DNA of 64,000 nucleotides from Parvibaculaceae bacterium (GTDB lineage: Bacteria; Pseudomonadota; Alphaproteobacteria; Parvibaculales; Parvibaculaceae), in assembly GCA_028283765.1 (NCBI GenBank), contig JAPWJY010000003.1:186001-250000 (forward strand), read 5' to 3'. The notes under the pieces are model-generated. The model did not search any database, had not been told where the DNA came from, and saw only the letters and a list, made by a program, of their open reading frames with translations. Every line of letters starts with the position of its first letter. Position 1 is the stretch's first letter. Position numbers and translations under genes: made by a program. Positions 1 through 64,000 of the stretch are shown here, piece after piece.

Positions 1-737
1 TGGTCGCGCTGGCGGACAAGATCGATACGCTGACCGGATTCTGGGCGATAGACGAGAAGCCGACCGGATCGAAAGATCCGTATGCGTTGCGGCGCGCGGC
101 GCTGGGCGTCGTCAGGATCATTCTGGAAGGTGATCTGCGGGTTAACTTGAAAAACGTAGTGTCACTGCAATCTGCTAAACCGTTATCGCTAGTTGAGATT
201 CTTGGTGGCACCGGTAATCTCATTGAGTTCTTCGCCGATCGTCTGAAAGTCTATCTGCGTGATCGTGGCGCACGGCATGATCTTGTCGATGCAGTGTTCG
301 CGCTCGAAAGTCAGGACGATCTCGTGCTGATCGTGAAGCGGGTGGAGGCGCTGGGCGCTTTCCTTGCGACGGAAGATGGCGCGAACCTGCTCGCGGGCTA
401 CAAGCGCGCATCGAACATCCTGCGGATCGAGGAAAAGAAGGACGGGGTTTCTTTCGATGAAGCGCCGGATGCTTCTCTCTTCGCGCAGGACGAGGAGCGC
501 ACTCTTGCCGCCGCCATCGACAGGGCGGTTGATGATGCGAAAAAAGCCGTGGCGGCCGAGGATTTCGTCGGGGCCATGTCGGGGCTGGCTTCCCTGCGCG
601 GGCCGGTCGATGCTTTCTTCGACAAGGTGACCGTCAATGCCGATGACGCCGCCCTGCGCGCCAACCGCTTGAAGCTGCTGGCGCGCATCCGCGCCGCGCT
701 CAACGAGGTGGCGGATTTTTCAAGGATCGAGGGGTAG
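1..737 (+). CDS. glyS: Glycine-tRNA ligase beta subunit, C-terminal part (5' end outside window)
   Basis: GlyS pairs with GlyQ to charge tRNA-Gly in the cytoplasm. The frame is open from the third base of the window to TAG at 735-737, about 244 residues, so the gene starts upstream. It opens with a stretch typical of the GlyS body ([19 protein letters not shown], then [12 protein letters not shown]) and ends in a helical DALR-like anticodon-binding region ([13 protein letters not shown]). The same-strand neighbour is ppdK, 147 bases downstream. The call is secure, but only about a third of the protein is visible. Confidence 0.93.
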
Positions 738-884
738 GCCGCAAGGATCATGTGTAAAAAATCAAAGTTGACGGGAAACCTTCTATAAGGACTATCCGCG
801 CGCTGGCAGGCGTCGGAGACAAGGCCGGGTACATCCCGTTTTCTGCTCAGAGTGCGAGCGGCGGGAACAGTGGAGAAGCGGGAC

Positions 885-3557
885 ATGAGCCAGAGCACGA
901 AGTGGGTCTACAGTTTTGGTGACGGCAAGGCGGAAGGAAGCGCCGCCATGCGCAACCTTCTGGGCGGCAAAGGCGCGAACCTTGCCGAAATGTCCAATCT
1001 GGGGCTGCCGGTGCCGCCGGGCTTCACCATCACGACCGAGCTTTGCACCGCCTATTACGCAAATGACCGCCAGTATCCTGAAGGATTGCGCGGCGAGGTC
1101 GAGACGGCGCTTGCCGATGTGGGCAGGGCGGTCGGCGCAAGTTTCGGCGATCCGGCGCGCCCGCTGCTGGTTTCGGTGCGCTCCGGCGCGCGCGCGTCCA
1201 TGCCGGGCATGATGGATACGGTGCTGAACCTCGGTCTCAATGACGAGACGGTGGAGGGGCTCGCCCGCAATTCCAACGATCCCCGTTTCGCCTATGACAG
1301 CTATCGCCGTTTCATCCAGATGTATTCTGACGTGGTGCTGGGCGTCGAGCATCACAATTTCGAGGAGATCCTTGAATATTTCAAGGAAGACCTCGGTGTT
1401 TCTCTTGATACGGAACTTTCGGCCAATGACTGGAAGGAAGTGATCGCGCGCTACAAGAAGCGTGTGGAGGAAGAGCTGGGGGAGCCCTTCCCGCAGGATG
1501 TGACGGCGCAATTGTGGGGCGCTATCGGCGCGGTGTTCGGCTCATGGCGCAATGCGCGGGCCGAAACCTACCGGCGGCTCCACAATATTCCGGAAAGCTG
1601 GGGCACCGCCGTCAACGTGCAGGCCATGGTGTTCGGCAATATGGGCGACACCAGCGCGACCGGCGTCGCCTTCACCCGCAATCCTTCCACCGGCGAATTC
1701 GCGCTTTATGGCGAATTCCTTGTCAATGCGCAGGGCGAGGACGTGGTCGCGGGCATCCGCACGCCCCAGTCCCTGACCGAGATTTCGCGCATCGCGGCCA
1801 AGGACACGAAGCCTTCGATGGAAAAGGCGCTGCCCGAGGTTTTCGCTGAGCTGGTCGCGGTGTTCGACCGGCTTGAAAAGCATTACCGCGACATGCAGGA
1901 CGTCGAGTTCACGGTGCAGGAAGGCAAGCTCTGGATGCTCCAGTGCCGGTCCGGCAAGCGCACCGCGCGCGCGGCGCTGAAGATGGCCGTGGACATGGTG
2001 GCGGAAGGGCTGATCACCGAGGAGGAAGCGATCGCGCGCATCGAGCCGCAGTCGCTCGACCAGTTGCTGCATCCGACGCTCGATCCCAATGCGCCCCGCG
2101 ATGTGCTCGCAAGCGGGCTGCCGGCGTCACCCGGCGCGGCCTCGGGCGAGATCGTGTTCAATTCCGACGAGGCGCAGGCGCTTGCCCAGGCGGGGCATCA
2201 GGTCATTCTCGTCCGTATCGAGACGAGCCCGGAAGATATTCACGGCATGCATTCCGCCGCCGCCATCCTGACCACGCGCGGCGGCATGACCAGCCATGCG
2301 GCGGTGGTGGCGCGCGGCATGGGGCGGCCTTGCGTTTCCGGGGCGGGCACGATCCGCATCGACTACAAGGCCGAGACCATGACCATCATGGGCGAGGTCT
2401 TCGCCAGGGGCGACGTGATTACGGTGGATGGCTCCACGGGGCAGGTGCTGCGCGGCCTCGTGCCGATGCTGCAACCGGAGCTTTCCGGCGACTTCGGCAC
2501 GCTGATGGGCTGGGCCGACCGCTACCGGCGGATGAAGGTGCGCGCCAATGCCGAGACGCCGCTGGATGCGGAGACCGCGCGCAAGTTCGGCGCGGAAGGC
2601 ATCGGGCTCTGCCGCACCGAGCACATGTTCTTCGACGAGACGCGCATCGCCGCCGTGCGCCAGATGATCCTCGCCCATGACGTGCAGGGCCGTCGCGCGC
2701 CGCTTGCGCAGATTCTGCCGATGCAGCGCGACGATTTCCGCCGTCTCTTCCTGATCATGAAGGGGCTGCCCGTCACCATCCGCCTGCTCGATCCGCCGCT
2801 GCATGAATTTCTGCCCAAGGGGCACGAGGAAATTGCGCTGGTGGCCGAGACGCTGAACATGCCCGCCGACGAATTGTCGAAGCGCATTCACGAGCTGGCG
2901 GAATCAAACCCGATGCTTGGCCATCGCGGCTGCCGGCTCGGCATCAGCTACCCGGAAATCTACGAGATGCAGGCCCGTGCGATCTTCGAGGCGGCGCTTC
3001 TGGCGGCTGAGGAAACCGGCGAGCCGGTGATCCCCGAAGTGATGATCCCGCTCGTCTCGATGAAGGCGGAACTCGATCTGCTCAAGGGCAAGATCGTGGC
3101 GGTCGCCGCCGAGGTCGAGGCCGAGAAGGGCGCCAAACTCACCTATTCCATCGGCACCATGATCGAATTGCCGCGCGCCGCGCTGCTGGCGGGCGAAATC
3201 GCCGAGACGGCAGAGTTCTTCTCTTTCGGCACGAACGACCTTACACAGACGACTTATGGCATCAGCCGCGACGACAGCTCGCGCTTCCTCGGCGATTACA
3301 TGCAGCAGAAGCTGATCGAGCAGGACCCGTTCATATCGCTCGATACGCGCGGCGTGGGCGAACTGGTGAAGATCGCTGCTGAACGCGGACGTGTCACGCG
3401 CGCGGACATCAAGCTTGGCATCTGCGGCGAGCATGGCGGTGATCCGGCCTCGATCAGCTTCTGCGAGAGCCTCGGCCTCACCTATGTTTCCTGCTCGCCC
3501 TATCGCGTGCCGATCGCGCGTCTGGCGGCGGCACAGGCGGCGCTTGCCGCGCGATAA
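885..3557 (+). CDS. ppdK: Pyruvate, phosphate dikinase
   Basis: Interconverts pyruvate + ATP + Pi and PEP + AMP + PPi at the pyruvate/PEP node. The protein has 890 residues, the usual length of bacterial PPDK. Visible parts are the N-terminal ATP-grasp domain (GGKGANLAEM, then SVRSGARASMPGMMDTVLNL), the swivelling domain with the phospho-accepting histidine in GGMTSHAAVVARG (His471), and the C-terminal PEP/pyruvate TIM barrel (GLCRTEHMFF; GICGEHGGDP near the end). The start at 885 (MSQSTKWVYSFG) is chosen over an in-frame ATG 33 bases upstream because GGAG lies 9 bases before it and the family begins there. A TTGACG at 769-774 could be a -35 element, but no convincing -10 pairs with it. A strong hairpin follows the stop. 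Confidence 0.97.
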   Translation: MSQSTKWVYSFGDGKAEGSAAMRNLLGGKGANLAEMSNLGLPVPPGFTITTELCTAYYANDRQYPEGLRGEVETALADVGRAVGASFGDPARPLLVSVRSGARASMPGMMDTVLNLGLNDETVEGLARNSNDPRFAYDSYRRFIQMYSDVVLGVEHHNFEEILEYFKEDLGVSLDTELSANDWKEVIARYKKRVEEELGEPFPQDVTAQLWGAIGAVFGSWRNARAETYRRLHNIPESWGTAVNVQAMVFGNMGDTSATGVAFTRNPSTGEFALYGEFLVNAQGEDVVAGIRTPQSLTEISRIAAKDTKPSMEKALPEVFAELVAVFDRLEKHYRDMQDVEFTVQEGKLWMLQCRSGKRTARAALKMAVDMVAEGLITEEEAIARIEPQSLDQLLHPTLDPNAPRDVLASGLPASPGAASGEIVFNSDEAQALAQAGHQVILVRIETSPEDIHGMHSAAAILTTRGGMTSHAAVVARGMGRPCVSGAGTIRIDYKAETMTIMGEVFARGDVITVDGSTGQVLRGLVPMLQPELSGDFGTLMGWADRYRRMKVRANAETPLDAETARKFGAEGIGLCRTEHMFFDETRIAAVRQMILAHDVQGRRAPLAQILPMQRDDFRRLFLIMKGLPVTIRLLDPPLHEFLPKGHEEIALVAETLNMPADELSKRIHELAESNPMLGHRGCRLGISYPEIYEMQARAIFEAALLAAEETGEPVIPEVMIPLVSMKAELDLLKGKIVAVAAEVEAEKGAKLTYSIGTMIELPRAALLAGEIAETAEFFSFGTNDLTQTTYGISRDDSSRFLGDYMQQKLIEQDPFISLDTRGVGELVKIAAERGRVTRADIKLGICGEHGGDPASISFCESLGLTYVSCSPYRVPIARLAAAQAALAAR

Positions 3558-3578
3558 AAGATAGAAATCCCTGATGAC

Positions 3579-3610
3579 AAAGGCGCTTCTCCATCATGAG
3601 AAGCGCCTTT
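3579..3610 (+). terminator. Hairpin terminator after ppdK
   Basis: A perfect 13-bp inverted repeat (AAAGGCGCTTCTC at 3579-3591 and its complement at 3598-3610) with a 6-base loop ends in CCTTT 22 bases after the ppdK stop. No long T run follows at once. It most likely ends the glyS-ppdK transcript. Confidence 0.75.
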
Positions 3611-4019
3611 CGCCATTTCAGGGCCTTATTTTTTCCACTTTGTGCGGCTCATTCTGGGGGATGCGGTTCGCTGTGCAGGCAGCCCTCCGCCGGGCGATGA
3701 TTATGGTGCGTCGGCAGAATTTATCCTCCGTTGGCGACTGATCAAATATACATGGCTTGACGGGCATCGTTGTGGATAGTCCCAAACAATTCACATAAGG
3801 CATGGAAGATTCCACGTGGCACTGACATGTTTGTGGTGTGTGTTTTCTTTCCCGTTTTGCACAAAAAAGTGGCGAAAATTACCGGATAAAAAATCAGAAA
3901 ATCTCGTTAGCCGATAAAAAATCGTTTTCTTACAGAGGATTAGGCTTTTTCAGTATGGATGTGGCCATCCGCGCATTGTTCGAAACAATTCTATATGCTA
4001 CCTCCTGACTATTGATTGA
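3611..4019. other. AT-rich gene-free stretch between ppdK and the cell wall hydrolase
   Basis: No convincing gene. A 65-codon minus-strand open frame at 3618-3815 has no family resemblance and weak coding character. The stretch is clearly richer in A and T than its surroundings and holds the repeated word CGATAAAAAATC or GGATAAAAAATC (around 3884-3925) and a small inverted repeat ATTGTT-CGA-AACAAT at 3975-3989. It probably holds the promoter for the following leader and gene, but I cannot assign -35 and -10 boxes. Confidence 0.5.
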
Positions 4020-4030
4020 TGGAGGGTCTT

Positions 4031-4138
4031 GCCCGGGAGCCATGGAGGCGTCGGGCTCTAACGTACCAGGCGGCGAATGTCGCAGTGCTCCAAAGTGTTT
4101 CGCAAGAAACGCTTGTTTCAGGGAAACCCGGTGACGGG
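4031..4138 (+). ncRNA. Candidate structured leader or small RNA upstream of the SleB-type hydrolase
   Basis: Successive hairpins occupy the region before the hydrolase start. They are GAGCC/GGCTC (4037-4041 with 4054-4058), GCGA-ATG-TCGC (4073-4083), a 9-bp stem closed by a GCAA loop (4093-4101 with 4106-4114, one G-U pair), GTTTC-AGG-GAAAC (4115-4127) and, as an alternative to the last, CCCG-GTGA-CGGG (4127-4138). Two loops fit the GNRA class, common in structured RNA. I do not recognise a known riboswitch. A GGCTGAGAG at 4150-4158 looks like one box of the TPP riboswitch, but the rest of that element is missing. It could be a 5' leader or an independent sRNA. Confidence 0.35.
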
Positions 4139-4189
4139 AACCATGAAGCCGGGGGCTGAGAGTGCAAACGAAGCGGTCATTGGAGAACG

Positions 4190-4999
4190 ATGCGAAGGCT
4201 TATTGAATGGCTCGGAATTGAGCCGTCCCTGAAGGGCTTGTCTTACGGTGCGATAGCCGCCGTCTGCCTGTCCGTCGTCACGGCGAGCGTCGCCGGGCGT
4301 CTGGGGACACCCTTTTCCGTTGCGGAAATCGGACAGCATAAAATCGGGCAGGCCGGGATGATGGCCGCCGGTGCCGGCAACGGCGCGGCTGGATCTGCCG
4401 CCCGGATTGCTGTTGCGACAGCGGATGCCGGCAAGGCGCAGGCAGGCGACGCGCAGAAAGATTCTTCGGGCGATGCCGCCAATGTGGCCGGCGCAGGCGA
4501 TCAGCCTCTCATCGCCATGGCGCGGATTCTGCCGCAGGCCCGGCCCATGGATTCCTACTACAGCAAAAAATCCGCCCCTGCCTATGATCCGGTCAATTAC
4601 GAGCAGGAGCGCAATTGCCTCGCTCAGGGCGTCTATTTCGAGGCGCGGGGCGAGTCGCGTGAAGGCCAGCTTGCGGTGGCGGAAGTGATTCTCAACCGCG
4701 TGAGTTCAGGCCTCTACCCTTCTTCGGTGTGTGGCGTGGTCTATCAGGGGGCGGGCAGCAAGAACTGCCAGTTCTCCTTCGCCTGCGATGGCGCGGCGGA
4801 CCGCCCCAAGAATCCCAATGCGTGGAGCCGGGCGACCCGGATCGCCGAACAGGCTCTCAAGAATGGTGACAACGACCCGCTGGTAGGCCGTGCGACGTCC
4901 TATCACGCTGATTATGTGAACCCTGCCTGGTCGCGGAAAATGCAGGAAGTGACCCGGATCGGCCGCCATGTCTTCTACGAGAAGCCCAAGCGGTCCTGA
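4190..4999 (+). CDS. SleB/CwlJ-type cell wall hydrolase
   Basis: A 269-residue protein predicted to cut peptidoglycan. Residues about 13-37 form a hydrophobic signal or anchor segment, followed by an Ala/Gly-rich linker to about residue 120. The C-terminal 130 residues are a SleB/CwlJ hydrolase domain (cell wall hydrolase 2): NCLAQGVYFEARGES with the family glutamate, then AEVILNRVSSGLYPSSVCGVV, the cysteine pair in NCQFSFACDG, and ATSYHADYVNPAW. In non-sporulating alphaproteobacteria such proteins are thought to remodel the envelope rather than act in germination. The ATG at 4190 is preceded by GGAG. The gene stands alone between a structured upstream region and a bidirectional terminator. 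Confidence 0.88.
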   Translation: MRRLIEWLGIEPSLKGLSYGAIAAVCLSVVTASVAGRLGTPFSVAEIGQHKIGQAGMMAAGAGNGAAGSAARIAVATADAGKAQAGDAQKDSSGDAANVAGAGDQPLIAMARILPQARPMDSYYSKKSAPAYDPVNYEQERNCLAQGVYFEARGESREGQLAVAEVILNRVSSGLYPSSVCGVVYQGAGSKNCQFSFACDGAADRPKNPNAWSRATRIAEQALKNGDNDPLVGRATSYHADYVNPAWSRKMQEVTRIGRHVFYEKPKRS

Positions 5000-5021
5000 T
5001 CGGGAGAAGCTGCTGAAACAT

Positions 5022-5050
5022 AAAAGGCTGGTGCGTCGCACCAGCCTTTT
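5022..5050. terminator. Bidirectional hairpin terminator
   Basis: A 13-bp perfect stem (AAAAGGCTGGTGC at 5022-5034, complement 5038-5050) with a 3-base loop. It ends in a T run on both strands. It lies between the converging hydrolase (+) and SDR (-) genes and can serve both. Confidence 0.85.
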
Positions 5051-5060
5051 GTTTTGGCAA

Positions 5061-5885
5061 TCAGCTTGGGGCCCGGGTGTCCTGAATGGCCTTGAGCATC
5101 GGAGCGATGGGCCCCGTGGTCGCGATCTGCTCGCGCACCAGTTCCGGCGCATTGCCCGCCGCCTTGTCGAGTTCGGCAAGCTCGGGCGGCACATACCAGT
5201 GCAACTGCTCGGAGTGATAGGCCTCCCAAACCACTTTCGCGACCTCGACCGGCGGGATCGCGCGGAACAATCCTTCCTTGGGCGCATTCGCCGCCGCGCC
5301 CGGGGGCAGGATGGGCGTATCGATAAGGCCGGGCAGCACGTCGGCGGCGCGGACGCCGATCAGCCTGAATTCGATCGAGAGCGCCTCCGTCAGGCCCTTC
5401 ACGGCGTGCTTGGTGGCCGAATAGACCGCGATGCCCGGCATGCCATAGGTGGCCGATGAGGAAGATGTCGTGAAGCATAACGAGTTCTTCGTGGCTTTCA
5501 GCAGGGGCAGGGCGGCGTAAATGCCATTGAGCACACCGACGAAATTCACCTGCACCACGGCCAGAATATCCTCGAACGGCATCTGCTCGAAAAGGCCGCC
5601 GCGCCCGATGCCGGCGTTGTTGTAAAGGAGGTCGAGCTTGCCGTCCGTAACCGCGCCGAAGGCGGCGATGGTCTTGTCATAATCGGCCTTGCTGGTCACA
5701 TCGAGCTTGCTGGTGATGCAGTTCTCCGCGCCAAGTTCCGCTTCAAGGCTTTTCAGCCCTTCCTCGTTCACGTCATAGCCGCCGACGAACCAGCCCTTGG
5801 CATTGAACAGGCGGGCGGTTTCGCGGCCCATGCCGGATGCGGCGCCGGTGATGAAGATTGATTGACGGCCCTTTGCGGTGCCCAT
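5061..5885 (-). CDS. Short-chain dehydrogenase/reductase, classical type
   Basis: A 274-residue NAD(P)-dependent oxidoreductase. It has the Rossmann motif TGAASGMG near the N-terminus (residues about 13-20), the structural NNAG, and the catalytic YSATK following a serine-rich SSSSATYG stretch. The substrate cannot be read from the sequence. A GGAGGA precedes the ATG by 5 bases. The gene is monocistronic, converges on the cell wall hydrolase across a shared terminator, and is separated from nadC by about 130 bases. Confidence 0.85.
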   Translation of the reverse strand: MGTAKGRQSIFITGAASGMGRETARLFNAKGWFVGGYDVNEEGLKSLEAELGAENCITSKLDVTSKADYDKTIAAFGAVTDGKLDLLYNNAGIGRGGLFEQMPFEDILAVVQVNFVGVLNGIYAALPLLKATKNSLCFTTSSSSATYGMPGIAVYSATKHAVKGLTEALSIEFRLIGVRAADVLPGLIDTPILPPGAAANAPKEGLFRAIPPVEVAKVVWEAYHSEQLHWYVPPELAELDKAAGNAPELVREQIATTGPIAPMLKAIQDTRAPS

Positions 5886-6019
5886 GGATTCCTCCGGTCA
5901 TCGATGTTTCCTGATGCGGACGATCCTAGATGATTTGCGGGCTTCGTAAATGGGCGTTACCACCCGGTCAGGTCTGAAATTTCGGGCTGTGCGCGCTTGC
6001 CGTTGCGGCAGCCGCGGCG

Positions 6020-6889
6020 CTACGCCGTCAGCTCGTCGAAATCAAGACCGAGATCGAGGCAGGGGGCGGAGTGGGTGATCCAGCCGCAGGAAATGAGATC
6101 GACGCCCGACGCGGCGATGGCGGCGGCGGTTGCCGCCGTCACATTGCCGGAAGCCTCCGTGGTGGCGCGGCCAGCGACCAGCTTCACAGCTTCGGTCAAT
6201 GTTTCCGGCGACATGTTGTCGAGCAGCACGGCTTCGACACCGACGCCCAGGCATTCCTCAAGCTGTTCGAGATTGTCGACCTCGACCTCGATCTTGACCA
6301 TATGGCCGGTCTGCTTGCGCGCGCGCGCGACGGCGGCGGTGATGCCGCCGGACATGGCGATGTGATTGTCCTTGATGAGGACGCCGTCATCGAGGCCGAA
6401 ACGGTGGTTGATGCCGCCGCCCGCGCGCACGGCATATTTTTCGAGCGCGCGCAGGTTGGGCGTGGTCTTGCGGGTGCAGCAGATGCGGGCCTGCGTGCCC
6501 TCGACCGCGCGCACGATTTCGCGGGTCGAGGTAGCGATGCCGGAGAGGTGACCCATGAAATTGAGGGCGACGCGCTCGGCGGTCAGGATCGAACGCGCGC
6601 TGCCCTCGATGGCAGCCACCGTATCGCCGGGCTCCACGTCCCAGCCGTCGTTTTTTGCGACCGCGATCTTGAGGCCGGGATCGATCAGGCGGAAGGCGAT
6701 GCGGGCGCAGTCGAGTCCCGCGATCCGGCCGGATTTCCGGGCACGGATCATCACCCGCGCGCGGGCGGAGGAAGGCACCGTGGCGCTGGTGGTGATGTCG
6801 CCCGCAAGCCCCAGATCCTCCTCCAGCGCGGCGCGCACGGCGGGCTCCACGATCAGCAGCGGCAGGGATTCAAGATCGACGATACTCAT
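6020..6889 (-). CDS. nadC: Nicotinate-nucleotide pyrophosphorylase (quinolinate phosphoribosyltransferase)
   Basis: Converts quinolinate and PRPP to nicotinate mononucleotide, the third step of de novo NAD synthesis from aspartate. The 289-residue length is normal. Family segments are [16 protein letters not shown] near the N-terminus, [18 protein letters not shown], the phosphate-binding [17 protein letters not shown], and [20 protein letters not shown] in the active site. The start overlaps the nadB stop by 4 bases, so nadC is translationally coupled as the last gene of nadA-nadB-nadC. Control is expected from the NadQ sites upstream of nadA. Confidence 0.97.
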
Positions 6890-8487
6890 GCGCTATGTCC
6901 CTGGGCGGCGGGTTCGATATGGGCGCTCTCGCGCGCGATGTTCTCGGCATCCGCCAATGTCATGAAGGTGCGATGCCGCCAGTTTTCCCTGGCCTCGGGC
7001 ATGTCGCGGCGGAAGTGGCCGCCCCGGCTTTCGGTGCGCGCCAGCGCCGCCGCGGTGATCAGCCTGGCGGTGCAGGCCATGTTGAGGAAAAGGCTCTGCG
7101 GCCCCGCCGCCCGCTCCAGCCGGGCGATCTCGCCCAGCGCATGGACAAGGCCCGCCTGTGTCCGTTCGACCCCGACACAACGGCTCATCAGCGTGCGCAG
7201 GTCCATGACGATGGGCGAGGTGACGGGAAGCCCCACGCCCAGCGACGGGGGCTCGGTCCGGTTGCCGGATTCGCCCGCGGGCAGCGTGCCGGAAATATCC
7301 TGTGCGATGCGCGCGCCATAAACCACGGCTTCGAGAAGCGAGTTGCTGGCGAGCCTGTTCGCACCATGAGCGCCGGTGGAAGAAACCTCGCCGCAGGCCC
7401 ACAGGCCCTCGATGCTGGTGCGCCCCCGCGCATCGACGCCGATGCCGCCCATATGATAGTGGGCGGCGGGCGCGACGGGGATGGGCGCGCTGACCGGATC
7501 AATGCCCATCGACTGGCAATGTTCGTAGACGGTGGGGAAGCGCTCCGGGAAGGCCGCGCCCACGGCGGCGCGCGTATCGAGGAAGGCGCTGCGGCCCGCC
7601 TCTATTTCGCGGAAGATGGCACGGGCCACCACGTCGCGCGGCGCAAGTTCCGCCAGCGGATGAATGGCGGGCATGAAGCGGCGGCCGGTTGCATCGATGA
7701 GGATCGAGCCTTCTCCTCGCAGCGCCTCGGTGACGAGGGGAGCCGGGTCACGCGACCCGGCGATGGCGGTCGGGTGGAACTGCACGAATTCGGGATCGGC
7801 GATCACCGCGCCCGCGCGCGCGGCCATGGCGAGACCTTCGCCGCGCGCTTCCAGCGGGTTGGTGGTGACGGCGAAAAGCTGGCCGACACCGCCGCTCGCC
7901 AGCACTACGGCGCGGGCCCTGACCAGCAGCGGCAGGGCGGCGGCGGAGGCATGCACGGGGCGCACGAAGACGCCCGCAGCGCGGCCGTTTTCCATCGCCA
8001 GCTCATAGGCCGAGAAGCCCTCGATGATGCGGATGGAGGGCGTGGCGCGCACGGCGGCGATCAGGGCCTGCATGATGGCGTGGCCCGCCCGGTCGCCCTT
8101 CACCCGCACGATGCGGCGATGGCTGTGGGCGGCTTCCTGGCCGACGGAGAGCTTGCCTTCCAGATCGCGGTCGAAAGGCACGCCGAGGCGCAGCAGATCA
8201 GCAATCCGCTCCGGCGCTTCCATCGCCATGGAAAGGGCCACGGTTTCATCGACGATGCCTGCGCCCGCCGCGACAGTGTCGGCGGCATGGGATTGCGGCG
8301 TGTCGCCCGCCTCCACGGCGGCGGCGACGCCGCCTTGCGCCCAGGCGCTGGAGGCGCCATCGCCGATGGGCGCGCCCGCGAGCACGGTGACGGGGCGGGG
8401 CGAAAGCTTGAGGGCGGTGAAGAGGCCCGCCAGACCCGCGCCGACGATCAGAACGTCGCCGGCATCGATGATATTGTCATAAGGCAT
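6886..8487 (-). CDS. nadB: L-aspartate oxidase
   Basis: An FAD enzyme oxidising L-aspartate to iminoaspartate, which NadA condenses with dihydroxyacetone phosphate. It has 533 residues, an N-terminal dinucleotide-binding motif ([14 protein letters not shown]), [20 protein letters not shown] for substrate and FAD binding, HPTAIAG, the family [15 protein letters not shown], and a C-terminal helical domain. GGGAGG lies 6 bases before the ATG. It overlaps nadC by 4 bases and starts 63 bases after the nadA stop, so the three genes form one operon in pathway order. Confidence 0.97.
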
Positions 8488-8550
8488 CGCAGCCTCCCTC
8501 GCCCGGCGCGCGAAGGGCGCGCGGGGCGATGAGAAAGATACAGGGAAACG

Positions 8551-9636
8551 TCAGTTCTTCAGATTGATCATCCGCTCGACGGCCTGCCGCGCCCGGCCCG
8601 CGATGGCGGGATCGACATATACTTCCTCGCGCATGTAGACGAGCGACTCGAGAATGTTCCTGAGCGAGATGCGCTTCATGTGCGGGCACAGGTTGCAGGG
8701 GCGCACGAATTCCACGTCCGGGTTTTCCACGGCCACATTGTCGCTCATGGAGCATTCGGTGACCATGACGACGCGGCGCGGCTTTTTCGTCTTCACCCAG
8801 TCGATCATGGCGGCGGTGGAGCCGGAGAAGTCGGCGACGTCCACCACGGCGGGGGGGCATTCCGGATGGGCGATGATGACGATGCCCGGATCGTCCTTGC
8901 GATACTGCATCAGCTCTTCGGGGGTGAAGCGCTCATGCACCTCGCAATGGCCCTTCCATGTGATGATCTTCACATCGGTCTGGCGGGCGATGTTCTGCGC
9001 CAGATATTCGTCCGGCAGGCACATGACGCGATCGACGCCGAAGCTCTCGACCACTTTCACGGCATTGGAGGAGGTGCAGCAGATGTCGCTCTCCGCCTTC
9101 ACGGCGGCCGAGGTGTTCACATAGGTGACGACCGGCACGCCGGGATATTGCTGGCGCAGCAGGCGGATGTCGGCGGCCGTGATCGAGTCGGCGAGCGAAC
9201 AGCCCGCGCGGCTGTCGGGGATCAGGATGGTCTTTTCCGGGTTCAGCAGCTTCGACGTTTCCGCCATGAAGTGTACGCCGCACTGGACGATCACGTCGGC
9301 GTCCACCCGGGCCGCTTCCTTGGCGAGCTGGAGCGAGTCGCCCACAATGTCGCCGACGCAGTGGAAAATTTCCGGGGTCTGATAATTGTGCGCAAGGATG
9401 ACCGCGTTGCGCTCTTTCTTGAGACGGTTGATCGCGTGAATATAGGGCGCGAAGAACGGCCACTCGATGGAGGGGATGACATGCTTCACCTTTTCGTAAA
9501 GCGGAGCCATCTCCCGGGCGAGGCCGGGCGTATATTCAAGCTCGGGCATATCGAGCGGCTTGTAGGCGCGGGTGCCTGCGTTCACAGGGCTGGTGGTGCG
9601 CGCCTCATCCGTCCGGATTTCGCTGCCATAAGCCAT
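8551..9636 (-). CDS. nadA: Quinolinate synthase
   Basis: A [4Fe-4S] enzyme that condenses iminoaspartate with dihydroxyacetone phosphate to quinolinate. The protein has 361 residues. Cys119 (QCGVHFM), Cys206 (RVMCLPD) and Cys317 (NLCPHMK) fit the three expected cluster ligands. VILAHNYQ and [14 protein letters not shown] are typical of the family. An AGGAGGA lies 6 bases before the ATG. This is the first gene of nadABC. Its upstream region carries two NadQ-like palindromes and a sigma70-like promoter, so the operon should be repressed when NAD is sufficient. Confidence 0.97.
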
Positions 9637-9646
9637 TGCGTCCTCC

Positions 9647-9667
9647 TAATGCTCTATTTGAGCATAT
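9647..9667 (-). promoter_or_regulatory. NadQ-like operator, proximal to nadA
   Basis: A near-perfect palindrome, TAATGCTC-N5-GAGCATAT on the plus strand. It directly abuts the nadA ribosome-binding site (AGGAGG on the minus strand, 9642-9647) and lies downstream of the predicted transcription start. It has the same 21-base size and half-sites as the distal copy at 9713-9733. A bound repressor here could block an elongating polymerase or bridge to the distal site. Confidence 0.75.
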
Positions 9668-9677
9668 CTTGTGTATC

Positions 9678-9698
9678 AAAAAAGCCGGTCTCGACCGG
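9678..9698 (-). terminator. Terminator-like hairpin in the nadA leader
   Basis: On the minus strand a CCGGT-CGAG-ACCGG hairpin (9685-9698) is followed after one base by six T residues (9678-9683). The stem is only 5-6 bp. It could end read-through from nadQ or act as a leader attenuator, since the predicted start at about 9708 lies upstream of it. Confidence 0.4.
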
Positions 9699-9712
9699 TC
9701 TGTGATTGGCCG

Positions 9713-9733
9713 TAATGCTAGGCTTGAGCATTA
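9713..9733 (-). promoter_or_regulatory. NadQ-like operator, overlapping the nadA promoter
   Basis: A 21-base palindrome, TAATGCT-N7-AGCATTA. It covers the candidate -10 box (9715-9720) and most of the spacer of the nadA promoter, so binding would block polymerase. Its centre is 66 bases, about six helical turns, from the centre of the proximal copy. That spacing would suit cooperative binding or looping. Confidence 0.78.
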
Positions 9734-9743
9734 GTGCCGTCAA
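9715..9743 (-). promoter_or_regulatory. nadABC promoter, sigma70-like
   Basis: On the minus strand TTGACG (9738-9743) and TAGCAT (9715-9720) are separated by exactly 17 bases. Transcription would start near 9708. The distal NadQ-like palindrome sits over the -10 box. Confidence 0.6.
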
Positions 9744-9797
9744 TTCCCATCCCGTGGAAATATATTAAGTGTCTGAAAAGACGCCTTGAATCACCAG

Positions 9798-9822
9798 AAA
9801 AGCCTGTGTTTCAAAGGCTTTT
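9798..9822. terminator. Hairpin terminator at the end of nadQ
   Basis: AAAAGCC (9798-9804) and GGCTTTT (9816-9822) enclose an 11-base loop. The structure overlaps the last base of the nadQ stop codon and ends in T residues on both strands. It separates the nadQ transcript from nadABC and supports a separate promoter for nadA. Confidence 0.6.
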
Positions 9823-10871
9823 TACGAGTTTGCGCGGCTGCGTGAGGGCGCGAGCTTGAGGCCCGGCGCGGGGCGTTCCGCCAGCACTTCGCGGCGAAAA
9901 CGGAACTGTTCGGCGGGGCGGCCGCCGGTCTGGGTGGTCACGCGTCCGGTGCGCTCGACGAGCCCGCCCTTTTCCACCAGACGGCGGAAATTCTGCTTGT
10001 GGACATGCAGGCCCAGCAGGGCTTCGACCGTTTTCTGCAATTCATAGAGGGTAAACACCGGCGGCATCATCTCGAAGGCGACCGGGCGGTATTTGATCTT
10101 GGAGCGCAGCCGGCTCATGGCGGTGGCGAGGATGCGCCGGTGGTCATATTGCATGGGCCGCCCCAGCAGCGGCGGCCGGGCTGCGCCACGCCGGGCAAGG
10201 GCGTTGGGGCGGCCGTCGCGGGCCGCCTCGCGCAGCAGGCCCGCTTCGTAGAGAAGCTCATAGCGCTCCAGCACCTTTTCCTCGTCCCATTGCACGCCAT
10301 CGGTGCCGAAGCAGAGCCGCACCCGGTCGAGGCGCCGCCCGCGCACCAGCTCTTCCGCGTTGGTGCTGGTCTTGTCGTTCGCCCATTCCCGCAGCAGCGG
10401 CACGATGAGCTGGTCGATGATGGCGGGCTTGCCGTCTCGCCAGTCGTCCCATGGGAAATGATCGTACCAGTCGCGCCAGACGGCGCCCGCAGGCGCGCTG
10501 TCGGCGGTGCGGGTCAGCGCCAGATAGCCGACGGAAACGACGTGTTCACCCGCCTGTTCCTTCAGTTCGGTGGCATGGCGGCCCCGGTCGCCGAAGGTAT
10601 AGAGCTGCTCGACATAGCCGAGCGTCAGCTTCGTCTGCTCCTGCACCCAGGAGCGCAGGCCGATTTCCAGCGTGCGGTGATGGAAGGGATCGAAGGGGCC
10701 GAAGGGAAGCGCGTCCCAGCGGCTGCTGGCGTCGTCGCCGTCCTGCGGCACCACAAGGATCTTGGGCTGGCCGTCGGCGACCGTGACGATGGCCGCATTG
10801 AGGCCGATGACGACGGCCACATCGGCAATGTCGGGGTCTTTTCTGGGGGCGGCGGGCGGTGCTTCTGTCAT
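9822..10871 (-). CDS. nadQ: NadQ-type transcriptional regulator of NAD synthesis (Nudix-like sensor plus winged helix)
   Basis: A 349-residue protein of the COG4111 type, known in alphaproteobacteria as the NAD biosynthesis regulator NadQ. Residues about 15-150 resemble a Nudix fold (VAVVIGLNAAIV, then PQDGDDASSRWDALPFGPF), but the Nudix box is degenerate (LEIGLRSWVQEQT lacks the REUxEExG pattern), which fits a ligand sensor rather than a hydrolase. The C-terminal 100 residues look like a winged helix (FTLYELQKTVEALLGLHVH, NFRRLVEKGGLVERTGR). It sits directly upstream of nadABC. Two matching palindromes lie between them. Its start overlaps the stop of the upstream phosphatase (ATGA). Assignment is from family memory plus context. 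Confidence 0.82.
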   Translation of the reverse strand: MTEAPPAAPRKDPDIADVAVVIGLNAAIVTVADGQPKILVVPQDGDDASSRWDALPFGPFDPFHHRTLEIGLRSWVQEQTKLTLGYVEQLYTFGDRGRHATELKEQAGEHVVSVGYLALTRTADSAPAGAVWRDWYDHFPWDDWRDGKPAIIDQLIVPLLREWANDKTSTNAEELVRGRRLDRVRLCFGTDGVQWDEEKVLERYELLYEAGLLREAARDGRPNALARRGAARPPLLGRPMQYDHRRILATAMSRLRSKIKYRPVAFEMMPPVFTLYELQKTVEALLGLHVHKQNFRRLVEKGGLVERTGRVTTQTGGRPAEQFRFRREVLAERPAPGLKLAPSRSRANS

Positions 10872-11383
10872 GGGGCCAGGGTCACCGGCAAGGCGTAGAG
10901 GTTACCTTCCCAGGCGGCGCTCGCGGGCCCGATGGCGGCGATGGCCTCGATCATGCGCCCGTCGCGGCCCAGCAGCGCGTCGCCCAGCGCCACGATCCGG
11001 GGATTGGGGTTGGCGTGGGGCCCGCGCTGGCGCAGGAGCCGGGCGAAGGCCATCTCGGTGCCGGGTTCATTGAGCGCGCAGAGCGCCACATAGGCCGAGG
11101 AGGTGGAACGGCTGATCCCGGCCCAGCAATGGACCAGCATCGGGGCCGAGCGGTCCCAGCCCCGGACGAAGGAGATCAGTTCCTCGACATGCGCCTGTTC
11201 CGGGCAGACCAGATCGTCGGCGGGAGCGTGAATGTCGTTGATGCCGAGGCGCAGGTGCCGGTCGGGTGCGATGCCCTCCGGCGTCGGGATCATGGAATTG
11301 GCATCGAGCAGCGAAATGACGTGAGAGGGCTTGAGTGTTTCGACGGCTTTTTCCACCGCGCTGAGCGGACTCACATAGATCAT
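10868..11383 (-). CDS. Tyrosine/dual-specificity phosphatase-like protein
   Basis: A 171-residue cytoplasmic protein with the CX5R signature of protein tyrosine phosphatases: HCWAGISRST with Cys86 as nucleophile and Arg92 in the phosphate loop. An upstream aspartate in NDIHAP could be the general acid. Similar small proteins are common in alphaproteobacteria, with unknown targets. It overlaps nadQ by 4 bases, so the two are translated from one message. Whether it has a role in NAD metabolism is not known. It may act on a phospho-protein or a small phosphorylated metabolite. Confidence 0.8.
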   Translation of the reverse strand: MIYVSPLSAVEKAVETLKPSHVISLLDANSMIPTPEGIAPDRHLRLGINDIHAPADDLVCPEQAHVEELISFVRGWDRSAPMLVHCWAGISRSTSSAYVALCALNEPGTEMAFARLLRQRGPHANPNPRIVALGDALLGRDGRMIEAIAAIGPASAAWEGNLYALPVTLAP

Positions 11384-11431
11384 CGCGATTATTTCCGGTG
11401 TTCGACGGCCTGATGTCTGATTCTAGCACAA

Positions 11432-12064
11432 TCAGGGCGCGGTGGACACGCGGGGGCTCTCGCTTGTGAGCAGGCGGAACCGTTCCAGATATTGCTGCTG
11501 GGCGGCCGGCGTCGGCAGCGGTTCGATCCTGATCGGAGCCAGGCCCCGGGGGCGGCTGAAAATGGCGGCGGCCTCGGAATCCCCGAAACCCGCGATCTGG
11601 GTCGCCTCCAGAAAGGCCGAGGCGCGGTCGGCCCGCTTGATCAGGTCTTCGACCTGGGCGGGCAGGCGGTCGGGCAGGCCGAAGCGGCGGCGGATCTCAA
11701 GGGCGAGGCGCTCCTCGAAGCCCTTGTAGTCGATCCCGAGCGCCGCCTTGAACGGGCTGATCATGTCGCCGATCACATATTCCGGCGCGTCGTGGAGAAG
11801 GGCGGCGAGCCGCCAGCGTTTGGGCCAACCCGGCTTGAACCGCACACAGATGTCGTCGACCAGCACGCAATGCTCGGCCACGGTGTAGGCGTGCTCCCCG
11901 CTGGTCTGCCCGTTCCAGCGGGCCACACGGGCAAGGCCGTGGGCGATGTCCTCGATTTCGATGTCGAGCGGCGAGGGATCGAGCAGATCCAGCCGCCGCC
12001 CGCTCAGCATCCGCTGCCAGGCCCGGGGCTTTTCTTCCTTTGCCGGTCTCCGGGAGACGGCCAT
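11432..12064 (-). CDS. HD-domain phosphohydrolase (YfbR-like)
   Basis: A 210-residue HD-superfamily metal-dependent phosphohydrolase. It shows the set H...HD...D: GEHAYTVAEHCVLV for the first histidine, AALLHDAPEYVIGDM for the HD pair, and IKRADRASAFLEA for the late aspartate. RVARWNGQTSGEHAYTV is typical of the YfbR/COG1896 group, several members of which act on nucleoside monophosphates. The start at 12064 (MAVSRRPAKEEK) has GGAGG 6 bases upstream; the frame stays open further upstream but is out of character there. That ribosome-binding site lies in the 3' arm of a hairpin just after ilvE. Confidence 0.82.
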   Translation of the reverse strand: MAVSRRPAKEEKPRAWQRMLSGRRLDLLDPSPLDIEIEDIAHGLARVARWNGQTSGEHAYTVAEHCVLVDDICVRFKPGWPKRWRLAALLHDAPEYVIGDMISPFKAALGIDYKGFEERLALEIRRRFGLPDRLPAQVEDLIKRADRASAFLEATQIAGFGDSEAAAIFSRPRGLAPIRIEPLPTPAAQQQYLERFRLLTSESPRVSTAP

Positions 12065-12065
12065 C

Positions 12066-12090
12066 GGGCCTCCAGCGCAAAAGGAGGCCC
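12066..12090 (-). promoter_or_regulatory. Hairpin between ilvE and the HD hydrolase that sequesters the next ribosome-binding site
   Basis: GGGCCTCC (12066-12073) pairs with GGAGGCCC (12083-12090) across a 9-base loop. On the minus strand it starts immediately after the ilvE TAA, and its 3' arm contains the GGAGG of the HD gene. No U run follows in the minus direction, so a role in translational control or processing is more likely than termination. Confidence 0.5.
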
Positions 12091-12981
12091 TTATTGGGCG
12101 GCCGACACCTTGGGATGAACGGCGGCGGTGTAGTCGTCCATCAGCGTCTGGGTCAGGGCGCCCGGCTTGAAGCGGTATTCGCCGATCTCGGCCACCGGCG
12201 TCACTTCGGCCGCCGTGCCGGTGATGAAGCATTCGCTGAAACCGGCCATCTCTTCCGGCTTGATGTGGCGCTCGATCACTTCGATGCCGCGCTTCCGGGC
12301 AAGCTCGATCACGCTCTGGCGGGTGATGCCATCGAGGAAACAGTCCGGCAGCGGGGTGTGGATCACGCCATCCTTGATGAAGAAGACGTTCGCGCCCGTG
12401 GCTTCCGCGACATAGCCGCGATAGTCGAACATCAGCGCGTCCGCATAGCCCTTGCGCTCGGCCTCATGCTTGGAGAGCGTGCAGATCATATAGAGACCCG
12501 CCGCCTTGGCCTTGCAGGGGATGGTGTCAGGGGCCGGGCGGTGCCATTTCGAGATGTCGAGGCGGATGCCCTTCATGCGCTGCGCCGGGTCGAAATAGGA
12601 CGGCCAGTCCCAGCAGGCGACGGCGACATTGATCCGGTTGTTCTGGGCTGAAACGCCCATCATCTCGCTGCCCCGCCATGCCAGCGGCCGCAGATAGGCC
12701 TCTGTCAGGCCGTTCGCCTTGCAGACGGCGATGCAGGCCTCGTCGATCTGCTCCACGGTATAGGGGATGGTGAAGCCCAGCGCTTCGCCCGACGCGATCA
12801 GGCGCAGCGAATGTTCGCGCAGCTTGAAGACTTCGCCGCCATACATCCGCTCTCCCTCGAACACGCAGCTTGCGTAATGAAGACCGTGCGTCAGCACATG
12901 GATCTTCGCGTCCTTCCAGGGCACGAGCGCCCCGTTGAACCAGATGAAGCCATCACGTTGGTCGAAGGGAAGATCAGACAT
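12091..12981 (-). CDS. ilvE: Branched-chain amino acid aminotransferase (class IV)
   Basis: A PLP enzyme for the last step of Leu, Ile and Val synthesis, or the first step of their breakdown. With the start at 12981 (MSDLPFDQRDGFIWFNG) it has 296 residues, the normal size. HVLTHGLHYASCVFEGER, YLRPLAWRGSEMMGVS, the lysine-containing PCKAKAAGLYM and EATGANVFFIKDG are class IV features. A longer in-frame ATG 36 bases upstream adds an untypical basic stretch. The upstream region is shared with a divergent MarR regulator whose long palindrome may also affect this gene. Confidence 0.93.
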   Translation of the reverse strand: MSDLPFDQRDGFIWFNGALVPWKDAKIHVLTHGLHYASCVFEGERMYGGEVFKLREHSLRLIASGEALGFTIPYTVEQIDEACIAVCKANGLTEAYLRPLAWRGSEMMGVSAQNNRINVAVACWDWPSYFDPAQRMKGIRLDISKWHRPAPDTIPCKAKAAGLYMICTLSKHEAERKGYADALMFDYRGYVAEATGANVFFIKDGVIHTPLPDCFLDGITRQSVIELARKRGIEVIERHIKPEEMAGFSECFITGTAAEVTPVAEIGEYRFKPGALTQTLMDDYTAAVHPKVSAAQ

Positions 12982-13151
12982 TGGTTTGGTCCTGGTTGGC
13001 TCCCGTCGCCGCGCCACGCGGCAGGGAGCATTCGGCCCAGAGGCTTTCCCGGTAAGGGGATGCTTGGAAGTCCTGGGTCAGAGAGATACGATCAGCCCCA
13101 TCTCAGGCGCAAACACGGATTGGCTGCAAGAGAAATGGCTCGGCCGGTCGA

Positions 13152-13179
13152 TTGTCGTTCTATCGGTTAGATGTATCAC
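13152..13179 (+). promoter_or_regulatory. Candidate promoter of the MarR-type gene
   Basis: TTGTCG (13152-13157) and TATCAC (13174-13179) are 16 bases apart. Transcription would begin near 13186, inside the long palindrome. Both boxes are only moderate matches. Confidence 0.4.
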
Positions 13180-13184
13180 CTCTC

Positions 13185-13219
13185 CCAAATTTATGTCAAC
13201 ATAGCTGACATAAATTTGG
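13185..13219. promoter_or_regulatory. Long perfect palindromic operator between ilvE and the MarR-type gene
   Basis: CCAAATTTATGTCA (13185-13198) and its exact complement TGACATAAATTTGG (13206-13219) flank 7 bases. A 14-bp perfect dyad of this kind is what a dimeric MarR protein would bind for autorepression. On the minus strand it contains TTGACA (13194-13199), a perfect -35 word pointing towards ilvE. Confidence 0.75.
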
Positions 13220-13263
13220 TGTCATGCTGGAGCGCGAGGACATCGCGGGTGATTAGGGAACAG

Positions 13264-13797
13264 ATGGACAAGGGAAGAGCTCTCGTCGAATCTCAGATGC
13301 CAGTGGAGCCGGACGATTATGCGGATCATCGCCTGACGGAGGTGATCGAGCTGTTTTTCTTCGCCTACCGGGATTTCACCAGCGATCCGGACGGGATTCT
13401 GGAAACATATGGTTTCGGGCGGGCCCATGGCCGGGTCATGCATTTTGTCGGGCGCAATCCGGGCATCAGCGTGGCGGAACTGCTGAACATATTGCGCATC
13501 ACCAAGCAGAGCCTCGCCCGCGTGCTCCGCGAACTGATCGAGCGCGGGTTCGTCCGGCAGGAGGAAGGCCCGCGCGACCGCCGCCAGCGGCTGCTCTTTC
13601 TCTCGCAGGCTGGTATCGAGCTTGTCCGCAAGGTGGACGTGCCCCAGCGCGCCCGGGTCCGGAGGGCCCTTGAGGCCGCGGGCCCCGAGGCGCGCGACCT
13701 GTGGCCCGGGATGCTGCTCGGCATCGTCAATCCCGAGGACCGGGCGGCGGTATCGGCGCTCGTGAGCAAGCCCAGAGTGATCGGGGAGGACCGATGA
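13264..13797 (+). CDS. MarR-family regulator (PetP-like)
   Basis: A 177-residue winged-helix regulator. The core is VMHFVGRNPGISVAELLNILRITKQSLARVLRELIERGFV (shown here as pattern: helix, recognition helix with KQSLARVL, then wing QEEGPRDRRQRLLFLS). The stop overlaps the start of the response regulator (ATGA). A MarR protein immediately before an OmpR-type regulator recalls PetP/PetR of Rhodobacter capsulatus, described as needed for cytochrome bc1 expression, but no petABC lies here. The start at 13264 (MDKGRALVESQ) is a choice; the frame is open further up. It probably binds the 13185-13219 palindrome. Confidence 0.85.
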   Translation: MDKGRALVESQMPVEPDDYADHRLTEVIELFFFAYRDFTSDPDGILETYGFGRAHGRVMHFVGRNPGISVAELLNILRITKQSLARVLRELIERGFVRQEEGPRDRRQRLLFLSQAGIELVRKVDVPQRARVRRALEAAGPEARDLWPGMLLGIVNPEDRAAVSALVSKPRVIGEDR

Positions 13798-14498
13798 CGC
13801 CCCAGCCCGCGTCCCGGATTCCCGCCGACGATGCGCCCCATATCCTCGTGGTGGACGATGACCGGCGCATCCGCGAACTGTTGCAGCGCTATCTGACGGA
13901 CAATGGCTACAGGGTCACGGTAGCCGAAAACGCGGCCGCCGCCCGCGAACAGCTTGAAGGGCTGATGTTCGACCTGCTGGTGCTCGACGTCATGATGCCG
14001 GGCGAAAACGGGGTCGATCTCACCCGTTCGCTGCGCAAGATTTCCACCGTGCCCATTCTGATGCTGACCGCGCGCACGGAAATAGACCACCGGATTTCCG
14101 GCCTTGAAAGCGGGGCGGACGATTATCTGGGCAAGCCCTTCGAGCCGCGCGAACTGCTGCTGCGGATCACCACCATCCTGCGCCGCGTGCAGCCCGCCGA
14201 TGAGCGCGCCGACGAGGAAATCTCGTTCGGCGCCTGCCGGTTCAATGTGGAGCGGGGCGAGCTGTGGTGCCGGGATGATCTGGTCAGGCTCACCACCCGC
14301 GAGGTGCAGTTGATGCGCCAGTTCGCCATCAACGCCAACCGGCCCCTGAGCCGCGAGGACTTGTGCGACACGGAGCTTGCCGAGCGTTCCATCGACGTCC
14401 AGATAAACCGGCTCCGGCGCAAGATCGAGCCCGATCCGCGAAATCCCGTCTATCTGCAAACCGTCCGGGGCGAGGGCTATATCCTCAAGTCGGATTGA
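13794..14498 (+). CDS. OmpR-family response regulator (PetR-like)
   Basis: A 234-residue two-component regulator. The receiver domain has the acidic pair in VVDDDRRIREL, the phospho-acceptor Asp65 in LLVLDVMMPGENGVD and the lysine in GKPFEPRELLLRI. The C-terminal winged helix has TTREVQLMRQFAINANRPLSR (helix region) and IDVQINRLRRKIEPDPR for DNA contact. It overlaps the MarR gene by 4 bases and lies 10 bases before the histidine kinase, so the three are one unit. The target genes are unknown. Confidence 0.92.
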   Translation: MTPQPASRIPADDAPHILVVDDDRRIRELLQRYLTDNGYRVTVAENAAAAREQLEGLMFDLLVLDVMMPGENGVDLTRSLRKISTVPILMLTARTEIDHRISGLESGADDYLGKPFEPRELLLRITTILRRVQPADERADEEISFGACRFNVERGELWCRDDLVRLTTREVQLMRQFAINANRPLSREDLCDTELAERSIDVQINRLRRKIEPDPRNPVYLQTVRGEGYILKSD

Positions 14499-14508
14499 AG
14501 GCCTCGCC

Positions 14509-15840
14509 ATGAGCCCTTTCGCTCTCCTGAAACGTTATCTGCCACAGGGGCTTTATGGCCGCTCGCTGATCATCATCGTCACGCCGATGGTGCTGCTTCA
14601 GGCAATCGTCGCCTATGTCTTCATCGAACGCCACTGGCAGATGGTCACCGAAAAGCTGAGCGAAAGCGTGGTCTCGGAAACGAGTTTCCTGCTGGCCGAA
14701 TATGAGCAACTGCCGATGAAGAACGCGGGGGCTCACATCGCCTCTATCGCCAATGACAAGCTCTCTCTCTCCGTGGCCTTCCTGCCGGGCGAAACCCTGC
14801 CCCGAACCCCGTCGTCGCGGGGCACCCTGCTTGACCGGTCGCTTTCGGACGAATTGCGCCGTCAGATCGGCCGCCCCTTCTGGATCAGCACGGTCGATTA
14901 TGAGGATTATGTCGACATTCGCATCCAGCTTTCCAATGGCGTGATGCGGGTGCTGGCCCTGCGCAGCCGGGTCTATGCCACCAATACCCATATCTTCATC
15001 GTCTGGATGGTGGGCGCCTCGCTGGTGCTGATCGTCGTCGCCATCCTGTTCCTGAGAAACCAGATACGCCCCATAGAACGGCTGGCGGCGGCGGCGGAAG
15101 GCTTCGGCAAGGGCCGGGAAATGGCGCGATTCAAGCCGGCCGGCGCGTCCGAAGTCCGGCGCGCGGCGGCCGCGTTTCTCGATATGAAGGATCGCATCCA
15201 GAAGCAGATGGAGCAGCGCACGCAGATGCTGAACGGCGTCAGCCATGATCTGCGCACGCCGATCACCCGCTTCAAGCTGCAGCTCGCCATGATGCCCGAC
15301 AGTCCGGAGATCGAGGATCTGCGGGCGGACGTGCGTGAAATGGAGCGGATGCTGGAGGATTATCTCGACTTTGCCCGGGGCCATCAGGGCGAAGTCTCCG
15401 AACCTACCGATCTTGGCGATCTGCTGCGTCAGGTTCAGGACGAAATCGGCCGCGGCGGCGGCAAGGTCTCGCTTTGCGTCGAGGCCGAGGACGAACGCGA
15501 CATGATCGTCTCGATCCGGCGCAACGCCTTCAAGCGCGCGCTCGTCAATATCGTGGATAATGCGGCCAAATATGCCGAGCATGTCTGGATCGAGGCGGTG
15601 CGCCGTCCCGAAGGGGTCGACATCATCGTCGATGACGATGGCGAGGGGATTCCGGCAGATGAGCTTGAGGCGGTTTTCAGGCCGTTCTACCGGCTCGACG
15701 CGGCTCGCAATCTCGATGCGGGAGGCTCCGGGCTCGGTCTTGCCATCGCACGGGACATCGCGCGCGGCCATGGCGGCGACATCATCCTGTCGGCAAGCCC
15801 GCGCGGCGGCCTGCGGGTGGTGATTTCAGTGCCGGTCTGA
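14509..15840 (+). CDS. EnvZ-type sensor histidine kinase
   Basis: A 443-residue inner-membrane sensor. One membrane segment lies at about 17-40 and another at about 161-183, with a periplasmic domain of roughly 120 residues between them. HAMP follows (about 184-235), then the dimerisation domain with His246 in NGVSHDLRTPITRF, and the ATPase domain with the N box (NIVDNAAKYAE), the D box (DDDGEGIP) and GGSGLGLAIA. The short spacing from HAMP and a single cytoplasmic kinase core match EnvZ. The signal sensed is not apparent. It is the partner of the response regulator immediately upstream. Confidence 0.92.
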   Translation: MSPFALLKRYLPQGLYGRSLIIIVTPMVLLQAIVAYVFIERHWQMVTEKLSESVVSETSFLLAEYEQLPMKNAGAHIASIANDKLSLSVAFLPGETLPRTPSSRGTLLDRSLSDELRRQIGRPFWISTVDYEDYVDIRIQLSNGVMRVLALRSRVYATNTHIFIVWMVGASLVLIVVAILFLRNQIRPIERLAAAAEGFGKGREMARFKPAGASEVRRAAAAFLDMKDRIQKQMEQRTQMLNGVSHDLRTPITRFKLQLAMMPDSPEIEDLRADVREMERMLEDYLDFARGHQGEVSEPTDLGDLLRQVQDEIGRGGGKVSLCVEAEDERDMIVSIRRNAFKRALVNIVDNAAKYAEHVWIEAVRRPEGVDIIVDDDGEGIPADELEAVFRPFYRLDAARNLDAGGSGLGLAIARDIARGHGGDIILSASPRGGLRVVISVPV

Positions 15841-15845
15841 GCCGG

Positions 15846-16202
15846 TCAGCACAGCCGCGCGCCGTTCGGCACGGTCCAGTCGGGTCTCGCAAGTACGATG
15901 GCCCCGCCCGCGTCGGCAAAGCCAAGCGTCAGCACTTCCGACATGAACGGGCCGATCTGGCGCGGCGGAAAATTGACGACCCCGAGCACCTGCCGCCCGA
16001 CGAGCAGTTCCGGGCCGTAATGGTCGGTGATCTGCGCCGAACTGCGCCTGATGCCGATCGTTTCGCCGAAATCGATCCTGAGCTTGAAGGCGGGCTTGCG
16101 CGCTTCGGGAAAAGGTTCGGCCTCGATGATGGTGCCGACCCTTATGTCGAGCGCCATGAAGGTGTCGAAGCCGGTGGTGGGCTCGGGGGTCTGCGTGCTC
16201 AT
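15846..16202 (-). CDS. csaA: CsaA-like tRNA-binding-domain protein
   Basis: A 118-residue stand-alone EMAP/tRNA-binding OB-fold protein. It starts [19 protein letters not shown] and carries [37 protein letters not shown] and [20 protein letters not shown], all hallmarks of CsaA and the tRNA-binding domain of MetRS. CsaA is reported to act as a homodimeric chaperone or tRNA-binding factor. The start overlaps the stop of the TetR/COQ9-like gene by 4 bases. The gene converges on the histidine kinase with only 5 bases between stops and no visible terminator. Confidence 0.88.
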
Positions 16203-16831
16203 TCGGCGGCGTCTTCCTGATGGTTCTGCCTGCGGGCGCGCCGGTTTTCCCGGCGCTGGCGCAGGGCGCGGATGATATTTTCCCCCTGGCGCAGGCGCTT
16301 GTCGAGTTCGGCCATGGTCTTTGCCTGGTCCTCGCCATCGGTGAGCCAGACGCGGAAGGCCGACGCCCATGCGACCGCGAGACCGCGCACCCGGAGCATG
16401 CCTTTCAGGCCGGAACTGTCGATGCCAGCGGCCTCCAGCATCAGGGAAAGGGACCGAAAGGTGGGGGAAAGCAGCGAAAGGGCGGAAAGAGGCTCCTGCA
16501 CGACATCCTTCGTCAGCGCCTTGAGCGCGCTCCGGTAGGGAGTCATGGCGTCGAAGCCGAGCATGATGATGTCGAAGAGAATATCGCGGGGCGAGGCGCC
16601 GGTGAAATCCTCCTCCGCCGCGAGCTTCAGGGTTTCCTTGTCGATGCGCCGGCTGAAGCCGTCAAGGATGGCGGCCTTCGAGGGAAAGACGCCGACGGTT
16701 TCCGCGAGCGACAGGCCGGCCGCCTCGGCGATATGCCCCAGCGTCAGATCGCGCCAGCTTTGTTCCTGAACGAGGGCAAGGGTCGCATCGATGATCCGGT
16801 CTTCAACGCCTGCGGGTTTCTTGCGTGCCAT
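16199..16831 (-). CDS. TetR/COQ9-like protein
   Basis: A 210-residue all-helical protein. Residues about 8-55 match the TetR DNA-binding fold ([20 protein letters not shown], then [20 protein letters not shown]). The C-terminal half ([33 protein letters not shown]) resembles the lipid-binding half of COQ9-type proteins, which share the TetR fold and support ubiquinone synthesis. Regulator or COQ9-like factor cannot be settled by eye; no obvious operator or target is nearby. The C-terminus is very basic ([12 protein letters not shown]). It sits between csaA (4-base overlap) and proC. The start at 16831 (MARKKPAG) is chosen over an Arg/Pro-rich upstream extension. Confidence 0.72.
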
Positions 16832-16936
16832 GACATGCCTCTGCTCGGGGAACGGTCCGGGCTGCGCGCCGGTCCCTGAACATAATCGGGGCCGGGGCGG
16901 ATTCCTACCGCTCAAGCGGACGGGGCGACAGGGATT

Positions 16937-17773
16937 TCAGGCTCCGGGCCGGGCAAGGTCGCGGGAGCGGTCCCGGGCGGCGGTCACTGCCCTGAGCAGA
17001 AGGCTCGCCATGGCCTCCTCTCCCATCAGCACCTCCAGCGCCGCCGCCGTGGTCCCTCCCGGGGAGGTCACGTTCTTGCGCAGGGTGGCGGCGGGTTCGC
17101 CGGAGCGGTGCAGCATCTCGCCCGCACCTGAAACCGTCGCCCGGGCGAGTTGCATGGCAAGCGCGGGGGCGAGCCCCAGTGCCTCGCCGCCCGCCGCGAG
17201 GCATTCGACCAGATAGAAGACATAGGCGGGGCCGCTGCCTGAAATGGCGGTGACGGCGTCGATCAGCGCTTCATCCTCGACCCAGCCGACCTCGCCGACA
17301 GCGCCCAGCAATTGCTCCGCCAGCGCCTTCTGCGCATCGGATACACGGGGACCGGCGCAGGCGACGGTGATGCCGCGGCCGACCGAGGCGGGCGTGTTGG
17401 GCATGGAGCGGACGATGCGCGCGTCCGGGCCGAGCAGGCCGGAGAAAACATCGAGGGTGGTGCCCGCCGCGATCGACAGGAACAGCGTATCGGGTCCGGC
17501 CAGCGGTTTGAGTTCAGGCAGGACGCTCGCCATCATTTGCGGCTTGACCGCGACCACGACCACGGACGGGTTGCGCGCGGCGATCTGTTCGATGGGAAAA
17601 TTGATGGCGATGCCCGCTTCCGCCACGAGCATCTTCATATCCGGCGAGGGCGAAGGATCCCGGACCATCACGGAGCCGGGGGAAAGCCCGTCCGCCAGCC
17701 AGCCGCTGAGCAGGGCGCTGCCCATCTTGCCGGCGCCGACGAGAAGGAGGGGGCGATCCAGGGAAAGACTCAT
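16937..17773 (-). CDS. proC: Pyrroline-5-carboxylate reductase
   Basis: Reduces pyrroline-5-carboxylate to proline with NAD(P)H. The 278-residue protein has the Rossmann motif LVGAGKMGSALLSGW, VVVVAVKPQMM, RSMPNTPASVGRG and the C-terminal signature ISGSGPAYVFYLVE with KNVTSPGGTTAAALE, all conserved in ProC. It begins 33 bases after the YbjN-like gene and ends about 105 bases before the TetR/COQ9-like gene, so it is the middle of a minus-strand run. Confidence 0.96.
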   Translation of the reverse strand: MSLSLDRPLLLVGAGKMGSALLSGWLADGLSPGSVMVRDPSPSPDMKMLVAEAGIAINFPIEQIAARNPSVVVVAVKPQMMASVLPELKPLAGPDTLFLSIAAGTTLDVFSGLLGPDARIVRSMPNTPASVGRGITVACAGPRVSDAQKALAEQLLGAVGEVGWVEDEALIDAVTAISGSGPAYVFYLVECLAAGGEALGLAPALAMQLARATVSGAGEMLHRSGEPAATLRKNVTSPGGTTAAALEVLMGEEAMASLLLRAVTAARDRSRDLARPGA

Positions 17774-17806
17774 GAAGCTTGCTCGATATGGAAACGGGGC
17801 CGGGGC

Positions 17807-18310
17807 TCAGGCATTGCCCTGTGTTTCGAAAAGGGCGGCCTGGAAGGCTTCTTCCGCCGTTTTGCCGGCCCAGATCACGAACTGGATCGCCGGGAAATAG
17901 CGCTCGCAGGCCTCGATGCCAAGGCGCAGCAGGATTTCGCATTGTTCGGGTGTGGCGCTCGCGCCGCCGCACAGAAGCAGGCTGTTGCGGTAGAGCAGCA
18001 TGCCGTCATCCGACCAGAGGTCGAAATGACCGGCCCAGAGATGCTCGTTGATGATGGCGATCAGGTGGCGAATCTCGGTGCGGCGCGTCTCTGGCACCTT
18101 GATGTCGAGAGTACAGGCGACATGAAGGCCAGCAAGGTCCGGCCGCCAGTTCAGGGAAATCTGGTAGTCATGCCATGTGCCGCTCACGCACAGGTTCATT
18201 TCATCTTCATGGGAGCGCTCGAAGCCCCATTCCTGAAGCGTGGCGACCTGTTCCATGAGATCAAGGGGATGGCCCTCGAAATAGTCCGCTGTGGCTATCC
18301 CTGCGCTCAT
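17807..18310 (-). CDS. YbjN-domain protein
   Basis: A 167-residue cytoplasmic protein with the YbjN / type III secretion chaperone-like fold: [20 protein letters not shown], then a beta-rich core and [20 protein letters not shown] at the end. The family lacks a firm biochemical function. It is fused to or neighbours proC in many alphaproteobacteria, as here (33 bases). A GGGGGAG lies 4 bases before the ATG. The promoter could be in the 121-base gap to ubiK, which contains a small GGCGC-TCTT-GCGCC hairpin. Confidence 0.82.
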
Positions 18311-18431
18311 GCTCTCCCCCTCTGTAACCTATATGTTGTGGAGAGATGACAGCCCACCACAAAAGAAGGGTGCCGCAAGCTTTGAGTCGGCGCAAGAGCG
18401 CCGGCCCGGGAAGCCATGGAAAGTCTGGGGA

Positions 18432-18710
18432 TTATTCCGGGGTTTTTTTCGCGCCCGGCTTCCCGGCGAGCGCGGCTTCCAGCGCCTCGATGCGGGCCTT
18501 GAGGGCGTCGTTTTCCTCGCGCGCGATCTGCGCCATCTCCCGCACGGCGTCGAATTCCTCGCGGGCGACGAGATCGAGTCCCGCAACCAGACGCTCCGCC
18601 TGGCTGTGGAAAATGGTTTCGATTTCATGCCGCAAGCCTTCGGCCGCCCCGGCTGCACCGGTGAAAAGTCTGGCGATATCGTCGAAAACGCGGTTGCGGG
18701 TCTGGGTCAT
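18432..18710 (-). CDS. ubiK: Accessory factor UbiK family protein
   Basis: A 92-residue helical coiled-coil protein (formerly BMFP/YqiC family). It starts [19 protein letters not shown] and has the amphipathic helix before a coiled coil, [20 protein letters not shown] and [12 protein letters not shown]. In Escherichia coli UbiK trimerises and helps the late steps of ubiquinone synthesis by linking Ubi enzymes to lipid. It is divergent from lgt and probably co-transcribed with the YbjN-like and proC genes downstream. The start at 18710 fits the family length. Confidence 0.85.
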
Positions 18711-18866
18711 GTCAAAGCTCCAAATGCTTGCCGCCCGAGCATAACCAGTATCGCGGCGGGTGGCGATCACTGGATTGAGGGGCGTTCTTGCGCCATAGCA
18801 TGGTTGACAGGGCAGGGCAGAGGGGGAGACTACCGCCTTTCGCACGGCCCCTCAGCGGAGCGCTTC

Positions 18867-19691
18867 ATGGCCTCGACCGGCATTCCCTTCCCGAATATCG
18901 ACCCTGTCCTCTTTCAGATCGGGCCCTTTGCGATTCGCTGGTATGCGCTGGCCTATATCGTGGGCATCGTCGCGGGCTGGCGCTATGCCGTGCGCATGGT
19001 CGACACGCCCCGGCTCTGGCGGGGGCCTGCGCCCGCGACCCGTCTCCAGATCGACGATCTGCTGCTTTACGTGACGCTCGGCATCATTCTGGGCGGCCGC
19101 ATCGGCTATGTGCTGGTCTACAATTTCGCTGCCTATATCCGCAATCCGCTGACCATTTTCGAGGTCTGGCAGGGGGGTATGAGCTTCCATGGCGGGGCCA
19201 CGGGCGTGCTCATCGCGGTCACGCTCTTTGCCTGGGTCAAGGGCATCAATCCGCTCTCGCTCGCGGATCTGGCGAGCGCCGTCGCCCCCATCGGTCTCTT
19301 TCTGGGGCGCTGCGCCAACTTCATCAACGGTGAGCTGTGGGGGCGTCCCACCGATGTGCCCTGGGCGATGGTGTTTCCGACTGGCGGTCCTCTGGCCCGC
19401 CACCCCAGCCAGCTTTACGAGGCTGCACTGGAGGGGCTGGTGCTCTTTATCGTGTTGCGCCTGCTGACCCATCATTTCGACGCGCTCAAGCGGCCGGGCG
19501 TGGTGCTGGGCAGCTTCGTCGCGGGCTATGGCGTGGCGCGGACGGTTTGCGAGTTTTTCCGCGAGCCGGACGCCCAGCTCGGCTTTCTGTGGGAGGGGCT
19601 CACCATGGGCATGATGCTTTCGATCCCGATGATCGTCGTGGGCCTTGCCATCGTCTGGTGGGCCTCGGCCCGCAATCCCGCCAGGGCATGA
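18867..19691 (+). CDS. lgt: Prolipoprotein diacylglyceryl transferase
   Basis: An inner-membrane enzyme that moves diacylglycerol from phosphatidylglycerol to the lipobox cysteine of prolipoproteins. With the start at 18867 ([19 protein letters not shown]) it has 274 residues and about seven membrane segments. Family signatures are [27 protein letters not shown] and [16 protein letters not shown] with the conserved Arg, Asn and Glu. GGAG lies 9 bases upstream. The stop overlaps the next gene by 4 bases. Confidence 0.96.
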
Positions 19692-20764
19692 ACAATCCTG
19701 TCGCCGATCATCTGCGCCGCCTGATCGAGATCGAGGGACCCGTCCCGGTCGCCGATTACATGGCGATTGCGCTCGGCCACCCGCAGCATGGCTATTACAT
19801 GCGCCAGGACCCCCTGGGGGCAGGGGGCGACTTCATCACCGCGCCGGAAGTGAGCCAGATGTTCGGTGAACTCGTCGGCCTGTGGATCGCCGCCCAATGG
19901 CTGGCACAGGGCGCGCCGGAAAGCTTCGTGCTGGCTGAGGCCGGACCCGGGCGGGGCACGCTGATGGCCGACGCATTGCGGGCGACGGCCCGTGTGCCCG
20001 GCTTCAGCCGGGCGGCGGAGGTTCATTTCATCGAAACAAGTCCGGTCCTGAGAGCCGCGCAGGCGGTCCGCGTCCCCCATGCCTGCTGGCACGACACGCT
20101 CGACAGCGTTCCGGAAGGACCGCTGTTCCTGATCGCCAATGAGTTTTTCGACGCCCTGCCGGTCCGGCAATTCGTTCGGACGGAGCGGGGCTGGTGCGAG
20201 CGCTGCGTCGCCCTCGATGTGACTGGCGAAAGGTTTGAGCCGGTCCTTGCGCCGGTCGCGCAGGGGGCCGCCGATCTCCTGCCGCCGGATCTGCGGGACG
20301 CGCCTGCGGGCAGCCTCGCGGAAATCTCGCCCGCTTCGGAAGCGATTGCCCGCCAGATCGCCAGCCGGGTTGCGGCGCATGGCGGGGCGGCGCTCATCAT
20401 CGATTATGGCCATGCCCGCAGCGGTCTGGGCGACACGCTTCAGGCGGTGCGGGCCCATGCCTATGCCGATCCGTTCGCGGACCCGGGACTTGCCGATCTC
20501 ACCGCCCATGTCGATTTCGAGGCATTGGGACAGGCGGCGCAGGCGGCGGGCGCTACCGTTCATGGTCCCGTGGAGCAGGGCGCGCTTCTTTTTGCGCTTG
20601 GAATCGAAAGCCGCTGCGTGAAACTGAAAGCCGGCGCGAGCCAGGCCCAATGTGATAGAATTAATACCGAGCTGGACCGTTTGACTGGCGCTGACCAGAT
20701 GGGACACCTGTTCAAGGCCATGGCGATAACCCCTCGCAACATACCGGTACCCGATGGCTTTTGA
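19688..20764 (+). CDS. MidA/NDUFAF7-like SAM-dependent methyltransferase
   Basis: A 358-residue class I methyltransferase of the COG1565 (MidA, NDUFAF7) family. Evidence: [20 protein letters not shown] at the N-terminus, [20 protein letters not shown], the SAM loop [16 protein letters not shown], and [13 protein letters not shown], which the family conserves. The mitochondrial member methylates an arginine of complex I subunit NDUFS2; the bacterial substrate is not proven. It overlaps lgt by 4 bases and pgeF by 11 bases. The lgt, midA, pgeF order is a recurrent alphaproteobacterial arrangement. Confidence 0.88.
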
Positions 20765-21545
20765 CCGCGAGGCCTTGCTGGCGATCCGTCCGCATCGAGC
20801 GGAAACCCTGAGGCTGCCCGGGGTTCTGCACGGGTTTTTCACCCGTGAGGGCGGGGTCTCGACGGGATTGTACGATTCCCTGAATTGCGGCATGGGATCG
20901 AGCGACGTTCCTGAGACAGTGCTTGAGAACCGTTCGCGGGTTGCCGCGGCAATCGGCGTCGCCACCCTGATGAGCGTCCACCAGATTCACAGCGCCGAGG
21001 TTGCCATGGTGGCGGAGCCATGGCTGCCTGGGCAGGGGCCCCGGGCCGATGCGATGGTGACGGACCGGCCCGATCTGGCGCTGGGCATCCTGACGGCGGA
21101 TTGCGCCCCGGTTCTCTTTGCCGATGGCGCTGCCGGTGTCGTTGCCGCTGCCCATGCCGGATGGAAAGGGGCCATTGGAGGCGTTCTTCAGGCGACGATC
21201 GAGGCGATGGAACAGCTTGGCGGGCGCCGCGATCGGATCGTTGCGGTGGTGGGGCCGTGCATTTCATCGGCGAGCTATGAGGTCGGTGCGGAGTTCGAGG
21301 CCCGCTTCGCCGCGGAAAGAGAGGAATTCGGCCGCTATTTCACCCCTGCCGGAGCGGCGGGGAAATACATGTTCGACCTGCCGGGATTCTGTCTCGATCG
21401 GCTCCTTGAGGCTGGCGTCGCGGCCACGGCCACGGGTCTTTGCACCTATGCCGATGAAAAACGCTTCTTCAGCTACCGGCGCACCACCCACAGGAGCGAG
21501 CCTGATTATGGCCGCCAGCTTTCGGTCATTGCGCTCGACGCCTGA
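20754..21545 (+). CDS. pgeF: PgeF/YfiH-type multicopper-laccase-fold protein (purine nucleoside phosphorylase or peptidoglycan editing factor)
   Basis: A 263-residue protein of the YfiH/DUF152 family. Metal ligands are visible in SVHQIHSAEV, TADCAPVLF and AAHAGWKGA. FFTREGGVSTGLYDSLN opens the fold. Family members are described as adenosine deaminase/purine nucleoside phosphorylases and, in Escherichia coli, as PgeF, which removes L-Ser wrongly built into peptidoglycan precursors. It overlaps the methyltransferase by 11 bases and is the last gene of the lgt unit, followed by a hairpin terminator. Confidence 0.9.
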   Translation: MAFDREALLAIRPHRAETLRLPGVLHGFFTREGGVSTGLYDSLNCGMGSSDVPETVLENRSRVAAAIGVATLMSVHQIHSAEVAMVAEPWLPGQGPRADAMVTDRPDLALGILTADCAPVLFADGAAGVVAAAHAGWKGAIGGVLQATIEAMEQLGGRRDRIVAVVGPCISSASYEVGAEFEARFAAEREEFGRYFTPAGAAGKYMFDLPGFCLDRLLEAGVAATATGLCTYADEKRFFSYRRTTHRSEPDYGRQLSVIALDA

Positions 21546-21604
21546 ACAGAAATTCATCACCATTTCGTGACAGCCAAACGTTTACAGTCTCCGGCCCCCT
21601 TGTT

Positions 21605-21629
21605 AAAACCCGCTCGCCGACCGGGTTTT
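21605..21629 (+). terminator. Hairpin terminator after pgeF
   Basis: AAAACCCG (21605-21612) and CGGGTTTT (21622-21629) flank a 9-base loop and are followed by GTTTG. It separates the lgt-pgeF unit from prs. Confidence 0.75.
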
Positions 21630-21679
21630 GTTTGTGCCCGTGATCAGGCTCTCTCTCGCCGACATCGGGGAACGCCGAA

Positions 21680-22612
21680 ATGAAACTGGTCGCAGGCAAC
21701 TCAAACCGGGCACTTGCCGAAGCCATAGGCTCCTATCTGAGCCTGCCATTGACCAAATCGGTGGTGCGCCGCTTTGCGGACATGGAAGTCTTCGTCGAAA
21801 TTCAGGAAAACGTGCGCGGCGAGGATGTTTTCGTCATCCAGTCGACCTCGTTTCCGGCCAACGATCACCTGATGGAACTGCTGATCATCATCGATGCGCT
21901 GCGCCGCTCGTCCGCGCGCCGGATCACCGCCGTCATGCCCTATTTCGGCTATGCGAGGCAGGACCGCAAACCCTCCGCCCGCACGCCGATCTCGGCCAAG
22001 CTGGTGGCCAATCTCATCACCAAGGCCGGGGCCGACCGGGTGCTGACCGTCGATCTCCATGCAGGCCAGATTCAGGGCTTCTTCGATATTCCGACCGATA
22101 ACCTGTTCGCCGCCCCGGTTTTGACCCGCGACATCGAGAAGCAGTATGCGGGCGCCAATCTCATGATCGTGTCGCCGGACGTGGGCGGCGTGGTCCGCGC
22201 GCGCGCCATCGCCAAGCGCCTCAATGCCGATCTGGCCATCGTCGACAAGCGGCGCGAGCGCGCGGGCGAGTCCGAGGTCATGAACATCATCGGCGACGTG
22301 AAGGGCCGGACCTGCATCCTGATCGACGATATCGTCGATTCCGCGGGCACGCTCTGCAACGCCGCCAACGCCCTGATCGAGCATGGCGCAGTCGAGGTTT
22401 CAGCCTATATCACCCATGGCGTGCTCTCGGGCGGCGCGGTCGCCCGCGTGACAGCCTCCAAGCTCAAGGAACTGGTGATCACGGACTCGATTCAGGCGAC
22501 CGAGGCCGTGCGCGTCTCCCACAATATCCGCGTCAGCACCATCGCTCCCCTGATCGGCGAAGCCATGCGCCGCACCGCCGAGGAGCGCTCCGTGTCCAGC
22601 CTGTTCGACTGA
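21680..22612 (+). CDS. prs: Ribose-phosphate pyrophosphokinase (PRPP synthase)
   Basis: Makes PRPP from ribose 5-phosphate and ATP for nucleotide, histidine, tryptophan and NAD synthesis (it feeds NadC). The 310-residue class I enzyme has [20 protein letters not shown], the ATP flexible-loop region [14 protein letters not shown], the metal-binding [13 protein letters not shown], and the PRPP loop [22 protein letters not shown] lies about 10 bases before the ATG at 21680. It is a single gene between a terminator and the converging ABC-F gene. Confidence 0.97.
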
Positions 22613-22631
22613 GCCGGACGGCGGGTTTCGT

Positions 22632-24563
<1,932 letters not shown>

Positions 24564-24658
24564 GGAAACGCGGGCCTCAACGGGATTTCTGAGGCCTCCT
24601 ACCATGAATGAGCGGACGGGGCCAGCCGGGGCAGGGTCTGGGGCTTTTTCCACCCGCC

Positions 24659-24687
24659 TTGCTGTTCCTCTCGGGCCTCGCTATAAC
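24659..24687 (+). promoter_or_regulatory. Candidate ndk promoter
   Basis: TTGCTG (24659-24664) and TATAAC (24682-24687) with a 17-base spacer. The -10 is a five-of-six match; the -35 is weak beyond TTG. Transcription would start about 35 bases before the ndk ATG. Confidence 0.5.
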
Positions 24688-24728
24688 CCGGCCAAACCAC
24701 TCGGAAATTCATATTAAAGGACCGGAAA

Positions 24729-25151
24729 ATGGCTCTCGAGCGCACTTTCTCGATCATCAAGCCCGACGCGACCCGGCGCAATCTCACCGGCAAGATCATT
24801 GACCGTTTTGAAACCGCGGGCCTCAGCATCGTGGCGCAGAAGCGCGTGCTGCTGTCGCGCGGCGAAGCCGAGGGCTTCTATGCCGAGCACAAGGAGCGTC
24901 CCTTCTTCGGTGACCTCGTTGCCTTCATGACCTCAGGCCCCGTCGTGCTGCAGGTTCTGCAGGGCGAAAACGCCATCGCGAAGAACCGCGAGATCATGGG
25001 CGCGACCAACCCGGCCAACGCCGACGCGGGCACGATCCGCAAGGATTTCGCCGAGTCGATCGAAGCCAATTCCGTTCACGGCTCCGACAGCCCGGCCTCG
25101 GCCGCCCGCGAAATCGCCTATTTCTTCGCGGAAATCGAAATCGTCGGCTGA
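24729..25151 (+). CDS. ndk: Nucleoside-diphosphate kinase
   Basis: Transfers the gamma phosphate of ATP to other nucleoside diphosphates. The 140-residue length is canonical. [20 protein letters not shown] opens the protein, and the phospho-histidine is His117 in NSVHGSDS. It has its own promoter and is followed by a strong terminator that overlaps the region just before the aminopeptidase gene. Confidence 0.98.
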
Positions 25152-25177
25152 AGCGCCGCTTCATCCCGCTCCGTGAC

Positions 25178-25204
25178 AAAGCCCTCCCCCTGCGGGAGGG
25201 CTTT
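25178..25204 (+). terminator. Hairpin terminator after ndk
   Basis: AAAGCCCTCCC (25178-25188) pairs perfectly with 25194-25204 across a 5-base loop and is followed by TT-GCTTT. It ends the ndk transcript. Confidence 0.85.
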
Positions 25205-25265
25205 TGCTTTGAAAGGCGGGAAAGGGGAGTTGCGGGAAGGGGGGCTGACAGCCCATATTCAGCGC

Positions 25266-27074
25266 ATGTTCCAGACATTCGACGACATCGCTGATCCCGC
25301 CCTTGGCGCCGAACGCGCCCGGAGGCTCCGTGCCGAACTCAGCCGCCAGAAGCTCGACGGCTTTCTGGTGCCGCGCTCCGACGAGCATCAGGGCGAATAT
25401 GTGCCGCCCCATGCCGAACGGCTGCGCTGGCTGACCGGCTTTTCCGGCTCGGCGGGGCTGGCGCTGGTCATGCTCGACAAGGCGGCGATCTTCGTCGACG
25501 GGCGCTACACGCTTCAGGTCCGTGCACAGGTCGATGTGAACGTGTTCGAGCCCCGGCATCTGGTCGATGAGCCGGTGACGGGCTGGATCGAGCATCATCT
25601 GCCAGCCGGCGGCCGGCTCGGCTACGACCCATGGCTCCATACCGTCGATCAGCGCGCCCGCTACGAGGCGGCGGTGAAGAAAGCCGGGGGCGAACTGGTT
25701 CCGGTATCGCGCAATCTCGTCGATATGGTCTGGGAGGACCAGCCGGAGGTGCCGCTCGCGCCTGTCGTGCCCCATCCGGTGGAACTGGCGGGCGAGGCAT
25801 CCTCCTCAAAGCTCGCGCGGATTGCGGCGTCCCTTGGCGAGGCCGACGGCTTCGTCCTGACCATGCCGGATTCCATCGCCTGGCTCTTCAATATCCGGGG
25901 CGGGGACGTCTCCCATGTGCCGCTGCCGCTTTCCTTCGCCATCGTGAACAGCGACGGCGGTGCGGAACTCTTCATCGACGGGCGCAAGCTCGATGCGGAA
26001 GTGCGCGCCCATCTGGGCAATGTCGTCACCGTGCGCGAACCCGATGAATTCGCCCCGGCGCTGGATGCGCTGGGCGCTGCGGGCCGCGCGATCCTGCTCG
26101 ACCCGGCAAGCTGTGCCGTCTTCATTCATGACCGGCTCGCGGCTGCAGGGGCGCGCATCCTCAAGGGCACCGATCCGTGCGAACTGCCCAAGGCCTGCAA
26201 GACGGACGCCGAGATAAGCGGCAGCCGCGCCGCCCATATCCGCGACGGGCTGGCGCTGACCCGGTTTCTGGCCTGGCTCGCCGCCGAAGGGCCGAAGGGC
26301 ACGGTCGATGAAATTGCCGCGGCGAAGCGGCTGGAAGCTTTCCGAGCCGAAACCGGCAAGCTCAAGGACCTGAGCTTCGACACGATCTCGGGCGCGGGCG
26401 ACAACGGGGCCATCGTCCATTACCGGGTGACGACGGCGACGAACCGGCTGCTCCGGCCGGGCGAACTGTTCCTGGTCGATTCAGGAGCCCAGTATGTGGA
26501 CGGCACCACCGACGTGACCCGGACAGTCGCCATCGGCGAGCCGGGCGCGGAGGAGAAAGACCGCTTCACCCGCGTGCTCAAGGGCCATATCGCGATTGCG
26601 ACGGCGCGGTTTCCGGAAGGAACCACCGGCGCGCAGATCGATGCGCTGGCCCGCATGGCGCTGTGGCAGGCCGGGCTCGATTTCGATCATGGCACGGGCC
26701 ATGGCGTCGGCAGCTATCTCTCGGTGCATGAAGGCCCGCAGCGGATTTCAAAGTTCGGGGGGGCGGCTTTCCGCCCCGGCATGATCGTCTCCAACGAGCC
26801 CGGCTTCTACAAGACGGGGGCCTATGGCATCCGCATCGAGAACCTGCTGGTGGTGACGGGCCCCGCCGCCATCGAAGGCGGCGAACGCGAAATGCTCGGG
26901 TTCGAGACGCTGACGCTCGCGCCCATCGATCTGGCGCTGGTCGAGCCTTCCCTGCTCAACGCGGATGAGCGGGCATGGCTCAACGGCTATCATGCCCGCG
27001 TGCGCGAAACCCACGCGCCGCATCTGGAACTGCCGCTCCGGGCGTGGCTCGCGCACGCCACCCGGGCGATCTAG
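25266..27074 (+). CDS. Aminopeptidase P family protein (Xaa-Pro aminopeptidase)
   Basis: A 602-residue M24 metallopeptidase of the long, three-domain type. Two creatinase-like N-terminal domains run to about residue 300 (LDGFLVPRSDEHQGEYVPP; GYDPWLHTVDQ). The C-terminal pita-bread domain has the metal ligands in FLVDSGAQYVDGTTDVTRTV (two Asp), FDHGTGHGVGSYLSVHEGPQ (His) and SNEPGFYKTGAYGIRIENL (Glu). It should remove an N-terminal residue that precedes proline. The start at 25266 (MFQTFDDIADP) avoids reading through the ndk terminator. It converges on the DszA-like gene with 4 bases between the stops. Confidence 0.93.
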   Translation: MFQTFDDIADPALGAERARRLRAELSRQKLDGFLVPRSDEHQGEYVPPHAERLRWLTGFSGSAGLALVMLDKAAIFVDGRYTLQVRAQVDVNVFEPRHLVDEPVTGWIEHHLPAGGRLGYDPWLHTVDQRARYEAAVKKAGGELVPVSRNLVDMVWEDQPEVPLAPVVPHPVELAGEASSSKLARIAASLGEADGFVLTMPDSIAWLFNIRGGDVSHVPLPLSFAIVNSDGGAELFIDGRKLDAEVRAHLGNVVTVREPDEFAPALDALGAAGRAILLDPASCAVFIHDRLAAAGARILKGTDPCELPKACKTDAEISGSRAAHIRDGLALTRFLAWLAAEGPKGTVDEIAAAKRLEAFRAETGKLKDLSFDTISGAGDNGAIVHYRVTTATNRLLRPGELFLVDSGAQYVDGTTDVTRTVAIGEPGAEEKDRFTRVLKGHIAIATARFPEGTTGAQIDALARMALWQAGLDFDHGTGHGVGSYLSVHEGPQRISKFGGAAFRPGMIVSNEPGFYKTGAYGIRIENLLVVTGPAAIEGGEREMLGFETLTLAPIDLALVEPSLLNADERAWLNGYHARVRETHAPHLELPLRAWLAHATRAI

Positions 27075-27078
27075 GATA

Positions 27079-28389
27079 TCAGCCGGGATAGGGCAGCCCG
27101 AGGCGATCGCGGAGCGTCTCGCCTTCTTCATAGGCGCGCCGGTAGACGCCGCGATCCTGCAGGACAGGTATTACTTTCTCGACGAATTCCGCTATGTCGT
27201 CGGGCGCACGGGGCGGCTGAACGGTATATCCATCGACCGAGCCATCCGCCCACAGGTCGATGATCTGGTCGGCGATTTCCTCGGGCGTTCCCAGCACGAG
27301 CCTGTGATTGCCTTCGGCCCGCCGGACAACCTCGCGGGCCGTCAGCTTTTCGTGGGTCAGAAGCTCGACAAGGCCGAGCGTGAAGCCGAGGGCCTGTATC
27401 CGGTCCGGACTCGGCACGAAGTCTTCCGCCTTGAGTATCGCGTCGGGATCGAAGCCGTGCGGATCGATGCCGTGGGTCTGTATGAAGCGGGCGATCAGCC
27501 CGTCCTCCGAGCCTAAACCGCTGAAAAGCTCATGCTTGCGCAGCGCCTCCTCGCGGCTTTCCGCGATGATGGGCACGAGCCCGGGCACGATGCGGATGCC
27601 AGATGGGTCGCGGCCGAAAGAAGCGGCGCGATCCCGGACCTTCTTGCCCAGAGCATGTCCCGCCTGACGGGAGAGAACGTTGGTATAGAGGATTTCGCCA
27701 TGCCGCGCCGCAAGGTCGATCCCGCCTTCCGAGGTCCCGGCCTGGGCGATCACCGGATGGCCCTGCGGGCCGCGCGGCACGTTGAGGGGCCCCCTGACGT
27801 GGAAATATTCGCCTTCATGGTCAATCGTGTGCGCGACCGTTGAATCCCAGAACTGATCTTCTGGCACCACACCCTCGCGGCGGGGGTCCCAGCTTGCCCA
27901 CAGCTCTTTCAGCACATCGACAAATTCGATCGCGCGCGGATAGCGGATATCGCGCGGAGGCAGCGGGTCCTTGCCGAAATTGGCCGCAACTTCGGGGACG
28001 AAGTTGGACACGATGTTGATGGCCAGCCTGCCGCCCGACATGATGTCGATCGACTGCGCCCGGCGCGCCAGATTGAACGGCGAATTGAAGGTCGAGGATA
28101 CGGTCGCGAAGAACCCGATATCGGGCACCTGCGAGGTGATCGCGGTTGCGAGGATGAGCGGATCGATGACCTGGAACGGCCGGGAATTCTCTCCAAGCCG
28201 CAGCAGCGGCATGTCGGAGACAAAGACCGCATCGAACACGCCCTTGCGGGCCAGTCTGGCCAGCCGGAGATAATATTCAGGGTCGGCGACATCATGATGG
28301 TTGCCGGTCCGGTATTTCCAGGCATCCTGCATATAGCCGCCCGGATTGATGCCGACATTGAGATTAAGCCGGCGCTTGAACTGTGCCAT
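27079..28389 (-). CDS. DszA/NtaA/SnaA-family FMN-dependent monooxygenase
   Basis: A 436-residue bacterial-luciferase-like flavin monooxygenase. The N-terminal GINPGGYMQDAWKYRTGN and the C-terminal IPVLQDRGVYRRAYEEGETL with LRDRLGL follow the DszA pattern closely (DszA ends ...VPVLQDRGYFRTEY...LRDHLGL). SGGRLAINIVSNF and VIAQAGTSEGG are typical. Family members use FMNH2 from a separate reductase to oxidise aryl sulfones, nitrilotriacetate or related compounds. No reductase gene is nearby. It is the third gene after the DszB-like and class A monooxygenase genes, 16 bases apart, with AGG 9 bases before the ATG. The substrate is inferred to be an organosulfur compound. Confidence 0.85.
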   Translation of the reverse strand: MAQFKRRLNLNVGINPGGYMQDAWKYRTGNHHDVADPEYYLRLARLARKGVFDAVFVSDMPLLRLGENSRPFQVIDPLILATAITSQVPDIGFFATVSSTFNSPFNLARRAQSIDIMSGGRLAINIVSNFVPEVAANFGKDPLPPRDIRYPRAIEFVDVLKELWASWDPRREGVVPEDQFWDSTVAHTIDHEGEYFHVRGPLNVPRGPQGHPVIAQAGTSEGGIDLAARHGEILYTNVLSRQAGHALGKKVRDRAASFGRDPSGIRIVPGLVPIIAESREEALRKHELFSGLGSEDGLIARFIQTHGIDPHGFDPDAILKAEDFVPSPDRIQALGFTLGLVELLTHEKLTAREVVRRAEGNHRLVLGTPEEIADQIIDLWADGSVDGYTVQPPRAPDDIAEFVEKVIPVLQDRGVYRRAYEEGETLRDRLGLPYPG

Positions 28390-28405
28390 GCCGATACCTT
28401 TCAGT

Positions 28406-29668
28406 TTATGGAAGCGGGGACTGGTTCCGCGGCGGCGTATGGAGCGCGCGGCCTGCGGCGACGTTGTTCTGCATGGCGGAAAGAGACGTTTGCACGGCCT
28501 CATAACCATGGGCGCGCATGGCGTCTTCATAGTCGCGAAGCGCCTCGAGCAGCGGTTTGCCGCGCCGTCGCGCCGCCGAGAGTTCGTCCGCGAGAAGGCC
28601 CGCGTCGTAAATCGCCGAATTGCCGCCAAGCGCGCGGAAATAGGTCATGGCGTGAATGGAATCGCCCAGAAGCGTCACCGGCCCGGTTTCCCAGATCGCG
28701 CCCGGCTCCGAGCTTCGCACCTTCAGATAGGCCACGGTGGAGGGATCGGTGTAGCGGATGAGGTTCGCGATGCGTTCGTCCCAATGGCCGATATGCGCCA
28801 GCAGCACCTCCAGAAGCTGCGCGCCGCCGAGAGTTTCGAGCACGCTGTCCGGCCCCAGTTCGCCAGCCTCATAGGCGGTATTCCACCAGACATAGCTGGT
28901 CGTATTGTCGAAATGGGAACCGGCAATGTTGCGGTGGCTGGCGTCGTTCGCGCCGATGAGCCCATAGCGCGCATAGGCTTCCGGGTCGACGCGGTGGCTG
29001 GTGATCATGATGCTGTGCCCGGTGCTGGGCCGGATGCCCGCATTATAGTCGAGCAGAAGCGGGGAAATGCCATGGCGGGCGGCGTCTTCGAGCGTCATCT
29101 TGCCCGCCAGCCTGCGCACGCCGGTATCGAATATCCTGAAGTCCGGGAGCAGTTGCCTGCGCACTGCGGAGTTTGCGCCATCCGCGCCGACCAGCACATT
29201 GGTCCGCACCGCTGACCCATCGGCAAAACAGGCGATGACGGTTCCGTCCGGCTGGAGCTCGTACCGCTCGAATGTGTTGCCGGGCCGGAAGCTGTCGCCC
29301 AGACCGGAGAGAAGAACCTGCCGCAGCGTGATGCGGCTCAGGGATTTGCCGCCATGGGCATCTTCCTGAGTGCCTCCCCAGCCCGGATGCTCGATGCGGT
29401 TGAAATTCTCGTCCAGAGCGACGCTTTCGGCCGGCGACCTGCCAACCGTCGCCAGAAACGCCTCGAACAGATGCGGCGGCAGATTGGCTTCGAGCGCATC
29501 AATGGCGCGTTGGCGGATGCGCAGGCGGAAACCCTGAACATAGTCCGCCCGCACATGGTCGCGCTCGAAAACCGCCGTCTCTATGCCGTTTTTGCGCAGG
29601 CCCTGGGCCAATGCCAGCCCGCCGGGGCCGCCCCCGATGATGGCGACGTCGATGAAAGGAACAGCCAT
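28406..29668 (-). CDS. Class A FAD-dependent monooxygenase (UbiH/PHBH family)
   Basis: A 420-residue single-component flavoprotein hydroxylase. It has the N-terminal FAD fold DVAIIGGGPGGLALAQGL, the NAD(P)H/FAD motif VLVGADGANSAVRR, and the late FAD-phosphate motif LLGDSIHAMTYFRALGGNSA, a variant of the usual GDAAH segment. Such enzymes hydroxylate aromatic or activated substrates with NAD(P)H and oxygen. It lies between the DszB-like gene (60 bases) and the DszA-like gene (16 bases), all on the minus strand, so it probably acts on the same compound. It takes the place that DszC, an unrelated flavoprotein, has in the known dsz operon. Confidence 0.87.
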   Translation of the reverse strand: MAVPFIDVAIIGGGPGGLALAQGLRKNGIETAVFERDHVRADYVQGFRLRIRQRAIDALEANLPPHLFEAFLATVGRSPAESVALDENFNRIEHPGWGGTQEDAHGGKSLSRITLRQVLLSGLGDSFRPGNTFERYELQPDGTVIACFADGSAVRTNVLVGADGANSAVRRQLLPDFRIFDTGVRRLAGKMTLEDAARHGISPLLLDYNAGIRPSTGHSIMITSHRVDPEAYARYGLIGANDASHRNIAGSHFDNTTSYVWWNTAYEAGELGPDSVLETLGGAQLLEVLLAHIGHWDERIANLIRYTDPSTVAYLKVRSSEPGAIWETGPVTLLGDSIHAMTYFRALGGNSAIYDAGLLADELSAARRRGKPLLEALRDYEDAMRAHGYEAVQTSLSAMQNNVAAGRALHTPPRNQSPLP

Positions 29669-29728
29669 GCCGGTTTATCCTGCGGTTGACGCTTTTACTG
29701 TGATGGCGGGATGAAAATCCGTGCCCGC

Positions 29729-30778
29729 TCAGGCAGCCTTGCGGTGCAACGCTTCCTTCAAAGGGTCGGGGGCAATCCAGCCCGCCACATCGAAATCAGC
29801 GGGGATGAAGCCCCACTCAAGGAGAAAGTCCTTGAAATGGGCAAGGGCCATGATCTCGTCCTCGGCAAGCGTCAGACGGAGATGGCGATGCACGCCGGGT
29901 CCGTTGGCCGCCCAGATCGCTTCCTCGGCCACGCCGATTTCACGCGCGATGAAGCGGACCGCATCGTCGGGATGCGCTTCGGCCCAGTCTCCGATGCGGT
30001 TGACGGTCCCGATCAGTTCGGCCACCAGATCCGGCCGCTGCTCAAGGAACAGCGGATCGACCGTCAGTGGACGGGGCGTGCCATTGTTGACGCGAATCCT
30101 TGCGTCGGGGTGGAAGCCGAATTCGGATACCACGGTGGCCCCGATCTGGTTGGCCAGCACCCGCCCTTCTGCACCCTTGACGAAAAAGGCGTCGATTTGG
30201 CCGCGCGCCAGCGCCAGGACTTCCCTGCCGTAAGGCAGGCGGCGGTTGAGGCCGAAGAACGTGCTGTCGCCGGCCACAGGCTGGCTCGGGGGCAGGCCCA
30301 GGCGTGGGCTGTCGATATAGACCAGTTCGACATCCTTCGCCGTCAGGTCAGCAAGGGAAAGAGCCGAGACGATCCCTTTCAAGGCGGTAGCCTGCTGAAA
30401 GTCGACAATGCCGTCGGCGGGCTTGCGCGGCACGCCGATGCGGCGGCCCTTGAGCCCGGCGGCGGTCCGAATGCCGGAGTCGGGAAGGGCGATGATGGCC
30501 TGGAATTCGTCAGTGGTGGTGATGCCGACGACGCGGGTTTTGCGCCCGCCCGAACGCGCCCAGATCGGCGGGATATTGCCGCCCTGCCGGAAAGACCAGT
30601 CCAGCACATGCGTGAAGTGGCTGTCGCGAACCGCGGGATCCTTGCTGTCGCGAATGGACGTTACGGCGACGCCATGCGCGCCGAAGGCCGTATCCAGCCA
30701 GCCGAGCTGTGCGGCCAGTGAAAGTGGGGTAGGCGCAGGGCAGCGGGTGTACCAGACGGAGGTGGGGGTTGTGCTCAT
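29729..30778 (-). CDS. DszB-like sulfinate desulfinase (periplasmic-binding-protein fold)
   Basis: A 349-residue protein that a quick look would call an ABC transporter binding protein. There is no signal peptide and no permease or ATPase gene nearby. The start WYTRCPAPTPLSL matches the DszB stretch around its catalytic Cys27 (YSNCPVPNALL). The segment SHFTHVLDWSFRQGGNIPP matches HFTYDQPAYTRFGGEIPP, which carries DszB His60 and Arg70. Here these are Cys13, His54 and Arg64, and the His-Arg spacing of 10 is identical. DszB splits 2'-hydroxybiphenyl-2-sulfinate to hydroxybiphenyl and sulfite. The true substrate here is unknown. An in-frame ATG at 30838 is an alternative start; neither has a good ribosome-binding site. 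Confidence 0.78.
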   Translation of the reverse strand: MSTTPTSVWYTRCPAPTPLSLAAQLGWLDTAFGAHGVAVTSIRDSKDPAVRDSHFTHVLDWSFRQGGNIPPIWARSGGRKTRVVGITTTDEFQAIIALPDSGIRTAAGLKGRRIGVPRKPADGIVDFQQATALKGIVSALSLADLTAKDVELVYIDSPRLGLPPSQPVAGDSTFFGLNRRLPYGREVLALARGQIDAFFVKGAEGRVLANQIGATVVSEFGFHPDARIRVNNGTPRPLTVDPLFLEQRPDLVAELIGTVNRIGDWAEAHPDDAVRFIAREIGVAEEAIWAANGPGVHRHLRLTLAEDEIMALAHFKDFLLEWGFIPADFDVAGWIAPDPLKEALHRKAA

Positions 30779-30965
30779 TGCGATGCTCGCGAAATTTGGC
30801 GGATAAATGGAAATGCGGTGGTTCCCGGAGTCGCTCATGTACAGGCAATTCTTCTATTATTCCTATAAAGTCTATGTGGATAATCAAGGATTAATTTACG
30901 GGTCCGTTCCGGCAAAATGTCGCTCCCCCGTTTGATCGTCTTTGAGCTTGTGAGCGGCCGCGGGC
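30779..30965 (-). promoter_or_regulatory. Upstream region of the dsz-like unit
   Basis: A 187-base gap between the CorC-like gene and the DszB-like gene, AT-rich around 30850-30898. It has TTGATT on the minus strand (complement of 30883-30888), but no -10 box at a normal distance that I would trust. The imperfect pair ATTATTCC/GGATAAT (30856-30863, 30878-30884) is a weak candidate operator. I cannot name the regulator. Confidence 0.3.
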
Positions 30966-32312
30966 CTATTCGCCCGCGCGCAGCAGGGCCTTGCCGATCG
31001 GCAGGTTCTGGGCAGGCACGACCAGAACCTTGTCGATGCGCGGGCCGTCCATGTCGGCGATTTCGAAGCGGTAGCCGTTCCACGCGAAATAATCGCCTTC
31101 GCGCGGAAGACGGCCGAACCAGTCGAACATGACGCCCGCGAGCGTGTTGACTTCGGCGCTTTCATCGCCGGGCAGCCGGTTCAGCTTCAGCAGCTTGCGG
31201 ACATCCTCCACCGGCACGAGACCGTCGATCAGGTAGGAGCCGTCGTCGCGCAGGGAGATGGCGCTGTTTTCATCGTCGTAGCCCTGCGTCACGTCGCCGA
31301 CCATTGCCTGGAAGATTTCGGCCTGGCTCAGCGTGCCGACGACATCGCCATATTCGTCGATGACAAAGCCCATGTATTTGTTGTCGTGCTGGAGGATGCT
31401 GAGCGCGCGCAGCACCGAGGCCGTACGCGGAATATAGGTGGGCGGCGACATGCGCCGGAAGAGTTCCGCGCTCGTCGTCTGGTCCGCGCCGAAGAACAGG
31501 TCCTCGACCCGGATCATGCCGATGGGCTCGCTCTCGCCGCCCCGGCGGACCGGATAGCGCAGATTCTCGTGCGCCCGGATAACCCGGATATTGTCGTCGA
31601 AGCTTGCTTCCAGATCGAGCCAGACCATCTGGATGCGGGGCGTCATGATTTCGGTGACGCGCGTGTCGTCGAGCCGGAAAACCCGGTTGACGATGTCGCG
31701 CTCGACCCCTTCGATCACGCCGCTGGCCGCCCCTTCCTCGACCAGATGACGGATTTCCTCCTCCGTCACATGCTGATGGTGACTGCCGGACAGGCCCGCG
31801 AGGCGAAGGACGGCATCCTGTGAAATGGAGAGGAAGGAGACCGCCGGGCCGAAGATGCGCGTCAGGCTCGCCATCGGCCGGGCGATGATCGCGGCGATGC
31901 CCTCCGGGTTGGAAAGGGCGATGCGCTTGGGCACCAGTTCGCCCATGACGATGGAGAGATAGGTGATGACGACGACGACGAGCGCCAGTGCCATCGGTTC
32001 GGCATAGGGGCCGATATAGGGCAGGGGCGCGATCAGGTTGCGGAGCGGGTCCGCCAGCGTGGCCCCGCCGAAAGCGCCTGACAAAACGCCGATGAGGGTG
32101 ATGCCGATCTGCTGGGCGGAGAGGAAACGGCCCGGGTCGGCGCTGAGCATGATGGCGGTCTCATAGCCCGCCGTCGGCCTGCCGTTTTCAGCCCTCTGGC
32201 TCTGGGCCGCCTGAAGCCGCTGGCGGCGCGACGAGACGATGGCCATCTCGGCAAGCGAGAAGAACCCGTTCAACGCAATCAGCACCAGCAGAATGATAAC
32301 GTCGGCTAACAT
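30966..32312 (-). CDS. Hemolysin-family/CorC-type CNNM-CBS membrane protein
   Basis: A 448-residue inner-membrane protein. The N-terminal CNNM (DUF21) domain has four hydrophobic segments in about 1-160 with GFFSLAEMAIVSSRR and IVMGELVPKRIAL. A CBS pair follows (RVTEIMTPRIQMVWLDLE; YIPRTASVLRAL; YMGFVIDEYGDVVGTL), then a CorC_HlyC domain (YLIDGLVPVEDVRKLL, VNTLAGVMFDWFGRLP). Family members are linked to magnesium or cobalt export and not to haemolysis as the old name says. It is a single gene. Confidence 0.92.
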   Translation of the reverse strand: MLADVIILLVLIALNGFFSLAEMAIVSSRRQRLQAAQSQRAENGRPTAGYETAIMLSADPGRFLSAQQIGITLIGVLSGAFGGATLADPLRNLIAPLPYIGPYAEPMALALVVVVITYLSIVMGELVPKRIALSNPEGIAAIIARPMASLTRIFGPAVSFLSISQDAVLRLAGLSGSHHQHVTEEEIRHLVEEGAASGVIEGVERDIVNRVFRLDDTRVTEIMTPRIQMVWLDLEASFDDNIRVIRAHENLRYPVRRGGESEPIGMIRVEDLFFGADQTTSAELFRRMSPPTYIPRTASVLRALSILQHDNKYMGFVIDEYGDVVGTLSQAEIFQAMVGDVTQGYDDENSAISLRDDGSYLIDGLVPVEDVRKLLKLNRLPGDESAEVNTLAGVMFDWFGRLPREGDYFAWNGYRFEIADMDGPRIDKVLVVPAQNLPIGKALLRAGE

Positions 32313-32384
32313 GGGGACCCCGGTTTTCAGACTCGCGACTATAGCGGAAGCGCGGCCGATCCGGGAACAGGTTGTGAACGTAAA

Positions 32385-33092
32385 TCAGAACAGATCCATC
32401 TGGCCGGGTGTTTCCGGCTGCCGCCGGGGAATGGCCACGGGCTGGATCAGGTCCGGATCGTCATGGGCAACCTTGTTGACCCGGTCTGAAACCGGGATCG
32501 CTTCAAGGAGGCTCTCGGGCGAGGGCCGCAGCAGCGCCAGCAGGTCGCGTTCCGGTGTGGCCGGATCAAGCCAGCGCGCCCAGTCCCTTTCAGCGAGGAT
32601 GGCCGGCATCCGGTGATGGATGGGAGCGAGCGTGGCATTGGCGGCGGTGGTGACCACGGCGCAACTGTCGACCTCGCTGCCGTCTGCCCCCATCCAGATG
32701 TCGCTGACCGAGGCCATGGCGAAGGGAGCCCCATCCCGGCGGCGAATGAGATAGGGCTGCTTTCCTCCGGCCCCGGCGGTCTGCCATTCGTAAAAGCCGT
32801 CCGCAGGCATCAGGGCGCGATGATGGCGGAAAGCGCCCCGGAAGGAGGGTTTCTCCGCCAGGGTTTCCGCGCGCGCATTGATGAGGAGGGACGCCGGGGG
32901 AGCCTTGCTCCAGGAGGGGATGAGCCCCCAGCGCAGGAGCTGGAACCGCCGTTCAGCCCCCTCCAGCCGGACGACGGGCACCGGCTGGGTCGGCGCGATA
33001 TTATAGCGGGGCGGGAAATTCGGCCGGTCGGCAAAGCCGAAAAGCCCGGCCATCGTTTCCGGCCTCATGGTGACGAGATAGCGGCCGCACAT
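32385..33092 (-). CDS. SOS response-associated peptidase family protein (SRAP, YedK/HMCES-like)
   Basis: A 235-residue protein beginning MCGRYLVT, where Cys2 (after Met removal) forms a thiazolidine link with abasic sites in single-stranded DNA. Other conserved parts are RYNIAPTQPVPVV (Asn), RWGLIPSW, NARAETLAEKPSFR, ALMPADGFYEW (Glu) and IHHRMPAIL (His). It shields abasic sites and acts in DNA repair. It lies 10 bases after the stop of the upstream small gene, so the two are probably co-transcribed. Confidence 0.94.
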   Translation of the reverse strand: MCGRYLVTMRPETMAGLFGFADRPNFPPRYNIAPTQPVPVVRLEGAERRFQLLRWGLIPSWSKAPPASLLINARAETLAEKPSFRGAFRHHRALMPADGFYEWQTAGAGGKQPYLIRRRDGAPFAMASVSDIWMGADGSEVDSCAVVTTAANATLAPIHHRMPAILAERDWARWLDPATPERDLLALLRPSPESLLEAIPVSDRVNKVAHDDPDLIQPVAIPRRQPETPGQMDLF

Positions 33093-33102
33093 GCGATGCG
33101 GG

Positions 33103-33474
33103 TCAGGCGCCGAGCGGGCTTATGGTGACGACCCGGAAGGTGCGCTGTTCCCCGTCCGCTTCCGTGACGGAGAGATATTCGCCCATGTCGATCTTGTGCC
33201 GGTCGAGCTTGAAGAAAGGCTCGTTGTCCTCATCGTCCGTGACGTCATAGTCGATGATCCAGCCGCGCCCTATGTGGCGCAGCAGGCCATGCTCATCAGG
33301 CTGGCCTTCGGTGAAGCGGCGCACCGTGCAGGCCTCCTTGTGGGCCTTCCAGCCTTCGGGATCGAGGTTCATGCCGGCGTCGAGCGGCAGCACGAGATCA
33401 TAGCCGAAGGCATTGCTGCCTTCGGGATATTCATCGGTACGGGCGAGAATCATATGGACATGGAAAAGGGTCAT
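33103..33474 (-). CDS. Conserved hypothetical protein
   Basis: A 123-residue acidic protein without membrane segments (MTLFHVHMILARTDEYPEGS, then CTVRRFTEGQPDEHGLLRHI, FKLDRHKIDMGEYLSV). It resembles a small family I remember from alphaproteobacterial genomes, with no known function. It is placed directly before the SRAP gene. A role in nucleic acid handling is possible from position only. Confidence 0.65.
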   Translation of the reverse strand: MTLFHVHMILARTDEYPEGSNAFGYDLVLPLDAGMNLDPEGWKAHKEACTVRRFTEGQPDEHGLLRHIGRGWIIDYDVTDDEDNEPFFKLDRHKIDMGEYLSVTEADGEQRTFRVVTISPLGA

Positions 33475-33523
33475 CGGTGTGGCCGCCTCTGGTTGTCCCG
33501 GTTTGTGAAGAATCCGCCTGGAA

Positions 33524-34387
33524 TCAGTGCGCCATCAGGACGGGAATGGTGGTGTGGGCGCGGATATGGCGGGTGGTGCCGCCGATGAGCAGTTCGCGCA
33601 GGCGGCTGTGGCCGTAGCCGCCCATGACCAGCAGGTCCGCGTTGATGTTCTGCGCCTGCTCCAGCAGGATTTCACCAATGGCGCGGTTGCCCTTCTCGTA
33701 GGTGACGATCTCTGCGGTGACGCCATGAAGCGACAGATAGTCGGCGAGCGCCGAACCGGGTTTTGCATCCTCGACGTCCGCCTCGACCGCGAAAATGACG
33801 ACTTTCTCCGCCGTTTCGAGAAAGGGAATGGCCGCCATCACGGCATGGGCCGCCTCGTTGCTCTCATCCCAGCCGATGGCGACGGTGCCGCCCACCTTGA
33901 GCGCGGCCCTGGTCGGCGTGATCAGGACCGGACGCCCGGCGCTGATCATGGCGGCTTCAAGCGCCGTGCCGCCGGCTTCGATCGAGGTGCCCGCGTCATT
34001 GAAGATGACAAGGTCGCTGAGGCGCGAATGTTCGGCGATCACCTCGTCCCGGTGGCCGACGATGTCGATGAAGCGGACGGAAGGGAGATCGGCGACGCAG
34101 GGATTGTCGACCATGTGGACGCCTGCGGCCTGCGCTGCGGCGGCAAGGCTTTCCCTTATCCGCGCCGAGGAGTTGTTGGCGGATTCCCGAGCGGTCTTGA
34201 TCAGGTCGTCGATCACCTGACCAGAAACGCCATCGCCAAGATAGGGCAGGGCCTCCACCGGATCGAGCCGCACATAGAGGGCGACGAGTTGCGCGCCGAA
34301 CTGTTTCGCGACCACGAGCGCCGTGCCGAGCACGGTGGCATCGCCTTCGCGGCCGGCCAGCGGCACCAGGATTTTACGAACTGACAT
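33524..34387 (-). CDS. Tandem universal stress protein
   Basis: A 287-residue protein of two UspA folds, MSVRKILVPLAGREGDATVL at the start and TVAIGWDESNEAAHAVMAAI from about residue 155. The second half has the ATP-binding pattern G-2x-G-9x-G-(S/T) in MGGYGHSRLRELLIGGTTRH; the first half is degenerate. Such proteins respond to starvation or respiration stress. The start at 34387 fits the fold; the frame is open 84 bases further up. It is monocistronic, divergent from potF across a 509-base gap. Confidence 0.9.
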   Translation of the reverse strand: MSVRKILVPLAGREGDATVLGTALVVAKQFGAQLVALYVRLDPVEALPYLGDGVSGQVIDDLIKTARESANNSSARIRESLAAAAQAAGVHMVDNPCVADLPSVRFIDIVGHRDEVIAEHSRLSDLVIFNDAGTSIEAGGTALEAAMISAGRPVLITPTRAALKVGGTVAIGWDESNEAAHAVMAAIPFLETAEKVVIFAVEADVEDAKPGSALADYLSLHGVTAEIVTYEKGNRAIGEILLEQAQNINADLLVMGGYGHSRLRELLIGGTTRHIRAHTTIPVLMAH

Positions 34388-34896
34388 CCTATTTCTCCAT
34401 TGCACGGCGCTTCTGACCTTGCTGGTCGCGCATCCCGGCCCAATTCTCGTTATTCTGCGGCCACGCCACAAGTGTGACAGGAGCCCGCAGCCTTTGCCTC
34501 GATTATTGTCAACTGCCCATCAATCCGGCAAGGCGGTGGCGCCTGCCTGGCCGGGATAAAAACGCCGCGTGGAAGGATGGAATTCCAGCCTGAGCGCGGG
34601 CTGCGTATGTAAGCCCGGTACCCGGGGAGACAGCGCCACCGGAAAGGATGCCCAATTCGTCGCCACAGGACTGCCATGCTATGGGATTTTATGGCGGGAA
34701 GATATGCCTTGGTCGTACGCCGCCCGACCTGAGATAAACCGGTTGAGGGCGATATTTTTCCAGTTCACTGTCGTCAAATCCTTGCGTCGGGCACCGCAAC
34801 GCGACAGAATTTCCATGGTTTGCCCACGGAAAGAGCACTGCCATCGGGCAGATGGGGCCTTCTCTTCCGGCGGGAGACATAGCAGGGAGCTTAACC
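34388..34896. other. 509-base divergent intergenic region between the Usp gene and potF
   Basis: No gene found; short open frames here lack family features. It must hold the promoters of the Usp gene and the pot operon. A small hairpin CTGCC-ATCG-GGCAG is at 34838-34851. I see no convincing -35/-10 pair and no FNR- or PhoB-like site. An AGGGAG precedes the potF ATG by about 8 bases. Confidence 0.45.
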
Positions 34897-36000
34897 ATGA
34901 TTCGAAAACTTCTGACCGGACTGCTGGCTGTGACAGCAGTCGGACTCGTCGGTGCGAGCGCGCGCGCCGATGAACAGAAAGTCGTGAATGTCTACAACTG
35001 GTCCGACTACATCGCCCCCGACACGGTTGCGAAGTTCGAAAAAGAGACGGGCATCAAGGTTCGTTACGACGTCTATGACGGCAATGAAACGCTTGAAGCC
35101 AAGCTGCTGGCGGGTAATTCAGGCTACGACGTCGTCGTGCCGACCGCATTTCCCTTCCTCAAGCGTCAGGTCGCGGCGGGCGTTTATCTGGAACTCGATC
35201 CGGAGAAAATCCCCAACCTCAAGCTGCTTGATCCCGACCTGAAGAAACAGACCGCCGTGGCCGATCCGGGTAACAAGCATGCCGCCATCTACATGTGGGG
35301 CACCGACGGCATCGGTTACAACAAGAAGCTCGTCGATGCGCGGATGCCCAATGCGCCGGTCGACTCGCTCGCTCTCGTGTTCGATCCTGAAATCGCCAAG
35401 AATTTCAAGGATTGCGGCATCACCATGCTTGATTCGCCCACGGACATTCTGCCGATGGCGCTGAATTATCTGGGGATCGAGCCGACGAAGGCCACGCCGG
35501 CTCAGCTTGAGAAGGCCAAGGAACTGCTGCTCAAGGTTCGCCCCTACATCAAGTATTTCAACTCCTCGCAGTACATCAACGATCTTGCCAACGGCGACAT
35601 CTGTATTGCCATCGGCTGGTCGGGTGACGTGCTTCAGGCGAAATCCCGCGCGGAAGAAGCCAAGAACGGCGTCGAGATCGAATACACCATTCCCAAGGAA
35701 GGCACGGTCGTCTGGGCCGACAATCTGGCGATCCCCAAGGATGCGCCCCATCCCGATGCGGCTGCCGCCTGGATCAACTTCAACCTGCGCCCGGATATCG
35801 AGGCCGCCAACTCCAACTATATCTCCTACGCGAACGGCGTGCCGGATTCCAAGAAGCTGGTCGATCCCGCGATCAGCGGCAATCCGAACATCTATCCGAC
35901 GCCCGAAATCATGAAGAAGCTGTTCGTCACGGTCTGGGACAATCCCAAATTCATGAAGACCGTGACCCGTACGTGGACGACGATCCGCACCGGTCAGTGA
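34897..36000 (+). CDS. potF: Polyamine (putrescine-type) ABC transporter binding protein
   Basis: A 367-residue periplasmic protein with a signal peptide (MIRKLLTGLLAVTAVGL..., cleavage likely after ARA at residue 26). The mature part starts with VVNVYNWSDYIAPDTVAKFE and carries GIKVRYDVYDGNETLEAKLL, YDVVVPTAFPFLKRQ and IAIGWSGDVLQAK, which match PotF/PotD. The order is binding protein, then two permeases, without an ATPase gene. A stem-loop follows the stop and may lower expression of the permeases relative to this protein. Confidence 0.92.
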   Translation: MIRKLLTGLLAVTAVGLVGASARADEQKVVNVYNWSDYIAPDTVAKFEKETGIKVRYDVYDGNETLEAKLLAGNSGYDVVVPTAFPFLKRQVAAGVYLELDPEKIPNLKLLDPDLKKQTAVADPGNKHAAIYMWGTDGIGYNKKLVDARMPNAPVDSLALVFDPEIAKNFKDCGITMLDSPTDILPMALNYLGIEPTKATPAQLEKAKELLLKVRPYIKYFNSSQYINDLANGDICIAIGWSGDVLQAKSRAEEAKNGVEIEYTIPKEGTVVWADNLAIPKDAPHPDAAAAWINFNLRPDIEAANSNYISYANGVPDSKKLVDPAISGNPNIYPTPEIMKKLFVTVWDNPKFMKTVTRTWTTIRTGQ

Positions 36001-36008
36001 TATTTTAT

Positions 36009-36032
36009 CAGCGGCGCTTCCGGGCGCCGCTG
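36009..36032 (+). terminator. Stem-loop between potF and potH
   Basis: CAGCGGCGC (36009-36017) pairs with GCGCCGCTG (36024-36032) over a 6-base loop and is followed by GTTTTAT. It could partly end transcription or protect the potF message, a common arrangement after binding-protein genes. Confidence 0.65.
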
Positions 36033-36082
36033 GTTTTATATAATCACCGTTTTCTCACGCCCGGTAATGGACAGCTCCGATC

Positions 36083-37000
36083 ATGATCGATGCCTTCGCC
36101 AGTTTTTTTGCCCGGATCGGACTCACAGGGAAGCGCTTTGTCATCGGCGTTCCCATGATCTGGCTATTGCTGTTCTTCGTGTTGCCGTTCCTGATCGTGC
36201 TGAAGATCAGTCTGGCGACGGAAGCGACAGCGATCCCGCCCTATACGCCGCTGTTCGACTGGTCGGGCGGCTGGCCGCCGGCGGTCCAGATCGATACGGA
36301 CAATTATGCCACGCTGGTCGGAGACGATCTTTATATCGTGTCCTATCTCAGTTCGATCAAGTTCGCGTTCATCTCCACGATCCTGTGCCTTCTGGTCGCC
36401 TATCCGATCGCCTATGGCGTGACGCGCTCGCCCAAGAGCTGGCGCAACATGCTCCTGATGCTGATCGTGTTGCCGTTCTGGACCTCGCTGCTGCTGCGCG
36501 TTTATTCGTGGATCGCCATTCTCAAGAATGAAGGTCTGCTCAACAGTCTGCTGGAGTGGCTTGGCATCATCCAGACGCCGATACCGATGATGAACACGCC
36601 CTTCGCGGTCTATGTCGGCATCGTCTATTCCTATCTGCCGTTCATGCTGCTGCCGCTCTACGCCACGCTTGAGCGTCTCGACCACGCCTATCTGGAGGCG
36701 GCTGCCGATCTCGGAGCCTCGCGCACCCGGGCCTTCTTCACCATCACATTGCCGCTTTCCATTCCGGGCATGGTTGCGGGCGCGATGCTGGTGTTCATTC
36801 CCGCCATCGGCGAATTCGTCATCCCGTCTCTTCTGGGCGGTCCCGGCACATTGATGATCGGGCGAGTCCTCTGGGATGAGTTCTTCCTCAATCAGGACTG
36901 GCCGACGGCTTCGGCGGTGGCGATGGCCATTCTCTTCTTCCTCATCGCCCCCATCATGATTTTCCAGCATTACCAGATGAAGGACCTGGAGGAACTATGA
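36083..37000 (+). CDS. potH: Polyamine ABC transporter permease
   Basis: A 305-residue inner-membrane permease with about six membrane segments. The first (MIWLLLFFVLPFLIVLKI) starts near residue 25. The EAA loop that contacts the ATPase is EAAADLGASRTRAFFTITLP, and the family ending is FQHYQMKDLEEL. It matches PotH/PotB. It starts 82 bases after potF and overlaps potI by 4 bases. No ATPase (PotG/PotA) gene is present in the cluster, so one must be supplied from elsewhere. Confidence 0.92.
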   Translation: MIDAFASFFARIGLTGKRFVIGVPMIWLLLFFVLPFLIVLKISLATEATAIPPYTPLFDWSGGWPPAVQIDTDNYATLVGDDLYIVSYLSSIKFAFISTILCLLVAYPIAYGVTRSPKSWRNMLLMLIVLPFWTSLLLRVYSWIAILKNEGLLNSLLEWLGIIQTPIPMMNTPFAVYVGIVYSYLPFMLLPLYATLERLDHAYLEAAADLGASRTRAFFTITLPLSIPGMVAGAMLVFIPAIGEFVIPSLLGGPGTLMIGRVLWDEFFLNQDWPTASAVAMAILFFLIAPIMIFQHYQMKDLEEL

Positions 37001-37827
37001 TCAAGCAAGGTCTTTCCCCTTTCGTCGCCACCTGCATGGTGCTGGGCTTCATCTTTCTCTATGCGCCCATCCTGCTCATGATCCTCTACTCGTTCAACGA
37101 GTCGCGCCTTGTGACCGTGTGGGCGGGTTTCTCGATCAAGTGGTACGTGTCGCTGTTCTCCAATACGCAGGTGCTTTCCGCTGCCTGGCTTTCGATCGAG
37201 ATCGCCTTCATCACGGCCGTGCTTTCCGTCATATTGGGGACCATGGCGGCGGTGGTGCTGGTGCGTTTCGGCAAGTTCAGGGGGCGGACGGCCTTTACAG
37301 GCATGATCGCCGCCCCGCTGGTGATGCCGGACGTGATTCAGGGCCTGTCGCTGCTGCTGCTGTTCGTTCTGATCCAGCAATTGTTCGGCTGGCCGGCGCG
37401 CGGCGCGCTCACCATCATCATCGCCAACACCAGCTTCTGCGCCTCCTATGCCGCCGTCGTCATCCAGTCGCGGCTCGCCAGCATGGACCGCTCGTTCGAG
37501 GAGGCGGCGCGCGATCTGGGGGCAAGCCCGCGCCAGACCTTCTTTTCCATCACCCTGCCGCTCATCCGGCCCTCGCTGATCGCGGGCTGGCTGCTTTCCT
37601 TTATCCTTGCTTTCGACAATCTCGTGATTGCGAGCTTCGTCACCGGGCCGAGCGCGACGACGCTGCCGATGGTGATCTTCTCCAAGGTGCGTCTGGGCGT
37701 CAGTCCCGACATCAACGCGCTGGCGACGATCATCATCGTATTCGTCTCGATCGGCGTGATCGTGGCGGGGCTCATCCTGCAAAAGCAGGCGGCCGACCGG
37801 TTGAAAGTGCAGGGAGCGGCGGGCTAG
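36997..37827 (+). CDS. potI: Polyamine ABC transporter permease
   Basis: A 276-residue permease of the PotI/PotC type with about six membrane segments. The FNESRLVTVWAGFSIKWYVSL region after the first segment is typical. The EAA loop is EEAARDLGASPRQTFFSITL. It is translationally coupled to potH (ATGA). It converges on the MFS gene with the two stop codons overlapping by 4 bases (37824-37827) and no visible terminator. Confidence 0.92.
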   Translation: MIKQGLSPFVATCMVLGFIFLYAPILLMILYSFNESRLVTVWAGFSIKWYVSLFSNTQVLSAAWLSIEIAFITAVLSVILGTMAAVVLVRFGKFRGRTAFTGMIAAPLVMPDVIQGLSLLLLFVLIQQLFGWPARGALTIIIANTSFCASYAAVVIQSRLASMDRSFEEAARDLGASPRQTFFSITLPLIRPSLIAGWLLSFILAFDNLVIASFVTGPSATTLPMVIFSKVRLGVSPDINALATIIIVFVSIGVIVAGLILQKQAADRLKVQGAAG

Positions 37828-39011
37828 GAACCGGCTCTCTTGTCCGTGACGGCCCTGTCGTGGCGGTGGTGCAGAAGAGCGGCCACCGTCACCATGAGGC
37901 CGATCAGGGCCAGAACCAGCCCGAGCCCCGGCGCGCCGAGGCTCTGGATGGCATAGCCGATGAGCGGCGGCCCGATCACGCCGCCGAGCGTCTGGCAGAT
38001 GGCGAGCCGGGCGATGGCGCCGGAGAGGGCGCGGGGCGCGACCACCCGGGAAATGGTCATGGTCGCCCAGCTGTAGAAGCAGCCGATGGCGATGCCCGCA
38101 AAGAAGATCGCGGCAGGGCCCAGCACCGTATCGAGCAGGAAAACGAGAAACAGGCCCGCGACGAGATTCGAGACGCCCAGCAGCGTCCGCAGCCGCTCCG
38201 GGCCGATGCGGTCGACCAGCAATCCATAAGGCACCTGCAGCAGACCCGAGCCAAGGCAGAACAGGCTTGCGGCCAGCAGGGGGGAGTGTCCGTTCATCAT
38301 GTCCGCAGGCACGATGGCGGGCAGAAACACGAAGGTGCCATGCAGCACCGCGCCCCCCGAGAACGCGGCGAAGAGTGCAAAGCGGATGCCCCTGGTGGAT
38401 GTCTTTTCCCTTGTGCCGGCAATTGCCCTTTCGCCGCCGGTGCGGGGCAGCAGCCGTCCGGCGATGAGGGCGGCGATGACGCCCGGGATGGTCAGCAGGC
38501 CCAGCATGATGAAGGGCATGGCCCCGCTCATGCCGGTTGCGACCGGGATCAGCGCGCCGACCGTGCCTGAAAAGGCGATCAGGGTTTCCTGCACGCCGAG
38601 CACGCGGCCACGCAGGTGAAGCGGGGTCTGGGCGAGCAGCCATGTTTCACCCGAAACCCAGCGAAAAGTCAGCGCCAGCCCGACGGCGAGGCTGATCACG
38701 CCCCAGAGGACCGGGCTGAAAAACAGCGGGAAGACAAGGCAGCACAGGATCGAGAGCAGCGCGCCCGCGACGAGGCACCACATGCCGCCGAGCCTGCGAT
38801 AGGCGGCATCGGCAAAGGGCGCGGCGAAGGCGACCGTGACGAAGGGGAGCGCCACGATCACGCCGGTTGGGCCGGGGGCGATGCCTTCTTCGGCCAGCCT
38901 TGAGGCGACCAGCAGCGGCAACGCCCCTTCCTGCATGGTGAGCGGAATGGTGATGGCCGTGAGAATGGCCCCAAGGCCCAGCGCCAGCGTGCGGGGGGAG
39001 GGCGGCGTCAT
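37824..39011 (-). CDS. MFS transporter
   Basis: A 395-residue protein with 12 hydrophobic segments, of the major facilitator superfamily. GLLQVPYGLLVDRIGPERL is the loop motif between segments 2 and 3 of the second half, and FRWVSGETWLLAQTP lies around segment 4. The pattern resembles YcaD-like transporters of unknown substrate. The start at 39011 (MTPPSPRTLALGLG) gives the usual length; the frame stays open upstream (ATG at 39122), and no start has a clear ribosome-binding site, so the N-terminus is uncertain. Confidence 0.85.
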   Translation of the reverse strand: MTPPSPRTLALGLGAILTAITIPLTMQEGALPLLVASRLAEEGIAPGPTGVIVALPFVTVAFAAPFADAAYRRLGGMWCLVAGALLSILCCLVFPLFFSPVLWGVISLAVGLALTFRWVSGETWLLAQTPLHLRGRVLGVQETLIAFSGTVGALIPVATGMSGAMPFIMLGLLTIPGVIAALIAGRLLPRTGGERAIAGTREKTSTRGIRFALFAAFSGGAVLHGTFVFLPAIVPADMMNGHSPLLAASLFCLGSGLLQVPYGLLVDRIGPERLRTLLGVSNLVAGLFLVFLLDTVLGPAAIFFAGIAIGCFYSWATMTISRVVAPRALSGAIARLAICQTLGGVIGPPLIGYAIQSLGAPGLGLVLALIGLMVTVAALLHHRHDRAVTDKRAGS

Positions 39012-39226
39012 GGTAAAAGAAGAAGGACGAGGCAGGCCGGACGGTGAATGATTGGTCACTGGAAGGGACTCTTGATGCAGGGTCCGCGCTACGGTGGCGA
39101 AGTCCGCGCGCAAACGATGCATTGTCCCGGACAAGGGGTTCGCCCACCCGGTGCCGAGGCACACTGTCCGCTCCCGGCAAGATAGCCGAGTGACCGGCAA
39201 AGGCAAGGCCGGGTCCCGGTCCTGCC

Positions 39227-39673
39227 TTACGACCAGCGCCCGGAGGCCTCCTCGTCGCTGTCCTGAGGCTCGACCCAGCGGGAGCCTTCCGCGCCATCCT
39301 CCCGCTTCCAGAAAGGGGCTTTCACCTTGAGCCAGTCGATCAGGAACCAGGCGGCCGAGAAGGCGTCGTCGCGGTGCGCGGAAGCCGTGATGACCAGCAC
39401 GATGGGGTCGCCCGGCAAAAGCGTGCCGTAGCGGTGGACGATGAGGCTGGCGTCGAGCCGCCAGCGTTCCGCGGCTTCCGCCTCGATGGCGGCGAGTGCG
39501 CGCTCGGTCATGCCCGGATAATGCTCAAGGTGGAGGCGCTTCACGTCCCTGCCATAGGAGGCGTCCCGGACAAGGCCGGTGAAGGTGACGGCCGCGCCGA
39601 TATTGGTGCGGCCCCCGGTCAGCTTTTCCAGCTCGGCGCCCACGTCGAACGGAGCAGTTTGAAGCCGGATCAT
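39227..39673 (-). CDS. moaE: Molybdopterin synthase catalytic subunit
   Basis: The large subunit of MPT synthase, which with MoaD adds the dithiolene sulfurs in molybdenum cofactor synthesis. The 148-residue protein has AVTFTGLVRD, LEHYPGMTERAL, IVHRYGTLLPGD and KVKAPFWKRED with the catalytic lysine. It starts 1 base after the moaD stop. The Moco product is used by MsrP encoded at 59 kb in this window. Confidence 0.95.
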   Translation of the reverse strand: MIRLQTAPFDVGAELEKLTGGRTNIGAAVTFTGLVRDASYGRDVKRLHLEHYPGMTERALAAIEAEAAERWRLDASLIVHRYGTLLPGDPIVLVITASAHRDDAFSAAWFLIDWLKVKAPFWKREDGAEGSRWVEPQDSDEEASGRWS

Positions 39674-39674
39674 G

Positions 39675-39929
39675 TCAGCCTCCGGTCACCGGCGGGAAAA
39701 AGGCGATCTCCGTTGCCGAGCGGATGGGATCGTCGAACCCGGCGAATGCCTGATCGATGGCCACCCTTACGGCGCTCAGATCGGCGAAGGCGTATTCATA
39801 GCCCTCGTGGCGGGATCTGAGCCAGCCGACCAGATCGCGCGCCGTCGCCAGATGGTCCGGCAGCTTCATCTCCTCCTGCCCATGGCCGACCTTCTCGCGG
39901 ATGGCGGCGAAATAGAGCAGCGTGGTCAT
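39675..39929 (-). CDS. moaD: Molybdopterin synthase sulfur carrier subunit
   Basis: An 84-residue ubiquitin-like protein ending in the diagnostic GG (PPVTGG), which is thiocarboxylated and donates sulfur to MPT. It opens LLYFAAIREKVGHGQEE. It overlaps pgsA by 4 bases and lies next to moaE. The pgsA, moaD, moaE order downstream of uvrC is a common alphaproteobacterial arrangement. Confidence 0.93.
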   Translation of the reverse strand: MTTLLYFAAIREKVGHGQEEMKLPDHLATARDLVGWLRSRHEGYEYAFADLSAVRVAIDQAFAGFDDPIRSATEIAFFPPVTGG

Positions 39930-40492
39930 CTGCCGTCCCCGATCACATGCCTGAGCCCAACCCTGAGATAATCATAGCCGGTATAAAGGGTCAGGATCGC
40001 GGCGATCCACAGCATTCCGGTACCGATCATGCTGGTGCCGGGCAGCACCTTGTCGCCGGCGGTGCCTGCGATCAGGAAGCCGATGGCGACCATCTGGAGA
40101 GTCGTCTTCCATTTGGCGAGCCGCGACACAGGCACGCTGACGCGCACCTCCGCCAGAAACTCGCGAAGACCTGAGACCAGCATCTCGCGGCAGAGGATGA
40201 TCAGGGCGGCCCAGAAGGACACCCCGGATATGGTGCCGTCATGGACCAGCGCCAGCAGCACGGCGGCGACCAGCAGCTTGTCGGCGATGGGGTCCAGCAT
40301 CCGGCCCAGATTGGATTGCTGCGCCCAGGCCCGGGCGAGATAGCCGTCGAAAAAGTCGGTCACGCCCGCAGCGATGAAAATCACCAGCGCCAGCCATCGC
40401 CCGGCGTCCCCGTGAATATAGAAGGCCGCGACGACAGCGGGCACCATGGCGATGCGGAAATAGGTGAGGACGTTCGGGAGGCTCCAGGGCAT
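39926..40492 (-). CDS. pgsA: CDP-diacylglycerol-glycerol-3-phosphate 3-phosphatidyltransferase
   Basis: Makes phosphatidylglycerol phosphate, the precursor of the phosphatidylglycerol used by Lgt. The 188-residue inner-membrane protein carries the CDP-alcohol phosphotransferase motif DG-2x-AR-8x-G-3x-D-3x-D, read in FDGYLARAWAQQSNLGRMLD then PIADKLL. It begins NVLTYFRIAMVP, as the family does. It overlaps moaD by 4 bases, and uvrC ends about 80 bases upstream. Confidence 0.95.
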   Translation of the reverse strand: MPWSLPNVLTYFRIAMVPAVVAAFYIHGDAGRWLALVIFIAAGVTDFFDGYLARAWAQQSNLGRMLDPIADKLLVAAVLLALVHDGTISGVSFWAALIILCREMLVSGLREFLAEVRVSVPVSRLAKWKTTLQMVAIGFLIAGTAGDKVLPGTSMIGTGMLWIAAILTLYTGYDYLRVGLRHVIGDGR

Positions 40493-40571
40493 TGGCTACT
40501 CTTGTGGCTCATCTCGTGACTCGGGCACGGGTGACACCATATCACCGGATGCGCGCAATCCTATCCGCCCT

Positions 40572-42494
40572 CTAGGAGGGATTTCCGTGAAAATGGTCGT
40601 AGACGGTCCGGGCGATCCGTTCGCTGATGCCCTCCACGGCCAGAAGGTCGGTGAGCCCCGCCCGGGCGACGGCGCGGGCCGAGCCGAAGTGCTGGAGCAG
40701 GGCGCGCTTGCGTCCCGGCCCCACGCCCGGCACATCGTCGAGCGGATTGACGCCGATGGCTTTGGAGCGCCGCGCCCGGTGGGTGCCGATGGCGAAGCGG
40801 TGGGCCTCGTCGCGCAGGCGCTGGAGGTAGTAGAGGACCGGGTTGCGCGGTTCGAGCATGAACGGGGCCTTGCCCGCCATGAAGAAGCGCTCGCGCCCCG
40901 CGTCGCGCTCCGGCCCCTTGGCGACGCCGACCACCGCAACCTCGGTGATGCCGAGTTCGGTCAGCACCTCGCGCGCCACCCTTGTCTGGCTTTCGCCGCC
41001 ATCGATCAGGATCAGGTTCGGCCATTGCGCCTGTACGCCGGGCTCGGCTTCCTCCTTCAGCAGGCGGGAAAACCGGCGCGTCAGCATTTCGTGCATCATG
41101 GCAAGGTCGTCGCCGCCCTGTTCGCCCGCCTGCGGCAGGCCCTCGCTCCTGATGTTGAATTTGCGGTACTGGCCTTTCATGAAGCCTTCCGGCCCGGCGA
41201 CGATCATGCCGCCGACCGCATGGCTGCCCTGAATATGACTGTTGTCATAAACCTCGATCCGCTCGGGCGGCGCGTCCAGACCGAAGACATCGGCCACGCC
41301 TTCGAGCAGGGTCATCTGCGAGGCGGATTCGGCCAGCCTGCGTCCCAGCGCCTCCCGGGCGTTGAGCATGGCATGGTCGAGCAGTTCCTTTTTCTCGCCC
41401 CGGTAAGGCACGCCGACGACGACCCGCCTGCCCAGCCGCACGCTCAGTGCCTCCGCCAGCAAAAGGCGCTCGGGCATGTCATGGCTGATCAGGACGACGC
41501 GGGGCGGCGTCCGGTCTTCATAGAACTGGGCGAGAAAGGCTTCGAGCACCTCCGGGGCCTCAAGCTCCTTGTCGTGGCGCGGGAAATAGGCCCGGTTGCC
41601 CCAGTTCTGTCCGGCGCGGAAGAAGAACACCTGAATGCAGGTCTGCCCGCCTTCCTGCCAGGCGGCGAACACGTCGGCTTCGACCACGGTGACGGGATTG
41701 ATGCCTTGGTGGCTCTGGATCTGGGTCAGCGCCCGGATGCGGTCGCGATAGATGACTGCGCGCTCGAAATCGAGTTCGGCGGCGGCCTGCTCCATCTGCC
41801 GGACCAGTTCCTGCTGGGTCCGCCGGGAGCGGCCTTTGAGGAAGTCGCGAGCCTCATCGACCAGCATGGCATATCCCGCCTGGTCGATTTCTCCGGTGCA
41901 GGGCGCGCTGCACCGCTTGATCTGGAACAGGAGGCAAGGGCGGGTCCGGTTCTCGAACACATTGTCGGAGCAACTGCGCAGCAGGAACGCCCGTTGCAGG
42001 GCGTTGAGCGTGCCGTTGACGGCGCCGGTATTGGCGAAGGGGCCGAAATAGTCGCCAGCCCGGTTGCGCGCGCCGCGATGCTTGACGACCTGTGGAAAGG
42101 GGTGATCGCCGGTCAGCAACAGATAGGCGAACGACTTGTCGTCGCGCATCAGCACGTTGTAACGGGGCTTCAGCCGCTTGATCAGGTTGGCTTCGAGCAG
42201 CAGGGCGTCCGTCTCGGTCGCGGTCGAGATGAATTCCATGGCGGCTGTGGAGGCGATCATGCGGGCGATGCGGTTGGTATGACCGCCGAACTTCGTATAG
42301 CTCGCCACCCGCTTTCTCAGGCTGCGGGCCTTGCCGACATAGAGCACGTTCCCTTCCGCGTCATACATGCGGTAAACGCCGGGGCTGTCGGGCAGCAGTT
42401 TGACCTTGGCCGCGATGAGGGCGGCGCCACCCAAGGCGTCCGTCTCGCCGGGCGTGGCGGAATCGCTGGGGTGAGAAGAATCGGTCTTGCTCAT
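40572..42494 (-). CDS. uvrC: UvrABC excinuclease subunit C
   Basis: The dual-incision nuclease of nucleotide excision repair. The 640-residue protein has the GIY-YIG domain ([20 protein letters not shown]) for the 3' cut, the cysteine-rich [20 protein letters not shown], the UvrB-binding UVR motif ([20 protein letters not shown]), the RNase H-like 5' nuclease ([28 protein letters not shown]), and a C-terminal HhH pair ([20 protein letters not shown]). uvrB is at 49 kb in the window. The gene precedes pgsA-moaD-moaE. Confidence 0.97.
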
Positions 42495-42812
42495 TTGCCT
42501 TGTGAATCCCGGTTTCCAGCCCCTGGGTCCCTGGGCCTCCGGTTCTTCACCCCTGTGGATAAGTGTGTTGAGAAAGGCCGCGCCGGGATTGTCAAGATTT
42601 TATTACAAAGCGGCAACATTCTGCGGACAGTTAGCGGTCAGTGACTCCAAGTAATTGATTTTCCGGGAGTTTCAAGCCCGGCGTGAGGTGCCTGCCAGAA
42701 GGTGATTACGAATGATGATTATCATCTTTCAGGTATGAGGGTTAAAAGTGCCTGTGCACAAACAATCTGTAGGCGGCGAAAAGATAACCAAAATCGATGG
42801 AATCTGCGGGTT
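42495..42812. other. 318-base intergenic region between folB and uvrC
   Basis: No gene found. It should carry the uvrC promoter. No LexA-like site of the alphaproteobacterial GTTC-N7-GTTC type was seen near uvrC. A 13-base dyad GATGA-TTA-TCATC lies at 42714-42726. A GGGAGTTTCAAGCCC repeat (42665-42679) gives a short imperfect hairpin. Confidence 0.4.
42714..42726. promoter_or_regulatory. Fur-box-like dyad
   Basis: The core ATGATTATCAT (42715-42725) is identical to the centre of the classic Fur box, and 14 of 19 positions of that consensus match when extended. It is about 220 bases from the uvrC start, and no iron gene is near, so this may be chance. Confidence 0.25.
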
Positions 42813-43226
42813 TCAGACAGGCTTTCGTTCCTGTGCCCGTTCGATCTCGACGCCGACGCTGGCGGCTTCGGCGATGGCGGCGAGTTTTTCCACCCGCACC
42901 CGGGCCATCAGCACCCGGTTATCCTCAAGGCAGGCGGCTGCAATCCGCTCCGCCATGGTCTCGACAAGGCCGGTATGGCCGTTCTCGACGATCGCCTTGA
43001 TGCGGTTGGTCACCGTCTCATAGCACACGACATTGGCGAGCTGGTCGCCGTGGGTGCTCTCGCTCACGGTCAGGTCCACGTTGACCCGGACCGGCTGGGT
43101 CCGGCCATATTCATGGGCATAGACGCCGATCTGGGCTTCAAGCAGAAGGTCGCGCACGAAAACATGCCGGATCGACTTCGCGGCACTGGCGATTTTCAGC
43201 TGTGTGTCGGTGTCAGGCTTGCTCAT
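42813..43226 (-). CDS. folB: Dihydroneopterin aldolase
   Basis: Cleaves 7,8-dihydroneopterin to 6-hydroxymethyl-dihydropterin in folate synthesis. The 137-residue protein has VRDLLLEAQIGVYAHEYG, RTQPVRVNVDLTV, and GLVETMAERIAAACLEDNRV near the C-terminus, as in FolB. It starts 42 bases after the pteridine-reductase-like SDR gene, same strand, so the two are probably one message with a shared pterin role. Confidence 0.9.
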   Translation of the reverse strand: MSKPDTDTQLKIASAAKSIRHVFVRDLLLEAQIGVYAHEYGRTQPVRVNVDLTVSESTHGDQLANVVCYETVTNRIKAIVENGHTGLVETMAERIAAACLEDNRVLMARVRVEKLAAIAEAASVGVEIERAQERKPV

Positions 43227-43268
43227 ACCAGGTCTCCTGCGAGCGGCCGGGGAAGGGACTGCTCTGGT

Positions 43269-44048
43269 TCATTCGGGAATACCGGCCACATCCGGGGTCT
43301 CCCATGCGAGATGCTGGCCACCGTCGAGCGCGATCATCTGACCGGTCATCGACGTGGCCTTGAGGATAAACCGGACCGCCTCGCAAATCTCTTGCGGGGA
43401 GGTGCCGCGACGCAGAATGGTTGCGTCACACTGACGGTCGAAATCCGCCACGCTCTGGCGCTCATTGATCATGGCGGGGCCGGGGCCGATGCCATTGACC
43501 CTGATATGGGGAGCCAGCGACTGGGCCAGCACCTGCGTCAGGGTCCACAGCGCGCTTTTGGAGATGGTATAGGACAGAAACTTCGGTGTCAGCCGCCAGA
43601 CCCGCTGGTCGATCATATTGATGATATTGCCTTCCACGCCCTCGGGCAGCGCCCGGGCGAACGCCTGGGCGAGGAAGGCCGGGGTCTTCAGATTGATGTC
43701 CATATGGGCATCCCAGCCCTTGCTCGTCATATTATCGGCATCATCCTGCTGGAAGATCGAGGCATTGTTGACGAGCAGCGTGAGGGGGCCAAGCGCCTGC
43801 GCCGCCCCGGCGAACAGGGCTTCCGCCTCGGCGATGTCGGAGAGGTCGGCCTGCAGCGTGACAGCCCTGCCGCCAGCCTCGCGGACGAAGGCCGCCACTT
43901 CTTCGGCCTCAGCCTGTGAGTGATTATGGTGAATGGCTAGCGACCAGCCATCTTCGGCCAGCGTCATGGCGATCGCCCGGCCGAGCCGCCGGGCTGCGCC
44001 GGTCACGAGAGCCGTTTTTGGTGCCGGGGGCATGGTGTCGCTACTCAT
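43269..44048 (-). CDS. Pteridine-reductase-like SDR (PTR1/FolM type)
   Basis: A 259-residue SDR with the pteridine reductase variant of the cofactor motif, TGAARRLGRAIA, in which Arg replaces Gly (TGxxxRxG, residues 16-23). Next is IHHNHSQAEAEEVAAFV, then LQADLSD, NNAS and the catalytic YTISKSAL. PTR1 and FolM reduce dihydrobiopterin, dihydrofolate or dihydromonapterin with NADPH. The position just upstream of folB supports a pterin substrate. The start could also be a Met 5 residues later. Confidence 0.82.
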   Translation of the reverse strand: MSSDTMPPAPKTALVTGAARRLGRAIAMTLAEDGWSLAIHHNHSQAEAEEVAAFVREAGGRAVTLQADLSDIAEAEALFAGAAQALGPLTLLVNNASIFQQDDADNMTSKGWDAHMDINLKTPAFLAQAFARALPEGVEGNIINMIDQRVWRLTPKFLSYTISKSALWTLTQVLAQSLAPHIRVNGIGPGPAMINERQSVADFDRQCDATILRRGTSPQEICEAVRFILKATSMTGQMIALDGGQHLAWETPDVAGIPE

Positions 44049-44100
44049 GGATCGTCCGCTGGCAACAGGAAGAAGTCCGCCTCCCTTTACCAGATGCCAT

Positions 44101-44466
44101 TCACGGGAGATAGATGGCGTAATGCTTGCGTATTGGCTCGATGACCTCCCACACGCCCTTGAAGCCTGCGGGAATGACGAAGCCGTCGCCCGCCTTGACC
44201 TCGACCGCATGGCCCTGCTCATCCGTCAGGCGGCTGTGACCCGAGAGGATGACGCAATACTCATCTTCGACATAGTCGATGGTCCAGCTGCCGATGTCAG
44301 CTTCCCAGATGCCTGAGAAAAACTTGCCGTCGGCGGACTCGTAATGGTTCCAGGTCCGGTTGACCGGGTTGCCGGCGAGGATGGTTTCAGGCGCGGGAGC
44401 GCCTTCCTCAAGGGGTATGGCCGCATCGGGGAAGGTGATGATGGCGGTAGATCGGGCAGGGGCCAT
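44101..44466 (-). CDS. Cupin-domain protein (COG3450 type)
   Basis: A 121-residue single cupin. GIWEADIGSWTIDYVEDEYC and VILSGHSRLTDEQGH form the first cupin motif region; GDGFVIPAGFKGVWEVIEP is the second. The family (also called DUF861) is of unknown function, with ureidoglycolate hydrolase-like relatives. It ends 52 bases before the pteridine-reductase-like gene. Confidence 0.82.
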   Translation of the reverse strand: MAPARSTAIITFPDAAIPLEEGAPAPETILAGNPVNRTWNHYESADGKFFSGIWEADIGSWTIDYVEDEYCVILSGHSRLTDEQGHAVEVKAGDGFVIPAGFKGVWEVIEPIRKHYAIYLP

Positions 44467-44543
44467 GGTTGGCTCTCTCGGCAGGAGAAGGGAGCGACTG
44501 GCTTAGCCGGTCGGACGCCTCTTCCGCAAGGGAAACGATCCGG

Positions 44544-44816
44544 CTAGGTGCCCGCTGTCCCTGTGGACCGATCGCGGGATGAGCAATCATCCGGCAGGAT
44601 TTCGGGCGCGCGGCGCGTCATCATCTCCCGATGGAGGCGGATGACTGTCTCGCTGCCGGTCCGCACGAACAGAAATGGCAAAAGAGCGTGAACCATGCAG
44701 GCGAGCCCGGTTCCTGTGAAGACAAGGCCGAAGCGGAAGGCAACACCGAAGTGGCGCACCCAGCTTTCGCCCACGCTCTCGGGATGATCGGTGAAAAGGC
44801 GTTTGACTGGGCGCAT
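44544..44816 (-). CDS. DUF6356-like small membrane protein
   Basis: A 90-residue protein with one long hydrophobic region (about 24-50). RLFTDHPESVGESWVRHFGV and VHALLPFLFVRTGSETV are the features of the DUF6356 family found in alphaproteobacteria. The function is unknown. It is alone between the cupin and GST genes, all on the minus strand. Confidence 0.72.
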   Translation of the reverse strand: MRPVKRLFTDHPESVGESWVRHFGVAFRFGLVFTGTGLACMVHALLPFLFVRTGSETVIRLHREMMTRRAPEILPDDCSSRDRSTGTAGT

Positions 44817-44909
44817 GATCCGGTTCCGAAAGTCTCGGCTCCAGCATGGGTCGTTCAGTCTTGAAAAAGGGTTAACCGCCGGGCTGATGTACCCGGCTGC
44901 AAGGTGCGA

Positions 44910-45578
44910 TCAGAACTCGACGTCGAGTTCTTCCAGTTCCTCAGGTTCGCTCTGGGCGCCTTCGGTCCATTTCAGCACGGCCGGCAGGGACAGGATGCGG
45001 TCCCGGTAGGCGGCGATGGGGCCTTCCAGCGCGACATCATAGGTCGCAAAGCGCGAGCAGACCGGTGCGTACATGGCGTCGGCCAGCGTCAGGCTCTTGC
45101 CGAACAGGTAAGGCCCTTTGTAAGTCGAGAGGCATTCGTGCCATATCGTCACGACACGGTCTATATCGGCCTGCGCGCCCGCCCAGATCTTGAAGCCGGG
45201 AAAGTGGGCCCGGATGTTCATCGGGAGTGCGGAGCGCAGATTGACGAAACCTGAATGCATTTCGCCCGCGACCGACCGGCAATGGGTGCGCGCAGCCAGT
45301 TCCTTGGGCAGTAGTCCGGCTTCCGGATAGACTTCATGCAGATATTCAGCAATCGCCAGCGTGTCCCAGACCTTGATGCCATTATGGGTCAGGCGAGGCA
45401 CGAGAAACGAGGGAGACAGGTGAAGCAGCTCGGCGCGGGCAGTGGGATCGTCCAGCGAAAGAATGCTCTCATCGAACTCGACGCCGGCCATTTTGCACAA
45501 AAGCCATCCCCGGAACGACCAGGAAGAATAGTTCTTGCTGCTGATCGTAAGTATGGCCCGAGATTCTGCCGAAGTCAT
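44910..45578 (-). CDS. Glutathione S-transferase family protein
   Basis: A 222-residue protein with a thioredoxin-like N-terminal half. ILTISSKNYSSWSFRGWLLC contains the likely catalytic serine; SPSFLVPRLTHNGIKVWDTL has the cis-proline VP and the glutathione gamma-glutamyl contacts; DTLAIAEYLHEVYPEAGLLP follows. The C-terminal half is helical. The substrate is unknown. The start at 45578 (MTSAESRAI) has GGAG 5 bases away; a Met three residues earlier lacks proper spacing. Divergent from the PHA depolymerase gene. Confidence 0.85.
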   Translation of the reverse strand: MTSAESRAILTISSKNYSSWSFRGWLLCKMAGVEFDESILSLDDPTARAELLHLSPSFLVPRLTHNGIKVWDTLAIAEYLHEVYPEAGLLPKELAARTHCRSVAGEMHSGFVNLRSALPMNIRAHFPGFKIWAGAQADIDRVVTIWHECLSTYKGPYLFGKSLTLADAMYAPVCSRFATYDVALEGPIAAYRDRILSLPAVLKWTEGAQSEPEELEELDVEF

Positions 45579-45717
45579 AGGCTCCATCCTCCCATTCGCA
45601 CATGCAAACCGCCAGAACCCCAGCCCCTGCACCGTTCTCTAAAACTTAATTCACTTTTGTCTCGCGACGCAGCAAAAAATACACTAGCGTTCAATTAAAT
45701 TGGGGGAGCGGCGCATA

Positions 45718-46977
45718 ATGCCGCATCCGTTGCGTGTTTCTCCGGCAGGCTGGGCAAAGATGCTCTATCAGGCTTTTCAGGCGCGATCCGATCTGATGTT
45801 CCCCATAAGGGCACTTGCAAAGGTTGGGGCGCGCGTCCTCAACTGGCCTGTCGCCGGTATGCCGGACAATCTGTGGGTTCGCTCCATGGCGGCGGCCTGC
45901 GAGGTGATCGCGGGCGCGAAACTCACCCATGCGCGGCCGCCCTTCGGCATAACCAGCGTCAAGGTCGGCAACCGGCTCGCGACCGTGACGGAAGAGGCGG
46001 CCTGGTCCACGCCCTTCGGCACCTTGCTGCACTTCAAGAAGGACATCGAGACGCCCCAGCCGCGCGTGCTCATCGTGGCGCCGCTTTCGGGCCATTTCGC
46101 GACCTTGCTGCGCAACACCGTCGAGGTGATGCTGCAGGACCATGATGTTTATATCACCGACTGGCACAATGCCCGCGACATCAGCGTGCGCCACGGCCAG
46201 TTCGGCTTTGACGATTATGTCGACCATCTGATCAAGTTCCTCGAAGTGATCGGTCCCGGCGGACATATACTTGCCGTCTGTCAGCCCTGTGTGCAGGCGC
46301 TGGTCGCCGTTTCGGTGATGGCGGAGGACAAGAACCCGGCGCAGCCCCGCACCATGACGCTGATGGCCGGCCCGATCGATTGCCGGATCAGCCCGACCGA
46401 AGTGAACCGGCTGGCGATGGACCACCCCATCGAATGGTTCAAGGAAAAGCTGATCGCCACCGTGCCATTGCGCTATCGCGGCGCGGGCCGCAAGGTCTAT
46501 CCGGGTTTCATGCAGCTTACCGCTTTCATGAGCATGAACCCGCAGCGCCATATCAATGCGCAGGTCGGCCTCTATGGGGATCTGACGCTCGGCGAGGCTG
46601 AAAAGGCGGAAGCCACCAAGACATTTTATGAAGAATATTTCGCCGTTCTCGACCTGACCGCGGAATTCTATCTTGAGACGGTGCAGTGGGTGTTCCAGGA
46701 ATATCGCCTGCCGAAAGGTGAGCTGAAGTTCCGGGGACGGACGGTCAATCCGGCCAATATCACCCGCACCGCGCTCTTGACGGTCGAGGGCGAGCGCGAC
46801 GACATCTGTTCCGTCGGCCAGACGCTCGCAGCCCATGAGCTTTGCAAGAAAATCCGCCCCTATATGAAGAAGCACCACCTTCAGGCCGGTGTCGGCCATT
46901 ATGGCGTGTTCAGCGGCAGGCGCTGGGCGGGGCAGATTTATCCCATCGTCCGCAACATGATCCTGTCGCGCGACTAG
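45718..46977 (+). CDS. phaZ: Intracellular polyhydroxyalkanoate depolymerase
   Basis: A 419-residue alpha/beta hydrolase that mobilises intracellular PHA granules. The nucleophile is a cysteine in AVCQPCVQA, as in the PhaZ family with its variant lipase box. Also present are RVLIVAPLSGHFATLLRNTV, YITDWHNARD, DLTAEFYLETV and the late histidine in GVGHYGVFSGRRW. The start at 45718 has GGGGGA about 10 bases upstream. The organism should therefore make PHA, although no synthase gene is in this window. It converges on the metallopeptidase gene, stops overlapping by 4 bases. Confidence 0.92.
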   Translation: MPHPLRVSPAGWAKMLYQAFQARSDLMFPIRALAKVGARVLNWPVAGMPDNLWVRSMAAACEVIAGAKLTHARPPFGITSVKVGNRLATVTEEAAWSTPFGTLLHFKKDIETPQPRVLIVAPLSGHFATLLRNTVEVMLQDHDVYITDWHNARDISVRHGQFGFDDYVDHLIKFLEVIGPGGHILAVCQPCVQALVAVSVMAEDKNPAQPRTMTLMAGPIDCRISPTEVNRLAMDHPIEWFKEKLIATVPLRYRGAGRKVYPGFMQLTAFMSMNPQRHINAQVGLYGDLTLGEAEKAEATKTFYEEYFAVLDLTAEFYLETVQWVFQEYRLPKGELKFRGRTVNPANITRTALLTVEGERDDICSVGQTLAAHELCKKIRPYMKKHHLQAGVGHYGVFSGRRWAGQIYPIVRNMILSRD

Positions 46978-48062
46978 GCGCTTTCCCCCGGCGCATGAAT
47001 GATGCCATGCACATATTCGAGCTTCCTGATCACGGCGGGCGAAAGAACGAACGGATAGAGATCGTTCTGTCCCATGGCGCGATTGAGGCTGTTGATCGCG
47101 AAGGTGACCGGCACCCATGCATCGATCAGTTCATCGAGCGATGTGGCGGCATAGGAGTCGAAGCGAATCCGGGCTGAGAGCGAGTCGTCGTCGCTGACCT
47201 TGGGATCGACCCGCAAAGACACGGCATCGGCCATTTCCAACGTATCGACGATATGCAGATAATGGGCCCAGGTTTCGGCGAAGTCCTCCCACGGGTGGGA
47301 GGTGGCATAGGTGCTGATGAAGTGCTCCTGCCAGTCCGGTGGCGCGCCTTGCGTATAATGACGTTGCAGGGCGGCGGCATAATCCTGGCTTTCATCGCCG
47401 AAAACGGCGCGGCAGGCGTCTATGTCCTGCCGGTCGCGCACGAGCTTGTCCCAGTAGAAATGCCCGATCTCATGGCGGAAGTGGCCCAGCAGCGTGCGGT
47501 AGGGCTCATGCATCATCTCGCGCAGCTTCTCGCGCTCGCTGTCGTCGGCCTCCTTCAGATTGATGGTGATCAGGCCGCCGTCATGGCCGGTAAGAACGGT
47601 GGCCGCGCCGCCGGACGCCTCCGACTGGTCGGCCAGAAAATCGAAGGCCAGCCCTTCCGGGTTTTCCGGGCGCATCGGCAGGGGCAGGCCGAAGCGCAGG
47701 AGTGAATAGAAAAGCCGGTGCTTGGCCAGTTCCATCGCCTGCCAGCGACTCAGATTGTCGGGATTGTCGAGATCGGGCACGGTGCGGTTGTGGCGGCAGC
47801 ACAGGCAGAAATCCCCGGGCTCCCCCGAGGGGATGAGCCAGTTGCAGGCCATGTGCCCGGCATTGGCGCAGAAACGCCACAAGGTGGCATCCTGGGCCCC
47901 GAAGGCGGACCAGAGGGGGCGGCCCGCTTCATCCTCACCGGCGGGCTCCAGCGCGCTCAATATGCCCTGAGGCATGTAGCCGAGCCGGTGATGGCAGCTC
48001 ACGCACTCGGTGTTTTCAAAAAAGATGACCTGATTGCAAGACTGACATGCGAACAGTTTCAT
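46974..48062 (-). CDS. Zinc-ribbon putative metallopeptidase
   Basis: A 362-residue cytoplasmic protein. N-terminal zinc ribbons use Cys6, Cys9, Cys20 and Cys23 (CQSC, CVSC), and further Cys lie at 65, 73, 86, 88 and 89. The metallopeptidase motif is HFRHEIGHFYWD (His197, Glu198, His201), followed by an acidic HPWEDFAETWAHYLHIVDTL with later ligand candidates. This matches a DUF of putative zinc-binding peptidases in Proteobacteria; the substrate is unknown. The start at 48062 has AGGA 10 bases away; a Met three codons earlier is too close to it. It follows the MscS gene by 55 bases. Confidence 0.82.
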   Translation of the reverse strand: MKLFACQSCNQVIFFENTECVSCHHRLGYMPQGILSALEPAGEDEAGRPLWSAFGAQDATLWRFCANAGHMACNWLIPSGEPGDFCLCCRHNRTVPDLDNPDNLSRWQAMELAKHRLFYSLLRFGLPLPMRPENPEGLAFDFLADQSEASGGAATVLTGHDGGLITINLKEADDSEREKLREMMHEPYRTLLGHFRHEIGHFYWDKLVRDRQDIDACRAVFGDESQDYAAALQRHYTQGAPPDWQEHFISTYATSHPWEDFAETWAHYLHIVDTLEMADAVSLRVDPKVSDDDSLSARIRFDSYAATSLDELIDAWVPVTFAINSLNRAMGQNDLYPFVLSPAVIRKLEYVHGIIHAPGESA

Positions 48063-48117
48063 GGCGGTCATGTCCTGATGGCGGATTTGAGCAGGGGAAG
48101 TCCGCAAGAAGAACGTA

Positions 48118-49209
48118 TCAGCTTTGGAGCGGTTCCCCCGGCGGTGCGGAAATGTTGGCCTCGGCGCGGAGGCGGGGCAGGGAGCCGGGGCAGGTTTCAT
48201 TCAGCCATGCCACAAGCTTTTCACGTACCTCGCAGCGCAGGTCCCAGGCCTGGGGCGAATTGCGCGCGCTCACCAGCGCGCGGATCTGGATGGTCCGCTC
48301 CGTTGCATCGCTCACCTGCAGATTGACCACCTTGCCATCCCAGAGCGGGCTTTCCTTCGCGATCTCCTCCAGCCTTGCGCGCACCTTCGCCACCGGCACG
48401 CTGTAGTCGGCATAGATGAAGACGGTGCCGATGATGGAAGCGCTCTCGCGGGTCCAGTTCTGGAACGGCTGCTCGATGAAATAGGAAAGCGGCACGATCA
48501 TGCGGCGCCAGTCCCAGAGCCGGATCACCACATAGGTGGCGTTGATTTCCTCGATCCAGCCCCATTCTCCCTCCACCACGACGGCGTCCTCCACGCGGAT
48601 CGGCTGGGTCATGGCGATCTGGATGCCCGCGATCAGGCTGGTGAGGAGGGGTTTTGCGGCAAAGCCGACGATCAGCCCCGCTGCGCCCGCCGAGGCGAAC
48701 AGGCTGACGCCATACTGGCGCACGGATTCAAAGGTCATGAGCGCTGCCGAGATGGTCACCATCATGATCAGCAGGTTGACCGCCCGGCGCAGGATGCCGA
48801 TCTGCGTGACATGCTTGCGCGCCAGCAGATTATCTTCGACGTCGATGCGGAAGCGCCGCAGATAGATGTCGCTGGCGATCCGCGCCGAGGTGACGGCGAC
48901 CCAGCCGATCAGCACGATAAAGGCGACCAGCAGGCCCTGCTGGAGCAGGCCGAAGCCGCGCTCGGTGAGATCGAGTGTGGGCAGCACGGCGGAGATGCCG
49001 AAGATCAGGAACGCCAGCCTTGTGGGGGCGGCCGTCCGCGCCAGCAGAGAGCGGGCGAAAATATGCTCTGGGCCGACCACCCGCCGCAGGACCATTGTAA
49101 TCAACTGGTGCAGCGCAAGGGCGCAAGCGACGGAAAGGATCAGCAGGGAAAGACTGACGATCCAGTCTGGAATCCACATGCCATAGAGATGGCTGATGAA
49201 TGCCTGCAC
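48118..49209 (-). CDS. MscS-type mechanosensitive channel
   Basis: A 363-residue inner-membrane protein with about five hydrophobic segments. The pore-lining helix is Ala/Gly-rich (GVSLFASAGAAGLIVGFAAK), followed by the beta domain (GVRVED-like IRVEDAVVVEGEWGWIEEIN) with WDWRRMIVPLSYFIEQPFQN. It should release solutes in hypo-osmotic shock. A GTG at 49209 preceded by AAAGGAAG is preferred over a GTG five codons earlier. Confidence 0.9.
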   Translation of the reverse strand: MQAFISHLYGMWIPDWIVSLSLLILSVACALALHQLITMVLRRVVGPEHIFARSLLARTAAPTRLAFLIFGISAVLPTLDLTERGFGLLQQGLLVAFIVLIGWVAVTSARIASDIYLRRFRIDVEDNLLARKHVTQIGILRRAVNLLIMMVTISAALMTFESVRQYGVSLFASAGAAGLIVGFAAKPLLTSLIAGIQIAMTQPIRVEDAVVVEGEWGWIEEINATYVVIRLWDWRRMIVPLSYFIEQPFQNWTRESASIIGTVFIYADYSVPVAKVRARLEEIAKESPLWDGKVVNLQVSDATERTIQIRALVSARNSPQAWDLRCEVREKLVAWLNETCPGSLPRLRAEANISAPPGEPLQS

Positions 49210-49327
49210 TGATCTTCCTTTCACCGGTTATCGGCCCTCTCAAATAGTCGAGAGGGGAAATCGGGAATGAAAAATCACACTGACATGGAGATGCGGCGAG
49301 AGTAGGGCAGCAGAAAAAGCGCGGAAC

Positions 49328-51643
49328 CTACCGCTTCTTTGCCCGGCTCGGCTTTCCTCTTGTCCCCGGTTTTCCGAGCGTCGATCGGCCTTTGGGCATG
49401 GCTTCCGAAACACGTTCGTCCACGGTGGACTGGCGCGCCATCGGATCGTCGGCGATGGCGAGTTCGGTGGCCTCGAGGCGCTTGATCTCGTCGCGCAGCC
49501 GGGCGGCGGTCTCGAATTCGAGGTCGGCGGCGGCTTCCTTCATGCGGGCGGAAAGCTCGTTGATATGGGCGCGCAGATTGTGGCCGACGAAGGCCTGATC
49601 GGCGGCGCCGGTATCGACGCGGACATGGTCGCGCTCATAGACGCTTTCGAGAATGTCGCCGATCTGCTTCCTGATCGACTCCGGCGTGATGCCATGCTCA
49701 ATATTGTAGGCGGTCTGCTTCTCGCGGCGGCGCTCGGTCTCGGCCAGCGCACGGGTCAGCGAACCTGTCATGTTGTCGGCATAGAGAATGACGCGTCCGT
49801 CCACATTGCGCGCGGCCCGGCCGATGGTCTGGATCAGTGAGGTCTCCGAGCGCAGGAAGCCCTCCTTGTCCGCGTCCAGAATGGCGACCAGCGCGCATTC
49901 GGGAATGTCGAGGCCTTCGCGCAGCAGGTTGATGCCGATCAGCACGTCGAACGCGCCGAGCCTCAGATCACGGATGATCTCGATGCGCTCCAGCGTGTCG
50001 ATGTCGGAATGCAGATAGCGCACGCGGATGCCCTGCTCGTGCATATATTCGGTCAGATCCTCCGACATGCGCTTGGTCAGGGTCGTCACCAGCACCCGCT
50101 GGCCGCGCGCCGCCACTTCCTGGCATTCGGCGATGAGATCGTCCACCTGCGTGGCCACGGGCCGGATGATGCAGACCGGGTCAATGAGGCCGGTCGGGCG
50201 GATCACCTGCTCGGTGAAAGCGCCGCCGGTCTGCTCCATTTCCCATGGCCCGGGGGTGGCGGAAACGAACACCGATTGCGGGCGCATCGCGTTCCATTCC
50301 TCGAAGCGCAGGGGACGGTTGTCCACGCTTGAGGGCAGGCGGAAGCCATATTCGGCCAGCGTCGACTTGCGCTTGTAGTCGCCCCGGAACATGCCGCCGA
50401 TCTGGGAGACGGTGACATGGCTTTCATCGGCGAAAACCAGCGCATTGTCCGGCAGATATTCAAACAGGGTCGGCGGCGGCTCGCCCGGCTTGCGCCCCGT
50501 CAGATAGCGGGAATAATTCTCGATGCCCGCGCAGGCGCCCGTGGCCTCCATCATCTCGATGTCGAACTGGGTGCGCTGCTCGAGCCTCTGAGCTTCCAGC
50601 AGCTTGCCCTGGCCCTTCAGTTCCTGAAGGCGGACCTGCAGGTCGACCTTGATCTGCTCGATGGCCTGACTGAGCGCCGGGCGCGGCGTCACATAATGCG
50701 AATTGGCGTAGACCTTGATCTGCTCGAACTTGTCGGTCTTCTGACCGGTCAGGGGGTCGAACTCGGCGATTTCCTCAACCTCGTCGCCGAACAGGGAGAC
50801 GCGCCATGCCCGGTCCTCATAGTGGGCGGGAAAGATTTCAACGGTGTCGCCGCGCACGCGGAAGGTGCCACGCTGGAAGGCCTGGTCGTTGCGCTTGTAC
50901 TGGAGCGCGACCAGATCTGCGATGAGCTGCGTGCGGTCGAGCCGTTCGCCCAGCTTGATGCTGAAGGTCATGGCCGAATAGGTTTCGACCGAACCGATAC
51001 CGTAGATGCAGGAGACGGACGCGACGATGATCACATCGTCGCGCTCCAGCAGGGCGCGGGTCGCGGCGTGGCGCATCCGGTCTATCTGTTCGTTGACGGA
51101 GCTTTCCTTCTCGATATAGGTGTCGGTGCGCGGCACATAGGCTTCCGGCTGGTAATAGTCGTAATAGGATACGAAATATTCCACCGCGTTTTCGGGAAAG
51201 AAGCTCTTGAACTCGCCATAGAGCTGGGCGGCAAGGGTCTTGTTCGGCGCGAGAATGATGGCCGGGCGGCCGGTGCGCGCGATCACCTGCGCCATGGTGT
51301 AGGTCTTGCCCGATCCGGTGACGCCGAGCAGCACCTGATCCTGTTCGCCGCTCTCGATGCCCTCCACCAGTTCCGCGATGGCGGTCGGCTGGTCGCCCTT
51401 GGGTTCATATTCCGAGGTGAGCCTGAAGCGTTGTCCGCCCTCTGACTTCTGGGGGCGTTCGGGCCGGTGCGGCTCGAACAGCGGCCATGTCGAGGGGTCG
51501 CCCTTGAGCGCGCCCGCCCAGTTCTCCCTGTCGATCCGGGCAAGCTCCGCGGCGTTGGCCGGAATGAACCCGCCCGCTGCTTCGGCGAAGCCGGGAGCAG
51601 GTTCGGATGAGCGTCCAAAGGATTTGAAGGGTTTGCGTGCCAT
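49328..51643 (-). CDS. uvrB: UvrABC excinuclease subunit B
   Basis: The damage-verifying helicase of nucleotide excision repair. The 771-residue protein has Walker [16 protein letters not shown], the beta-hairpin [16 protein letters not shown], the helicase motifs DESHVT, and ATPGPWE, and a C-terminal UVR domain ([20 protein letters not shown]) that binds UvrC. An N-terminal extension of about 70 residues precedes the usual start ([15 protein letters not shown]), and the C-terminal tail is basic. Both occur in other alphaproteobacteria. The start at 51643 (MARKPFKSF) is preferred. Confidence 0.97.
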
Positions 51644-51704
51644 GAGCACAAATATGGAACAGAAGGGCGCGCTCTTAAAGAGGCGGCAGGCCCATCCGGG
51701 GAAT

Positions 51705-52601
51705 TTATTGTGGCTCGGGCACCGCCGCCGGTCTGGCCCGCCACATCGGCGCGACCTGCACGATCACGATGGCGGCGAAGATCATGGCGCAGCCGAGCAG
51801 GCCGACGGGATTGATGCGCTCCCCCAGCAGCAGCACGCCGAAGATGGCGGCGAAGGGCGCTTCCGAGGACAGCACGATGGCGGCGTCGGCGGCGGGGGTA
51901 TAGCGCTGGCCGACCGCCTGGAGCGTATAGGCCAGCCCGCCGGACAGGACGCCTGCATAGAGAATTTCAACGCCGGCACTGCGGATGGCCTCCCATGAGA
52001 TGGGCTCGAAGAAGGGCGCGACCAGACAGCCGAGGGTGCCGGTCGCCAGCATCTGCAGGAAGGTGATGGTCACCGGACGTCCGGTTGCGGGCACGGCGTG
52101 GCCCATCAGCAGCATCTGGATGGCGAAGGCGATGGCGGAGAGGATGAGCAGCCCGTCGGCCCAGCCCAGCGAAACGATCCCGCCGCTCAGCAGCCATGTG
52201 CCCGCCAGCGCCAGCGCCGCGCAGGGCCAGACCAGCCGATGCGGCCATTCGCGGAAGATGAGAAGGCCGATCAGCGGCGTGAACGGGACGTAGAGCCCGG
52301 TCAGAAAGCCCGCATTGGTGACCGTGGCGCCGAGCATGGCGATCTGTTGCAGCATCGAGGCGGCGAAGAAGGCGAGGGTGATCAGGCCGACCAGTCCCAG
52401 CATGGGCCGGGGAATGGGCATGGGCGCCTTGCGTTTTTCATTGAGCGCGAAGGGCGCAATGACGAGGGCGGCGAGCAGGAAGCGGATGCCGAGAAACCAG
52501 ATCGGCCCGATCGTCTCCATGGCCGTGGCCTGGGCAACGAAGGCGAGCCCCCAGATCGAGGCGGCGAGGAGCATAAGTAGATTGGCGGTGAGGCGATTCA
52601 T
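51705..52601 (-). CDS. DMT-superfamily (EamA) transporter
   Basis: A 298-residue inner-membrane protein with ten hydrophobic segments in two EamA repeats. The first begins [20 protein letters not shown]; the second has [20 protein letters not shown] and [17 protein letters not shown], the segment typical of EamA. Substrate unknown; relatives export amino acids or metabolites. The start at 52601 fits the family. The gene ends 61 bases before uvrB. Confidence 0.9.
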
Positions 52602-52689
52602 GATCGCCGGGAGATAAGGCTTTTCGGCCCGGCTGGCAAATGATCGCCTGGAAACGGGGCACAAGGGACAAAGGAGCGCACATAGTTGA

Positions 52690-52710
52690 ATTAAATATAA
52701 GCAATTTAAT
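52690..52710. repeat. AT-rich inverted repeat upstream of the GT9 gene
   Basis: ATTAAAT (52690-52696) and ATTTAAT (52704-52710) flank 7 bases. It lies just upstream of a candidate promoter in the most AT-rich stretch of this part of the window, and could be an operator or curvature element. Confidence 0.4.
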
Positions 52711-52726
52711 GATGAAATGGGTAGAT

Positions 52727-52754
52727 TTGCCAGCCGGACACGATCATATTTAAT
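52727..52754 (+). promoter_or_regulatory. Candidate promoter of the GT9 gene
   Basis: TTGCCA (52727-52732) and TTTAAT (52749-52754) are separated by 16 bases; each matches five of six consensus positions. Transcription would begin near 52761, about 50 bases before the ATG. Confidence 0.55.
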
Positions 52755-52810
52755 GTAAATAAATATAAAAATATCTGGAAACGATCAGGTTGATCGAAGG
52801 AGGGAGTGTC

Positions 52811-54172
52811 ATGGCGATTTTTGATTTTCAGCGCAGGAATGAGGCACTCGACCTCACCTCACCTTTGCCGGATCAGGTGCCGGTTCCGCGGCCTGCTGTC
52901 AGGCCGGGCCTGCCGCCTCGTCCAGCCTCGATTTTGTCGATGGGGCCGACCCGGATGCCGGTCACGGATATGCGGGCGTCTCAAGCTGGCGCTTCCGCTT
53001 CACCCGATACACGCCCGGATTCCCGCCCTGCGCTTCAGCAGGCGCGTCCCCGTTCATCCGGCCCGGCAGATGCCGCTCAGCCCAGAGCCCAGCGGCCTGA
53101 AGTTTCGCGGGTTGAGCCGTCGCTGCACGCATCGCCTGCACCTGCCGTGGCGAAGGCGCCGCCCCCGGTCCGTGCCTCAGCAGGGTCTGCGCCCCAGAGT
53201 ATCGGCATCTTCAGTCCGGCTGAAACCTTCGCGGATGGTCTGGCGAAGCTGCCCTTCCTGCAATCGTTGAGAGCTGCCTATCCTGATGCACGCATCAGCT
53301 GGATCACGACGGGGTCATCTGCCTTCTCGGACCAGCTTCGTCCTCTGACGAAGGGGCTTCTGGATTCAGTCAAGGCCGAAACCGGCATTGGCGCGAGCCG
53401 GTTTTCGATATTCGAGAGGGTTCCGTTCAACGATCATTATTCGATATTGATCGACACCCAGAGAAGGGTGTGGCGCAGCCGCCGCGCGCGCCGCATCAAC
53501 CATGATCTGTTTATTTCCAGTGCCGGCGATTTTCAGCTTTCCGGCAGGCGTCCGGCTGGCAAATGGGAGTTCCCTGCCCATGTGGCGGATCGCCTGAGCG
53601 AACTCATGAAACTGGCGACGGGCGAGGCCTTGCCGGAGCAGGGTGTGTCTTTGGCGATGCCGTCTGACGTCGAATATCATGCAGCGAGTGCGCTCCCGGA
53701 GGGGCCAGCTTATCTTGGTCTTGCACCGGGCGGTCCCTGGCGGCCAGCTGTGTGGCCGCTTGGGCGTTATGTCGAGCTGGCCCGCCGTCAGGTGCGGCTG
53801 GGCCGGGTGCCGGTGTTCCTGCTTGGCCAGCAGGAGGAGAGTTGGGAGCCTATCCTGCGCAGCGCTGTCCCGCAGGCGCTCTTTCCGCAGCAGAACAAGG
53901 CTGCCGGTGGGCATCAGTATTCACCGTTCCATACCATCGCGCTGGCAGGCCGCCTTCATCTGGCGGTGAGCAATGACGGCGGCATCGGCCATCTGCTGGC
54001 GGCGGGCGGTGCGCCCGTGATCAGCCTCTTCGGTCCGAGCGACCCGGCCCGTTCCGCGCCGCGCAGCCCCCGTGGCATGGTTCTGGATGCCCGGGCCTTC
54101 GGCAGGCCGGTCATCGAGGAGATTCCCATCGAGGCCGTCATGGAGGCGATCGACAGGGTGTTGGCGGGGTAG
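52811..54172 (+). CDS. Glycosyltransferase family 9 (heptosyltransferase-like) with long disordered N-terminus
   Basis: A 453-residue protein. Residues about 15-135 are rich in Pro, Ala, Arg and Ser and look disordered. The rest is a GT9-like fold: FSPAETFADGLAKLPFLQSL, ISWITTG, YLGLAPGGPWRPAVWPLGRY in the nucleotide-sugar domain, and LAVSNDGGIGHLLAAGG with VISLFGPSDPARSAPR near the end. Family members add heptose to lipopolysaccharide or other glycans. An equivalent heptosyltransferase normally has no such N-terminal region. GGAGG lies 7 bases before the ATG. A single gene with its own promoter; the acceptor is unknown. Confidence 0.85.
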   Translation: MAIFDFQRRNEALDLTSPLPDQVPVPRPAVRPGLPPRPASILSMGPTRMPVTDMRASQAGASASPDTRPDSRPALQQARPRSSGPADAAQPRAQRPEVSRVEPSLHASPAPAVAKAPPPVRASAGSAPQSIGIFSPAETFADGLAKLPFLQSLRAAYPDARISWITTGSSAFSDQLRPLTKGLLDSVKAETGIGASRFSIFERVPFNDHYSILIDTQRRVWRSRRARRINHDLFISSAGDFQLSGRRPAGKWEFPAHVADRLSELMKLATGEALPEQGVSLAMPSDVEYHAASALPEGPAYLGLAPGGPWRPAVWPLGRYVELARRQVRLGRVPVFLLGQQEESWEPILRSAVPQALFPQQNKAAGGHQYSPFHTIALAGRLHLAVSNDGGIGHLLAAGGAPVISLFGPSDPARSAPRSPRGMVLDARAFGRPVIEEIPIEAVMEAIDRVLAG

Positions 54173-54228
54173 GCATTCAAACCGGCGACGTTGTTTCCCG
54201 GAGGTGGAGAACACCGGTTTCCGGAGCT

Positions 54229-54885
54229 TCAGGCTTCGTCGGGAAGCGACGGAATGGCCCGGGTCGTCGCCGTGCCGTATCGGGCTGTGAAGGCGGATAA
54301 TATTTCCCCGACCTCCTCGGGGTCGGCAGCGGCCTCGAGTCCGAAAAGCTGGGGCCAGACCATCATTTCACGGATCATGCCGAGAAGCAGGCGTGAACTC
54401 AGTTCCGTGTCGTGGGGGCGCAGATGATTATGCGCGACCAGTTCGTCGATGGTTTTCTTGAGATGCTCGACCCGGTATTGCGAATCGTTGGCATAAATAT
54501 CGTACGCCAGTTGAGGGGCCGTCTGCACTTCGGCGATCACCATGCGCTGAAGCGCCGTATGCGCGGGATCGGCTTCATGCCCGATGCAGGCTTCGATCGC
54601 CTGCTGCAATAGGCCATGGGGGTCTGCGCCGCCTGATATGCCTGCGTGCAGGGCCGAATCCGCCTGCGGCGGCGTCTCGTAGCAGGTGTTGACCACGGCC
54701 TGAAAGAGATTCTCCTTGGACGGAAAATGCTTGTAGAGCGTGGCTGTGGAAACATCGGCCTGGCGCGCAATGTCTGCCATGCCTGACCTGCTGTAGCCGC
54801 GGGCAAGAAAAATCTCCCGGGCGGAAGCCAGAATGGAATTTTGTTTCAGCTCTGCGATGGAACGCCGGTATGTTTGCAAGTCCAC
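54229..54885 (-). CDS. TetR/AcrR-family regulator
   Basis: A 218-residue regulator. The DNA-binding domain (residues about 14-60) has SILASAREIFLARGYSRSGM and IARQADVSTATLYKHFPSKE, the canonical TetR helix-turn-helix. The C-terminal part is a ligand and dimer domain (AcrR_C type). It starts with GTG, with GAGG about 10 bases upstream. A dyad GCATT-GTAT-AATGC at 54919-54932 in its upstream region is a candidate operator. No efflux pump lies next to it; the nearest gene downstream of the promoter region is a small membrane protein on the same strand. Confidence 0.88.
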   Translation of the reverse strand: MDLQTYRRSIAELKQNSILASAREIFLARGYSRSGMADIARQADVSTATLYKHFPSKENLFQAVVNTCYETPPQADSALHAGISGGADPHGLLQQAIEACIGHEADPAHTALQRMVIAEVQTAPQLAYDIYANDSQYRVEHLKKTIDELVAHNHLRPHDTELSSRLLLGMIREMMVWPQLFGLEAAADPEEVGEILSAFTARYGTATTRAIPSLPDEA

Positions 54886-54918
54886 GACTGTATGCCTCTG
54901 ATGCAGGCCATCCGGTCC

Positions 54919-54932
54919 GCATTGTATAATGC
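54919..54932. promoter_or_regulatory. Candidate TetR operator
   Basis: GCATT (54919-54923) and AATGC (54928-54932) enclose GTAT. It contains TATAAT on the plus strand, sits 34 bases upstream of the TetR start, and lies inside a wider GGTCCG/CGGACC pair. Arms are short, so this is tentative. Confidence 0.35.
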
Positions 54933-55012
54933 ATTAACCATGACGGACCTTGAATGACGTCTCTTCGCGAGGTCAAGCGGTGCGGAGAGTTTTACTTAAT
55001 CATCGGGTGGGG

Positions 55013-55285
55013 TTAGCTATTTAGTCTGTTCCATCCCGGAACGAATAATTTCCGGGAGGTCAGGCTGATGGCGATGGCTGCCCCGATAAAGGCAACAATC
55101 AGGGAGGGAATGAAGGCGGGGCCACCGATATCCGTTTGTGAGGCCGCCATGTGTGAAGGGACTGCGAGGCCGGCTATGCCGGCCAGCGCCGTCAGCCCCA
55201 TCATGAGCGGCAGGACCCTCACTCTGGCCTGTCTTCGCCGCCCTTCTGGTGCGGCGGCTTGTCCTGATCGTGAGTAAATTTTCAT
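55013..55285 (-). CDS. Small two-segment membrane protein, hypothetical
   Basis: A 90-residue protein: a basic N-terminus (RRRQARVR), a hydrophobic segment at about 25-47 (VLPLMMGLTALAGIAGLAV), a short polar loop, and a second hydrophobic segment at about 58-75 (FIPSLIVAFIGAAIAISLT). I do not recognise a family. An ATG at 55283-55285 is preceded by GGGGG at a fair distance. It lies between the MocR-type and TetR genes, same strand. It may be spurious, but two clean membrane segments are in favour. Confidence 0.5.
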   Translation of the reverse strand: MKIYSRSGQAAAPEGRRRQARVRVLPLMMGLTALAGIAGLAVPSHMAASQTDIGGPAFIPSLIVAFIGAAIAISLTSRKLFVPGWNRLNS

Positions 55286-55338
55286 GCGTCGCCCCCGTTT
55301 GTCCCGTGTTGAGACGAATATCGAGGCGCAATGCGGCT

Positions 55339-55356
55339 CAAACTTTGTGAAGTTTG
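55339..55356. repeat. Short inverted repeat between the small membrane protein and MocR-type genes
   Basis: CAAACTT (55339-55345) and AAGTTTG (55350-55356) with a TGTG loop. No T run follows, so an operator or a weak processing hairpin is as likely as a terminator. Confidence 0.35.
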
Positions 55357-55404
55357 GCGCATGGAGGGGCTATTTTACGACAAGTTTAAGGCAAGATGAT
55401 CCAT

Positions 55405-56928
55405 TTACCGGGCAGCGTTTCTGGCGCTCAGGCTGGCGTCATTGCGCGAAATGACGGCGCCGAGCCGTTTGGCGGCACGCTCGATGTCCCCCGGTGGAAC
55501 CGCCGCGAATCCCATGTGAAGCCCTGAATGAACGGGTTTTTCGAGACAATAGTTGGAGAGCGGCGTGGTCACGACCTGCGCCTCGCGGCCCCGCTGCGAC
55601 ACAAGCCGGTCATTCAGTTCAGGGACGAGCTTTGTGGCAAGTTGAAGGCCGCCTTCGCCGGAAACGGGCTGGAGCCAGTCCGACATGTATCGTTCGATGG
55701 AATCGATGAGGCAGGCGCGGCGCTCCGCATAAAGCGCCCTCATGCGCCGGACATGCGCGCCGAAATGGCCCTGCGTGATGAAATCGGCGAGCGCCGCCTG
55801 ATGGAGGGTGGCGGGGGTCTGGCCCGTCAGGCGCAGGGCCGTGCCGAAGGATTTGGCCAGCGTCTGCGGCACGATCAGATAGCCGATCCGCAGCGCCGGA
55901 AACAGCGTCTTGGCGAAGGTGCCCATGTAGATGACCGAGCCGCCCCGGTCCAGCCCCTGCATCGCGGCGATGGGGCGGCCCGTGTAACGGTACTCGGAGT
56001 CATAGTCGTCCTCGATGATCCAGGCGTTTTCGCGCCGGGCGTACTCGATCAGGGCGAGGCGCCGCGGCAGGGTCAGCGTGTGGCCGAGCGGATACTGGTG
56101 CGACGGCGTTACATAGATCAGCCGGGGCACCGGCGCCGTCGCGACGGCGTCCTCGACCTTCATGCCGTTTTCATCCACCGGGATGGGCACGATGTCCGCG
56201 CCGCTGCCCAGAAAGGCGCCCCGTGCGCCCAGATAGCCCGGCTCCTCGTGCCAGACCCTGTCGCCGGGATCGATCAGCATGCGCGCGGCGAGATCCAGCG
56301 CCGATTGCGCGCCGGTGATCACGATCACCTGCTCCGGGGCGGCGATGACGCCCCGGGCCGCGCCCACATAGGCGGCGATGGCGGCCTGAAGTTCCGGCAG
56401 GCCGGCGCTCAGCTCATAGTCGTAGAAGCTTGCCCTCAGGCTTTTGGCCCGCTCGCCGATCAGCCGGCTCCAGATGGCGCGGGGAAATTCCTCCACGGCA
56501 GGCAGGCCATGCTGGAAGGCCAGCGCCTTGAGCCCGTGATAGCGGGCGGCGTTGCGCTCTATCCCGGCCAGCACCTGTCCCCGCTTCGAGAGCAGCGGCG
56601 AGGAGGGAGCCGGAGCCTGACGCTTTCGCTTCGATGAGGCGTCGACCTCCAGCAGCGTGTCGGGTGGAATATCCGCGACCCGCGTGCCCGAGCCAACATG
56701 GGGCGCAAGATAGCCCTCGGCGGTCAGTTGCTCATAGGCGGCGATGATGGTGTTGCGGCCGATCTGAAGCTCGCTGGCGAGGGCGCGCGTGGAGGGGAGC
56801 TGCGAGCCCGGCGCGATGCGGCCATCGAGGATCGAGGCGCGCAGGCCGTCATAGAGCTGCTTGTAGAGCGGCGTCTCCGCTGACGCGTCGAGCGACAGGG
56901 TGCCGAGAATGAGCGTAGGCCGGGGCAT
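55405..56928 (-). CDS. MocR/PdxR-type regulator (GntR DNA-binding domain fused to an aminotransferase fold)
   Basis: A 507-residue fusion. Residues about 20-85 form a GntR winged helix (YKQLYDGLRASILDGRIAPG, LPSTRALASELQIGRNTI). A basic linker (SKRKRQAP) follows, then a class I aminotransferase domain with IIEDDYDSEYRY and the PLP lysine Lys340 in MGTFAKTLFP. Such regulators sense PLP or amino compounds and often control vitamin B6 genes. It is divergent from a pyridoxamine-phosphate-oxidase-like gene 120 bases away, its likely target. The start at 56928 has GGAGG 6 bases upstream. Confidence 0.92.
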   Translation of the reverse strand: MPRPTLILGTLSLDASAETPLYKQLYDGLRASILDGRIAPGSQLPSTRALASELQIGRNTIIAAYEQLTAEGYLAPHVGSGTRVADIPPDTLLEVDASSKRKRQAPAPSSPLLSKRGQVLAGIERNAARYHGLKALAFQHGLPAVEEFPRAIWSRLIGERAKSLRASFYDYELSAGLPELQAAIAAYVGAARGVIAAPEQVIVITGAQSALDLAARMLIDPGDRVWHEEPGYLGARGAFLGSGADIVPIPVDENGMKVEDAVATAPVPRLIYVTPSHQYPLGHTLTLPRRLALIEYARRENAWIIEDDYDSEYRYTGRPIAAMQGLDRGGSVIYMGTFAKTLFPALRIGYLIVPQTLAKSFGTALRLTGQTPATLHQAALADFITQGHFGAHVRRMRALYAERRACLIDSIERYMSDWLQPVSGEGGLQLATKLVPELNDRLVSQRGREAQVVTTPLSNYCLEKPVHSGLHMGFAAVPPGDIERAAKRLGAVISRNDASLSARNAAR

Positions 56929-56956
56929 GGCGCCTCCAGGGCGAGAGTCTTTGAGT

Positions 56957-56997
56957 GGTTCTATGTTTATCTCCAGATCGGACCTTTTGATAGACCC
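56957..56997. promoter_or_regulatory. Candidate MocR operator in the divergent promoter region
   Basis: GGTTCTAT (56957-56964) and ATAGACCC (56990-56997) form an inverted pair with one mismatch, spaced 33 bases centre to centre, about three helical turns. A MocR dimer could bridge both. Inference from position and symmetry only. Confidence 0.4.
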
Positions 56998-57048
56998 GGT
57001 TAGGGGCAATCTTCCGGGGCCATTCACCGACCTTCACAGGAGCCGATC

Positions 57049-57687
57049 ATGAGCGCCGAGCCCTATGAGCCTGTCCCCTATGAGCCTGCCGATGTCTACC
57101 GGCCGAGGCGCTCTCCCGGACGGGAAAGCTATGACCGGGCCCTTGTCCACGCCATTCTCGACGAGGGCATGGTCGCCCATGTCAGCTATCAGGGCGGCCA
57201 TGGCCCGGAAATCATCCCCGCCTTCTATGTCCGCCATGGCGAAGAGGTGCTGGTCCATTTGTCGCGCCGGGCCGGGCTGGCGTCGGCGCTTCAGGCGGGA
57301 ACGCCGTTTGCCTTCTGTGTCACCCATCTGGACGGACTGGTGCTCGCCCGCTCGGCTTTCCACCATTCGATGAATTACCGCTCGGTCATCGTTCACGGGG
57401 TGCCAAGGGAGGTGACGGGTGAGGAAAAACTGCGCCTGTTCGATCTTTTCATCGACAAGGCGGTGCCCGGGCGCTCGAAGGAAGCCCGTCCGGCAAACGG
57501 GCAGGAGGCCAGGGCCACCGGCGTTTTCGCGCTGCCTCTGGTCCATGTCGTGGCCAAGACGCGCAGCGGCGGGCCGAATGACGATGCGGCGGACATGGCG
57601 CTCCCGGTGTGGGCTGGGGTCATTCCGCTGGCCATGGTGCGCGGAGAGCCCATCGAGGACCGGGTTGAGCTGGCCGGCAACATCTGA
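57049..57687 (+). CDS. Pyridoxamine 5'-phosphate oxidase family protein (flavin split-barrel)
   Basis: A 212-residue protein of the Pyridox_ox_2 type. GRESYDRALVHAILDEGMVA opens the barrel, followed by HVSYQGGHGPEIIPAFYVRH, LVHLSRRAGLASAL, and AFHHSMNYRSVIVHGVPREV. Relatives bind FMN or F420; activity on pyridoxamine phosphate is not assured. The N-terminus has a tiny repeat PYEPVPYEP. AGGAG lies 7 bases before the ATG. Transcribed divergently from the MocR-type regulator, which probably controls it. Confidence 0.87.
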   Translation: MSAEPYEPVPYEPADVYRPRRSPGRESYDRALVHAILDEGMVAHVSYQGGHGPEIIPAFYVRHGEEVLVHLSRRAGLASALQAGTPFAFCVTHLDGLVLARSAFHHSMNYRSVIVHGVPREVTGEEKLRLFDLFIDKAVPGRSKEARPANGQEARATGVFALPLVHVVAKTRSGGPNDDAADMALPVWAGVIPLAMVRGEPIEDRVELAGNI

Positions 57688-59016
<1,329 letters not shown>

Positions 59017-59057
59017 GAGAATCGCTCTTTCCCCTGCATTTTTGCTGCATCATATGG

Positions 59058-59081
59058 AACGCCGGGCTCTTGCCCGGCGTT
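59058..59081 (+). terminator. Hairpin terminator after aatA
   Basis: AACGCCGGGC (59058-59067) and GCCCGGCGTT (59072-59081) with a TCTT loop, followed by TTCTTT. A strong rho-independent signal. Confidence 0.88.
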
Positions 59082-59231
59082 TTCTTTGCCCTGTACTGAC
59101 CGGATGGCTTATGTGCGAAATTGAAACCCGTTCATGTTTCGTCGGAAGAAAATGAAAGGAATGTCACTTTGACTGATCCGGATCCCGGCGCATGATTGAG
59201 TTATCTGGGAGGCGAAAGAGATAGGTACGTC

Positions 59232-60224
59232 ATGCTGGTCCGCTCGAAACGCCGCTGGGAAATTCCCGAACGCGAGGCTACGCCCGAGCATCTCTTCCTG
59301 AACCGGCGTGGCCTGCTGAAAAGCGCAGGTCTGGTGGCCGCGGGCGCTTCCGCCCTGTCGTTTGGCGCGGCCGGGTCCGCCTTTGCGGATGGGGCGATGG
59401 AAGGCATCGATCCCGCCGACAAGACTCTTGGCCTCTATCCCGCACGCCGTAATCCAGCTTTCGCGCTGGACCGGGCCGTCACCCCTGAAGCCCTGACCTC
59501 CAAATACAACAATTTCTACGAATTCGGTTCCTCCAAGAGCATCTATGACGAGGCCCAGAACCTCAAGACGAGGCCGTGGGAAATCACCATCGATGGCGAG
59601 GTCGACAAGACCATCACGATAGGCATCGACGATCTCGTCGCAAAGATGCCGCTGGAAGAGCGGCTCTATCGCCATCGCTGCGTTGAGGCCTGGTCGATGG
59701 CGGTGCCGTGGACCGGCTTTCCGCTGAAGGCGCTGGTCGATCTGGCGCAGCCGAAATCCGGCACGAAATATCTCCAGATGCAGACCTTTCAGGATGCCTC
59801 CATGGCCCCGGGCCAGAACCAGTTCTGGTATCCCTGGCCGTATACGGAAGGTCTGACCATGGCGGAGGCCACCAACGAGCTTGCCTTCATGGCGACGGGT
59901 GTTTATGGCAAGCCGCTGCTCAAACAGTTCGGCGCGCCGCTCCGGCTTGCCGTGCCGTGGAAATATGGTTTCAAATCGGTAAAATCCGTTACCCGCTTCA
60001 CCTTCACCAATGATCGTCCCACGACGTTCTGGGAGGCGCTTGGTCCTGATGAATATGGCTTCTGGGCCAATGTGAACCCGGATGTGCCGCATCCGCGCTG
60101 GTCGCAGGCAAGCGAGGAAGTGCTTGGCACCGGCAATCGTGTGCCGACGCTGCTGTTCAACGGCTATGGTGAGGAAGTGGCGGCGCTCTACAAGGACTTG
60201 CAGGGCGAGAAGCTTTATATGTGA
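59232..60224 (+). CDS. msrP: Protein-methionine-sulfoxide reductase catalytic subunit MsrP
   Basis: A 330-residue periplasmic Moco enzyme that reduces methionine sulfoxide in envelope proteins. A Tat signal is seen (LNRRGLLKSAGLVAAGASAL, twin Arg at 25-26). The Moco ligand is Cys150 in RHRCVEAWSMAVPWTGF. GYGEEVAALYKDLQGEKLYM ends the protein as in the family. The start at 59232 (MLVRSKRRWEIPE) is used; a TTG 36 bases earlier is possible. The membrane partner gene msrQ is absent next to it; the next gene is on the other strand. Confidence 0.94.
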   Translation: MLVRSKRRWEIPEREATPEHLFLNRRGLLKSAGLVAAGASALSFGAAGSAFADGAMEGIDPADKTLGLYPARRNPAFALDRAVTPEALTSKYNNFYEFGSSKSIYDEAQNLKTRPWEITIDGEVDKTITIGIDDLVAKMPLEERLYRHRCVEAWSMAVPWTGFPLKALVDLAQPKSGTKYLQMQTFQDASMAPGQNQFWYPWPYTEGLTMAEATNELAFMATGVYGKPLLKQFGAPLRLAVPWKYGFKSVKSVTRFTFTNDRPTTFWEALGPDEYGFWANVNPDVPHPRWSQASEEVLGTGNRVPTLLFNGYGEEVAALYKDLQGEKLYM

Positions 60225-60228
60225 GGCT

Positions 60229-60924
60229 TCAGTCGAGCGGCACGACCGTGAAGGAGCCTGCGACCATGGTGCCTTCCGGGTCTTCCAGCACGGCATCGGA
60301 CGCGAGTGCCCGGTCGATCTGGACGACGGCAAGCCCTGCGTCCCGGGCTGCGGCGATCTCGCCCGCATGGTCCGAGAGAAACAGGATTTCCGATGGGGCG
60401 AAGCCGGTCTTTTCGGCGATCCGCCGGTAGGAGGCGGGTTCGAGCTTGCCGCCAGTCTCCGTGTCGAAATAGCCGGAAAAAAGCGGCGTCAGGTCGCCCC
60501 GGTCGGAATGGCCGAAGATCAGCTTCTGCGCCGCGACCGAGCCCGATGAATAGACATGGAGTTTCAGTCCGGCCTTGTGCCATCGGGCCAGATATTCGGC
60601 CGCATCGGCATAGACCTGCCCCTTGAGCACGCCTGCCTCATAGCCTTCACGCCAGATCAGCCCCTGAAGAAGTTTCAGCGGCCCGGCCTTCCTGTCCTCG
60701 TCCATCCAGCGATGGAGCAGCGCAAGCGTGGCGGGGAGATCGAGGTCAGCCTGTCCCTCCAGCCTGCGGGCCTCGGCCAGCGCCCCGGCCACTTCGGGTT
60801 CGTCTGCGTGTGCCGCGCACCAGCCGTCGAGCCGGGCGCGGGCATAGGGGAACAGCACCTCGTGCACGAATGAAATCGGCGTCGTAGTGCCTTCGATGTC
60901 GGTCAGGATCGCGCGGATGGTCAT
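60229..60924 (-). CDS. mtnC: Acireductone synthase (enolase-phosphatase E1)
   Basis: A 231-residue HAD enzyme of methionine salvage: 2,3-diketo-5-methylthiopentyl-1-phosphate to acireductone. HAD motif I is ILTDIEGTTTPISFV (Asp9); YSSGSVAAQKLIFG is motif II; the late acidic motif is FLSDHAGEIAAARDAG. It is the third gene of mtnB-mtnD-mtnC, 12 bases after mtnD. Confidence 0.95.
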   Translation of the reverse strand: MTIRAILTDIEGTTTPISFVHEVLFPYARARLDGWCAAHADEPEVAGALAEARRLEGQADLDLPATLALLHRWMDEDRKAGPLKLLQGLIWREGYEAGVLKGQVYADAAEYLARWHKAGLKLHVYSSGSVAAQKLIFGHSDRGDLTPLFSGYFDTETGGKLEPASYRRIAEKTGFAPSEILFLSDHAGEIAAARDAGLAVVQIDRALASDAVLEDPEGTMVAGSFTVVPLD

Positions 60925-60936
60925 CCCGGTTTCCGG

Positions 60937-61482
60937 TCAGTTTTCATAAAGAGGAAAACGGGTGGCGATGTCCGAGCCGGTGAAATGGCCGACCCAGCCG
61001 TCCGGCGTGCGGAACATGCGGATGGCGCAGAAATGCGGGTTGGGACCGGTGTCGAACCAGTGGGTAATCCCGGCAGGCACGCTCAGCAGATCGTTGCGCT
61101 CGCACAGCACGCGGAAAACCTTGCCATGCGTATGCAGATAGAAAGCGCCGGCCCCCTCGACGAAGAAGCGCACCTCGTCCTCGTCATGGGTATGTTCGGA
61201 CAGGAATTTCTGGCGCATGGCGACGCGGTCGGGATGATCGGGCTTCACCCGCACCACATCGACCGACACATAGCCGCCCTCGGCGGTGAGGCGGGCGACG
61301 TCGGCTTCATAGGCGGCGAGCACGCTGGCCTGATCTGCGTCTGCGGGAAGCTCGATGGCCGCTTCCCAGCGCTCGAAATCGACATTGATGTCCGCCAGCG
61401 CCGTGGCGATGGCGTCTCCGTCGCGGGTGTCGATCAGCAGGTTGGACGGATCATTGTCGGGATAAACGGTCAATTGGGTCAT
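60937..61482 (-). CDS. mtnD: Acireductone dioxygenase
   Basis: A cupin enzyme oxidising acireductone to the methionine keto acid and formate (Fe) or in an off-pathway reaction (Ni). The 181-residue protein has the ligands His97 and His99 with Glu103 in HTHDEDEVRFF, and His141 in PAGITHWFDTG. These are one position off the known bacterial ARD ligands. It overlaps mtnB by 4 bases. Confidence 0.95.
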   Translation of the reverse strand: MTQLTVYPDNDPSNLLIDTRDGDAIATALADINVDFERWEAAIELPADADQASVLAAYEADVARLTAEGGYVSVDVVRVKPDHPDRVAMRQKFLSEHTHDEDEVRFFVEGAGAFYLHTHGKVFRVLCERNDLLSVPAGITHWFDTGPNPHFCAIRMFRTPDGWVGHFTGSDIATRFPLYEN

Positions 61483-62099
61483 CGTGCGCTCTCCTCATGC
61501 AGTTGAGCCGATAACAGAAAATCGAAGGCGTCCATGTGGCGCAGGGTTTCCTTCACGCTCGCGCCCCAGACATAAAGCCCGTGGCCCGCGATCAGATAGC
61601 CGGGGCAGGGATTGGCGCGATCGTGGCGCGCCTCGAACAGCGCCGCCAGCCGGTCCGTGTCCTGGTCGTTCGGCACGATGGGCACATGGAGGCTCGCCTC
61701 GTGGGTTGTCACCCCGGCAAAGGCCTTGAGCAGTTCCCAGCCCTTCAGCGTCAGATGGCCGTCGGCCTCATGGCGCCGCGAGAGAACGGTCGCGGCCATG
61801 GAATGAATATGCGAGATCGCGCCGATGCGGGGGTCGGCGGCATAGCGGACCAGATGGAGCGGCGCTTCGGCGGAGGCGCGGGGGTGCCGGGGGCCTGAGA
61901 TTTCGGCGGCGATCACCTGATCGGGGGTGAGGTTGGCCTTGTCGGCCCCGGTCGCGGTCACGGCGGCGAAGCGCCCGTCCATGCGCACCGAGAAGTTGCC
62001 GCTGGTCGCGGGCACCCAGCCCCGGTTGCCCGCATGGCGCGCCATTTCCACCACGCCGGCGGCGGCGGTTTCAAGGGAAAGGGGCGTCGAAGCGGTCAT
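61479..62099 (-). CDS. mtnB: Methylthioribulose-1-phosphate dehydratase
   Basis: A 206-residue class II aldolase-like zinc enzyme, the first of the three salvage steps here. RGWVPATSGNFSVRMDGRFA, then AISHIHSMAATVLSRRH with the metal histidines, and a late GYLIAGHGLYVWGAS with another histidine, are typical. It starts 120 bases after trxB, past a strong terminator. The upstream steps (mtnN or mtnP, mtnK, mtnA) are not in the window. Confidence 0.95.
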   Translation of the reverse strand: MTASTPLSLETAAAGVVEMARHAGNRGWVPATSGNFSVRMDGRFAAVTATGADKANLTPDQVIAAEISGPRHPRASAEAPLHLVRYAADPRIGAISHIHSMAATVLSRRHEADGHLTLKGWELLKAFAGVTTHEASLHVPIVPNDQDTDRLAALFEARHDRANPCPGYLIAGHGLYVWGASVKETLRHMDAFDFLLSAQLHEESAR

Positions 62100-62160
62100 G
62101 GGCGCGCATTCATGGGCTGGGGGCCATCTATCTGGTTGTTTGCCGGATCGTTAGTCAGAA

Positions 62161-62189
62161 AAACCCCCGGGAGCAAGCCCCGGGGGTTT
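62161..62189 (-). terminator. Hairpin terminator after trxB
   Basis: AAACCCCCGGG (62161-62171) pairs with CCCGGGGGTTT (62179-62189) with a 7-base loop. On the minus strand it is followed by TTTCTGACT. It divides trxB from the mtnBDC unit. Confidence 0.85.
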
Positions 62190-62218
62190 CCTATCGTTCC
62201 GGGAATGGGCTTTGAGGC

Positions 62219-63184
62219 CTATTCAGCCGCCTGCAGGTGCGATTCCCGGGCGGCGAGGTAGCGCTCGCTTTCGAGCGCGGCCATGCAGCCCATACCCGCC
62301 GCCGTGACCGCCTGACGATAGACATCGTCGGTCACGTCGCCAGCGGCGAAAACGCCGGGGATATTGGTCGCGGTGCCGCCGGGCACGGTCTTGAGGTAGC
62401 CGCCGTCCTTGAAGTCGAGCTGCCCGGCGAAGAGTTCGGTCGCAGGCGCGTGGCCGATGGCGACGAACACGCCGTCGGCGCTGATTTCACGGGTTTCGCC
62501 GGTGTTGCGGTTGGTGATCCGCGCGCCGGTCACGCCGGGCGGGTTCTGGGTGCCGACGATCTCGTCGACGACCGTATCCCAGATCACCTCGATCTTGGGG
62601 TGGGCGAACAGCCGGTCCTGCATGATCTTTTCCGCGCGGAAATGATCGCGCCGGTGGATCACGGTCACCTTGGTGGCGAAATTGGTCAGGAACAGCGCTT
62701 CCTCGACGGCCGAGTTGCCGCCGCCGACGACCAGCACTTCCTTGCCGCGATAGAAGAAGCCGTCGCAGGTGGCGCAGGCCGACACGCCGGAGCCCTGAAA
62801 CTTCTGCTCGGAGGGAAGGCCCAGCCATTTGGCTTGCGCGCCGGTCGCGATGATCACGGCGTCCGCCGTATAGGTGGTGCCGCTGTCACCCTCGAAGCTG
62901 AACGGGCGCAACGCCAGATCGGCGTGAATGATGGTGTCGCTGACGATATTGGTGCCGACGTGGCGCGCCTGCGCCTCCATCTGCTCCATCAGCCAGGGGC
63001 CCTGAATGGCTTCGGCGAAGCCCGGATAGTTTTCAACTTCCGTGGTGATGGTGAGCTGGCCGCCGGGCTGGATGCCCTGGATAAGCGTGGGCTGCAACAT
63101 GGCGCGGGCCGCATAAATGGCGGCTGTATAGCCGGCCGCGCCGCCGCCGATGATCAGAACCTTGGAATGCTTTGTTTCGGACAT
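62219..63184 (-). CDS. trxB: Thioredoxin-disulfide reductase
   Basis: A 321-residue FAD enzyme using NADPH to reduce thioredoxin. It has the FAD motif LIIGGGAAGYTAAIYAAR, the redox CATC (Cys137, Cys140) in GVSACATCDGFFY, the NADP motif VVGGGNSAVEEALFLTNF, and GVFAAGDVTDDVYRQAVTAA near the end. The start at 63184 (MSETKHSKVL) has GGTGA 6 bases before it; a Met four codons earlier is possible. It lies 116 bases after the peroxiredoxin gene on the same strand. Confidence 0.96.
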   Translation of the reverse strand: MSETKHSKVLIIGGGAAGYTAAIYAARAMLQPTLIQGIQPGGQLTITTEVENYPGFAEAIQGPWLMEQMEAQARHVGTNIVSDTIIHADLALRPFSFEGDSGTTYTADAVIIATGAQAKWLGLPSEQKFQGSGVSACATCDGFFYRGKEVLVVGGGNSAVEEALFLTNFATKVTVIHRRDHFRAEKIMQDRLFAHPKIEVIWDTVVDEIVGTQNPPGVTGARITNRNTGETREISADGVFVAIGHAPATELFAGQLDFKDGGYLKTVPGGTATNIPGVFAAGDVTDDVYRQAVTAAGMGCMAALESERYLAARESHLQAAE

Positions 63185-63300
63185 GAAATTCACCATTAGC
63201 TGGGGCGGATACGGGGGCCGCAGGCCTTGCCGTTTCATCTGTGGAGGCGCTCCCCCGTTTCAGAGAAGCGCCTCCATGTTCCGGTTTCCCGGAGATTGGC

Positions 63301-63903
63301 CTAGAGCGCTTCGGCGTGGGCGCCGAGGTACTTGGCGACACCGGCGGCGTCGGCAACCATGCCTTCGTCACCCTTCTGCCAGCCGGCGGGGCAGACTTCG
63401 CCATGCTCTTCGTGGAACTGGAGCGCATCGACCAGACGGATCGCCTCGTCGGCGTTGCGGCCGAGCGGGAGGTCGTTGATGCCCGCGTGGCGGACGACGC
63501 CTTCCTTGTCGATCAGGAATGTGCCGCGGAGCGCCACGCCATCGCTCTCGATCAGCACGTCATAGTCGCGGGCGATCGACTTGGTGATGTCGGCGACCAT
63601 CGGGAACTTGACGGCGCCGAGGCCACCATTGTTCGGCGAGGTGTTGCGCCAGGCGGAGTGGGTGAACTGGCTGTCCACGGAAACCGCGATGACCTTCACG
63701 TTGCGCTCTTCGAACTGCGGCACGCGGTTGGAATAGGCCAGGATTTCCGAGGGGCAGACGAAGGTGAAATCGAGGGGATAGAAGAACACCAGTCCGTAGC
63801 TGCCCTTGAGATAGGTCTTGAGGTTGAAGTCCTCAACGATCTCGCCATTGGCGAGCACGGCGGCGGCGGTGAAGTCCGGGGCCTGTTTCTGTACGAGGCT
63901 CAT
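63301..63903 (-). CDS. 2-Cys peroxiredoxin (AhpC/Prx1 type)
   Basis: A 200-residue peroxidase reducing H2O2 and organic peroxides. The peroxidatic cysteine is Cys50 in YPLDFTFVCPSE; the resolving cysteine is Cys171 in GEVCPAGWQ. The trxB gene just downstream supplies its likely electron route via thioredoxin. An AGGAG lies 8 bases before the ATG at 63903. A good sigma70-like promoter and a repeated word are upstream. Confidence 0.95.
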   Translation of the reverse strand: MSLVQKQAPDFTAAAVLANGEIVEDFNLKTYLKGSYGLVFFYPLDFTFVCPSEILAYSNRVPQFEERNVKVIAVSVDSQFTHSAWRNTSPNNGGLGAVKFPMVADITKSIARDYDVLIESDGVALRGTFLIDKEGVVRHAGINDLPLGRNADEAIRLVDALQFHEEHGEVCPAGWQKGDEGMVADAAGVAKYLGAHAEAL

Positions 63904-63950
63904 ATGTGCAGCTCCTTGCAATTTGGAATTAATCTAGTTCCTGAATTTGC

Positions 63951-63978
63951 AATTTAGAGGCGTTCCAGAAAGTGTCAA
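63951..63978 (-). promoter_or_regulatory. Peroxiredoxin promoter
   Basis: On the minus strand TTGACA (63973-63978, perfect -35) and TAAATT (63951-63956) with a 16-base spacer. Transcription would start near 63944. The word TTGCAATTT occurs at 63947-63955 over the -10 box and again at 63916-63924, 31 bases apart. Confidence 0.65.
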
Positions 63979-64000
63979 GATACTTTCGCGGCCACGCTCA

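Follow-up and report, generated by a model that had tools for sequence, protein, structure and literature searches.

A hairpin and T-tract kept at a fixed distance from the proximal NadQ operator in alphaproteobacterial nadA leaders: a possible repressor-gated terminator

In Proteobacteria, the NadQ regulon (COG4111) has nadABC as its core, and its operators conform to the consensus ttATRCTCannntGAGYATaa (PMC5343134). Both the regulator and its operator motif are already published. In bacterial intrinsic termination, about 8 nt usually separate the hairpin from the RNA 3′ end (PMC12366685). A bacterial polymerase that meets a DNA-bound roadblock is described as being removed by Mfd or possibly by Rho (PMC10310618, PMC4132739). 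Termination by eukaryotic RNA polymerase I (Pol I) combines a hairpin, a T-rich tract, and a roadblock site, with the enzyme stalling in the T-rich tract, 15 bp before that site (PMC12366685).

The DNA analysed here, called the window throughout, is a stretch of 64,000 nucleotides from the 3.24-Mb genome of a Parvibaculaceae bacterium. On its minus strand, nadA (quinolinate synthase, 8551–9636, ATG at 9636–9634; TIGR00550, 326 bits, cut-off 262.9), nadB (L-aspartate oxidase, 6886–8487; NF005701, 730 bits, cut-off 528), and nadC (nicotinate-nucleotide diphosphorylase, 6020–6889; TIGR00078, 330 bits, cut-off 198) follow in succession, and nadQ (9822–10871), encoding a NadQ-family repressor of 349 aa, lies upstream on the same strand. 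The encoded protein matches the structures 7q91–7q94, deposited in the PDB as 'NADQ transcription factor', over residues 31–344 (phmmer, E 1.1e-81 to 7q91), and since this similarity includes the N-terminal domain, it is a full-length one. Its C-terminal winged helix is homologous to that of NrtR (Pfam PF21906 NrtR_WHD, 65.2 bits, cut-off 27, residues 265–325); membership of the NrtR repressor family was nevertheless rejected, because no Nudix domain was matched by Pfam in the protein and its score with the NrtR family model NF050029, 70.6 bits, is below the cut-off of 400. NadQ is reportedly ATP-responsive, with its DNA binding controlled by ATP, to go by the title of a 2022 article by Minazzato. 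Two further minus-strand genes precede nadQ, one dual-specificity-phosphatase-like (10868–11383) and one for a YfbR-like nucleotidase (11432–12232), and the three are perhaps one operon. A hairpin with A/T flanks, AAAAAGCCTTTGAAACACAGGCTTTTC (9797–9823, minus strand, −7.9 kcal/mol), overlaps the nadQ stop codon and is probably the nadQ terminator, in which case nadABC would need a promoter of its own.

The predicted nadA promoter consists of TTGACG (−35, 9743–9738), a 17-nt spacer, and TAGCAT (−10, 9720–9715) on the minus strand, the only sigma70-like match in the 451 bp scanned (shuffle average, 0.2); TTGAC stands at the same place in the nadA upstream regions of family relatives. Both of the 21-base palindromes that an earlier note on this DNA had described upstream of nadA are present on this strand, their centres 66 bp apart: the distal one (op1), TAATGCTAGGCTTGAGCATTA, that is, TAATGCTCAAGCCTAGCATTA, at 9713–9733, and the proximal one (op2), TAATGCTCTATTTGAGCATAT, that is, ATATGCTCAAATAGAGCATTA, at 9647–9667, with its core at 9649–9665. 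Both agree with the NadQ operator consensus at NAD biosynthesis genes, and the same pair precedes nadA in the family's loci. Also as described, op1 covers the −10 box, and op2 touches the nadA ribosome-binding site, sharing one base with AGGAGGA (9647–9641). Of the perfect core, ATRCTC-N5-GAGYAT, the 3.24-Mb genome has a single copy, at op2; 31 of 40 family genomes also have a perfect core, mostly one copy adjoining nadA. The op1 core departs from it by one mismatch, TAGCAT for GAGCAT, which creates the −10 hexamer, and among relatives, the downstream half of the distal operator most often reads TAGCAT. A second promoter at op2 was rejected, as ACCGGC, which is no −35 element, stands 17 nt upstream of its TATGCT. 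Given the match of the nadQ product to 7q91 and the fit to the consensus, the view that the adjoining nadQ encodes the regulator for such sites holds good; that op1 and op2 are NadQ operators linked to NadQ is close to certain, and they are a further member of the known NadQ regulon.

Scanning the whole 3.24-Mb genome for the motif revealed no further targets of the pncB type or at nadQ. There are nine other core sites with one mismatch, all of them covered by open frames of 408 nt or more, and a wider regulon was rejected on that ground. From the sequence, the NadQ regulon here looks like nadABC only, in one operon. The earlier note had expected such a scan to give pncB, nadQ, and other NAD genes and would have counted their absence against its reading; none was found, and this shows only that the regulon is confined to one operon.

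The link between operator and regulator extends across Alphaproteobacteria. In a class sample of 120 nadA upstream regions, taken from 117 NadA matches with at least 57% identity and from three of the 27 distant matches listed (about 40% identity), with an operator called at 11/12 or better, the operator occurs together with NadQ in the genome in 90 regions and without NadQ in none, while 28 have neither and two have NadQ alone, counts that are not independent because the genomes are related; the reversed pattern, used as a control, gave 0/120. At the loci L198 (genome G352) and L215 (G230), NadQ is encoded in the genome, and a recognisable operator is absent upstream of nadA.

Between the operators lies an element that the earlier note left out. 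Read along the nadA strand, op1 is followed by the hairpin CCGGT-CGAG-ACCGG (9698–9685, −5.8 kcal/mol), a single C, and six T (9683–9678), so that the stretch 9698–9678 has the sequence make-up of an intrinsic terminator, a GC-rich hairpin directly before a T-tract. In the leaders of relatives, a hairpin and T-run are likewise found just before op2, in unrelated sequence versions, with stems such as GCGGA/TCCGC, GACGGGC/GCCCGTC, CCAGC/GCTGG, and GGGGC/GCCCC. When the 75 nt upstream of op2 were scanned with no preset distance, 32 of the 37 two-operator rows gave a terminator-like match, which in 27 of the 32 ends 16–20 nt before the op2 core.

A larger leader sample was assembled from the 90 class regions with an operator, 89 of which, with operators no more than 330 nt from the nadA match, were retained and made up to 90 rows with the window, and from 67 of 69 unique nadA upstream regions, which come from 80 loci of named genomes and 37 loci of the family; L005 and L085 were omitted because they nearly duplicate the window. 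Removing redundancy at 75% identity across 62 nt left 109 non-redundant leaders out of these 157 rows: 66 two-operator leaders whose operators lie 50 bp or more apart, 14 with tandem operators, and 29 with a single operator. The sample is confined to Alphaproteobacteria; NadQ also occurs in Betaproteobacteria and other lineages. An initial test, which took the best hairpin anywhere in the leader, placed it at 14–21 nt in 36 of 66 leaders (188/1320 in shuffles), but such a ranking favours the op1 palindrome and longer extended hairpins, which score above the short stem, and so lowers the count. Position profiles, and tests in which positions were slid or sequences shuffled, took its place. In these profiles, perfect stems peak 18–20 nt before op2, at 25, 41, and 39 loci, compared with about 1.7 per position in shuffles. 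A strict stem ending 15–21 nt upstream of the op2 core is present in 52 of the 66 two-operator leaders (shuffle mean 8.3, max 16), in none of the 14 tandem-operator leaders, and in 7 of the 29 single-operator leaders (shuffle mean 2.4, max 7). If one G-T pair and longer loops are allowed, a stem at 16–20 nt is found in 63 of the 66 (shuffles: mean 17.7, max 24; position slid: 14 and 23), and if at least five T in eight are required with the stem at that distance, 52 of the 66 qualify (shuffle mean 2.7, max 6; slid, 2 and 1); the 16–20 nt window was picked after the sequences had been viewed, and all distances are covered by the 75-nt scan and the position profile. Counted from the op2 core, positions −17 to −13 have T fractions of 71, 89, 91, 77, and 91% among the 66 leaders. 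Closer to op2, these leaders also have a conserved CC at −8/−7 before the core (61% and 73% C), which neither the hairpin nor the operator explains.

The 52 leaders that combine stem and T-tract come from 17 labelled families and from named genomes without a family label. The 5-mer arms of one locus pair with each other in 39 of 66 cases; in 200 trials with arms exchanged among loci, the mean was 16.4 and the maximum 24, which shows covariation of the arms. In the class sample, the hairpin with T-tract was found in 23 of 31 two-operator (type-A) leaders, in 8 of 41 other leaders with NadQ, and in 1 of 28 leaders without NadQ. On these grounds, the hairpin is very probably a selected element of the leader. 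There are exceptions, with the stem absent from three of the 66 leaders (L225, L236, and L239) and the T-tract poor (at most 4 T in 8) in 19 of 63, for example, in Afipia and Bradyrhizobium. Since the hairpin in the window is weak at −5.8 kcal/mol and many T-tracts are poor, the element may pause the polymerase rather than terminate transcription. When the module was searched for class-wide, 38 of 387 genomes gave matches and the reversed control none. Among the matches outside nadA, L303, L309, L311, and L315 are read as chance, whereas L310 reflects the nadA operator as seen on the opposite strand and L297 a contig end. In a genome with NadQ, a T-run and a NadQ-like palindrome are found away from nadA (G085:C23:26705–26737), a possible further target.

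A conserved leader hairpin also invites an explanation at the RNA level, in which a riboswitch or an RNA thermometer makes up the leader, or a hairpin forms at the ribosome-binding site from the op2 palindrome, which in the window can fold as RNA. This is improbable on several counts: Rfam gave no match at gathering score in 12 relatives' loci and a single unrelated weak match in the window between 8000 and 11500; the predicted transcript up to the T-tract, about 30 nt, is too short for an aptamer; and the leader of the window is not unusually stable (z −1.35). A riboswitch was rejected because neither the scanned part of the window nor the 12 relatives' loci gave a match to an NAD riboswitch family in Rfam and there is no room for an aptamer. 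The op2 hairpin was rejected as well, since an A stands opposite a C at the variable position in 22 of the 109 op2 sites, a mismatch that disrupts pairing in RNA but is compatible with a DNA palindrome.

What sets the hairpin apart is its position. The stem lies on average 18.1 nt from the op2 core, with an s.d. of 1.1 that is itself bounded by the 16–21 search window, so that the unbiased statement of distance is the position profile. From the end of op1 to the stem, the distance ranges from 0 to 77 nt, and with the distance between the stem and op2 constant, the leader appears free in length only upstream of the hairpin. The two operators are spaced 53 to 131 bp apart among the 66 leaders. 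A DNA loop, closed by contact between NadQ dimers at op1 and op2 with the intervening 66 bp of the window looped out, would make ready sense of two matched sites at one promoter; however, the 66 spacings are not in phase with the helix (at 10.5 bp, R = 0.03 and p about 0.93; R = 0.09 at 10.2 and 0.05 at 10.8), which argues against it. Looping is thus very unlikely and was dropped as the main model. The hairpin might instead be an insulator that only stops read-through from upstream genes such as nadQ, which in the window does lie upstream on the same strand. That role, too, has little probability, because nadQ seems to own a 3′ hairpin (9797–9823), because the element sits downstream of the nadA promoter and would cut nadA transcripts as well, and because its distance is set by op2 and not by the upstream gene.

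The fixed distance can be accommodated by a two-layer control of nadABC by NadQ, in which op1 blocks initiation and a roadblock at op2 holds the polymerase on the leader terminator, a scheme to which we give an even chance. NadQ bound at op1 would cover the −10 box and prevent initiation. Those transcripts that do start would meet the short GC hairpin and T-tract at once, after a leader of about 30 nt as counted from the predicted start. With its core about 18 nt after the hairpin, op2 would lie downstream of that start, as predicted from TTGACG-17-TAGCAT, and NadQ on op2 would act as a roadblock that holds the active centre on the T-tract, where the hairpin could release the polymerase. Once NadQ is off the DNA, polymerase would escape the weak terminator and read into nadA. 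The distances suit this course of events: if polymerase is stopped 10–15 bp before the operator, 18 nt between stem and op2 core would place the active centre 3–8 nt past the hairpin, that is, in the T-tract, and from there NadQ at op2 could make a weak terminator efficient. That NadQ at op2 does convert the weak hairpin and T-tract into an efficient terminator by holding RNA polymerase there is a tentative proposal, and for the coupling of NadQ and termination in general the chance is even at best. A bacterial roadblock may stop polymerase a few nucleotides short of the release point, and LexA used as a roadblock gave no efficient hairpin termination at a distance that needed backtracking (quoted in PMC12366685). 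The earlier note had proposed a promoter block together with a roadblock or a loop; the block agrees with the position of op1 over the −10 box and the roadblock is possible and gains weight from the hairpin and T-tract at a fixed distance, whereas the loop is disfavoured by the spacings.

A simpler rival leaves the parts uncoupled: with or without NadQ, the hairpin and T-tract would reduce basal transcription of nadABC or make polymerase pause, and NadQ would simply repress at op1 and block elongation at op2. Such parts work alone in known systems, among them the roadblock repressors PurR, GalR, CcpA, and CodY (PMC10310618), and 43 of the 109 non-redundant leaders have tandem or single operators. 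This rival accounts for the parts and not for the fixed distance. It is at odds with a spacing between hairpin and op2 that is kept while that to op1 varies, and with the near absence of the hairpin where NadQ is lacking and in tandem-operator leaders, and we regard it as rather unlikely, if well above looping or insulation.

Termination gated by NadQ would in any case be one design among several, since the many NadQ genomes with tandem (14 leaders) or single operators (29 leaders) are mostly hairpin-free, and NadQ control does not need the hairpin. In a second layout, two NadQ operators stand 22–28 bp apart close behind a TTGAC box, without a leader hairpin (L194, L202, L203, L205, L206, L210, L217, L231, L234, L235, L240, L243, L250, and L251). 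Three NadQ-like operators are found in the leaders of L225, L236, L228, L239, and L233, and in L225 and L236, these are a tandem pair and a third operator behind a T-run; such leaders are possible intermediates between the two layouts. The NadQ of L252 is very close to the crystallised one (E 5e-105 over 202 residues), and the nadA operators of this locus are 34 bp apart with no hairpin and T-tract between them. With a close relative of the crystallised NadQ thus devoid of it, the leader hairpin may have been easy to overlook.

If the coupling is real, the terminator and operator, locked at one distance, would make up a variant form of roadblock repression, and a repressor responsive to a small molecule would set termination efficiency in a natural system. 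Control at the elongation stage would be added to bacterial NAD synthesis, as a second layer kept in at least 17 alphaproteobacterial families. The many natural variants of hairpin, T-tract, and spacing would allow direct tests of what a hairpin does behind a roadblocked polymerase, and the succession of hairpin, T-tract, 18 nt, and palindrome would provide a simple genome signature by which other regulons can be searched.

Compared with known systems, the locus shares with the published NadQ regulon (PMC5343134; structures 7q91–7q94) the homology of the regulator, the consensus, the nadABC target, and the clustering of genes. The portion of PMC5343134 consulted describes sites and targets and no leader terminator, whereas the window has a candidate for one; likewise, the literature excerpts on NadQ, leader attenuators, and roadblocks with terminators, a set to which the primary NadQ paper does not belong, yielded no terminator between NadQ operators. 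The NAD+-I riboswitch (nadA motif) and other leader attenuators also control nadA by its leader, and the leader of the window differs from that riboswitch in having no Rfam match and no room for an aptamer. The roadblock repressors PurR, CodY, CcpA, GalR, and LacI, the last as a model, have an operator in the transcribed region, as is predicted here; in the available parts of the sources (PMC10310618, PMC4132739), no leader hairpin is paired with the operator, in contrast to the hairpin and T-tract that stand at a fixed distance from op2. The Pol I terminator (Reb1/Nsi1/TTF1; PMC12366685) has the same order of RNA hairpin, T-rich tract, and site for a roadblock protein, with the hairpin 20 nt from the stalled 3′ end in that system and about 18 nt from the operator core in this one. 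It serves another enzyme, at the gene end and constitutively, whereas the nadA element lies in a leader and, in our proposal, is controlled by a repressor, and the likeness is an analogy of layout and not one of membership. If the proposal is true, the nadA leader would represent a naturally occurring bacterial equivalent of roadblock termination by Pol I, similar in both layout and logic.
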